Made by a program: the position numbers and the translations under genes. This document shows, piece after piece, positions 1-36,553 of a stretch of DNA of 36,553 bases (positions are counted from its first letter, which is position 1; the number at the start of each line of letters is the position of its first letter). The notes under the pieces are model-generated. The model did no database searches. It saw only the letters and a list, made by a program, of their open reading frames with translations, and was not told where the DNA came from. This DNA comes from Desulfobacterales bacterium (GTDB taxonomy: Bacteria > Desulfobacterota > Desulfobacteria > Desulfobacterales > JAIPEE01): NCBI GenBank assembly GCA_021737275.1, contig JAIPEE010000037.1:1-36553 (forward strand), given 5' to 3'.

Positions 1-81
1 ACATTTAAAGGGAGCATTAAGACCAAACGGTTTAGTGCGGCGCTTGATGTTGATTATCTGGAGGAAATTATGTTCACCTGA
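1..81 (+). CDS. 3' end of an unidentified protein (partial)
   Basis: The frame starting at base 1 is open for 26 codons and stops at TGA 79-81. The tail ends with residues LDVDYLEEIMFT. It is too short to assign to a family. The open frame running in from the window edge and the gene-like composition suggest a genuine C-terminus, but this cannot be proved from 81 bases. About 190 bases of AT-rich sequence without a gene separate it from the convergent FmdE-like gene. Confidence 0.4.
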   Translation, partial: TFKGSIKTKRFSAALDVDYLEEIMFT

Positions 82-200
82 TCAAAAACATAACGCAAAC
101 ATGATAGGGGCTCCAGATATTTTACATGCGTTGTCCCTTACAGATAGTTGAAAAGTAATTGCTTTTTGGTGTTTACTCATATACTTAAATTTTGTTAATG

Positions 201-235
201 AAAAAGGCTGCACTGTTTAAATCAACAAGCAGCCT
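201..235 (-). terminator. Rho-independent terminator of the FmdE-like gene
   Basis: Read on the - strand, a 7-bp stem AGGCTGC / GCAGCCT (229-235 and 205-211) closes a 17-nt loop and is followed directly by a run of T (the A run at 201-205). It lies 34 bases past the stop codon of the FmdE-like gene. Confidence 0.75.
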
Positions 236-268
236 CGAAATTTTAGTTCTTTTAAAAACGGGAACGTT

Positions 269-895
269 CTACATATCTTCTTCAGCACAGGGAATACAGA
301 GAAGTCTGTCATTTTTTCCATTAACCATGCGTGTTTCCATTGTCAACTCACCGCAGCGCGCACATGCTTTTGATGGGGCAAGGGACGCATATAGCGGCAT
401 TTCATAATCTTCAACTGTCCGGGTTGTAAAAATTTCATCAAACGGCTTAAGGAGGAGATCTGCCGCCTTCATCCGTTTTTGTTTCTTTATTTCGGATTCG
501 GTTGCCTTGTTCATGTAAACTGCTTTTTCAAGACGGTCAAACTCTGCTTTATCCTTACCCTGATAAACATATCCGCTTTTTCGAACAAACCGGATTTTTT
601 TTTCGGTTGTCCGGTTAATAACAACATATGCATTTTTACCATAGTTTTTAATGATCAGATTACCCTTGCCGCGGGTTGTGCCAAGAAGAACCTGAAGGGC
701 ATCAATTGCACAGGAATCGTTTTCAGGAATGGCAACAACCTCTTCATCATATGAACGTTCTATCTTAAGAAGTGCCATGGCTTCTTTTGCTACACGATAC
801 CCGTAAACCAACCCCGGACAAAGGTGACCATGAAAGGCGGTACAGCGTTTCAGGTCATCAGGAATATTGGAAATTTCAAAATCCGGTGCATTCAT
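269..895 (-). CDS. FmdE family protein with C-terminal zinc ribbon
   Basis: A 208-aa protein of the FmdE family (named after a subunit linked to tungsten formylmethanofuran dehydrogenase). The hallmark HGHLCPG motif is at residues 22-28. A TraR/DksA-like zinc ribbon sits at the C-terminus with Cys 178, 181, 200 and 203. Family members bind metal through the His/Cys motif. In bacteria they often occur away from any methanofuran enzyme, near molybdenum/tungsten or redox genes, and their function is mostly unproven. No formylmethanofuran dehydrogenase subunits lie nearby, so a role in that complex is not supported here. The ATG is preceded by AAGGAG at good spacing, and the gene ends at a clear terminator. 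Family is confident, reaction unknown. Confidence 0.85.
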   Translation of the reverse strand: MNAPDFEISNIPDDLKRCTAFHGHLCPGLVYGYRVAKEAMALLKIERSYDEEVVAIPENDSCAIDALQVLLGTTRGKGNLIIKNYGKNAYVVINRTTEKKIRFVRKSGYVYQGKDKAEFDRLEKAVYMNKATESEIKKQKRMKAADLLLKPFDEIFTTRTVEDYEMPLYASLAPSKACARCGELTMETRMVNGKNDRLLCIPCAEEDM

Positions 896-930
896 AATAA
901 CTCCTTTTTGATTTTTTTAGTTGTAAAATA

Positions 931-1623
931 ATGACAGAATTTCAAAATATATTTTCAGTGGTCTGGATGATTTTTTCACTTTCGTTTCTGGTGGCGCTGA
1001 CAGGTGCCATGTCTCCGGGACCACTTCTTACTTATACCATTATTAAGTCAGTAAAAACAAGTCAACGCGGCTACCTGATGGGATTATGGATAATTACCGG
1101 CCATGCACTCCTTGAAATGTGTGTTATTGTACTGCTTTTATATGGTTTTTCATTTTTTTTGCAAAATGTTATTGTGGTTCGTGCTATTGGTATTATCGGC
1201 GGTATTTTACTTATTGCATTTGGCAGCTCCATTATGCGCAATGTTTACAGGGGTAATATTTCTACTGATTTTATGGATGAAGGTGCTCCGTCCGGTGAAG
1301 GTGAGTTGATAAAAAATCCTGTGCTTGGCGGCTTCATGATTTCCATGGCCAATCCTTACTGGTGGGTCTGGTGGGCCACCATTGGTTTTGCATTTATGAT
1401 TCAATTTGAGATCTCTTTTCAGGACTGGTCGAAACTGATCGCTTTTTTCCTGGGACATGAAGCCGGTGATCTTATCTGGTATCTCACTGTTTCCATATTA
1501 TCGTTCTGGGGTATCAGGCGTTTAAATAAAAAAGCGTATTATGGAATTCTGTATTGCTGTGGCCTGTTTATGATATTGTTCGGGCTTTATCTGGGGATCT
1601 CACCGTTTTTTAAGGCAACATGA
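931..1623 (+). CDS. LysE family amino-acid exporter
   Basis: A 230-aa inner-membrane protein with about six hydrophobic segments. It carries the N-terminal LysE/RhtB signature: a GAMSPGPLLTYTI stretch near residue 25, and a conserved NPYWWVWW stretch in the middle. LysE-family proteins export amino acids or related small solutes. It is divergent from the FmdE-like gene, with only 35 bases between the two start codons. No good Shine-Dalgarno precedes ATG 931, so an internal start (for example ATG 967) is possible. Substrate cannot be told from the sequence. Confidence 0.85.
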   Translation: MTEFQNIFSVVWMIFSLSFLVALTGAMSPGPLLTYTIIKSVKTSQRGYLMGLWIITGHALLEMCVIVLLLYGFSFFLQNVIVVRAIGIIGGILLIAFGSSIMRNVYRGNISTDFMDEGAPSGEGELIKNPVLGGFMISMANPYWWVWWATIGFAFMIQFEISFQDWSKLIAFFLGHEAGDLIWYLTVSILSFWGIRRLNKKAYYGILYCCGLFMILFGLYLGISPFFKAT

Positions 1624-1686
1624 CACCCGGTATTCCCGCAAATGGCGATATCAGGAAAATGCAGTTAAAAATTAAAGGAAATTGTT

Positions 1687-2328
1687 ATGTCTATAGTTCA
1701 AATTAAGGCAGTACTTTTCGACTTCGGCGGTGTTCTCGCAGATGAGGGGTTCAGGGCGGGTCTTGCTTATATAGCAGAACAAAACGGGTTGGATATCAAA
1801 ACCGTACAGGATGAAGGTTTCAAGCTGGTCTTTGAGCAGGGATTTGTCACCGGTAAAATAAGGGAAAGCACTTTCTGGAATATTTTTCGGGAGCATTTGG
1901 ATATACAGGAAACAGATCAGGAACTTACAGAAATAGTTTTATCCCGATTTACACTGCGTCCCTGGATGCTGGATATCGTTTCTACCCTGCATGATAAGGG
2001 ATTTGTAACCGCAATACTGAGTGATCAGACCCATTGGCTTGACGAAATAAATGAAAGATATAATTTTTTTAAGTTTTTTGATTTTGTATTCAACTCTTAT
2101 TATTTAGGCATAAGTAAAAAAAATCCGGCCATTTTTAAAAGGGTTCTCAAGAAAATGAATATCCGGCAGGAATCGGCAGTTTTTATTGATGATCACCCTG
2201 GTAACATCGAAAGAGCCGGAGAGCAAGGGCTTCATGGAATTTTGTACGAAGAAAAAAATACATTCTTAAAAGACATTCAGCATTACTGTCCTGATCTTAA
2301 ACCGGGATTTCCCGGCTTAAAAAGGTAA
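1687..2328 (+). CDS. HAD-superfamily hydrolase (YihX-like subclass IA phosphatase)
   Basis: A 213-aa cytoplasmic HAD hydrolase. Motif I is LFDFGGVL with nucleophile Asp12. The second Asp usual in DxD phosphatases is replaced by Gly, as in the YihX/epoxide-hydrolase-N branch. Motif II is ILSDQ (Ser112), motif III a Lys at 144-145, and motif IV FIDDHPGN (Asp168, Asp169). YihX of E. coli is a sugar-phosphate phosphatase, but transferring that substrate would be a guess. AAAGGAA precedes the ATG. It follows the LysE gene after 63 bases on the same strand. The stop codon lies inside the first arm of a terminator hairpin. Confidence 0.85.
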   Translation: MSIVQIKAVLFDFGGVLADEGFRAGLAYIAEQNGLDIKTVQDEGFKLVFEQGFVTGKIRESTFWNIFREHLDIQETDQELTEIVLSRFTLRPWMLDIVSTLHDKGFVTAILSDQTHWLDEINERYNFFKFFDFVFNSYYLGISKKNPAIFKRVLKKMNIRQESAVFIDDHPGNIERAGEQGLHGILYEEKNTFLKDIQHYCPDLKPGFPGLKR

Positions 2329-2358
2329 CGGCCGGGGTTTACCCATCCGTTACCTTTT
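2320..2358. terminator. Strong hairpin terminator between convergent genes
   Basis: A 12-bp perfect inverted repeat AAAAGGTAACGG (2320-2331) / CCGTTACCTTTT (2347-2358) with a 15-nt loop. It ends the HAD gene (its TAA is in the left arm). Because the left arm begins with an A run, it can also work on the - strand, but the next gene there (trxB) stops about 90 bases away. Confidence 0.75.
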
Positions 2359-2448
2359 GGCTTTAAATCAACTACCGGTTTTCTCTCAGAGATCAGGCAA
2401 AGCCGGCTTGTCTCAACAAAGCCTGATAGAGCTTAGTCGAGTAAGAGG

Positions 2449-3402
2449 CTAAGATTTTTCTTCTTCCTCAGCCTTTTTATTATCTACATACAGCGCAGCC
2501 CCAAGAGCTGCATTACATCCATCTCCTGTTGCTGTAACAATCTGTCTTGAAAATTTTTCTATAAGATCACCGATAGCAAAAATGCCGGGTATATTTGTTT
2601 CGCATTTTGTATCAGTCAGAACATAACCTTCATCATTTAATTTTACCTCTTTGGGTACAACCTGATTGTTAGGGTTGTAACCTATGAAGATAAACACACC
2701 GTTAACAGGCAGGTTACGCTGTTCAGCTGTTTTTGTGTCTTCCAGTACGACTTTTTCAACACCGCCTATGCTGGCCATAATTGCTTTTGGGATGGTGTTC
2801 CACAGGATTTCAATTTTGGGGTTTTCCATAACTCTTTTCTGAAGAAGTCTGCCTGCCCGAAATTCATCCCTGCGATGAATCAGGTAAACTTTTCCGGCAA
2901 TCTTGGATAGGTAGATGGCTTCTTCAACAGCGGTATCCCCGCCACCGATAACGGCAACAGTCTGATCTTTAAAAAACATACCATCACAAACAGCACAGTA
3001 AGAAACGCCTTTACCGTAATTTTGATCTTCACCCGGTATGTTAAGCTTCCTGGATGCACCGCCTGTTGCCAATATAACGGCATAAGCTTTGAGCACCTCA
3101 TCATTATCCAGTTTAACCGTGTGGTAGGCGTCACCTGCTTCCACTGCGGTAACTTCACCTGAGATCGTTTCAAGTCCCAATGAAGCCGCATGGTCGGCCA
3201 TTTTCTGAGCCAGCTCAAAGCCCGGAATTTTCATAAAGCCGGGATAATTTTCAACCTCTTCGGTCAGTGTAAGCTGGCCGCCGTGAAGTCCCTTTTCAAC
3301 CAGCACCGCTTTCATTACAGCTCGCTGGGCATATATGCCGGCCGTACAGCCACCCGGCCCGCCGCCAACAATGACAAGATCATAAATTTCATCAGTAGAC
3401 AT
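2449..3402 (-). CDS. trxB: Thioredoxin-disulfide reductase
   Basis: A 317-aa low-molecular-weight thioredoxin reductase: NADPH + oxidised thioredoxin to reduced thioredoxin, using FAD. The FAD-binding GGGPGG is at residues 13-18, the redox-active pair is CAVC (Cys136, Cys139), the NADPH-binding GGGDTA follows it, and a C-terminal FAD motif IFAIGD is present. Length is typical. GGAG precedes the ATG. It lies 71 bases downstream of the S1-type gene on the same strand. Thioredoxin itself is not in the window. Confidence 0.95.
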   Translation of the reverse strand: MSTDEIYDLVIVGGGPGGCTAGIYAQRAVMKAVLVEKGLHGGQLTLTEEVENYPGFMKIPGFELAQKMADHAASLGLETISGEVTAVEAGDAYHTVKLDNDEVLKAYAVILATGGASRKLNIPGEDQNYGKGVSYCAVCDGMFFKDQTVAVIGGGDTAVEEAIYLSKIAGKVYLIHRRDEFRAGRLLQKRVMENPKIEILWNTIPKAIMASIGGVEKVVLEDTKTAEQRNLPVNGVFIFIGYNPNNQVVPKEVKLNDEGYVLTDTKCETNIPGIFAIGDLIEKFSRQIVTATGDGCNAALGAALYVDNKKAEEEEKS

Positions 3403-3473
3403 TTAGCACTCCAAAATAAAAATAACTCAAATAGTTAATATAAAATATATAATGTTGTTGTTTAACTTAATTA

Positions 3474-4934
3474 TCAATCCTTATTTTTTATGGCATCATT
3501 TAAAAGATCACCCAGGGAGCCCATGGTTGATGTTGTTGTTGTGTTGTCTTTTGTAAAAGATTGCCAGTCATCGGGTGCAGCACCTTCAATACCCAGAGAT
3601 ATTTTTCTGTTCGGGGCATCAATTTCATCAATTCTTACAGAAAGCTTGTCTCCGCTTTTAAGTTTATCAAAAACAGCAGGTTCAGGCGCATTTTTTGTTT
3701 TTGACTTTGGCAACAGGCCTGTAATACCGGCTGCTATGCTGATAAAATACCCAAACTTTTCAATTTTTTCTACTGTACCATTAATTGTCTGGCCGACAGT
3801 ATAATTATCTTCAATATCAGTCCATGGATCGCCTTCAGCATCACGGATACTTAAGGATATTCTTCTATGCTCAGCATCGACTTCTTTAATAACAACACTG
3901 ATCGATTCTCCTACAGTCAAAACAGATTCGGGATGCGTAATGCGTTTGGTGTAGCTTATTTCACTGACATGGACGAGCCCTTCAATTCCGGGCGAAATTT
4001 CAACAAAAGCACCAAAGTTCATGCATCGGGTAATTTTACCGGTAATTTTATCTCCCGGTTTAAAATTATCTTTGATACTATCCCATGGATTGTTTTCAAC
4101 CTGTTTTCGGGAAAGTGAAATTTTGGGCAGATGTGATTTTTCTTTAGGCTCAAGAGATAGAACCTTAACTTCAATCTTGTCGCCCACACTGACGGCATCC
4201 TCAGGTTTGGATACCCTGGACCAGCTCAATTCAGAAATATGTACAAGTCCGTCAACACCATTTGCAATATCTACAAACGCGCCGAATGGCATCAACTTTT
4301 TTACTAATCCGGTATAAACATTGCCAACCGCCAAAGTTTTAAGAAACTCTTCCTGTTCCTCTTTTCTGGCGGCTTCGAGGAGCTTACGCCTGGAAACAAC
4401 AACGTTCTTGGCCCTCATTTCAAGCTTTGTTATAATAAACGTAAAGGTTTGCCCAACGTAATCTTCCGGTTTTTCAACAAAATTGACATCCATCTGACTG
4501 ATTGGACAAAATGCAAGCTTGCCCATAAGGGTTATGCGAAAACCGCCCTTACAGACCTCTTTAACTTTTCCTTCAACCGGAATTTTGGCCCTGAAAGCAT
4601 CATCGAGCTGCTCAAACCCTTCACCGCCGGTGAATTTTTTGGAGAGACGAACTTCATTTTCATCATTTGAAACAACAAACAATTCTACTTCATCACCAAC
4701 CTTGTAAGGCAGTTCGCCGTTTTCATCAAGAAGGGCACTTTTTTCAACAGCACCATCAACTTTTGTTCCGGTATCAACAAAAATAGTATCCTGGCCGATA
4801 GAAATAATTTTCCCCTTAATTCGGTCACCCGTTCTAATGTCATCACTCATACCGGTTTCATAAGAATCTAAAAGGTCGGCAAAACTCTCTTCATTTTCTT
4901 CTTCTTCATTGTTGTCATTGATGTTGTCAGACAT
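3474..4934 (-). CDS. S1-type RNA-binding protein (five S1 repeats)
   Basis: About 486 aa, starting MSDNINDN at ATG 4934, which has AGGAGA at ideal spacing. An upstream in-frame start at 5015 would add 27 atypical residues and is rejected. An acidic N-terminus is followed by five S1 (OB-fold) repeats, each with the G-x-V-GAFV-D/E-GLVHIS pattern. The third and fourth repeats are most canonical and the first two most divergent. E. coli ribosomal protein S1 has six repeats, so this may be the ribosomal S1 or an S1 paralogue, which is common in Desulfobacterota. It probably binds mRNA or the 30S subunit. The C-terminal tail is Ser/Thr-rich. Confidence 0.85.
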   Translation of the reverse strand: MSDNINDNNEEEENEESFADLLDSYETGMSDDIRTGDRIKGKIISIGQDTIFVDTGTKVDGAVEKSALLDENGELPYKVGDEVELFVVSNDENEVRLSKKFTGGEGFEQLDDAFRAKIPVEGKVKEVCKGGFRITLMGKLAFCPISQMDVNFVEKPEDYVGQTFTFIITKLEMRAKNVVVSRRKLLEAARKEEQEEFLKTLAVGNVYTGLVKKLMPFGAFVDIANGVDGLVHISELSWSRVSKPEDAVSVGDKIEVKVLSLEPKEKSHLPKISLSRKQVENNPWDSIKDNFKPGDKITGKITRCMNFGAFVEISPGIEGLVHVSEISYTKRITHPESVLTVGESISVVIKEVDAEHRRISLSIRDAEGDPWTDIEDNYTVGQTINGTVEKIEKFGYFISIAAGITGLLPKSKTKNAPEPAVFDKLKSGDKLSVRIDEIDAPNRKISLGIEGAAPDDWQSFTKDNTTTTSTMGSLGDLLNDAIKNKD

Positions 4935-5076
4935 TCTTCTTCTCCTGGAAGGAATATAATTATGTGCAACTAAAAATAAAAAATGATTTTTATCAGGGTA
5001 GATGCATGATTGCAAGATGATTACGATACGATTGCATATTTTGTAAATACAAATTTACCATAAAACGTATCTGCAA

Positions 5077-5565
5077 TCAATCTTTCATGTTTGAATTATT
5101 ATTCATCATCCTTGAGGGCACCTTTACCGCAATAACTTCACTTTTTGCGCACTCTTTATCTTCTGCAAAAAGTGAACAGGTTACAATGGTTTTTCGTTCA
5201 AAAGCCTCTTTAATACGTGAACGTAACAGCAGTTCAGTGCCAATCGGCGTAGGACGAAGATAAGTTACATTTAAATTGCCGGTTACATAGGTGATTTCAG
5301 GATCGGTTCCCGGCTTTCGGCCTTCTGAATCATAGGCTGCTGCGATAGCGGTACCAATGCAGTGACAGTCAAATAAACAGGCAATCAAACCACCGTAGAC
5401 AAAGCCTGGAAATGCAGTATGATAATCTTCAGGTTTAAACCGGAAGATTCCCTCTTCACCATCCCATTGCGTCCTGATATGAAGCCCATGAGGGTTGTTT
5501 TTTCCGCATCCATAACAGATTGCGATGTCATCCGGGAAGAAATCCTGTATGGCCTGATCTGTCAA
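5077..5565 (-). CDS. PaaI/hotdog-fold acyl-CoA thioesterase-like protein
   Basis: A 162-aa cytoplasmic single-hotdog protein. It contains the conserved front stretch CYGCGKNNPHGLHI and the helix GGLIACLFDCHCIGTAI, where the catalytic Asp of PaaI-type thioesterases is expected, followed by a TGNLNVTYLRPTPIG strand. It probably hydrolyses an acyl-CoA thioester; the substrate is unknown. The start is TTG 5565. It is supported by AGGAGA seven bases upstream, and no better ATG is in reach. It may be transcribed with the S1-type gene 142 bases downstream. Confidence 0.8.
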   Translation of the reverse strand: MTDQAIQDFFPDDIAICYGCGKNNPHGLHIRTQWDGEEGIFRFKPEDYHTAFPGFVYGGLIACLFDCHCIGTAIAAAYDSEGRKPGTDPEITYVTGNLNVTYLRPTPIGTELLLRSRIKEAFERKTIVTCSLFAEDKECAKSEVIAVKVPSRMMNNNSNMKD

Positions 5566-5729
5566 TTTAATTCTCCTTTCAAAAATTAATTAATATCTCA
5601 TATTATAGAAGACTGAGAAGGTGGATATCTTAATCATACTCTGATCCTTGAATTTAAAAAGCCGATTACGAGTATGATTACGATTAGGATTATGAAAAAT
5701 ATAAATTATTTGAGCCAATAGTTTCATTA

Positions 5730-6011
5730 TTATTTTATAAAAAACACTGGTCTTTTAATTCTCTCCGATTTACATTTTGGGCATCGTCCGGGTGTTTTCA
5801 GTTTTTTTCCGTCTTTAAAACTGAACCCGCATGTGAGGCACTCAGGTGGCACAATAATAAATTCTTTTTTCTTTGATTGGACCGAACGCTCTATGTAAGG
5901 GAGATTCTCAGCCACCTCCTTTTCACGAATGGATAGCGCTTGTGAAAGATCTCGGTCAGTCATGGGTTGTTTTAATAAAAGTTCGATAATCTGTTGTCTG
6001 ATAGTCGCCAT
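5730..6011 (-). CDS. Small HTH / zinc-ribbon transcriptional regulator (COG3357-like)
   Basis: A 93-aa protein. Residues ~1-45 form a predicted winged-helix segment (IRQQIIELLLKQPMTDRDLSQ). Residues ~55-85 form a zinc ribbon with CLTC and CPKC pairs, followed by a basic end. This layout matches the 'HTH fused to Zn-ribbon' family, found in archaea and anaerobic bacteria. Targets are unknown. No Shine-Dalgarno is visible before the ATG. It stands alone on its strand and diverges from the FAD-oxidoreductase set, across 328 bases of AT-rich DNA, so it could regulate that set; this is inference. Confidence 0.7.
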   Translation of the reverse strand: MATIRQQIIELLLKQPMTDRDLSQALSIREKEVAENLPYIERSVQSKKKEFIIVPPECLTCGFSFKDGKKLKTPGRCPKCKSERIKRPVFFIK

Positions 6012-6339
6012 AAAAATATTTATATAAAATCAGAAGATTTATAAGAAATCTATTTTATTTATATGCTTATCTCTTTATACTCTATTTTTGCAATATCATT
6101 TTTTGAATAAAATTTAAGTTATTCTTATCACCCTATAGGGCAGGAAGATTTTTTTTCAACAAATCAATATTCAAGAATACGGATGATAAGTACCGTTGAT
6201 CATATAAAGATTGTCGTTTCCGGCCTTATATAAATAAAATTGGCTTATTGTCTGATCGGAATTTGGGTTTTATACTTTTCATTCCTTCAAAAGTGTGAAT
6301 CTGGAAAGCTTTGTAAAAATAATAAAGAGGGACGTTCTT
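6012..6339. other. Divergent intergenic region
   Basis: 328 bases between the HTH/Zn-ribbon gene (-) and the FAD-oxidoreductase gene (+). It is strongly AT-rich and must contain promoters for both. No convincing RNA gene, riboswitch or long inverted repeat was found. An in-frame GTG at 6295 is rejected as the start of the downstream gene. Confidence 0.5.
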
Positions 6340-7623
6340 ATGTCAAAAGTTCAATTTAAGGAGATACCTTACTGGCTGGATCCGCATCCAACCACAAAAT
6401 CTTACAGCAAAAAAGAATTATCTCAAAAAACGGATGTACTTGTCATCGGTAGCGGTTTTGCCGGTATGTCAACAGCGCTTCATCTTCGTAAAGCCGGTAT
6501 TGAGGTTACTGTTCTGGAAAAAGGTAAAATTGGTTCTGAGGCCAGTTCAAAAAATGGTGGAATGTCTATTACAGGGCCGGCTAAGGGGTTTGTTGATATA
6601 CTTAAAAAGTTCGGTGAGGAACCTGCTATTCGTATGTTCCGTGAATCAATGGATGCGATTGATTGTATTGAAGAAAATGTAAAGGAAGGAAATATCGATT
6701 GCCATTTTGCAAGGTGCGGCCATTTTGCAGCGGCATTTAAGCCTTCTCACCTTGATCATCTAAAAAAGGTACAGGAACTGGAAGATAAGCACCTCAATCA
6801 TAAAACAATTCTGTTTTCCAAAGCACAAATGCACGATGAAATTGGAACGGATTTTTATCATGGCGGCCTTGTTGACCCTTTAAGTGTGGGCGTCCATCCT
6901 GCAAAATATATTGCCGGTCTGGTCAGAATGGCCGATGACGCCGGAGCAGATCTTCATGAAAATACTAGTGCCGGCCGGATTGAAAAGAATGGTAATACCT
7001 ATATTGTTCATACAAACCGCGGACAAATTCAGTCGAATAACATTGCCATCTGCACCAACGGTTATACCGGTAAATTAACACCCTGGTTACAGCGACGCAT
7101 TGTTCCGTTTGAAAGCTTTATGATTGCAACAGAGGAGCTGCCGCCGGATGTTGCAAAAGCTATTTCACCAAAAAACCGTATGATGTTCGATACAAAGAAT
7201 AGATTGTTTTATTTTCGCCTTTCGCCTGATGGGAAAAGAATGCTTTTTGGTCCGGATCCTCAGGGTTTTAATAAATCTTTTAAAGACAAGGTATATACAG
7301 CACGAAAAGAGATGGTGGCGATTTTTCCGCAACTTGAAAAATTCGATATTGAGTATGCCTGGGCTGGAAATTGCGGAATGAGTTATAGCTTTTTCCCAAG
7401 CATCGGACAACATGATGGTCTGTATTATGCTGTCGGGTATAGTGGGCATGGGATCTCTTTTGCTTCATATCTGGGTAAAAAGTTAGCCGGGTTGATTGCA
7501 ACGAATAAAGTCGACACGATGTTTTCCGAACTTAAATTCAAAGCGATTCCTTTGTATAATGGAAAACCATGGTTTATCCCTTTTGTAGATAAATTTTTTA
7601 GATTTCTGGATGTGATCGGCTAA
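6340..7623 (+). CDS. FAD-dependent amino-acid/amine oxidoreductase (DAO family)
   Basis: About 427 aa from ATG 6340, which has AGAGGG upstream; an in-frame GTG at 6295 adds 15 poor residues. The N-terminal Rossmann dinucleotide fold contains VIGSGFAGMS (GxGxxG at 37-42). The C-terminus has the DAO-family end GYSGHGISFASYLGKKLAG, which closes over FAD. It resembles PuuB-type gamma-glutamylputrescine and related amine oxidases in size and layout. It probably oxidises a primary or secondary amine to imine/aldehyde plus ammonia. One base separates it from an EamA permease gene, followed by a DUF1989 protein, which fits uptake and breakdown of a nitrogen compound. Exact substrate unknown. Confidence 0.8.
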   Translation: MSKVQFKEIPYWLDPHPTTKSYSKKELSQKTDVLVIGSGFAGMSTALHLRKAGIEVTVLEKGKIGSEASSKNGGMSITGPAKGFVDILKKFGEEPAIRMFRESMDAIDCIEENVKEGNIDCHFARCGHFAAAFKPSHLDHLKKVQELEDKHLNHKTILFSKAQMHDEIGTDFYHGGLVDPLSVGVHPAKYIAGLVRMADDAGADLHENTSAGRIEKNGNTYIVHTNRGQIQSNNIAICTNGYTGKLTPWLQRRIVPFESFMIATEELPPDVAKAISPKNRMMFDTKNRLFYFRLSPDGKRMLFGPDPQGFNKSFKDKVYTARKEMVAIFPQLEKFDIEYAWAGNCGMSYSFFPSIGQHDGLYYAVGYSGHGISFASYLGKKLAGLIATNKVDTMFSELKFKAIPLYNGKPWFIPFVDKFFRFLDVIG

Positions 7624-7624
7624 A

Positions 7625-8554
7625 ATGACTAATAATGTACCATCAAATGATAAGCTGACAATTTGGACAGCTGCACAAATCATTTTAATTACGTTTATTT
7701 TTGGATCCAGTTCTGTCGTTATCAAAATCAGTATGTTCGGTTTTGGGCCATTTACGGCGCTTGCCATCAGATCTGTAATTGCGCTTATAGCCATACTTGT
7801 ATGGGCCATTGCAACGCATCGTCCTCTAAAACTTAAAAAAGGGCAGTTTCCACAGGTAATGTTTATTGCGTTACTCTCTTTTATTGAGATGTCCATGTAT
7901 TTTATCGGATTCAGTAAAACAGATGCTTCCCGTGGCTCCTTACTGATGAATATTCAACCGTTTTTTATACTTCTACTGGCACATTTTTTTATTCCGGGTG
8001 ACCGTATAACACTGAAAAAAACAATGGGTATTTTATTCGGTTTTTTAGGTGTTTTGTTTATCTTTATGGAAAACAGAGGGGTGTCATCAGATTTGATGGT
8101 TGGTGATATTCTTATAATCATTGGTGTGCTCTGCTGGGCAGTGAATGCTATTTTTGTCAAATTGCGTATTCATAATTTTGAACCGTTTCATCTGGTTATG
8201 TATTCACTGCTATTAGGAATACCGGCGTTTTCCCTTCAGGCGTTTATTTTTGATAGCCGGATGGTTGGAGAGATAACAGTTGCTTCTGTTTCAGCGCTTT
8301 TTTACCTGGGTATTATCACGGTGGGATTTGGTTATGTCGCATGGACTAAAATTATGCAGAAAATCGGCACCACGACACTTCATGCATTTGTTTTTCTGAT
8401 CCCGGTATCCGGTGTGTTGTCAGGTGCGCTGGTGCTTGGTGAACCGCTAACATACAAAATTGTTTTAGCGCTTATATTTATTGTTGCCGGTATTATGGTG
8501 GTTCAATTGCAAAAACCGGATGATACTGACTCGAAACAGTTAAAGAAAATTTGA
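7625..8554 (+). CDS. EamA/DMT family transporter
   Basis: A 309-aa membrane protein with ten hydrophobic segments in two five-helix EamA repeats. Typical motifs are an early FIFGSSSVVIK stretch and, in the second half, a LVLGEPLTYKIVLALIFIVAGI helix pair. DMT transporters move amino acids, amines or other metabolites. It begins one base after the stop of the FAD oxidoreductase gene, so the two are translationally linked and probably share a substrate pathway. No strong ribosome site of its own. Confidence 0.85.
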   Translation: MTNNVPSNDKLTIWTAAQIILITFIFGSSSVVIKISMFGFGPFTALAIRSVIALIAILVWAIATHRPLKLKKGQFPQVMFIALLSFIEMSMYFIGFSKTDASRGSLLMNIQPFFILLLAHFFIPGDRITLKKTMGILFGFLGVLFIFMENRGVSSDLMVGDILIIIGVLCWAVNAIFVKLRIHNFEPFHLVMYSLLLGIPAFSLQAFIFDSRMVGEITVASVSALFYLGIITVGFGYVAWTKIMQKIGTTTLHAFVFLIPVSGVLSGALVLGEPLTYKIVLALIFIVAGIMVVQLQKPDDTDSKQLKKI

Positions 8555-8640
8555 AATCTGTCAATGAAAGTGTTAAGATTATTGGAATTTATGACAATAA
8601 GTTAGATCTGAAATTTAATAAAATGGTGATGAGGTGAAAA

Positions 8641-9261
8641 ATGCAAAGTTCAAAACAATTTACAATTGAAGCCGGAAAAGGACTCGCATTATCCGTCAAA
8701 AAAGGCCAGTTTGTCAGAGTAATTAATACCTATGGGACCCAGGTGGTGGATACATGGGCTTTTTCAGAAGAAGACACTGAATCGCTACTTTCCATGGAAC
8801 ATTGCAGGGAAGTTCTCCAGCGTATTATATTTGAACCGGGGGATCAGTTGATCACAAACCGATATCAACCCATTTTAAAATTTACTGAGGACACATCTCC
8901 GGGCGGACACGATACGCTTATTGCTGCGTGTAGTCAGGAAATGTATATTCATGCCGGTCGCAAAGAATATCATGCAAACTGCAGAGATAATCTGATTAAC
9001 GCTGTAAAGCCGTTTGGTATTAAAATTGGTATAACGCCTAGTCCCTGGAATCTGTTTATGCTGGCCCCCATAAGAGAGTCCGGGTTAATTGATTATGTAA
9101 GGCCAACTTCAAAGCCGGGCGATTATGTTGAAGTTTGTGCTGAAATGGACTGTATTATGGCATTTTCAGCCTGTCCGGATGAAATTTATCCCACAAATGG
9201 AGGCGATGGAACACCGGTAGATGCACATGTAATTTTATTGAATAAAAATTCAGTAAAGTAG
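8641..9261 (+). CDS. Urea carboxylase-associated (DUF1989) family protein
   Basis: A 206-aa cytoplasmic protein matching the DUF1989 family along its full length. Conserved stretches include the GTQVVDTWAF strand, EHCRE (His54-Cys55), a C-R-D-N segment, and the metal/substrate-pocket-like PSPWNLFM. Paralogues in urea carboxylase operons take part in guanidine/urea-derived (carboxyguanidine) breakdown. Here there is no urea carboxylase or allophanate hydrolase, so the substrate may differ. GAGGTG precedes the ATG. It lies 86 bases after the EamA gene on the same strand and is probably part of the same unit. Confidence 0.8.
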   Translation: MQSSKQFTIEAGKGLALSVKKGQFVRVINTYGTQVVDTWAFSEEDTESLLSMEHCREVLQRIIFEPGDQLITNRYQPILKFTEDTSPGGHDTLIAACSQEMYIHAGRKEYHANCRDNLINAVKPFGIKIGITPSPWNLFMLAPIRESGLIDYVRPTSKPGDYVEVCAEMDCIMAFSACPDEIYPTNGGDGTPVDAHVILLNKNSVK

Positions 9262-9347
9262 ACCGGTTTTAACTTTCAGGGATCAGAGGTGTATTCATTG
9301 AGGAAACGTTCAAAATTATTGTAAAACATAATTTTCTTAGAGTAATT

Positions 9348-9812
9348 TTAAATTGTCTTTTCCTGTTGATCTTTTTTAAGAAAAGAAATTTTTGCTGCAA
9401 CCGATATGGCCAGAATGCCGAATATAACTCTGATGATAACAAGAACCCACCATTTGGCACCAATGGCGGCAAAAATAAGTGTATCCTCAACCATGCCGTG
9501 ACAGACGGCCAGAAATACGCCGATGAGTGTCATATCTCTTTTACTTAACTCTCCTGACCGACCATAAGGGATAATAATACCGGAACCATATGTAATGCCG
9601 AACAAAACACCGGCTAACAGTGGAAAAGCGCCTTCTTTTGGCAGACTAAACATTCTCATAAGCGGAATGATAAATACCGCTGCCTTGTCCAGTAGCCTGG
9701 CATCCCTGATCAGCTCAAGAATAATCATAAAAGGAACCAGTATGACCGTAATGATCAAGATGGTTTTTCCGCTTCCAATTATTATATTAATTGCTATTTC
9801 CAGCCAGCTCAT
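9348..9812 (-). CDS. Nucleoside-recognition ('Gate') domain membrane protein, second of pair
   Basis: A 154-aa integral membrane protein with about four hydrophobic segments. It has the Gate-domain pattern: an early GSGKTILIITVILVPFM stretch, then LLAGVLFGITYGSGIII, then a CHGMVEDTLIF motif. These domains occur as halves of concentrative nucleoside-type transporters and in the sporulation proteins SpmA/SpmB, where two separate half-proteins work together. The start ATG has TAGAGGAATCAA upstream and lies nine bases after the stop of its partner. Substrate unknown; probably functions as a heteromer with the partner. Confidence 0.75.
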   Translation of the reverse strand: MSWLEIAINIIIGSGKTILIITVILVPFMIILELIRDARLLDKAAVFIIPLMRMFSLPKEGAFPLLAGVLFGITYGSGIIIPYGRSGELSKRDMTLIGVFLAVCHGMVEDTLIFAAIGAKWWVLVIIRVIFGILAISVAAKISFLKKDQQEKTI

Positions 9813-9821
9813 TTGATTCCT

Positions 9822-10253
9822 CTAAAATATCAATTTCCCCATTGCATTCATTGCACCGCCCACTAAAAATGCAGAAAGCAGACGAATCATAATAATAGGA
9901 AAGACCTTGATACCGGTTTTCTTTAATATGGCAGATTCAACAACTAGCTCATGGGAAAGATTCAGCATGACGGCAATTGTTGTAATCTGCCATGGTGTCA
10001 GGTTCAGCGCAATGATAATACCGATCGCCGCATAAATATTCACAACAGCACCGGTAACAAAAGCAATTGCTGCTTCTCCGGGCAGGCCTGTAAAACGCAT
10101 GATTGGTCCAAAAACCCCTGAAATATAGCCAATAACCGGCGTGTGTCCCAGAATTGTTACCGCAGCAAATACAGGTACAATGATTTTAAGCAGCATAAAT
10201 GATGTTTTAAAGCCATTTAGCGTACCTTTTTTCCATGTTTTTCTTGTAATCAT
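9822..10253 (-). CDS. Nucleoside-recognition ('Gate') domain membrane protein, first of pair
   Basis: A 144-aa membrane protein starting at ATG 10253 (CAGGAA upstream). A longer frame reaching a TTG at 10325 adds an untypical leader and is rejected. It shows the same Gate pattern as its partner: KIIVPVFAAVTILGHTPVIGYISG near the start, a GEAAIAFVTGAVVN centre, and NLSHELVVESAILKKTG toward the end. The HELVVE and HGMVED motifs of the two proteins line up, so they look like two halves of one symmetric transporter. A promoter-like sequence lies ~45 bases upstream. Confidence 0.75.
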   Translation of the reverse strand: MITRKTWKKGTLNGFKTSFMLLKIIVPVFAAVTILGHTPVIGYISGVFGPIMRFTGLPGEAAIAFVTGAVVNIYAAIGIIIALNLTPWQITTIAVMLNLSHELVVESAILKKTGIKVFPIIMIRLLSAFLVGGAMNAMGKLIF

Positions 10254-10295
10254 TCTTATTCCTGTATAAAAAGTTCTTAACCAATTTAACAAATT

Positions 10296-10325
10296 CTTAT
10301 AGTGGTATTTTGACTTGTAAGCCAA
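10296..10325 (-). promoter_or_regulatory. Sigma-70-type promoter for the Gate-protein pair
   Basis: On the - strand: TTGGCT (10325-10320), an 18-base spacer, then TATAAG (10301-10296), followed ~43 bases later by the ATG of the first Gate gene. The match is moderate and was found by eye. Confidence 0.4.
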
Positions 10326-10417
10326 GACGAGTAACGTAATAGATTATTATTGTAAATTAAATTTTCATAAATATGAGCGATCTTTTTATTGAAAGTGAAT
10401 GAAAGGAGTGTATTTGA

Positions 10418-11110
10418 ATGCTGAAGCTTGGAGAAAAAGGAACAATTCTGCAACGTGACAAAGAGACTTATGCGATCGCACCTCATCTTTCCTGTGGTAT
10501 TGTAACACCGGAAATTCTGAGAAAGCTGGCGGATGTGGCTGAAAAACATGAAGGTACGGCATTAAAGGTTACCAGTGCCGCTCGTATCGCCATTATCGGA
10601 TTAAAAGAAGAGGATATCGACAGCGTTTGGAAAGAGCTGGGTATGGAAGCGGGCAGTGCTGTCGGGTTATGCGTCAGAAGTATTAAAGCATGCCCGGGTA
10701 TGGCTTTTTGCCGGCTTGGTGTTCAGAACAGCCTTGGTATGGGTATTATGCTCGATGAAAAATATCATGGTATGGAGCTTCCGGGTAAAGCCAAAATGGG
10801 TGTCAGCGGATGTCAAAACTCCTGTGCCGAAAACTGTATTAAAGATATAGCGCTGATGGGCAAAAAAAAGGGCTGGACAGTTACTGTGGGGGGGTGTGGT
10901 GCTTCAAAACCACGGCTTGCGGATATTCTTGTAGAACCGCTGAGCACAGAGGTTGCCCTCGAGGTTGTTGATCGTGTGGTTGAATTTTATAAGGAAAACG
11001 GTAAAAAACATGAGCGTGTTGGCCGAATGGTCGATAGAATCGGACTTGATACCTTAAAAGAAGCGGTTCTCAAAGGAATTGAAATCACGGAAGAAGATGT
11101 TACGGCATAA
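10418..11110 (+). CDS. Small sirohaem/[4Fe-4S] nitrite/sulfite reductase-like protein
   Basis: A 230-aa single-subunit member of the nitrite/sulfite reductase superfamily. After a half-domain fold (TSAARIAIIG, with a candidate sirohaem-contacting Arg56), it carries the coupled sirohaem-[4Fe-4S] ligand set Cys92-x5-Cys98 and Cys132-x3-Cys136. Full sulfite reductases are two to three times longer; this size matches the small assimilatory-type low-spin reductases known from sulfate reducers and methanogens. There is no extra ferredoxin domain. It may reduce sulfite or nitrite, or handle another oxyanion; the electron donor is not encoded beside it. AAGGAG precedes the ATG, and a terminator follows. 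Confidence 0.8.
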   Translation: MLKLGEKGTILQRDKETYAIAPHLSCGIVTPEILRKLADVAEKHEGTALKVTSAARIAIIGLKEEDIDSVWKELGMEAGSAVGLCVRSIKACPGMAFCRLGVQNSLGMGIMLDEKYHGMELPGKAKMGVSGCQNSCAENCIKDIALMGKKKGWTVTVGGCGASKPRLADILVEPLSTEVALEVVDRVVEFYKENGKKHERVGRMVDRIGLDTLKEAVLKGIEITEEDVTA

Positions 11111-11137
11111 TGTAAAATAAGTTAATGAGAAAGACAT

Positions 11138-11174
11138 AAAGCGGGTAAACTTTTAAAGAGTTGTCCGCTTTTTT
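11138..11174 (+). terminator. Terminator after the sulfite-reductase-like gene
   Basis: Stem AAAGCGG (11138-11144) / CCGCTTT (11165-11171), extended by a smaller AACT/AGTT pairing inside, then a T run to 11174. It lies 28 bases after the stop codon. Confidence 0.7.
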
Positions 11175-11256
11175 ATATTATTTTTAAAATAAATCAGGTT
11201 TCTGCTGCTACGGATTCGGATTCCTGTGCCTTCTTGAAAATGATTATGGGGGAATA

Positions 11257-13206
11257 ATGTCTTCTAACGACTGGATAAATATTCATGCACTCAAAACACT
11301 GAATCGGTTATTGCCTCGTATGGAGCACATATTTCGTAACGGAATTCAGGAGGATCCGGAATCATGGTGGCAATTTAAAAGTCGGTTGGAACGAGAGTGG
11401 ATAGAGTTATTTCGATATCTGCACCAGTTATATGGGTGGCAATATGATTTTTATTATACACTTGAACAGGTGTTGCGAACCCTTGCAAAAAACTGGATAC
11501 AAAGGCCTGAAGAGCTTAAACAAATGGATCTGGAACGTGAGTCAAACCCTGAATGTTTTAACTCTGAAAATATGGTGGGCGGTGTACTTTATGTGGATCT
11601 TTTCAGTGGGAATTTAACCAAACTTAATGAACATATCTCATATTTCAAAAAACTTGGACTGACATATCTTCATCTGATGCCTATTTTCGCAGTTCCGCAT
11701 GGTGATAATGATGGCGGGTATGCTGTCAGCGATTACCGTTCCGTCAATCCTGATATCGGCACAATGGAAGAACTTTCAAAAATAGCCTCTCTTCTCAGAA
11801 AAGAAGGCATCAGTCTTGCGCTGGATTTCGTTTTTAATCACACATCAGATGAACATGCCTGGGCAAAGCAAGCCAGGTCAGGCGATCCTGAACTGGAGGC
11901 GTTTTATCATCTGTTTCCAGACAGACATGTGCCGGATCAGTATCAACGTCATTTGCGAGACATTTTTCCAACGGTGAGACGGGGCAGTTTTACATGGGTT
12001 AATGAAATTAAGAAATGGGTATGGACCACTTTTCATAGTTTTCAGTGGGATTTGAATTATAACAATCCTGAAGTTTTTCGGGCAATGGCCGAAGAAATGC
12101 TGTTTCTGGCAAATCAAGGTGTTGAAGTCTTGAGACTTGATGCGGTGGCATTTATCTGGAAACGCCTCGGAACTAATTGTGAAAATTTACCTGAAGCACA
12201 CATTCTTATCCGTGCATTTAATGCCATGGCGAGAATAGCGGCGCCTTCGCTTCTATTTAAATCCGAAGCGATTGTTCATCCGGATGAAGTAATTAAGTAT
12301 ATCGACAAAAAGGAATGCCGGCTTTCATATAATCCATTGTTAATGGCTTTAATATGGGAAGCATTGGCGTCAAGAGATGTGAGACTTCTTTCTTATACAA
12401 TGCGTCATCGGAGCAGGATTCCAAAAGGGTGTACATGGGTAAACTATTTGAGATGCCATGATGATATAGGATGGACCTTCGATGATGCGGATGCAAGGGC
12501 CGTCGGCATTTCTCCGGAGGACCATCGCCGGTTTTTGAATGATTTCTATACGGGGCGCTTTCCGGATTCATTTGCCAGGGGTGTGCCGTTTCAGTTTAAT
12601 GAGGATACACATGATATGCGCATTTCCGGTACGCTTGCTTCACTTGCCGGACTTGAAGACGCTTTAGAAAAAAATGATGATCGGCTGATAGAAATGGCTG
12701 TCAAACGTATTAATATGCTCCGCAGTATCATGCTGAGTATTGGTGGTATACCGCTCATATACCTTGGGGATGAATGGGCTATGATAAATGATTATACGTA
12801 TCTGGATGATCCGCTGAAAATTAATGACAGCCGTTGGATTCATCGCTCCAAAATGAACTGGGACAAACACAAGGATCTGGCAGATCAGGATACGATTGAA
12901 TGGCATTTTTTCAATGAGATGATCAAGCTGATTTATATCAGAAAAAAAACCCCGGCCTTTCAGAATGCCGACATGGATGTCTTTGATACAGGCAATGATC
13001 ATCTGTTTGGTTTTATACGTAAAAATAATAATAACCGGCGAGTGATGGTAATAGCGAACTTTTCTGAAAAAAAACAAAAAGTAAAATTATCTCATATGGA
13101 TTCCTGTGATATGCTGAAAAAATATCAGGATTTGATTACGGGTAATATTATTTCATGCGGCAGTGATCTTGAACTTGAACCTTATGGTTTTGTATGGTTG
13201 AGTTAG
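11257..13206 (+). CDS. Amylosucrase-like alpha-glucan synthase (GH13_4)
   Basis: A 649-aa glycoside hydrolase family 13 protein. The N-terminal helical domain is followed by a (beta/alpha)8 barrel and a C-terminal beta domain. The catalytic residues sit in the amylosucrase arrangement: nucleophile Asp295 in VLRLDAVAFIWK, acid/base Glu337 in FKSEAIVHPDEV, and transition-state Asp402 in LRCHDDIGW. All three are shifted by nine from the Asp286/Glu328/Asp393 of the Neisseria enzyme. Amylosucrase makes alpha-1,4-glucan plus fructose from sucrose; related enzymes hydrolyse or phosphorylise sucrose. No signal peptide is seen. No sucrose transporter, fructokinase or glycogen genes lie nearby. GGGGGAA precedes the ATG. 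Confidence 0.85.
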   Translation: MSSNDWINIHALKTLNRLLPRMEHIFRNGIQEDPESWWQFKSRLEREWIELFRYLHQLYGWQYDFYYTLEQVLRTLAKNWIQRPEELKQMDLERESNPECFNSENMVGGVLYVDLFSGNLTKLNEHISYFKKLGLTYLHLMPIFAVPHGDNDGGYAVSDYRSVNPDIGTMEELSKIASLLRKEGISLALDFVFNHTSDEHAWAKQARSGDPELEAFYHLFPDRHVPDQYQRHLRDIFPTVRRGSFTWVNEIKKWVWTTFHSFQWDLNYNNPEVFRAMAEEMLFLANQGVEVLRLDAVAFIWKRLGTNCENLPEAHILIRAFNAMARIAAPSLLFKSEAIVHPDEVIKYIDKKECRLSYNPLLMALIWEALASRDVRLLSYTMRHRSRIPKGCTWVNYLRCHDDIGWTFDDADARAVGISPEDHRRFLNDFYTGRFPDSFARGVPFQFNEDTHDMRISGTLASLAGLEDALEKNDDRLIEMAVKRINMLRSIMLSIGGIPLIYLGDEWAMINDYTYLDDPLKINDSRWIHRSKMNWDKHKDLADQDTIEWHFFNEMIKLIYIRKKTPAFQNADMDVFDTGNDHLFGFIRKNNNNRRVMVIANFSEKKQKVKLSHMDSCDMLKKYQDLITGNIISCGSDLELEPYGFVWLS

Positions 13207-13281
13207 GACATAAAAAGCGCTAAATATAAAAAATTAAAATTTAAGCTTATCCATATACGGAAATGAGCCCTGATAATCGTG

Positions 13282-14199
13282 ATGCCTGATAAAGAGACTC
13301 AAACATTAAAAAATGAGCAGATTGTCAGAAAGGTGACATGGACCGGTCTTTTTATTAACCTGCTGCTTTTTGCAATCAAGTTTTCAGCAGGAACCATCGG
13401 AAACAGTCAGGCTGTTGTCGCAGATGCGGTTCACAGTCTTTCTGATACGGCAACTGATGTTGCTGTTATAATTGGATCCTATTATTGGGGAAAACCGGCA
13501 GATGACACTCATCCATTTGGTCATCAGCGAATAGAAACACTTGTCTCAATTTTCATAGGAATTTTCCTTTTCGCAGCAGGTTTTGTTATCGGCTGGGAAG
13601 CCGTTTTAACAATGCATCTTAAATATGACGGTTCGCCCGGCTGGATAGCCCTTTTTGCAGCAGGGCTTTCTGTTGTTGTAAAAGAAGCTTTATATCGATG
13701 GACAGCTTTAACCGGAAAGCGTTTAAAAAGCCAAGCGCTTGCCGCTAACGCATGGCACCACAGAACAGATGCGATCAGTTCAATACCGGTCTTAATTGCG
13801 GTTGGGGCCGCCATTTTTTCTCCATCCTGGTCATTTCTTGATCACGTCGGTGCTATAATTGTTTCCATTATGATTCTTCAGGCAGCTACTAAGACCGTCT
13901 GGGGTGGTGTTAAAGAGTTGATTGATGTGGGAGCACCTAAAGATATCTGTGAAAAAATAAAAGCCATTGCCCTTGAAGATGAAAATATCAAGCAGGTTCA
14001 CCGAATCAGGACGCGTTATATCAGTACTAGTATCCAGGCTGATCTGCATATAGTTGTAGATGGTAAGATTAACGTATTTGATGGTCATAAAATTGCAGAA
14101 GAGGTAAAACTCAGATTATTAAATACCGGTCCCGATATTGTTGATGTAGTCGTTCATGTTGAACCCCTGGAATCAGCACTACCCGAAGAAGAGTGCTGA
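13282..14199 (+). CDS. Cation diffusion facilitator (CDF) metal exporter
   Basis: A 305-aa inner-membrane CDF transporter with six predicted helices and a cytoplasmic C-terminal domain. Metal-site motifs are visible: DAVHSLSDTATD in helix 2 and HHRTDAISS in helix 5 (the two HxxxD sites), plus HPFGHQRIETL after helix 2. CDF proteins export Zn, Fe, Mn or related divalent ions by proton exchange. Two overlapping starts exist, GTG 13279 and ATG 13282; the ATG is preferred. It lies 75 bases downstream of the amylosucrase gene and 87 bases before an RCK_C-domain membrane protein. Confidence 0.9.
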   Translation: MPDKETQTLKNEQIVRKVTWTGLFINLLLFAIKFSAGTIGNSQAVVADAVHSLSDTATDVAVIIGSYYWGKPADDTHPFGHQRIETLVSIFIGIFLFAAGFVIGWEAVLTMHLKYDGSPGWIALFAAGLSVVVKEALYRWTALTGKRLKSQALAANAWHHRTDAISSIPVLIAVGAAIFSPSWSFLDHVGAIIVSIMILQAATKTVWGGVKELIDVGAPKDICEKIKAIALEDENIKQVHRIRTRYISTSIQADLHIVVDGKINVFDGHKIAEEVKLRLLNTGPDIVDVVVHVEPLESALPEEEC

Positions 14200-14286
14200 A
14201 TATAAAAATTAGATTTATGGAAAACGTTTAATCGGTTAGTTTTTCTTTTACAAAACAGCTGCTGACACAAAGGAAAGAATATAGCA

Positions 14287-15048
14287 ATGATCGCAATTTT
14301 ATCATTATTTGTGGTTGCAATGCTTTCACTGGTGGTGACAAGAATTGCAACCATGGCGCTGATGCTGACAGGTCTTTCAAGCGAAACAGCAAGATTTCAG
14401 GCACGCTCCGCATATACCGGCGTCGGTTTTACGACTTCTGAAACCGAATTGATTGTCAACCATCCCGTGAGGCGAAGAATCATCATGCTGCTCATGCTGT
14501 TGGGAAATATCGGTATTGCGACGGTGGTAGCAACATTGATTATATCGCTGATAAATACATCCGCGTCTGAAAAATGGTTATGGGATGTCACCATGCTGAT
14601 TTTGGGATTGAGCCTCCTGTTATGGATTTCAAAAAACAAATGGGTTGAACGGCGACTTAACAAACTCATTGCATGGGGGCTTCAGCGATGGACAAAACTT
14701 GAGGTGCAGGATTATATCGCCTTACTTCAGTTACAGAACGGTTACACCGTATCTGAAATGAAGGTTTCACCCAGCGACTGGCTTTCCGGAAAAATACTTC
14801 AAGAAGCGGCATTGCCTCTGGAGGGCATTCTTGTTCTTGGTATTCAGCGAATGGATGGAACCTATATCGGGACACCCCAGGCAGAAACACAAATTGTTCA
14901 AGGAGACACTCTTGTCTTATATGGCCAGATGAAAAGTATTCAGAAAATTGATCAAAGACAAAAGGGTGATGATGGAGACACCGCACGCCGTCAAGCTGTA
15001 GATGAACACAAGTCAAGGATAAAATCCTTGTATTCCAACGAAGAATAG
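14287..15048 (+). CDS. Membrane protein with C-terminal RCK_C (TrkA-C) domain
   Basis: A 253-aa protein with three hydrophobic segments (about 4-28, 64-90 and 98-115). Between the first two is a conserved pore-like stretch, ARSAYTGVGFTTSE, that recalls the filter loops of Trk-type potassium transporters. A cytosolic RCK_C domain follows (about 152-220), ending in the typical GDTLVLYGQMKSI. RCK_C domains bind ions or nucleotides and gate transport. It is too small to be a full Trk pore and may act as an oligomer or regulator. AAAGGAAAG lies upstream of the ATG. It is convergent with an operon whose RimK-type ligase also carries RCK_C. Confidence 0.75.
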   Translation: MIAILSLFVVAMLSLVVTRIATMALMLTGLSSETARFQARSAYTGVGFTTSETELIVNHPVRRRIIMLLMLLGNIGIATVVATLIISLINTSASEKWLWDVTMLILGLSLLLWISKNKWVERRLNKLIAWGLQRWTKLEVQDYIALLQLQNGYTVSEMKVSPSDWLSGKILQEAALPLEGILVLGIQRMDGTYIGTPQAETQIVQGDTLVLYGQMKSIQKIDQRQKGDDGDTARRQAVDEHKSRIKSLYSNEE

Positions 15049-15073
15049 TCTGTAAGCTTAAGAACTTATTGCT

Positions 15074-16165
15074 TTAAACACTTTCTATTTCTTCAGGCGC
15101 TTCAACCACAAGAACATTTGATGCAAGCTCTTCCGACACCCTTTGTTCAAGGCCGTTTTCCTCGGAGCGTAGTTTTCGAAGCTTAGCCGGTTTGTATTTT
15201 TTTGGAAGCTTTCCAAGGTTACAAATCGGTTCGCCCGGACTAACAGCCGGAAGGGTGGTCATTCCGATCACTACTGCATTAAACGGCGCATAAAGTGTAC
15301 CCTGTTCATGACCAAGCAATGTCGTGTTTGTTGCCAGTGGTTGATCCTTTTCAATAATATCTCCCGGTTGAATATGAAAGTGCAGAAAACCGCCATGCTC
15401 AGCACGTATCCACTTTGATTTTTCTATGACAACTTGGTATTCAGGGCTTTCTATACTGCCGTCAAGCATGTCAAAATCACATAATACATTTTTTATACCC
15501 CGAACTGCACTTTCAACAATACCGGGTTCAACTTTCAATACTTCTCCGCCTTCCATAATAATTGTCGGGCATCCTGCAAGGCAGGCTTCACGGCGAAATG
15601 CGCCTTTGGGTCCTTTGCTGTTAATGATAATTTCAGAACCAAAAGCTTCAGCGAGTCTGCGAACCTGAGGGTTTTTTAAATCACCACGGACATTAGGATA
15701 GTTTGTTTTACGAACGGATGCAGTATGGAGATCTATTCCATAATCACTACGTGACACAATTTCACTGAAAATTGTATTGGCCATGCGGCTGGCAAGACTT
15801 CCTTTTTCTGATCCGGGAAAAGATCGATTTAAATCACGCCGATCCGGCAAGTAACGGGAATGACGATCAAATGCAAGCAGGTTCAGCACCGGAATAAGAA
15901 TGACGGATCCACGAGTCAGATGGAATGTCTCATCCTGAATTAACTGGTGAACGGCGCCGGTACCATTTATTTCATCACCGTGCAATGCAGCTGTCACAAA
16001 AAGAACAGGGCCATCTTCTTTTGCACGTTGAATGTGCATCTGCATCTTAACCGTCATGCTGCTGTAGCTCTCACTGATGACAAGGCTGACATCACGGGAT
16101 TCTCCGGCAGGGATCTCTTCTCCAAACCAATTATTGATAGATTTTCGTTCGCGGTTTTTAACCAT
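15074..16165 (-). CDS. Succinylglutamate desuccinylase/aspartoacylase-type deacylase (M14-like)
   Basis: About 363 aa, a zinc-dependent AstE/AspA-family hydrolase. Zinc ligands are His62 and Glu65 (in TAALHGDEING) and His147 (in GIDLHTAS). An Arg/Asn substrate stretch RDLNRSFPG (110-118) and the catalytic Glu205 in IIMEGGE are present. A C-terminal beta domain of about 120 residues is followed by a basic linker. Family enzymes cleave N-acyl amino acids or C-terminal residues. The chosen ATG 16165 overlaps the end of the rimK-like gene by 8 bases (coupled translation); ATG 16189 is an alternative. In the operon it probably removes, trims or recycles the product of the ligase; this is inference. 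Confidence 0.8.
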   Translation of the reverse strand: MVKNRERKSINNWFGEEIPAGESRDVSLVISESYSSMTVKMQMHIQRAKEDGPVLFVTAALHGDEINGTGAVHQLIQDETFHLTRGSVILIPVLNLLAFDRHSRYLPDRRDLNRSFPGSEKGSLASRMANTIFSEIVSRSDYGIDLHTASVRKTNYPNVRGDLKNPQVRRLAEAFGSEIIINSKGPKGAFRREACLAGCPTIIMEGGEVLKVEPGIVESAVRGIKNVLCDFDMLDGSIESPEYQVVIEKSKWIRAEHGGFLHFHIQPGDIIEKDQPLATNTTLLGHEQGTLYAPFNAVVIGMTTLPAVSPGEPICNLGKLPKKYKPAKLRKLRSEENGLEQRVSEELASNVLVVEAPEEIESV

Positions 16166-17429
16166 TAGGCCATGCACTTTCTTCTTCATCTACAGGTTTT
16201 GAAAATTCTTTTGGTTTCTCATATACTTTAATTGCTTCATCTGCCACGGGTAATTCAGGCAAATCTTTCACTTTCGGAAGTCGTTTTCGGCGAACTTTTG
16301 CAGGGATAAAATCTCTCATTAATTCAAGTTTTCCGAAACAAAGCAGTCGATCATCTGCTTCCAATTGTCTTTGAGATCGAGGGTTGGGAATAACTGTCGT
16401 ATCGCGTTTAAGGGTTAGTATGATAATATCCTTTTCACGTAATCCGGATTCCTGAATAGTTTTTCCAATGTAAATTGACCCTTCAGGAATGTAAATTTCA
16501 GCTACACCATAACCCCGGCTGACAGTCAATCTCTGACGAAGATCTATTTCCGGGAAATTAACCTGAGCGGCAATGTAGTCAATAATAGAACCGGCAATAT
16601 CGAGTTGTGTACATCCCTCAATACCTTCCAGACCGGGAGAGGAATTGACTTCCATAATTTGAGGACCGTCTTTACCCTCAAGCAGATCAACACCGGCAAC
16701 TCTGAGGCCCATTATCTGGGCGGCCCGGACAGCCGTTTCTGTATATACCTCATTAAGTATTACCGGTTCCGCCCGTCCGCCACGGTGGACATTACTACGA
16801 AATTCCTGCCCTTGGGCAATTCGACGCATGGCGCCAACCACCTGATTTCCTACAACAAATGCCCTGATATCACGACCTTTACTTTCAGCAACAAATTTCT
16901 GAATTAATACGTTTTGCTTCTGACTTTGGAGCATTTCAATGATGGCCTCTGCCGAATTAACGGATTCAGCCAAAAGTACGCCTATCCCCTGAGTTCCCTC
17001 CAGCAATTTGATGATAACAGGGGCACCGCCAACTCTTTCTATTGCCGGTAAAACATCTTTCTTGTCACGCACAAAAGTTGTTTTAGGTATGCCAATAAGG
17101 TGTCTGCTGAGTATTTGAAGGCTTCGGAGCTTATCTCTTGAGGTGGTAATGCTTGCAGCTGAGTTTGCACAGAAAATATCCATCTGTTCAAATTGGCGGA
17201 CAACAGCTGTTCCGTAATAGGTAATTGAAGCACCGATTCTTGGAAGAATGGCATCGTAAAGCGGCAGTTGTTTTTGATGATAGTAAAGGTCAGGGTTACC
17301 CTGCTCAAGGTCAATTGAAAACTTGAGTGTATTAAGAATTTTAACCTCGTGGCCTCGCTGCTCGGCAGCTTCACGAAGCCGACGTGTACTGTAGCATTTA
17401 GGGCTACATGAAAGGATCCCAAGTTTCAT
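16158..17429 (-). CDS. rimK: RimK-type ATP-grasp glutamate ligase fused to an RCK_C domain
   Basis: A 423-aa protein. Residues 1-~290 align in order with E. coli RimK (ribosomal protein S6--L-glutamate ligase): DAILPRIGASITYYGTA, the ATP-binding GTQGIGV (145-151), FRSNVHRGG, and the Mg-binding MEVNSSPGLEG (259-269). E. coli RimK ends near residue 300. Here an additional domain (about 303-375: GVAEIYIPEGSIYIGKTIQ ... LEADDRLLCFGK) has the RCK_C/TrkA-C pattern, followed by a Lys/Pro/Glu-rich tail. RimK adds glutamates to the C-terminus of S6 and makes poly-glutamate. The RCK_C domain suggests allosteric control by an ion or nucleotide. It sits six bases after the RimB-like gene and overlaps the deacylase gene. 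Confidence 0.9.
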   Translation of the reverse strand: MKLGILSCSPKCYSTRRLREAAEQRGHEVKILNTLKFSIDLEQGNPDLYYHQKQLPLYDAILPRIGASITYYGTAVVRQFEQMDIFCANSAASITTSRDKLRSLQILSRHLIGIPKTTFVRDKKDVLPAIERVGGAPVIIKLLEGTQGIGVLLAESVNSAEAIIEMLQSQKQNVLIQKFVAESKGRDIRAFVVGNQVVGAMRRIAQGQEFRSNVHRGGRAEPVILNEVYTETAVRAAQIMGLRVAGVDLLEGKDGPQIMEVNSSPGLEGIEGCTQLDIAGSIIDYIAAQVNFPEIDLRQRLTVSRGYGVAEIYIPEGSIYIGKTIQESGLREKDIIILTLKRDTTVIPNPRSQRQLEADDRLLCFGKLELMRDFIPAKVRRKRLPKVKDLPELPVADEAIKVYEKPKEFSKPVDEEESAWPNG

Positions 17430-17435
17430 ATTACC

Positions 17436-17936
17436 TCATTTCAGTTTTGATTTTTTGGAAGTTTTTAAAATTGGCTTTGTTTTTTTATTGGCGGGTTTTC
17501 CGTTATAATAAGATCGCCCTGCATCAACAAGAAAACGATGCCGAAAGGCTTCCCGACCAAGCAACATACGAAATCCCATTTCGTCCCGTCTTGCAAGAGT
17601 TAATTCAACCGGCCATGTCTGGCCGAGGATTGATATATTGGTGATGATAACCGGTCTTAATGAAGCTGTTCCGCTTGAACTGCGAATGGACCTGAATTCA
17701 AGAATCTTCGATTCCAGATTAACCGTTTTTTCCTTTTTCCGCTGAACCGGATAAATTTTGAAACGTACCCACTTTAAACCATCTTTCTCAAATACGTGCT
17801 GATCAAATGCATGAAGCGATGAAGACCTGGCACCGGTATCAACCTTTACCTTAATCATATTAATGCCAAAATCAGGTAGGCCGACCCATTCACGCCAGCC
17901 GATAGTTTGTAAAGGTGTTTTGATTTTTTTTACCAC
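17436..17936 (-). CDS. RimB-like retropepsin-type protease ('ATP-dependent zinc protease', COG4067)
   Basis: A 166-aa protein of the family formerly labelled putative ATP-dependent zinc protease. It has the aspartic-protease-like motif VKVDTGARSSSLHA (Asp33-Thr-Gly-Ala), a central RSSSGTASLRPVI stretch and MLLGREAFRHRFLVD near the end. In Pseudomonas, the RimB protein of the rimABK system trims glutamates added by RimK. A Lys-rich C-terminus follows the core. It is the first gene of a tight three-gene operon with the RimK-RCK_C ligase and the deacylase, which supports the same ligase-protease pairing. No strong ribosome site is visible before the ATG. Confidence 0.8.
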   Translation of the reverse strand: MVKKIKTPLQTIGWREWVGLPDFGINMIKVKVDTGARSSSLHAFDQHVFEKDGLKWVRFKIYPVQRKKEKTVNLESKILEFRSIRSSSGTASLRPVIITNISILGQTWPVELTLARRDEMGFRMLLGREAFRHRFLVDAGRSYYNGKPANKKTKPILKTSKKSKLK

Positions 17937-18252
17937 TTCATCTCACAAAAGACCATATTGCCTGAATCTGTTTTCCTGATTCATTATTCCGGTTCAGCAT
18001 CAGGAGATATCGTTTTGAATATAAATACATTAACAATTGAGTATCTGATTTATACCTGTCAAGAGATACTTTACCTATTCCAAGTATAGTGGTATTAATA
18101 TAACCACTTTTCCTGGTCGAAATCAGACAGGGTTTAACAAACTATAATAGATATCGTTTTTATATTCAATATTTAAAATACGCCAATTGTTTCATTTTAT
18201 ATGATTTTATTTCAATGGTGAGATTATTTTCAGAACCAGGTAAGGAGGTCTG
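17937..18252. other. Divergent intergenic region with an inverted repeat
   Basis: 316 AT-rich bases between the rimB-like gene (-) and the MscS gene (+). It contains the dyad AGTGGT (18088-18093) / ACCACT (18103-18108) around a 9-base AT centre, about 155 bases upstream of each start codon. This could be an operator shared by both directions. AAGGAGGTCTG just before 18253 is the strong ribosome site of the MscS gene. No gene or RNA was recognised. Confidence 0.45.
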
Positions 18253-19380
18253 ATGTTTTCAAGCGATATGTGGCATGGGGTGACATGGCAACAGATTTTA
18301 ATTTCCGCAGTCATATTTCTGGTTGTTATCATATTTGAAAGACTGCTTCTCAAGTATATTAAAATCAAATCATCACAATTAGAAATTGAAGATACAAAAA
18401 CATCCTGGATTAATTTATTTCTGATTGCATTTTCAAGACCCATAAGTCTTATGCTTTGGGTATATGGCATTTACTGGGCCTTGTTGTCACTCGTTTCCGG
18501 TTTTGATGCAATATTATTATCAAAAATAGAAAATATTTTAGAAAACTCAGTTGATATTTTAACTGTTTTTTCCATTTTCTGGTTTTTATTCAGACTGGTT
18601 AAACTGGTGGATGTCTATTTGAGAAACTGGGCAACCAGGACTGAAGCATTAATGGATGACATTCTTGTTCCGTTGATTGGGAAATGTCTGAGATTTATAA
18701 TTGCCGTTATCGGCGGTATCATGCTTGTTCAGAACATGACGGGCATCGAGCTAAAACCGCTCATTGCATCCCTTGGCATTGGCGGTCTGGCTGTCGCATT
18801 GGCCTCAAAAGAATCAATTGCCAATTTTTTCGGAACAATTACCATACTATTTGATCAGCCTTTTCACGTTGGTGAACGAATAACGATTGATAAATATGAT
18901 GGTGTGGTTGAGTCTGTGGGGTTGAGAAGCACACGGATAAGAACACTGAGCGGTCATCTGGTAACCATTCCCAATGAAAAAGTAGTTAATTCATCTATTG
19001 AAAATGTTGCCAAACGCCCACATATAAGATGGCTGACCAATATCGGTATTACTTATGATACCCCGGTCGAAAAAGTTAGGGTTGCCGTACAAGTAATCCG
19101 TGATATACTTGAAAACCATGAAGGTATGAACAGTGAATTTCCGCCACGCGTATTTTTTAACGGATTTAATGATTACAGCCTGAACATTACCGTACTTGCA
19201 TGGTATCATCCGCCTGATTACTGGACATATCAGGCATGGCTGCAGGATACCTGTAGTGAAATCATGTATCGTTTTGCAGAAGAGGGGATTAATTTTGCAT
19301 TTCCAACTCAAACGATTCATCTGGCCAACGATGATAAACGGCAAATTAAAATGGATTTGATAAATTCTGAAAATATATAA
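18253..19380 (+). CDS. MscS family mechanosensitive channel
   Basis: A 375-aa inner-membrane channel with four to five N-terminal helices. The pore-lining helix is recognisable by its Gly/Ala-rich stretch ASLGIGGLAVALASKESIAN, followed by FFGTITILFDQPFHVGERI and the beta domain carrying GVVESVGLRSTRIRT and VTIPN. The C-terminal alpha/beta domain is complete. MscS channels release solutes on hypo-osmotic shock; some conduct specific ions. A perfect AAGGAGG precedes the ATG. CorA follows 21 bases later, so these two form an operon divergent from rimB-rimK. Confidence 0.9.
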   Translation: MFSSDMWHGVTWQQILISAVIFLVVIIFERLLLKYIKIKSSQLEIEDTKTSWINLFLIAFSRPISLMLWVYGIYWALLSLVSGFDAILLSKIENILENSVDILTVFSIFWFLFRLVKLVDVYLRNWATRTEALMDDILVPLIGKCLRFIIAVIGGIMLVQNMTGIELKPLIASLGIGGLAVALASKESIANFFGTITILFDQPFHVGERITIDKYDGVVESVGLRSTRIRTLSGHLVTIPNEKVVNSSIENVAKRPHIRWLTNIGITYDTPVEKVRVAVQVIRDILENHEGMNSEFPPRVFFNGFNDYSLNITVLAWYHPPDYWTYQAWLQDTCSEIMYRFAEEGINFAFPTQTIHLANDDKRQIKMDLINSENI

Positions 19381-19401
19381 AGCGTGTAAAAGGAGACGTT
19401 C

Positions 19402-20463
19402 GTGTTTAAATTCATAAAAAAATCATCCAAAACGCCTGGAATGCCTCCCGGTGCGTTAGTTCATGTTGGTGATAAGAAGACGGATGTGACAAATATTCAG
19501 TTGTTTGATTATGGTCAGGGTAAGTGTATTGCAAAAAATATTGATAATCTTGAAGAGATTAAAGAGTGTCATAAAACCGAATCTGTAACATGGCTTAATA
19601 TTACCGGACTGCATGATACCCGGATAATTGAACAGATAGGAAATATTTTCTCTCTTCATCCGCTTGTTTTGGAAGATATTGTTAACACCGGGCACCGTCC
19701 AAAAGTTGAAGAACACGATGACTATTTTTTTATCGTATTGAAAATGCTTTATCTTGATAAAGACAAGGCGCTTTGTTCAGAACAGGTCAGTCTTATACTT
19801 GGTGAACATTTTCTGATTACGTTTCAGGAAATAGAAGGCGACGTATTCAGTGCCGTTCGTGAAAGAATCAAGAATGGCAAGGGTCGTATAAGGAAAATGG
19901 ACTGCGATTATCTGGCTTACGCCTTAATCGACGCCATTGTTGATCACTATATCCATATCATGGGAGAAGCTGGGGATCAGATCGAAATGGTTGAACTGGA
20001 ACTTGAAACAGACCCGACCCAGCAAACCATGGAAAAACTGCACTCAATAAAACGGGAGATGCTTTATTTGAGAAAGCGGATAATGCCGGTACGGGAGATG
20101 CTTAATCTACTGATAAAAAGCGAATCGCCATTAATTCAGGAAAAAACGGTTGTTTTCTTTAGAGATGTATATGATCACATCAATCATGTAATTGATACCA
20201 TAGAAACATTCCGTGATCTTCTTTCAAGTATGCTGGATCTTTATCTGTCCATTGTCAGCAACAGAATGAACGAAGTAATGAAAGTGCTGACCATTATTGC
20301 TACCATATTTATTCCCATTACTTTTGTGGCTGGTATTTATGGCATGAATTTTGAGAATATGCCTGAGTTGAAATGGTCCTTTGGCTATTCGATGGTATGG
20401 ATAATTATAGGTGTCGTTACAGGGGTTATGTTGATATATTTCAAACGAAAAAAATGGCTTTGA
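19402..20463 (+). CDS. corA: CorA-type magnesium/cobalt channel
   Basis: A 353-aa protein with a large cytoplasmic N-terminal domain and two C-terminal transmembrane helices. The signature GMN motif (YGMNFENMP, 314-316) lies between them, and the very end is basic (KRKKWL). CorA forms pentameric Mg2+ channels. The start is GTG 19402 with AAAGGAGA upstream. It lies 21 bases after the MscS gene. No M-box riboswitch was seen, as expected for an operon-internal gene. The next gene is 500 bases away. Confidence 0.92.
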   Translation: MFKFIKKSSKTPGMPPGALVHVGDKKTDVTNIQLFDYGQGKCIAKNIDNLEEIKECHKTESVTWLNITGLHDTRIIEQIGNIFSLHPLVLEDIVNTGHRPKVEEHDDYFFIVLKMLYLDKDKALCSEQVSLILGEHFLITFQEIEGDVFSAVRERIKNGKGRIRKMDCDYLAYALIDAIVDHYIHIMGEAGDQIEMVELELETDPTQQTMEKLHSIKREMLYLRKRIMPVREMLNLLIKSESPLIQEKTVVFFRDVYDHINHVIDTIETFRDLLSSMLDLYLSIVSNRMNEVMKVLTIIATIFIPITFVAGIYGMNFENMPELKWSFGYSMVWIIIGVVTGVMLIYFKRKKWL

Positions 20464-20639
20464 TTATTAAGTTGGTTGAACCTGGCTTTCAGACACATAT
20501 TTTTTTGAATACCAATTAGATTATATGTGCTCATCTTAATAAAGAACCGGCCAATTGCATTGAGGCCTTAGTTACCGGTTAAAAACTGTTGTTCAGTGAT
20601 AATTCTGAGATTGAAAGTTGATGCGAATTTGTTTGCGAA

Positions 20640-20676
20640 TATGGTCATATATGACCATCGATCATATATGACCATA
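20640..20676 (+). promoter_or_regulatory. Paired palindromic repeats, candidate activator-binding sites
   Basis: TATGGTCATATATGA (20640-20654) and TCATATATGACCATA (20662-20676) are exact inverted repeats. The 14-mer TCATATATGACCAT also occurs as direct repeats at 20645 and 20662 (17-base period). The 18-mer at 20641-20658 is itself a perfect palindrome. Two sites spaced about 1.6 helical turns apart, ~100 bases upstream of a -24/-12-like promoter, fit an enhancer-binding-protein site. Confidence 0.6.
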
Positions 20677-20772
20677 TTTTAATACTCTTGCCTCCTTCCC
20701 CGATTCTTTTCTTTTATAAAAAATTTCTTACATATCAGCTCGTTATATTACTGTTACTCAAACCCAAGCCAC

Positions 20773-20789
20773 TTGGCACGAAATTTGAG
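20773..20789 (+). promoter_or_regulatory. Sigma-54-like (-24/-12) promoter
   Basis: TTGGCACGAAATTTGAG matches the sigma-54 consensus YTGGCACG-N4-TTGCW at every conserved place except the last C of TTGC, which is A. Spacing between the -24 GG and the -12 element is exact. The predicted start of transcription near 20800 would give a ~170-nt leader before hflK. The mismatch is at an important base, so function is not certain. Confidence 0.5.
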
Positions 20790-20872
20790 TATATGATTAC
20801 AAGAAGTTTGAATTTATTTAATAACAGCTTGGGAGAAAAAAGCTAATATGAATTTTCATACCGGCAAATGAT

Positions 20873-20934
20873 CTATTTTATCCAAAATAGCGACATTGTG
20901 AGCACAATGGTGGGACTACTGCAGGTACCACCTG
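20873..20934 (+). repeat. Three tandem inverted repeats in the hflK leader
   Basis: CTATTTT-ATCC-AAAATAG (20873-20890), CATTGTG-AG-CACAATG (20894-20909) and CAGGT-ACC-ACCTG (20922-20934) follow one another within 62 bases; an alternative pairing is GGTGG (20909-20913) with CCACC (20928-20932). As RNA these would form consecutive short hairpins ahead of the ribosome site. As DNA, the middle one looks like a 16-bp operator. Confidence 0.5.
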
Positions 20935-21011
20935 GAGTCACACTATTTGAACGTCTGAAGGAGGTAAGTTATGACTGAATTGAATCAACTTCCGGGGGTA
21001 ACACGCCGACG

Positions 21012-22022
21012 TTGGATGACGTGCTGAAAAATATTCGAAAACAGTTTGAAAGATTTAAAAGCGGTCCGGTCCTCATCCTTGTCGCCAGTGTGGTGGTAGT
21101 GGTGGTCTTCTGGACTGCATGGTTCACCGTCCAACCGGAGGAAACGGGCATTGTACAGCGCTTCGGCAAGGTCATACGCACGGCCGGTCCGGGACTGCAT
21201 TTCAAATTTCCTTATGGTATCGAAAAGGTCCGTATGTTGCCAACGGCTCGTGTGCTCAAAGAAGAGTTCGGGTTTCGGACGGTCTCGGTTTCCACTGTTC
21301 CCGGTGAAAAGACCCGCTTTGATACGCGCGGCGCCTATAAGGATGAGTCGCTGATGCTCACCGGGGATTTGAACGTCATCGATGTTCAGTGGATAGTCCA
21401 GTATCGCATCGAAGACCCGATCCGCTACCTGTTTCAGGTCCGCGACACTTCGAAAACAATCCGCGACACTACCGAGGCGGTCATGCGCCGAGCGGTCGGA
21501 AACCGTTTGGGCAGTGATGTACTGACCACCGGACGGGTGGCGGTGGCCAGTGAAGCCAAAATCGAGATTCAGAAAATCCTTACAACCTATGAGTCCGGAG
21601 TGCGTCTGGTTACTGTCGAACTTCAGGATGTGACTCCTCCGGATACGGTTAAACCGGCCTTCAATGAAGTCAACGAGTCGCGTCAGGATAAAGAGCAAAC
21701 GATCAATAAAGCCCAGGAACAGGCCAACCGGGAAATCCCCAAAGCCCGGGGGGTGGCTACGCAAAGCATCAGCGAGGCTGAAGGTTACGCATTGGAACGC
21801 GTAAACCGGGCCAAAGGAGAGGCCACCCGTTTTGAGGCCATTTTAGGACAATACGAACAGGCGCCGCAGGTTACGCGCCGGCGGCTGTATCTGGAAGCCA
21901 TGACCGGTTTCCTGTCAGACATGAAAGGACTCTATATTGTGGATAAGGACCAGAAGGCCATGGTGCCCTGGCTCCCATTGGAATCCAGTGGGCAACCATC
22001 AGCACAAGGGAGGCAACCATGA
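21012..22022 (+). CDS. hflK: HflK-like SPFH protease modulator (start probably frameshifted)
   Basis: A 336-aa membrane-anchored SPFH/prohibitin-domain protein: one transmembrane helix (residues ~18-38), then VQPEETGIVQRFGKV opening the SPFH domain, then a long Glu/Arg/Ala-rich coiled coil (KAQEQANREIPKARG). HflK with HflC forms cages around the FtsH protease. The open frame has only TTG 21012 as start, with no ribosome site. The perfect GGAGGT and ATG 20971 lie upstream in another frame. Reading the frame upstream of the TTG gives STSGGNTPTLDDVLKNI, like normal HflK N-termini, so one base appears lost near 20976-20980. Overlaps hflC by 4 bases (ATGA). Confidence 0.8.
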   Translation: MDDVLKNIRKQFERFKSGPVLILVASVVVVVVFWTAWFTVQPEETGIVQRFGKVIRTAGPGLHFKFPYGIEKVRMLPTARVLKEEFGFRTVSVSTVPGEKTRFDTRGAYKDESLMLTGDLNVIDVQWIVQYRIEDPIRYLFQVRDTSKTIRDTTEAVMRRAVGNRLGSDVLTTGRVAVASEAKIEIQKILTTYESGVRLVTVELQDVTPPDTVKPAFNEVNESRQDKEQTINKAQEQANREIPKARGVATQSISEAEGYALERVNRAKGEATRFEAILGQYEQAPQVTRRRLYLEAMTGFLSDMKGLYIVDKDQKAMVPWLPLESSGQPSAQGRQP

Positions 22023-22987
22023 AGTTTACCTTAAAAGCAGTAATCATCGCAATAGCGATGGTGATCGTTATCGTAGTCTATGGCGGTCTATATACATTGG
22101 AAGAGGGCCTGCAGGCTATTGTCGTTCAGTTTGGCCGACCTGTTGGGGAACCGGTAACCGAGGCGGGGCTGCATATGAAACTCCCCTTTGTGCAGGAGGT
22201 CCGACGATTCGAAAAGCGTCTGCTGGTCTGGGACGGTGACCCGAACCAGGTTCCCACCAAGGGGCGCGAGTTCATCTGGGTGGATACCACCGCCCGATGG
22301 CGGATTGCCGACGCGAAAAAGTTTCTGGAGAATGTGGCCAGCGAAGAGGGGGCCCAGTCGCGCTTGAACGATATTCTCGATTCGGTGGTACGCGACCAGG
22401 TGTCAAGCAGCGAACTCGTTGAACTCGTGCGCAGCGCATCGTGGGAAGTGCCCGAGGGCGAAGCCCTGAAGGAGATACCAAAGGAGCGCGAAGAGGAGCT
22501 TAAAAGGGAGATTGCCCGCGGCAGGGAGGAGATCACCCGAACGATACTGACTGAAGCTCAGAAAATCATCCCGCAATACGGCATCGAACTGGTGGATGTG
22601 CGCATCAAGCGCCTCGACTACGTTGAAAGCGTCCGTGAAAAGGTCTATGAACGCATGATTTCCGAGCGCAAGCGCATTGCCGCGCAGTTCCGTTCCGAAG
22701 GTGAGGGACGCAGCGCCGAGATACTCGGGACAATGGAAAAAGAGCTACGCCAGATTCGCTCAACGGCTTACCGCCAAGTGCAGGAGATCCAAGGCAAAGC
22801 CGACGCTGAAGCGACGCAAATCTACGGCCAGGCGTATAATAAAAATCCGGAATTCTATGCCTTTTTGCGTACCCTTGAAAGCTACAAGGAGAAAACGAAT
22901 AAGAATTCCGTACTGATCCTCACCACGGACAGCGACTTCTATCAATATATCAAGCAGGCAAGCCCCGGAGAAAGGCGGGACCGATGA
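22019..22987 (+). CDS. hflC: HflC-like SPFH protease modulator
   Basis: A 322-aa partner of HflK. An N-terminal transmembrane helix (~6-25) is followed by the SPFH domain (GLQAIVVQFGRPVGEPV, LHMKLPFVQEVRRFEKR). The C-terminal coiled coil includes ERKRIAAQFRSEGEGRSAEI and the conserved DAEATQIYGQAYNKNPEFY, both typical of HflC. GGGAGG lies before the ATG, whose first bases overlap the hflK stop, showing tight coupling. FtsH itself is not in the window. Codon use is visibly richer in G and C than in the genes upstream of 20.5 kb. Confidence 0.92.
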   Translation: MKFTLKAVIIAIAMVIVIVVYGGLYTLEEGLQAIVVQFGRPVGEPVTEAGLHMKLPFVQEVRRFEKRLLVWDGDPNQVPTKGREFIWVDTTARWRIADAKKFLENVASEEGAQSRLNDILDSVVRDQVSSSELVELVRSASWEVPEGEALKEIPKEREEELKREIARGREEITRTILTEAQKIIPQYGIELVDVRIKRLDYVESVREKVYERMISERKRIAAQFRSEGEGRSAEILGTMEKELRQIRSTAYRQVQEIQGKADAEATQIYGQAYNKNPEFYAFLRTLESYKEKTNKNSVLILTTDSDFYQYIKQASPGERRDR

Positions 22988-23079
22988 ATGTCGATGCGTT
23001 GACATTATCCACTCATGGAGAGACGGCATGTTGCCGGGAAAAAAGCCAACAATTAAACAATTAGATAAGGAGAACACCC

Positions 23080-23328
23080 ATGATCGATAAAGACGAACTT
23101 TGCCAAAAGATCAGAGATATTTATCCGGACATCGGAGAATGCGGCATTGATATCGATGTTGAATTCGATGAGACCAACCAGCGGTGGGTGGTCGATTTGA
23201 AAAAAGGTTCCCGTCAAATGAAGACCTTTCTGGAAGAAGGGGATGCGGAATTCTGCCTGCAAGGCCGACAGTGTGTGAGTCTAAGCATTGAAATCGGTCA
23301 ATTGCGTGACACTATCGCGCGCATGTGA
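23080..23328 (+). CDS. Unknown 82-aa acidic protein between hflC and korA
   Basis: Not recognised. A short soluble protein with no transmembrane segment or signal. It is acidic in the first half and has four Cys spread along it (one near residue 8, one near 20, two near 59-65). It includes a predicted beta-rich centre (DIDVEFDETNQRWVVDLKK). AAGGAGAACACCC precedes ATG 23080. It shares strand, spacing and GC-rich composition with hflC and korA, so it is probably a real gene of the cassette. The layout suggests a small binding or regulatory protein, but nothing more can be said. Confidence 0.7.
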   Translation: MIDKDELCQKIRDIYPDIGECGIDIDVEFDETNQRWVVDLKKGSRQMKTFLEEGDAEFCLQGRQCVSLSIEIGQLRDTIARM

Positions 23329-23423
23329 CGTCACATTCAGAACGGCTGACGCTCGGATGAACGGCAATGAGGCCTTCGACGCATAAGGGCTGCGGTCGCA
23401 ATGAGAGTAAAGGAGATATTTGA

Positions 23424-25130
23424 ATGACAGTAGATATCAGTGTTTTGATCGGCGGTGAAGCCGGCCAGGGCATTCAGACCATCGGTCTGCTGATGGCCCG
23501 TACCTGTCACAGGGCGGGTTTGTATGTGATGGTGATCAATGATTTTGAATCACGGATCAGGGGCGGTCACAGTTTCATCCAGCTTCGTATCAGCGACCGG
23601 CCTGTCCACGGTCCGACCCGGAAACTTCACATGGTGGTAGCACTGGATGAACGAACTTATGGACTGCACCAACCCGAGCTCACAGAGGGGGGATTGGTGC
23701 TGATCTCCAAAGATCATGCGGATACCATGGCGCAGCATCATCGATACAAAATGGTGGATTTTGGGGGGGTGGCCAAAAAAGCAGGCAGCAGCATTCTCGC
23801 CAATACAGTGGCGGCAGGAACCAGCCTGGCCCTTCTCGGTGCACCGTTTGACCTTTTCGAGAATATCCTGAAATCGACATTCAATCAGGTGGAAGAAAAG
23901 CGCCTCGCTCAGAATATTCAAGCGGCCCAATATGGATACACTGCTGCTGAGGACGAGACCTTCAAGTGGTCATGGCCCTGGGCGGTAACATCACCCAAGG
24001 GCCGTCTCGTTGACGGAGCGCAGGCGGTGGCATTCGGAGCACTGGCGGGCGACTGCCGTTTCAGCGCCTTTTATCCCATGAGTCCGGCCACCGGTATCAT
24101 TCAACATCTGGTCGACATGGCACAGACGGTACCCCTGGTGATTGAACAAGCCGAAGATGAAATCGCCGCTGTAAACATGGTCATCGGCGCTGCGTTTGCC
24201 GGTGTACGCGCCATGACAGCGACTTCAGGGGGCGGTTTTTCGCTGATGTCCGAAGGGCTGGGACTGGCCGCCATCACGGAAACGCCCATCGTTATCGTAA
24301 ATGCGCAGCGTCCCGGGCCGGCCACGGGCCTGCCGACCCGCACGGCACAGGCCGATCTTCAGTTCGTCATTCATGCCTCCCAGGACGAGTTCCCCCGCTT
24401 TGTGTTTGCACCGGGCACACCGTTCGAAGCCTTTTCGGTCACCGCGCGCGCTTTTGAATTGTCGGAGCGGTTTCAGGTGCCGGCGATCATCCTTATGGAT
24501 CAGTATCTCAATGATTCACTTTTCGTTGCCGAAGAATCGTTTGAAGCACCCGAAACGGTTACCTCATATACTGCCGCCGATGATCTCGAGAACCCGGTCG
24601 GCTACCGCCGCTATGCCTTCACCGACAGCGGCATCTCCCCCAGAGCCCTTCCATGCAAAGGCCCGGCTCTCGTCAAGGTTTGCAGCGATGAGCACGATGA
24701 AGAAGGACACATCACGGAAGATGCCGATACCCGGGATGCCATGGTGGCAAAACGCTTCGCTAAAGTGGCAGCCATGCGCAAGGAGATCCGTCCACCGGAG
24801 GTTATTCACGCCGGCAGTGACATTTTGTTAGTCAGCTGGGGTTCGATGCGCGGCGCAATGGAAGAGGCGGTCAACCAATTGCGGGCCGACGACATCAATT
24901 GCGGTGGTGTGCATGTTGTTGACTTGTGGCCTTTCCCGGATACCGCTTTGAGTGAGATTCTGGAAAAAGTCACGCAATTTTTTGTTGTGGAACAAAACCA
25001 GTCCGCCCAGCTTGGGCAGTTGATCCGCCAACAAACCGGATGTCAATATACCGATGCGGTGCTCAAGTACAATGGCCGCCCCATGAGTGCCGGTGAAATC
25101 ACTGATGCCATCAAAACTAAATTAAGATGA
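23424..25130 (+). CDS. korA: 2-oxoacid:ferredoxin oxidoreductase, fused gamma-alpha subunit
   Basis: A 568-aa protein. Residues ~1-185 are the gamma-type domain (LIGGEAGQGIQTIG, FESRIRGGHSFIQLR). Residues ~195-568 are the alpha/pyrimidine-binding and C-terminal domains, with the YPMSPATG motif (217-224), equivalent to the YPITPxS signature, and a catalytic-region stretch EQAEDEIAAVNM. With KorB it would oxidise a 2-oxoacid (2-oxoglutarate or related) to acyl-CoA and CO2, reducing ferredoxin. The two-subunit form occurs in archaea and anaerobic bacteria. AAAGGAGATATT precedes the ATG. No delta ferredoxin subunit lies nearby. The exact substrate is not certain. Confidence 0.88.
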   Translation: MTVDISVLIGGEAGQGIQTIGLLMARTCHRAGLYVMVINDFESRIRGGHSFIQLRISDRPVHGPTRKLHMVVALDERTYGLHQPELTEGGLVLISKDHADTMAQHHRYKMVDFGGVAKKAGSSILANTVAAGTSLALLGAPFDLFENILKSTFNQVEEKRLAQNIQAAQYGYTAAEDETFKWSWPWAVTSPKGRLVDGAQAVAFGALAGDCRFSAFYPMSPATGIIQHLVDMAQTVPLVIEQAEDEIAAVNMVIGAAFAGVRAMTATSGGGFSLMSEGLGLAAITETPIVIVNAQRPGPATGLPTRTAQADLQFVIHASQDEFPRFVFAPGTPFEAFSVTARAFELSERFQVPAIILMDQYLNDSLFVAEESFEAPETVTSYTAADDLENPVGYRRYAFTDSGISPRALPCKGPALVKVCSDEHDEEGHITEDADTRDAMVAKRFAKVAAMRKEIRPPEVIHAGSDILLVSWGSMRGAMEEAVNQLRADDINCGGVHVVDLWPFPDTALSEILEKVTQFFVVEQNQSAQLGQLIRQQTGCQYTDAVLKYNGRPMSAGEITDAIKTKLR

Positions 25131-25138
25131 GGTTTTAA

Positions 25139-25987
25139 ATGCTATCAACAAACGATTATCATTCTGATTACCCGAATCACTGGTGTCCGGGGTGCGGCAA
25201 CTTCGGGATTCTTGATGCGATGAAATCGGCCCTTGCCGGGTTGGGCCTGTCGCCCGAAAAGATTCTCATCGTCTCCGGAATCGGACAGGCAGCCAAAACG
25301 CCCCACTTTCTGCAATGCAACTGCTTTCATTCTCTTCACGGGCGGGCGCTGCCCATCGCCACGGGTGCCAAAATAGCCAACCACCATATGACTGTTCTGG
25401 TGAGTACCGGTGACGGCGATTGTTACGGTGAAGGCGGCAACCATTTCATGCATGCCATTCGCCGCAACATCGATGTGACGGTCCTGGCCCACAACAACGG
25501 TGTTTACGGCCTCACCAAGGGGCAGGCATCCCCCACCTCCATGGAAGGTATGCAGACAAAAATGCAACCCGGAGGCGTCATCGTCGGTGCATTCAACCCG
25601 CTGGCCGTAGCCTTATCTCTCGGTGCCGGTTTTGTCGCACGTGGATTTTCAGGCGAGGGCGACCAGTTAAGTAATCTGATTCAAGCCGGCATCCGCCATC
25701 GCGGCTTTGCACTGATTGATATTCTGCAGCCCTGTGTATCTTTCAATCGAGTTAATACGCACAAATGGTACAAGGACAGGGTTGTGCCGATAGAAGAAAA
25801 CCACAATGAAACCGATCTTATCGCCGCACTCAGGCTTGCCCTCGGTACCGATGATCGCATTCCGACGGGGATCTACCATCGCATGGAATCCCCCTCCTAT
25901 ACGGATCGGATCGACAAACTGAAAGACAAACCGTTGACAGATCACCGGTATCGCCCGGAACTCCTGAAAGCGCTGCTGAATGATTGA
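25139..25987 (+). CDS. korB: 2-oxoacid:ferredoxin oxidoreductase, beta subunit
   Basis: A 282-aa thiamine-diphosphate-binding subunit. CPGCGN (Cys16, Cys19) begins the iron-sulfur site. The TPP/Mg motif is GDGD (91-94) with HNNGVYGLT (about 118-126). Cys199 in LQPCVSFN is a further expected cluster ligand. The position that is Cys in some archaeal enzymes (SGIGC) is Gln here (SGIGQAAKTPH), with Cys60 and Cys62 close by, so the fourth ligand is uncertain; GIGQ forms are known in bacterial Kor proteins. It starts 8 bases after korA stops (GATGAGG upstream). Together they form one enzyme. Confidence 0.9.
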   Translation: MLSTNDYHSDYPNHWCPGCGNFGILDAMKSALAGLGLSPEKILIVSGIGQAAKTPHFLQCNCFHSLHGRALPIATGAKIANHHMTVLVSTGDGDCYGEGGNHFMHAIRRNIDVTVLAHNNGVYGLTKGQASPTSMEGMQTKMQPGGVIVGAFNPLAVALSLGAGFVARGFSGEGDQLSNLIQAGIRHRGFALIDILQPCVSFNRVNTHKWYKDRVVPIEENHNETDLIAALRLALGTDDRIPTGIYHRMESPSYTDRIDKLKDKPLTDHRYRPELLKALLND

Positions 25988-26099
25988 TACCAAAGGGGCT
26001 GATTCGGTTGCGGATTGCCCATTAAGAAGAAATATTACATAAAAAACGGCAAACTGATTCGTTTTCAACAAAATTATTTTAATACAGAAGAGGCAACAT

Positions 26100-26569
26100 A
26101 TGGCTAACAATATATTGATCGCATTTGACGAATCCGAGAATGCCATGCGGTCGGTGATTTTCGTTGCAGGTCATTTTACTCATGACGCATCAGTCACGCT
26201 GTATAGTGTACTTCAGGATACGGAAACCATGTGCGCTATGAACAGTCCGGAGCTGACACCATACTTCACGGCCAAGCAGCATTCGTTCTGTAATCTTGTG
26301 GGAAAAAACACCAACTCATCAAAAAAGCGCTCGCGGCAGCCCGGGATTGTCTCATCGCAGCGGGTTTTGCCCCAGAGAGATTGAATATCAAGGCCGAAAA
26401 ACGCTCCAATTGGGTGGCCCATGACATTATTCAGGAAGCCGATTCCGGATAAGATGTCGTGGTGATCGGGAGAAGAGGGCTGTCCAACATGAAAGACTTC
26501 TTTTTAGGCAGTGTTTCCCAGAAAGTGCTGCATGGTGTCAAAATCGCGTCGGTCCTGTCGGTGACGTAA
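26100..26569 (+). pseudogene. Broken universal stress protein (UspA family)
   Basis: Frame 1 starts ATG 26100 with MANNILIAFDESENAMRSV, a classic Usp N-terminus, and runs to about 26302. A one-base change at or near the A run at 26303-26308 moves the rest to another frame: HQLIKKALAAARD, KAEKRSNWVAHDIIQEADSG, then an in-frame TAA (26450-26452). It resumes with VVVIGRRGLSNMKDFFLGSV, which holds the ATP-binding G-2x-G-9x-G-S motif, and ends at TAA 26567-26569. Both a frameshift and a nonsense codon are present, so this is a pseudogene unless the assembly is wrong. It lies between korB and the desulfoferrodoxin gene. Confidence 0.8.
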
Positions 26570-26648
26570 AATAATCGGGCAAGTTTTGACTATTTACGAG
26601 ACCCTCAAAAATTGAAGGAAAGAAAAAAACATCAAAAGGAGAAGAGAA

Positions 26649-27023
26649 ATGGCAAAAAAAATGGAAGTTTATAAGTGCGAAGTTTGTGGAAATATCGTTG
26701 AAGTACTGCATGGCGGTGACGGTGAACTGGTCTGCTGCGGCGAACCTATGAAATTGCAAACTGAAAATACAGAGGATGCCGCTAAGGAAAAACATGTGCC
26801 GGTCATTGAGAAAATTTCCGGCGGGGTCACGGTCAATGTTGGAAGTGTCGCACATCCCATGGAAGAGAAACACTCAATTGAATGGATAGAGATTATTGCC
26901 GACGGCAAGGCATATCGACAGTTTTTAAATCCGGGGGATAAGCCGGAAGCTACTTTTCAGATTAAGGCTCAAAAGATTCGGGCAAGAGAGTACTGCAATC
27001 TTCATGGCCTTTGGAGTGGATAA
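26649..27023 (+). CDS. dfx: Desulfoferrodoxin / superoxide reductase (two-centre, 2Fe-SOR)
   Basis: A 124-aa iron protein that reduces superoxide to hydrogen peroxide without making oxygen, typical of anaerobes. The N-terminal desulforedoxin-like centre I has Cys10, Cys13, Cys29 and Cys30. Catalytic centre II has His49, His69, His75, His119 and Cys116 (EYCNLHGLW). The Glu47-Lys48 pair known to aid catalysis is present (AAKEKHVP). All ligands are intact, unlike the neighbouring usp. AGGAGAAGAGAA precedes the ATG. Rubredoxin, the usual electron donor, is not in the window. Confidence 0.95.
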
Positions 27024-27132
27024 CAGGCTCGCTGCAGGAAAGCTTGTTCCAGTGTTGCCTTAGAACGGAAACCCAATTCGGGGACGTCGCCGGATGGCGC
27101 CGGAAAAAGCGGCTGATAAAAGGAGATATTGC

Positions 27133-27308
27133 ATGGGCAACAAAATCAGTCCTTCGAACAGCGGGGTAGTGATCTCAATGCGCGGCAGTGTCGTAGATAT
27201 ACGATTCGCGATAAACATTTGCCGCCCATCTACTCGTTGCTGCACGCGCAGGAGGGGGAAATTGTCATCGAGCCTATGTTAAACAGCCTTGTATGGTTTG
27301 ATCAATGA
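27133..27308 (+). pseudogene. Truncated, frameshifted N-terminus of an alternative F1-ATPase beta subunit
   Basis: ATG 27133 has a good AAAGGAGATATTGC site and codes for GVVISMRGSVVDIRF. The frame then shifts by one or two bases near 27205-27210, and DKHLPPIYSLLHAQEGEIVIE continues in another frame to a TGA at 27306-27308. This matches in order the first ~50 residues of beta subunits of the alternative (N-type) F1Fo-ATPases. The remaining ~400 residues are missing. It is a dead gene stub, suggesting that an ATPase operon once followed the desulfoferrodoxin gene and was lost here. Confidence 0.7.
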
Positions 27309-27344
27309 GTATTTTAAAAACTTTATATTAATAAATGGAGAATA

Positions 27345-27539
27345 ATGATGTCATCCTCGCCGTGCAGAAAATGCGTAAGAAAAAGTGAGCCCAAGGAAGG
27401 CTGTTACAAAAATTGCAAAGAATTGGATGAATACCAGAAAAAATATTTGGGGCCACGAAATATAGTTAAAGGATTTGACGAGACAGAGGTTTTTTGTGTT
27501 TCCTGTGCACCGAACAAGATTGCCTATAATTTGCACTAA
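27345..27539 (+). CDS. Small Cys-rich protein (64 aa), unknown function
   Basis: A 64-aa ORF with GGAGAATA before ATG 27345 (a second ATG follows at 27348). Cys positions include CRKC near the start, C-x3-C (CYKNC), and CVSC near the end, so a zinc- or cluster-binding fold is plausible. It is basic and has no membrane segment. Its CRKCV...GCYKNC start resembles short Cys-rich ORFs often seen near mobile or phage-like DNA in Desulfobacterota, but the family is not firmly recognised. It sits between the ATPase stub and the second broken usp, in a decayed stretch. Confidence 0.5.
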   Translation: MMSSSPCRKCVRKSEPKEGCYKNCKELDEYQKKYLGPRNIVKGFDETEVFCVSCAPNKIAYNLH

Positions 27540-27544
27540 AGTGA

Positions 27545-27865
27545 GTATCGATAACGTTTAGGGGGCATTCCTTGGGTAACGCCAAGGGTGTCCTTGTCCA
27601 TCATTTTTTACGGTTGGGCAAAATTACAAATAAAATATTAGAGTACAGCTGTCAACCACCTGTTTTTCCGGTTAATGGCAATATAATACATGATGTTTTA
27701 AAGAATGCTGCAACAGAGATTATAAAAGAGGCTATATAAAAAGATTTTGGCACTATCGTTGTGGGAAGGCGTGGAGCAACAAACACCAATGACTTGGCCA
27801 TGGGAAGCATAACCCGGAAGATTGTTCAGAACAGCAAAGGCTTTTCAACATGGATAGTTGATTAG
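27545..27865 (+). pseudogene. Second decayed universal stress protein, tandem-domain remnant
   Basis: One frame codes for a Usp-like end of a first domain (LGKITNKILEYSCQPPVFPV), runs straight into the middle of a second domain (VLKNAATEIIKEAI), then has an in-frame TAA (27737-27739). It continues KDFGTIVVGRRGATNTNDLA...MGSITRKIV with the Usp ATP motif (G-2x-G-9x-G-S) and ends at TAG 27863-27865. About 100 residues expected between the two parts are absent. There is no proper start. Bases 27866-27999, downstream, hold nothing recognisable. Confidence 0.6.
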
Positions 27866-27999
27866 AAGGATATTTCTAAAACCTATAGATAAGATATTAA
27901 GGCTATATTTGCATCTATTAGAGAAGAGATAATTATAATATTTGAAATGTACAGGATTTGTCTCCACAACAAGAGCAACTCTCAATTTTAGTAATAGTG

Positions 28000-28308
28000 T
28001 TATTTCTCCAATGCTGCGATTCGATTCCTTAGTGTTTCCACCTCTTCCAACAATTCCAATGCCAACGCTGCACCAGCCAGATTTAGGCCGAGATCTGATA
28101 CAAGCCTTTGGACAATACGAACTCGACGAAGACAGTGGCCCTTGAATTTCCATTGGCTCCGATCACTGCCCACAGGCTCAATAACACCTTCTTCCACCAG
28201 TGCTATTATCCACTCGGCAGGTTTACCACAGGCGCGACTGAGTTCACCCAAACTAAAAATGGTAGTTTCTTCAACAATAATTCCGGTAACAACGGTTTGA
28301 TGTGTCAT
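28000..28308 (-). CDS. cbpM: CbpM-like chaperone modulator (MerR-like)
   Basis: A 102-aa protein. An N-terminal MerR-type helix-turn-helix-like segment (FSLGELSRACGKPAEWIIALVEEGVIEP) is followed by a coiled helix end (LNLAGAALALELLEEVETLRNRIAALE). CbpM binds the J domain of CbpA and inhibits it. The cbpA-like gene ends 3 bases upstream, matching the usual cbpA-cbpM order. This is the last gene of the - strand directon. Confidence 0.85.
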   Translation of the reverse strand: MTHQTVVTGIIVEETTIFSLGELSRACGKPAEWIIALVEEGVIEPVGSDRSQWKFKGHCLRRVRIVQRLVSDLGLNLAGAALALELLEEVETLRNRIAALEK

Positions 28309-28311
28309 ATC

Positions 28312-29259
28312 CTATACCCCCATATCGGCTCTCGGATTGAATGCCAGCGTATTTGACATCTCTTTATAAAGCGCCTTAGCTTGTTCGCTATTCGCCGGCG
28401 GTACAATTACACTCAAGATTACATAAATGTCTCCTGTAACTTTACCGGGGATGCCACGTCCTTTTAAACGAAGTTTCTTACCACTATTTGCGCCCGCAGG
28501 AATTTTGAGATCTACCGTTCCGTTCGGCGTCGGTGTCTTTACAGTTGCGCCTAATGCTACCTCCCAGGGTGTAACGGGAAGCGTCAGATAAAGATCACTT
28601 CCTTCGGCACGGTAAAGGGGGTGAGGATTGAAATGAACCTCCAGATAAAGGTCTCCTTTCGTTCCCTTACCCAAGCCGGGTGATCCCTGACTTTTGAGAC
28701 GAATCTGTTGCCCTTCTTTAATCCCTTTAGGGATTTTCACATTAAGCGTACGATTAATAATGCGGACCTGACCGTTGTTATCCAATTCCGGTGTTTGTAT
28801 ACTGATACTGCGTGTTGTACCACGAAAGGCATCTTCCAGATCTACAAATACCCTGGCATGATGATCCTGGCCGCGTGCGTTAAACTGAGTATTATAGGAA
28901 GCACGTGCCGTTCCGTAACGCTTTTGACCAAAAAGTTCCTCAAAGAAGTCGCTATAGTCTCCGCCTGCTCCGGTAAAACCACCACCTCGAAATTCAAAAC
29001 CGGAATCCCAGTCAGGAGGAGGGTGAAATTCCTGCCCGGTGTTTAAATCGGGATCAAGATGGTCATAGGCTGCTCTCTTTTCCGGATCTTTCAGTACTTC
29101 ATAGGCTTCACCAACTTCTTTAAACTTATCTTCCGCGTCAGGTTCTTTGCTGATATCAGGGTGATACTTACGTGCCAATTTACGGTGAGCACGTTTAATG
29201 TCATCCTGAGAAGCATCACGTTCCAGGCCCATGATTTTATAATAATCTTTATATTCCAT
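28312..29259 (-). CDS. cbpA: CbpA-type DnaJ co-chaperone
   Basis: A 315-aa J-domain protein. The J domain (1-~70) has the HPD motif (33-35). A glycine/phenylalanine-rich linker (GFEFRGGGFTGAGGDYSDFF) follows, then two beta C-terminal substrate domains. The Cys-rich zinc-finger domain of DnaJ is absent, as in CbpA. It stimulates DnaK for protein folding under stress. The ATG has TGGAGC upstream. It is followed directly by cbpM and preceded by a YjdF-like membrane-protein gene 40 bases upstream. Confidence 0.92.
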   Translation of the reverse strand: MEYKDYYKIMGLERDASQDDIKRAHRKLARKYHPDISKEPDAEDKFKEVGEAYEVLKDPEKRAAYDHLDPDLNTGQEFHPPPDWDSGFEFRGGGFTGAGGDYSDFFEELFGQKRYGTARASYNTQFNARGQDHHARVFVDLEDAFRGTTRSISIQTPELDNNGQVRIINRTLNVKIPKGIKEGQQIRLKSQGSPGLGKGTKGDLYLEVHFNPHPLYRAEGSDLYLTLPVTPWEVALGATVKTPTPNGTVDLKIPAGANSGKKLRLKGRGIPGKVTGDIYVILSVIVPPANSEQAKALYKEMSNTLAFNPRADMGV

Positions 29260-29299
29260 GGTCGCTCCATTTTAATAAATTCATATGATAATTCTAATC

Positions 29300-29959
29300 C
29301 TATCGAATGAAAAATCGTGGATTATTTTTAATAAATGAATTAATCCATCGTTCGAGAAAAGATTCGTTTCTGGCAGCTTTGATATAGCCATACCCAACCG
29401 CTGCTATTAAAAAGGCCCCCAAAGCATCAACAATAAGATCCCACATCGTATCGGTCAAGCCTGAAGGGTCGCCTAACATCTCTTTCTGCATATTCATGCC
29501 CAGGAAACTGTCCATGCTAAACTCAAAAATTTCCCATAGTGCACCGATGCCGATTGAAAACAGAAACGCAAAAAAGGCAACGAAACCAGGCTTCATGTAT
29601 AAGCCAATGTGTTCTGTTTCATTTAAGACGTGCACCAGAAGAAAACCGATAATTCCGAGTAAAAAGCCGGAACCGGAGTGAAGAACGATGTCCCACCACC
29701 AGAATCGAGTGTAGTACCCGTGGATTTCACCAAGAAATAATGATGCAAAAATAAACACGATAGAAAAAAGCACAAATTCAGGAGGAATGAAGACTTGGAA
29801 AAACTTTGCAAAAAAAAACGGGCCAAGTGTAATTATAATAATACCAATTGTAATTAAGGCCGTCAGCCACTTTTGTTCCAGGGTGGCAGCCACAACCTCT
29901 ATAACTAAAATTGCCTGGAGAATAAAAGTCAATCGACGGTGTATCAGCTTCTTATTCAT
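29300..29959 (-). CDS. YjdF/DUF2238-like membrane protein
   Basis: A 219-aa polytopic membrane protein with about six helices. Conserved-looking elements are WWWDIVLHSGSGFLLGIIGF in the third helix area and IGIGALWEIFEFSMDSFLG, followed by DTMWDLIVDALGAFL. The WD-x2-LH and WE-x2-E/DTMxDL motifs recall the DUF2238 (YjdF) family. Function unknown in any organism. It lies within the ion-transport directon, 14 bases downstream of the CNNM gene and 40 bases upstream of cbpA. Confidence 0.65.
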   Translation of the reverse strand: MNKKLIHRRLTFILQAILVIEVVAATLEQKWLTALITIGIIIITLGPFFFAKFFQVFIPPEFVLFSIVFIFASLFLGEIHGYYTRFWWWDIVLHSGSGFLLGIIGFLLVHVLNETEHIGLYMKPGFVAFFAFLFSIGIGALWEIFEFSMDSFLGMNMQKEMLGDPSGLTDTMWDLIVDALGAFLIAAVGYGYIKAARNESFLERWINSFIKNNPRFFIR

Positions 29960-29973
29960 TCAGTCTCCAATGT

Positions 29974-30993
29974 TTATTTTTTTACACGCCGGCTGATACC
30001 ACGTAACAATCTGCCAAGAATATCCGTACCCGTTATAATCTGTTTCTTATCATGACTCCATAACAATATTATATCTCTTTTGATTATGTCGTCATCATTT
30101 ATATGAGGCTCATTTTCCAATTTTCGAATCACTTCGCCAAGCGGTATTGCGGAATCTGTAATTATGATTGGCCTGTGGGCAAATCTATTGGGGTTAAAAC
30201 GGGTTTCATTAAACAGAGCGCTTCTGATGAATCCATCTGCATCTATAACCACCCGGGGTGTATTGCTGTCATCAACAATAATTATCCATTTTTTATCAGA
30301 ACGGTTTAATATTTTTAGAAAATCATTATCCGATGATTTTGCGATGTCTGGAAATTGCGGCTTTCCATTTTTAAATGGAAGTTGCAGAATGCTTTTCGGG
30401 TCTATTAATACCCCCTCATCACCGATTAACAAATCATCAATGGAAAGAAAGTTAATAGCACCAATGCCTTCAACATAGTCAATATCGGCTGAATCATCCT
30501 CTATGTGTTTATGAATTAACTGTTTTAGACTTTTTTCTTTAAAGTATTGTATACTCTCTTTTCCCAACCAGAGATCCAATATTTTGGAAGAGGGTTTGGC
30601 TACCGGATACAGGATGATTTGATAGAATCTTAAAAGCGGCGCTAAAACGGATGCCATTTTTAGTGCATGTCTTGAGAAATATGCTTGCGGGATTATTTCT
30701 CCAATAAAAGTGATAAGCACCGTAGAAAAGATAAATGCGGTTATTCCGGCCATTACTGAATTTGAAAGAAGTGTCAATAATACGTTGATACTAACGTTTC
30801 CCCAGAGGATTGTCGTTAGTAAAAAATTTGAATCATTGCGCATTTTCAAAACGTTCATCGCTGCCCGGTTTTTATTAGAGGCTTCGACTTCAAGGCGAAG
30901 ACGACTTACACTGAAAAAAGCGAGGTTAAGTCCTGAAAATATTGCCGATTGCGAAATACAAAAAACAATACCTGTCCAGATAAGTAGATCCAT
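29974..30993 (-). CDS. CNNM/DUF21 (CorC-HlyC type) membrane protein with degenerate CBS pair
   Basis: A 339-aa protein. Residues ~1-150 form the DUF21/CNNM membrane domain (AIFSGLNLAFFSVSRLRLE, TILWGNVSINVLLTLLSNS, IGEIIPQAYFSRHALK). CNNM proteins export or regulate Mg2+ and other divalent ions. After a linker, two poorly conserved CBS-like segments follow (IIVDDSNTPRVVIDADGF and LLWSHDKKQIITGTDILG). The usual C-terminal CorC_HlyC domain is missing, so the protein is short for the family. It lies 42 bases after the FNT gene. Confidence 0.8.
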   Translation of the reverse strand: MDLLIWTGIVFCISQSAIFSGLNLAFFSVSRLRLEVEASNKNRAAMNVLKMRNDSNFLLTTILWGNVSINVLLTLLSNSVMAGITAFIFSTVLITFIGEIIPQAYFSRHALKMASVLAPLLRFYQIILYPVAKPSSKILDLWLGKESIQYFKEKSLKQLIHKHIEDDSADIDYVEGIGAINFLSIDDLLIGDEGVLIDPKSILQLPFKNGKPQFPDIAKSSDNDFLKILNRSDKKWIIIVDDSNTPRVVIDADGFIRSALFNETRFNPNRFAHRPIIITDSAIPLGEVIRKLENEPHINDDDIIKRDIILLWSHDKKQIITGTDILGRLLRGISRRVKK

Positions 30994-31035
30994 TTTTATT
31001 CATACCACTTTATTAAATTAGTATTCAGGTTGAAG

Positions 31036-31899
31036 CTATATTCTGTGTTTCCGTAAATAGATAAACCAGTATACAGCTGCGACCAGAAAACCACCACCAA
31101 TAATATTTCCAATCGTGACAGGAACAAGGTTGTTAAAAATGAAATTATTCCAGGTTATATTCATAAAGTCGGATGGTGTTTTTCCAATAGCAACCCAGAA
31201 AGATGGTGATGCATATGATTTAATCAAATTTCCCATCGGGATAAAATACATATTGGCGATACTGTGCTCAAAACCCGCAGCTACAAAAGCTGTAATTGGA
31301 GGGATAATTGCTAAAATACGATCCGTCGTAGAGCGGGCACTAAAGGTTAACCATACGGCAAGGCATACAAGGGCATTACATAATATGCCCAGGGCAATGG
31401 CCTGAAAAAAATCAAGGCCGGATTTGGCATTTGCCGTCATCAATGCAGTGTTGCCGACTGCACCGTTACCAAACGTATACTGTTCGCTTATAAATACGAG
31501 TATAACAGTAGCAATTGAGCCGACAAGATTCCCTATGAAAACCACGATCCAGTTTTTCAAAAGAGATATTGTTGAAACTTTTTTCCCTGCCCATGCCATT
31601 ATGATCATGGCATTTCCGGTAAAAAGTTCAGCCCCGCCAACTATAACCAGAACAAGCCCCAGAGAGAAAACAAAACCGGATAGCAGTTGTCTTACCCCAT
31701 AAGGTATAATACCAATTGAACCGGTAGCTATAGTAGTAGCAAAGACGGCACCAAGTGAAATAAAGGCGCCTGCAAGCAGAGATAGGACAAATGTATCTAC
31801 GATGTCCATTTGAGCCTTTTTGATGCCGACCTGTTCAGCTTTTGCAGCCATTTCTGCGGGAACTAACGCATCAATTTGTATTGGTTCTTTTGAATTCAT
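31036..31899 (-). CDS. Formate/nitrite (FNT) family channel
   Basis: A 287-aa integral membrane protein with six helices. FNT hallmarks are GGAELFTGNAMI (ELFTGN at 91-96), LLKNWIVVFIGNLVGS, GILCNALVCLAVW and the central-gate His212 in GFEHSIANMYFIPMGN. FNT channels move formate, nitrite or hydrosulfide as monovalent anions. The substrate cannot be told from these motifs; hydrosulfide or formate would fit a sulfate reducer. No formate-metabolism genes are adjacent. CTCCTGAT-reverse (AGGAG) precedes the ATG. Confidence 0.88.
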   Translation of the reverse strand: MNSKEPIQIDALVPAEMAAKAEQVGIKKAQMDIVDTFVLSLLAGAFISLGAVFATTIATGSIGIIPYGVRQLLSGFVFSLGLVLVIVGGAELFTGNAMIIMAWAGKKVSTISLLKNWIVVFIGNLVGSIATVILVFISEQYTFGNGAVGNTALMTANAKSGLDFFQAIALGILCNALVCLAVWLTFSARSTTDRILAIIPPITAFVAAGFEHSIANMYFIPMGNLIKSYASPSFWVAIGKTPSDFMNITWNNFIFNNLVPVTIGNIIGGGFLVAAVYWFIYLRKHRI

Positions 31900-31939
31900 T
31901 GAAACTCCTGATTTTAAAATATTTTTAACATAAATGGCA

Positions 31940-32839
31940 TCATTTATTATCTTTTCCTAAAAGCCTTATCTCAAGAGGATTTGTCGTATCAACATGAACA
32001 TCCCGCTGAGGGAATGCAATTATCAAATTATTTTTTCTAAACAGATCATCAATTTGATACCTGAGGTCCGACTGAATAAGCCTGAGATCTGCGGGTCGCG
32101 TTATATGTGCCCAGAATTGCAACTCAAAAACCAGGGCGTTGTCTCCAAAATCATGAAAAAAGACAACCGGTGGCGGCTCTTTATGGGTTTTAGCATGATC
32201 ATTCGCTGCCTTAAGAAGAAGCTCTGTAACCTGTTTTACAGGTGATCCATAGTTAACGCCAACAACAACTTTACCCCTGACATCACTATCTGACAGTGTC
32301 CAGTTGATGACATGCTGTTCAAGAAAATAGCTGTTTGGAACAAGTATATCAATTCCATCTCGTCTGCGAATCCGGACACAACGGTTGCCGATTTCTTCAA
32401 CACGCCCCTCCTGACCGGACACCTCGATAATATCTCCCCGCCGAATCGGCCTTTCAATCATGAGAATCAAGCTGGATATCAGATTGTTAAAAAGATTTTG
32501 TGCACCAAACCCGATACCAATTGCAATGGCGCCGCCCATAACTGTGAAGATAGTGCTGGGGATTCCGGCCATTGGCAGAGCAATTAGAACGACTATTATA
32601 ATAACCAGATAATAAGAAAGTCTTTGAATAAAATAAGCTGTGTTTTGATCAAATTTTTCAATCTTTTCTAAACGGCGGGATACCAACACCGTAATCCGTT
32701 TACCGATCAGAATACCGATCAGAATGATCAGCATGGCAAGCACAATCTGGTTTAATTGGATTTCATTACCGCCGCTTGTAAAAAGTGTTATACGCCATAT
32801 CTGATTTAGCTTGGAAAAAATAGTGTTAACCGTATCCAC
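31940..32839 (-). CDS. MscS family mechanosensitive channel (second copy)
   Basis: A 299-aa compact MscS protein with three helices. The pore helix is Gly/Ala-rich (VMGGAIAIGIGFGAQNLFNN), followed by LISSLILMIERPIRRGDIIEV and the beta-domain motif GRVEEIGNRCVRIRRRDG, then ILVPNSYF. The C-terminal domain is complete. It differs clearly in sequence from the MscS gene at 18.3 kb, which is longer, so it is a separate subfamily. It lies 41 bases after the P-type ATPase gene and 40 before the FNT gene. Confidence 0.9.
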   Translation of the reverse strand: MDTVNTIFSKLNQIWRITLFTSGGNEIQLNQIVLAMLIILIGILIGKRITVLVSRRLEKIEKFDQNTAYFIQRLSYYLVIIIVVLIALPMAGIPSTIFTVMGGAIAIGIGFGAQNLFNNLISSLILMIERPIRRGDIIEVSGQEGRVEEIGNRCVRIRRRDGIDILVPNSYFLEQHVINWTLSDSDVRGKVVVGVNYGSPVKQVTELLLKAANDHAKTHKEPPPVVFFHDFGDNALVFELQFWAHITRPADLRLIQSDLRYQIDDLFRKNNLIIAFPQRDVHVDTTNPLEIRLLGKDNK

Positions 32840-32880
32840 AATTCCCCTCTAATAAATTTGGTTTTATTCGTTAATATCAG

Positions 32881-35622
32881 TTAATCGGATTTTTGATCTT
32901 TTCGATGGATGAAATATTTTTCAATTTCGACTAAAAACAGCAATAGTGGGGTAATAAGAAATATTCCTGTCCACGACTTCCAGGCTATACCCGTTGTTCC
33001 AAAAAGGGTTTGCATAAACGGCAAATAGGTAAATATTAATTGAAAGATAACCACTATGCCAACAGCGCCAACGACATAACCGTTTCCGAAAAGCCCTTCA
33101 CGATTTAATACTGATTCTTTCATATATCGTGTGTTAAAAAGAAAAAAGATTTCAAACATCACCAGCGTATTAACGGCTACTGTACGTGCCGTTTCAATGG
33201 ATGCGCCATGAACCCTTTCCCAGGTAAATAATCCAAATGTTCCAACAATAAGGATTAACGAAACAAAACAGATCCGCCAAATAAGAAACCCGGTTAAAAT
33301 CGGTTCATCGGAATTCCTGGGCGGCCTTTTCATTACATTTGATTCGGCAGGTTCAAAAGCAAGAGATAAAGCAAGTGTTACTGCGGTTATCATATTAACC
33401 CAGAGAATCTGGACTGGCGTTATCGGTAGCATTCGGCCAAACAATATAGCGGCTACAATAATTCCGGCTTCACCAATATTTGTAGGTAATATAAACATTA
33501 CCGCTTTTTTGATATTCTCGTATACGGTTCTTCCTTCCTCAACGGCACTTGCAATTGAAGCAAAGTTATCATCAGCAAGAACCATTTCCGATACATCTTT
33601 TGCCGCCTCAGTGCCTTTAATTCCCATTGCCACACCGATATCCGCCCGTTTTAATGCCGGCGCATCATTTACGCCATCTCCTGTCATGGCGACAACTTCA
33701 CCATTTGCCTGAAGTACTTGAACCAGTCGCAACTTGTTTTCAGGACTCACACGAGCAAAAACATCCACCTGTTTAACAATTTCCCGGAGCCGGTCATCAT
33801 TCAACCCATCAAGTTCCTGACCGGTAACAGCTAAAACTCCATCACCAATCCCCATCTGGACGCTTATCGCTCTTGCAGTCAACACGTGGTCTCCGGTAAT
33901 CATTTTGACGCTTATTCCGGCATTTTTACATTCACGTATCGCTTTGATAGCAGCGCCTCTCGGCGGATCAATAATTCCGACAAGGCCGATCAAGGTCAGG
34001 CCATCCTTGACATCATCAATTGTTATATTATTAGAATCAGAAGCAACATCTTTTTTTGCAATTGCCAACGGACGCTGTCCGGTGCTTGCAATATGCCGGA
34101 TTTGGCTTTCCCAGAAATCCTTGTCCAAAGAAGATTTTTCGCCAAGATCAAGTTGATGGCTACATGATTTCAGAATCTGTTCTGGCGCACCCTTTACATA
34201 TATGAGCTTTCCTTTTGGGCCGGCATTATGCAAAGTAGCCATTAATCTATGTTCTGACTCAAAAGGTAACGTATCTATTCGAGGTTTTTCTGATTGCTCA
34301 ACCGATTGATTCAGACCCGCTTTACGTCCAAGAACCAGCATCGCTGCTTCGGTCGGGTCTCCATGTATCTCCCATTTATCACCTGATCCTTCAAGCGATG
34401 AATCATTGCATAATGAACCTGCACGGGCCAGCTCGAGAAGATCAGGAAATTTGTTGCAGGCAACCCCACCACCTCCGATAAGATAGCAGGAAAAAATCTT
34501 CTCCTTTACAGCAAATTCACCTTTTGGATTGTAACCTGCACCACTGACATCAAACACTTCTGAAGCTGTCACAACTGTTTTGACTGTCATTTCATTACGT
34601 GTTAAAGTTCCTGTTTTATCTGAACAGATAACAGTAACAGAACCTAATGTTTCTACTGAAGGAAGCCGTCGGATGATGACATTTCGTTTAGCCATTCTCT
34701 GAACACCGACCGCAAGAGTGATTGATAAGATTGCAGGCAGTCCTTCAGGTATAGCAGCAACTGCCAGGCCAACAGCCGCCATGAACATATCGCTGAATTT
34801 GTAATTTCTAACAAATATACCGAAAACAAAAGTTACGGCCGCGATGATGCCGATCGCAACGGACAGAAAACGTCCGAACTCAGACATTTTTTGGAGCAGT
34901 TTTGTTGTGACTGTCGGTGCAGAGGAAATCAAGCGGCTGATTTTTCCAAGTTCGGTATGGTCCCCGGTTGACACAACGATCCCTGTTGCCTGGCCGTATG
35001 TTACCATTGTACCTGAATAAGCCATACAGGTCCTATCCCCAATGGCTTTCGTTTCATCAACACCGGCAACAGATTTCTCTACTGGAAGTGATTCGCCGGT
35101 TAAAGAAGCTTCATCAATTCTGAGATTTTTTGATTTTATCAAACGGAGATCTGCAGGCACTTTGTCCCCGGACTGCAAAAAAACAATATCGCCTGGAACT
35201 AATTGTTCAGAAGACATGCCGATACGCTTGTTATCTCTGTAGACTGAAGCTTGAAGAGATAACATGTTTCGAATAGCGTCGAGCGCTTTTTCAGCTTTTC
35301 CTTCCTGGATGAAACCAATTAATGAATTTAACAGAATGACACCTAAAATCACGCCTGAATCTACCCAATGTTCAAATAGTGCCGTCAATAATGCAGAGCC
35401 TAAAAGCACATAAATCAGAGTATTATGAAACTGAGAAAAAAAGAGTATCCATCTGCTGCGTATCTTTGGCGGGGTTAATCTGTTATGGCCGAATTTAGAG
35501 AGTCTGTCATTTGCGTCTTTCTGAGAAAGCCCTTTATCATCGGTTTTTAAATGATAATAGATTTTATCAATTTCGACAGTATGCCAGGGTACTTCCTCTA
35601 AATTATTCCAATCCTGATTCAT
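32881..35622 (-). CDS. P-type cation-transporting ATPase (P2 class)
   Basis: A 913-aa pump with an N-terminal cation-ATPase domain, TGES actuator motif (175-178), PEGL in helix 4 (292-295), phosphorylated Asp335 in DKTGTLT, KGAPE nucleotide site (477-481), TGDGVNDAP hinge (647-655) and ten helices. It resembles SERCA/PMR1-type calcium pumps. In helix 6, however, the calcium-binding Asp following WVN-x2-T is Ala747 (WVNMITAV), while Asn743 and helix-5 Glu718 remain. The ion may thus not be Ca2+; a monovalent ion or Mg is possible. It lies 13 bases downstream of the exported-protein gene. Confidence 0.9.
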   Translation of the reverse strand: MNQDWNNLEEVPWHTVEIDKIYYHLKTDDKGLSQKDANDRLSKFGHNRLTPPKIRSRWILFFSQFHNTLIYVLLGSALLTALFEHWVDSGVILGVILLNSLIGFIQEGKAEKALDAIRNMLSLQASVYRDNKRIGMSSEQLVPGDIVFLQSGDKVPADLRLIKSKNLRIDEASLTGESLPVEKSVAGVDETKAIGDRTCMAYSGTMVTYGQATGIVVSTGDHTELGKISRLISSAPTVTTKLLQKMSEFGRFLSVAIGIIAAVTFVFGIFVRNYKFSDMFMAAVGLAVAAIPEGLPAILSITLAVGVQRMAKRNVIIRRLPSVETLGSVTVICSDKTGTLTRNEMTVKTVVTASEVFDVSGAGYNPKGEFAVKEKIFSCYLIGGGGVACNKFPDLLELARAGSLCNDSSLEGSGDKWEIHGDPTEAAMLVLGRKAGLNQSVEQSEKPRIDTLPFESEHRLMATLHNAGPKGKLIYVKGAPEQILKSCSHQLDLGEKSSLDKDFWESQIRHIASTGQRPLAIAKKDVASDSNNITIDDVKDGLTLIGLVGIIDPPRGAAIKAIRECKNAGISVKMITGDHVLTARAISVQMGIGDGVLAVTGQELDGLNDDRLREIVKQVDVFARVSPENKLRLVQVLQANGEVVAMTGDGVNDAPALKRADIGVAMGIKGTEAAKDVSEMVLADDNFASIASAVEEGRTVYENIKKAVMFILPTNIGEAGIIVAAILFGRMLPITPVQILWVNMITAVTLALSLAFEPAESNVMKRPPRNSDEPILTGFLIWRICFVSLILIVGTFGLFTWERVHGASIETARTVAVNTLVMFEIFFLFNTRYMKESVLNREGLFGNGYVVGAVGIVVIFQLIFTYLPFMQTLFGTTGIAWKSWTGIFLITPLLLFLVEIEKYFIHRKDQKSD

Positions 35623-35635
35623 CTTTTTCCTTTTT

Positions 35636-36304
35636 TCAATTCTTTAATGGAAACTGTTTTAAGGTTTTGTTAACGCCATAGCGTGCAAGATCTTCAGCGG
35701 TGAGCCATTTAGCGCCCTGTTTGAAAAAATCCAGTGCCTGAAAAAAATCATCAGAAAGAGACAGCTGTGTTTTTACAAAAGTTCCTTTCCAGATTCTTGT
35801 TCCCTTATCAATATCGATCAAGTGGAGATTGAGAGCCACCGTTGCGCCCTGTTCGGAAGCAAGCGCTGAACCGCTACGATTTCTGAATTTCCAGACATTC
35901 CCAATGACAACATATCCGGCATTAAGATCTTTTCCAAGTTTAATGGCCAGCTGAAGAGTTGTTAATCCGGAATCAACTTCTATATTATTATAGGCAACAT
36001 CAACATCCGTCTGAGATATCATACGTTGTCCATATCGCGAAGTCATGGCTTGATTGAGAACTCGAGTCATGATATGTTCTGCCTCAGGTGAAAATTCATC
36101 GGATTCAATATACAGTTGTTTCGGATTACAAATCATCAGGGTGTCGATATTATCAGGCCTTTTGCCCTTTAAAAAAGGCATAACAGCAATCTGTCTTATC
36201 TTTGGTGATTCAGAATCCGCTGAAATATCTTTATAATCACATACTACAATTAATAACGTTATAAGGACTAAAACACATAAAAAAGATGACAATTTTGTAT
36301 TCAT
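35636..36304 (-). CDS. Exported/lipoprotein-like protein of unknown function, first gene of the directon
   Basis: A 222-aa protein. A hydrophobic N-terminus (residues ~5-22, ending VVC) suggests export. The Cys is not in a classical lipobox (Val rather than Gly/Ala/Ser at -1). Residues ~37-175 read as an alpha/beta domain starting IAVMPFLKGKRP, with LGKDLNAGYVVIGNVWKFRNR and VALNLHLIDIDKGTRIWKG. This pattern is shared by CsgG/FlgO-like and GNA1162-like outer-membrane-associated proteins. GAGGGT precedes ATG 36304. It begins the eight-gene - strand directon. Confidence 0.6.
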   Translation of the reverse strand: MNTKLSSFLCVLVLITLLIVVCDYKDISADSESPKIRQIAVMPFLKGKRPDNIDTLMICNPKQLYIESDEFSPEAEHIMTRVLNQAMTSRYGQRMISQTDVDVAYNNIEVDSGLTTLQLAIKLGKDLNAGYVVIGNVWKFRNRSGSALASEQGATVALNLHLIDIDKGTRIWKGTFVKTQLSLSDDFFQALDFFKQGAKWLTAEDLARYGVNKTLKQFPLKN

Positions 36305-36456
36305 TTAAATACCCTCTTAAAGTTTCGAATTTAAGACACAATTTTTTATACATTTAATTTACTATTGATGTTCATCCCTAAGCAAGCCATTTATCGATTT
36401 AACGGGATTAAATATACCCTAATGTTGCATAAAATTTTAACTTTTTTCTCAGTATA

Positions 36457-36553
36457 TCATGCTGCTTTTTGCAACACGTCGAGAAAATGAAGAAGATCTT
36501 TTCGAACTGCTTTATTTGCGCTCATCGTCAGGGTAAGTTGCCCTTGAGGTCGG
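36457..36553 (-). CDS. 3' end of an unidentified protein (partial)
   Basis: On the - strand, the frame is open from the window edge for 32 codons to TGA at 36459-36457, ending KAVRKDLLHFLDVLQKAA. The family is not recognised. The frame is open to the edge and the end lies ~150 bases before the start of the directon, so it is probably the tail of a real upstream gene. An internal ATG gives only 22 residues and is unlikely to be a separate gene. Confidence 0.35.
   Translation of the reverse strand, partial: RPQGQLTLTMSANKAVRKDLLHFLDVLQKAA

Follow-up and report, generated by a model that had tools for sequence, protein, structure and literature searches.

A RimK-type glutamate ligase fused to an RCK_C domain and its possible role in adaptation to magnesium and osmotic shifts

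Organisation of the locus and of the fusion protein

The window, i.e. the whole stretch of 36,553 nucleotides that was analysed, carries between positions 15074 and 17936 a tight operon of three genes on the minus strand, coding for a RimB-like protein, a RimK-RCK_C fusion and an AstE/AspA-type hydrolase. The RimB-like retropepsin (17436-17936; 166 residues, GTG start, PF05618 with a DTG motif) is separated by 6 bases (17430-17435) from the fusion gene (16158-17429; 423 residues), which was recognised by Pfam and NCBIfam profiles and by 80 full-length relatives. The longest open reading frame of the hydrolase (15074-16189) would overlap the fusion gene by 32 bases from its ATG at 16189, and by 8 bases from the ATG at 16165. 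In the relatives RimK and AstE adjoin in 38 cases, 8 of which also show an overlap of exactly 8 bases, and thus the start at 16165 (gene 15074-16165, PF24827 with its motifs) is likelier. The three reading frames and the 6-base gap lie where the initial annotation had placed them, and its 8-base overlap is right if the hydrolase begins at 16165. On the plus strand are a convergent membrane protein with an RCK_C of its own (14287-15048; TrkA_C 35.1 bits), for which 4 of the 80 loci have a match (E<=1e-5) close to the fusion, an MscS-type mechanosensitive channel (18253-19380; PF00924) and a CorA-type Mg2+ transporter (19402-20463; PF01544), which is the only CorA match in the draft genome of the window.

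The rimK gene was reportedly described in E. coli in 1989. A full RimK core had been recognised in the fusion, and this is borne out by the Rimk_N preATP-grasp domain at residues 1-94 (17148-17429, minus; PF18030, E 2e-38) and the ATP-grasp domain at residues 98-286 (16572-17138, minus; PF08443, E 1e-58), both above the Pfam cut-offs, and by conserved glutamate-ligase residues. TIGR00768 gives 253.5 bits (cut-off 143.4); for NF007764, the equivalog of the S6--L-glutamate ligase with a cut-off of 331, the scores are 319.6 for the window protein and 326.7 and 334.1 for two relatives (L106 and L049). In RimK of Pseudomonas aeruginosa polyglutamate is reported to be contacted by S7, R8, S14, R64, S68, R189 and N262 (PMC10092738). 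The window protein keeps six of these seven residues: S7, S14, R64, R189 and N262 are invariant in 81 aligned rows and S68 is kept in 80. R8 is replaced by C in the window protein; over the 81 rows this position is C in 55 and R in only 11. The same source reports that c-di-GMP, and not c-di-AMP, raises the ATPase activity of the Pseudomonas enzyme, so RimK is already allosteric, and that this enzyme is a tetramer without any RCK_C (PMC10092738).

The core is followed by a linker (residues 287-308; 16506-16571, minus), the best conserved of five stretches compared (mean 0.92), and by the RCK_C domain at residues 309-373 (16311-16505, minus; PF02080, TrkA_C, E 2.4e-11, 43.8 bits, cut-off 27), which had been predicted at about residues 303-375. 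Domains of this type are known as the sensing part of potassium channels. The fold agrees with the profile: a model of residues 293-381 (pLDDT 81) has its best Foldseek match in MthK (E 9.8e-6), with Z 11.1 to MthK and KhtT, and RCK domains of KtrA are matched too. Mean identity to the window residue over 309-373 is 0.71 in 81 rows. The tail (residues 374-423; 16161-16310, minus) is basic and then variable in the conservation profile. No TrkA_N Rossmann domain was found among the Pfam matches of the fusion up to E 1, and on this ground its identity as a K+ channel or transporter subunit like TrkA or KtrA was rejected. The AlphaFold prediction for the whole chain was of too low quality (mean pLDDT 68.7) to show how the domains pack.

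As regards the partner genes, the RimB-like protein matches PF05618 (Zn_protease/RimB) with E 5.4e-36. It scores 117.8 bits against a cut-off of 200 for the NCBIfam RimB equivalog, and therefore it is called RimB-like. Its DTG lies at residues 33-35; D33 and G35 are kept in at least 97% and T34 in 70-80% of 44 aligned rows, and the conserved catalytic aspartate upholds the retropepsin assignment. RimB is reported to trim polyglutamylated S6 and also to stimulate polyglutamate synthesis (PMC11957791). The hydrolase matches PF24827 (AstE_AspA_cat; E 7e-34, 117.6 bits, cut-off 25), and its HGDE, DLNRSFPG and DLHT motifs are conserved in 39 rows. HGDE and DLHT presumably hold the zinc ligands. It is neither DoeB nor aspartoacylase proper, since these nearest NCBIfam models score 72.8 and 25.9 bits, far under their cut-offs of 402.7 and 180.

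Distribution of the fusion and its ion-gene neighbourhood

A genome scan that used peptides of the window protein as patterns gave 198 relatives, of which the 80 best were kept. In all 80 the match to the query starts at residue 1 and reaches at least residue 390, at 75-87% identity and in nine or more phyla, so the fusion is not due to chance; having been selected in this way, they do not tell how frequent fusions are in RimK proteins as a whole. A further fused member at 67% identity (L183) lay outside the finds of the pattern scan. Cultured members include Malonomonas rubra, Desulfopila and Rhodopirellula. In a tree the fused proteins group in a single clade that excludes the RCK-less RimK proteins (SH-aLRT 98). 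An RCK-less RimK is also present in at least 8 of 41 fusion genomes, as expected if the fusion is a specialised second enzyme. Apart from the genome of the window, the fusion was seen in none of 57 relatives and in none of the 394 other genomes of the phylum draw, where diverged fusions may have been missed because the limit of E<=1e-60 is strict; at that limit RCK-less RimK was found in four of those relatives and in one phylum genome. Among plasmids 118 records match, none covering 80% of the query, and no fusion was seen there.

The three-gene order recurs across phyla, but it is not obligatory. Among the best 80 of 198 relatives, 43 loci have RimB immediately upstream of the fusion and 38 have the AstE-type gene immediately downstream; 28 have both next to it and 23 have neither. 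Such neighbours are rare in Pseudomonadota (RimB in 2 of 13 loci, AstE in 1 of 13).

The surroundings of the fusion are enriched in ion genes. CorA lies within 10 kb of it in 13 of 41 genomes against 0.23 expected, leaving 28 with no CorA within that distance, and MgtE in 6 of 41 against 0.29. MscS lies within the same distance in 9 of 41 loci against 0.53 expected (P 5e-9), as counted by BLAST with the MscS protein of the window over a PF00924 background, which should be conservative. The Poisson tests of enrichment treat genomes as independent although some are close kin; judged by eye, the 13 CorA genomes represent about nine or ten lineages. TrkH, taken as control, is within 10 kb in 1 of 41 genomes against 0.28 expected. 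The neighbourhood thus speaks for transport of Mg2+ and release through mechanosensitive channels and not for K+ uptake, an association which is new here. A potassium reading of the context is not supported, as TrkH is not enriched while CorA, MgtE and MscS are. The tally took in all 53 CorA rows, 67 of 70 MgtE rows (the other 3 scored below the cut-off of the family) and 65 of 74 TrkH rows (almost all of the other 9 are the second piece of a gene that was in the count). Its 45 fused genes are those of the 41 window and scanned loci, L183, and three (G472:C90, G474:C268 and G478:C15) that carry the RCK_C motif. A TrkH gene was seen near one fusion (G471) and near one RCK-less RimK (G477).

RCK-less RimK can share this company. 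CorA is within 10 kb of 3 of 8 RCK-less copies, two genomes have the RCK-less order RimB-RimK-AstE-CorA-MscS, and a Vibrio plasmid has RimK-AstE-RimB-MgtE-CorA-MscS. Hence the ion genes by themselves are no proof that RCK_C is the sensor. Several RCK-less RimK loci on plasmids are without ion genes; in two plasmid regions searched by BLAST, the trio stands at L169 and RimK alone at L173, with no ion genes at either. We take K05844 to be KEGG's rimK. K05844 is reported among the glutamate-modification genes that are commoner in brackish than in marine genomes (PMC10219603).

Proposed role and alternatives

It is proposed that a RimK-type ATP-grasp alpha-L-glutamate ligase gained a C-terminal RCK_C, once as far as sampled, and that the fusion afterwards passed from phylum to phylum, in many cases together with RimB and the AstE/AspA-type hydrolase. 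The RCK_C domains would most likely pair across the RimK oligomer and bind an ion or nucleotide of the cytoplasm that rises and falls with the osmotic or divalent-cation state; the bound domain could then control whether the ATP-grasp cleft is open or closed, and in this way set the amount of alpha-glutamate added. The acceptor may be a protein C-terminus, that of S6 or another, or free poly-alpha-glutamate. RimB would cut the chains internally, the M14-like hydrolase would take residues or acyl groups off their ends, and the whole set would serve adaptation to Mg2+ or osmotic shifts. We give this explanation as a whole about even odds (0.5). A more specific form is tentative and rather doubtful: here RCK_C would respond directly to a divalent cation or to the balance of K+ and Mg2+ and fix the length of glutamate tails, either on the ribosome or in a pool of free polyanions, and translation or the buffering of cations would in this way depend on the ionic state. 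In general terms, our data suggest that ion levels may directly switch protein or peptide modification. In osmotic shock, translation is reported to be held back by loss of Mg2+ (PMC8844918), so an ion-gated ribosome-modifying enzyme would tie the two together.

As a marker of the substrate the S6 tail was uninformative. In fused genomes the last residue of S6 is E in 14 of 40, D in 13 and another residue in 13 (the copy L168, cut by a contig end, was excluded), and in three of them (L150-L152) S6 lacks a long tail. It is E in 15 of 30 relatives. These were not drawn at random but taken, highest scores first, from the genomes in which S6 was matched (55 of 58, that of the window included); three of the 30 (G013, G055 and G057) have RCK-less RimK. 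Thus no link between tail type and fusion was seen among these 40 and 30 genomes, and 14 of 40 against 15 of 30 gives no signal either way. This lack of tracking speaks against the proposed role and agrees with an operon that makes and breaks a small osmolyte, such as an N-acyl-glutamyl peptide, with RimK joining, an AspA/DoeB-like enzyme deacylating and RimB clearing longer chains. DoeB and aspartoacylase are the nearest models of the AstE-type protein, although far under cut-off. Moreover an N-acetylaspartylglutamate synthase, a RimK-like enzyme, has reportedly been found. However, RimB is described as acting on glutamate runs, of which five residues suffice (PMC11957791), odd for a dipeptide path, and only one apparent acetyltransferase occurs among the 45 commonest neighbour clusters, in 2 loci (L046 and L054). 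We consider the osmolyte reading quite unlikely.

It could also be that RCK_C serves only for oligomerisation or docking, without a ligand, and that the enzyme works like ordinary RimK. The tetramer formed by RimK without RCK_C (PMC10092738) can be read both for and against this view. The linker is better conserved than RCK_C (0.92 against 0.71), which fits docking; on the other hand P348, N349, P350, D360, L363, C364, F365 and G366 of RCK_C vary in at most one of the 81 rows, which is more conservation than a docking face would seem to need, and such a role is unlikely. As for the nature of the ligand, the matches of the predicted fold include c-di-AMP-bound RCK_C of KtrA, KhtT and BusR, and a DAC domain is present in 33 of 41 fusion genomes, as would suit a c-di-AMP receptor. 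DAC was not found in the other 8, including all six Gammaproteobacteria and the complete Desulfoluna limicola chromosome, though the RCK_C core residues of these members are unchanged. This distribution excludes c-di-AMP as a universal ligand, and Pseudomonas RimK is reported not to be stimulated by it, but that enzyme is without RCK_C (PMC10092738). A c-di-AMP receptor is very unlikely.

Comparison with known systems

If the ligase does have an ionic gate, a single transferable operon would both set and remove a reversible covalent mark under ionic control. The naturally fused domain would tell what class of signal is sensed, and the neighbouring CorA, MgtE and MscS genes which physiology is concerned. 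No description of an RCK-fused RimK was found in the literature searched, which agrees with the claim of the initial annotation that it had not been described, nor did the passages searched contain an RCK_C-ligase fusion of any kind. Several known systems share parts of this arrangement. The RimBK hybrid reported from Desulfotalea psychrophila, Flavobacteriales and Rhodobacterales (PMC11957791) is likewise RimK fused to a partner domain, but the fused part there is RimB and here it is RCK_C; RimB and RimK are separate genes in the window, which is thus not a RimBK hybrid. RloABC of Pseudomonas aeruginosa is described as combining a retropepsin with an ATP-grasp protein, and the osmotic phenotype is that of RloABC itself. 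In contrast, its proteases are secreted, its operon includes a transglutaminase-like membrane protein, and RloC shares 24% identity with RimK (PMC12239564). BusR, KhtT and KtrA share the osmotic or ionic context, and in BusR a C-terminal RCK_C gates another domain, as is predicted here; the predicted gated part is a peptide ligase instead of DNA binding or ion transport.

The closest system is rimABK of Pseudomonas, which from the published passages has the same RimK core, with six of seven polyglutamate contacts in common, often an adjoining RimB-like gene and a scattered distribution (PMC11957791, PMC10092738). It differs in that the fusion described here has a C-terminal RCK_C and cation channel neighbours, and that an AstE-type hydrolase stands here where some Pseudomonas are reported to have the RimA phosphodiesterase. 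The reported inputs of RimK in Pseudomonas are c-di-GMP, RimA and RimB, and to these a naturally fused sensor of the ion or nucleotide class adds a possible new input for rimK-type glutamylation.

Architecture of the operon and of the fused ligase

Three genes lie on the minus strand at 15074-17936 of the window, as read from open reading frames and Pfam searches: a RimB-like retropepsin (17436-17936), a RimK of 423 residues with a C-terminal RCK_C domain (16158-17429) and an AstE/AspA-type hydrolase (15074-16165, likely start). The gap between RimB and RimK is 6 bases, and RimK overlaps the hydrolase by 8 bases given the start at 16165, which bears out the operon proposed in the initial annotation. 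Of 38 adjacent pairs in relatives, 8 show the same 8-base overlap. The RCK_C domain claimed for the C-terminus was recovered at residues 309-373 with 43.8 bits against the TrkA_C profile (cut-off 27). A 20-sequence profile of the domain matched the solved structures of MthK (E 7e-4), BusR (0.003), KtrA (0.004), KtrC (0.01) and KhtT (0.03). Modelled alone (pLDDT 81), the domain fits the RCK folds of MthK and KhtT (Z 11.1 for both; Foldseek E 9.8e-6 for MthK), so the predicted structure agrees with the assignment.

The RimK core aligns without gaps to the solved Pseudomonas RimK over residues 1-287. PMC10092738 reports seven polyglutamate-touching residues in P. aeruginosa RimK, namely S7, R8, S14, R64, S68, R189 and N262. 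Five of them (S7, S14, R64, R189, N262) do not vary across 81 proteins, the window's and those of 80 relatives, and S68 occurs in 80; position 8 holds C in 55, R in 11 and T in 9. R211, H215 and R216 are also invariant. When fused proteins were compared with 18 RimK proteins lacking RCK_C (RCK-less), 74 positions were invariant and common to both, and six switched cleanly, including E178K and E229Y. From the conserved residues, the change at R8 and the six switches, the fusion can very probably be taken for an alpha-glutamate ligase whose acceptor site is slightly altered. Against the NCBIfam S6-ligase model (cut-off 331) the window protein falls just under at 319.6, one relative (L106) is under and another (L049) over. 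The RimB-like protease keeps D33 and G35, and the AstE-type hydrolase its HGDE and DLHT motifs.

Distribution and descent of the fusion

Scanning 84,980 genomes turned up 198 relatives, of which the best 80 were kept. All 80 align with the query from residue 1 to at least 390 at 75-87% identity; the fusion is thus conserved and not a chance event. By record title they belong to Planctomycetota (34), Thermodesulfobacteriota (16), Pseudomonadota (13), Myxococcota (3, doubtful, as these records are titled just 'Deltaproteobacteria bacterium'), Fidelibacterota (3), Chloroflexota (2), Spirochaetota (2), Acidobacteriota, Rhodothermota and Deferribacterota (1 each), with 4 unassigned, many of the records being metagenome-assembled. 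Since the scan patterns were drawn from the window protein, this sample is skewed to close relatives and gives no frequency. Genomes akin to the window's rarely carry the fusion: it was found in 0 of 57 relatives and 0 of 394 other genomes drawn from the phylum. At least 4 of 41 genomes studied (G457, G472, G474, G478) carry two fused copies.

Conservation of the three-gene order, a check suggested earlier, holds in part. RimB lies immediately upstream of the fusion in 43 of 80 loci (contig ends cut 3 more) and an AstE-type gene immediately downstream in 38 (3 cut). Both partners adjoin in 28 loci and neither in 23, 11 of these from Pseudomonadota. Thus the trio is frequent, yet not obligatory, and the fusion survives without it.

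In a quick-search tree of 70 fused and 30 RCK-less cores, some of the latter on long branches, one branch separates all fused proteins from the rest (SH-aLRT 98). RimK with RCK_C is, on these sequences, one widely transferred clade, and the partly mixed phyla within the tree fit horizontal transfer. L183, a divergent RimK-RCK_C (67% identity) adjoining an AstE-type gene, branches deepest in the clade, and further divergent fusions of this kind probably exist. Three RimK proteins of 463-467 residues in fusion genomes (L182, L184, L185) cluster with Persicobacter L173 (480 residues) and, judged by length alone, resemble the RimBK hybrid.

Substrate and ligand

At least 8 of the 41 genomes carry, alongside the fusion, a RimK without RCK_C that belongs to the ordinary clade, and S6 could be left to that enzyme where both are present. 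Of 40 fused genomes, 14 have E as the last residue of S6, 13 have D and 13 another; of 30 relatives looked at, 27 of which have no close RimK, 15 have E. The S6 tails give no support for S6 as the substrate, nor do they exclude it.

Cyclic di-AMP had been among the ligands proposed for assay. A c-di-AMP-making DAC domain was not found in 8 of the 41 fusion genomes; the 6 Gammaproteobacteria all belong to these 8, as does Desulfoluna limicola with its complete chromosome. Their RCK_C domains nevertheless keep the common core residues, and c-di-AMP is therefore rejected as the general ligand. By profile and Foldseek, the closest solved relatives of the domain are the RCK domains of Ca2+-gated MthK, which makes a divalent cation a possible ligand.

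Ion genes around RimK operons

Counts were made over 41 genomes holding 45 fused genes and 210.8 Mb. Thirteen of them have CorA no more than 10 kb from the fusion (0.23 expected, P 5e-19) and 6 have MgtE there (0.29 expected, P 6e-7); the control TrkH is that close in 1 (0.28 expected, P 0.24). Nine of 41 loci have MscS nearby, where 0.53 would be expected (P 5e-9). Neighbour clusters over all 80 loci gave MscS homologues in 16, CorA in 9 and MgtE in 7. In the window, CorA (the draft genome's sole match) and MscS adjoin the operon on one side, with a second RCK_C protein on the other. Each remaining window gene tested was found again in 0 to 2 of 80 loci, one query being wrongly cut.

The flanking RCK_C protein (14287-15048) is a membrane protein convergent to the operon, with relatives 55-57% identical close to the fusion at loci L050 and L078 and further matches (E<=1e-5) at L060 and L107. 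A second MscS gene (PF00924) adjoins a Ca2+-type P-ATPase, named by reading, at 31940-35622, making two in the window. An HflK/HflC-like pair (21012-22987) is 42-44% identical to an annotated pair (L157:2203-4286) on a conjugative plasmid of Leisingera, where it adjoins a RimK without RCK_C. The amylosucrase-like glycoside hydrolase before a cation-efflux gene (11257-13206), named by reading alone, is perhaps another stress-type gene of that stretch. A transglutaminase-like protein recurs at five RimK-RCK_C loci of three phyla (L112:7295-8086, with Transglut_core at 85 bits; L119, L122, L060, L123).

The literature searched, most subscription papers lying outside it, held no paper with both RimK and TrkA-C, so the earlier view that an RCK-gated RimK was undescribed stands within that literature, and the fusion is new to the same extent. 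RimK and RCK occurred together as words in a salinity survey, RCK being absent from its main text. Among the matches listed (RimK with mechanosensitive, CorA, aspartoacylase etc.) no title or abstract concerned the fusion or the operon's ion neighbours. A 2009 amidoligase survey by Iyer and colleagues may note hydrolases of these types beside RimK; for this reason, and given the subscription papers, novelty of the trio is not claimed. PMC11957791 covers RimB action, free polyglutamate, the RimBK hybrid and scattered inheritance, and does not contain the words RCK, TrkA, mechanosensitive, aspartoacylase or desuccinylase; RCK, TrkA, CorA and mechanosensitive are likewise absent from PMC10092738.

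The observation of a fused RimK in an operon is confirmed, and its interpretation as an ion- or nucleotide-switched ligase is improved: in the likeliest reading, glutamate ligation by the fusion is gated by an ion or nucleotide and serves Mg2+/osmotic adaptation. Ion genes also accompany some RCK-less RimK. Two genomes have RimB-RimK-AstE-CorA-MscS on the same strand, Vibrio europaeus has RimK-AstE-RimB-MgtE-CorA-MscS-Usp, MscS and MgtE adjoin RimB-RimK-AstE in Salinivibrio, and a ZntB-type transporter is near the Phaeobacter RimK. Of 8 RCK-less copies located in fused genomes, 3 lie no more than 10 kb from CorA, none from MgtE and 1 from TrkH. Elsewhere such company is absent: the Acaryochloris trio stands with a cation:proton antiporter, Leisingera and Allocoleopsis have a RimK but not the trio, and BLAST found no ion genes near RimK of Photobacterium L169 or Persicobacter L173. 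Thus a sizeable share of RimK operons has the ion link, and with RCK_C fused on, this link may be built into the enzyme itself.
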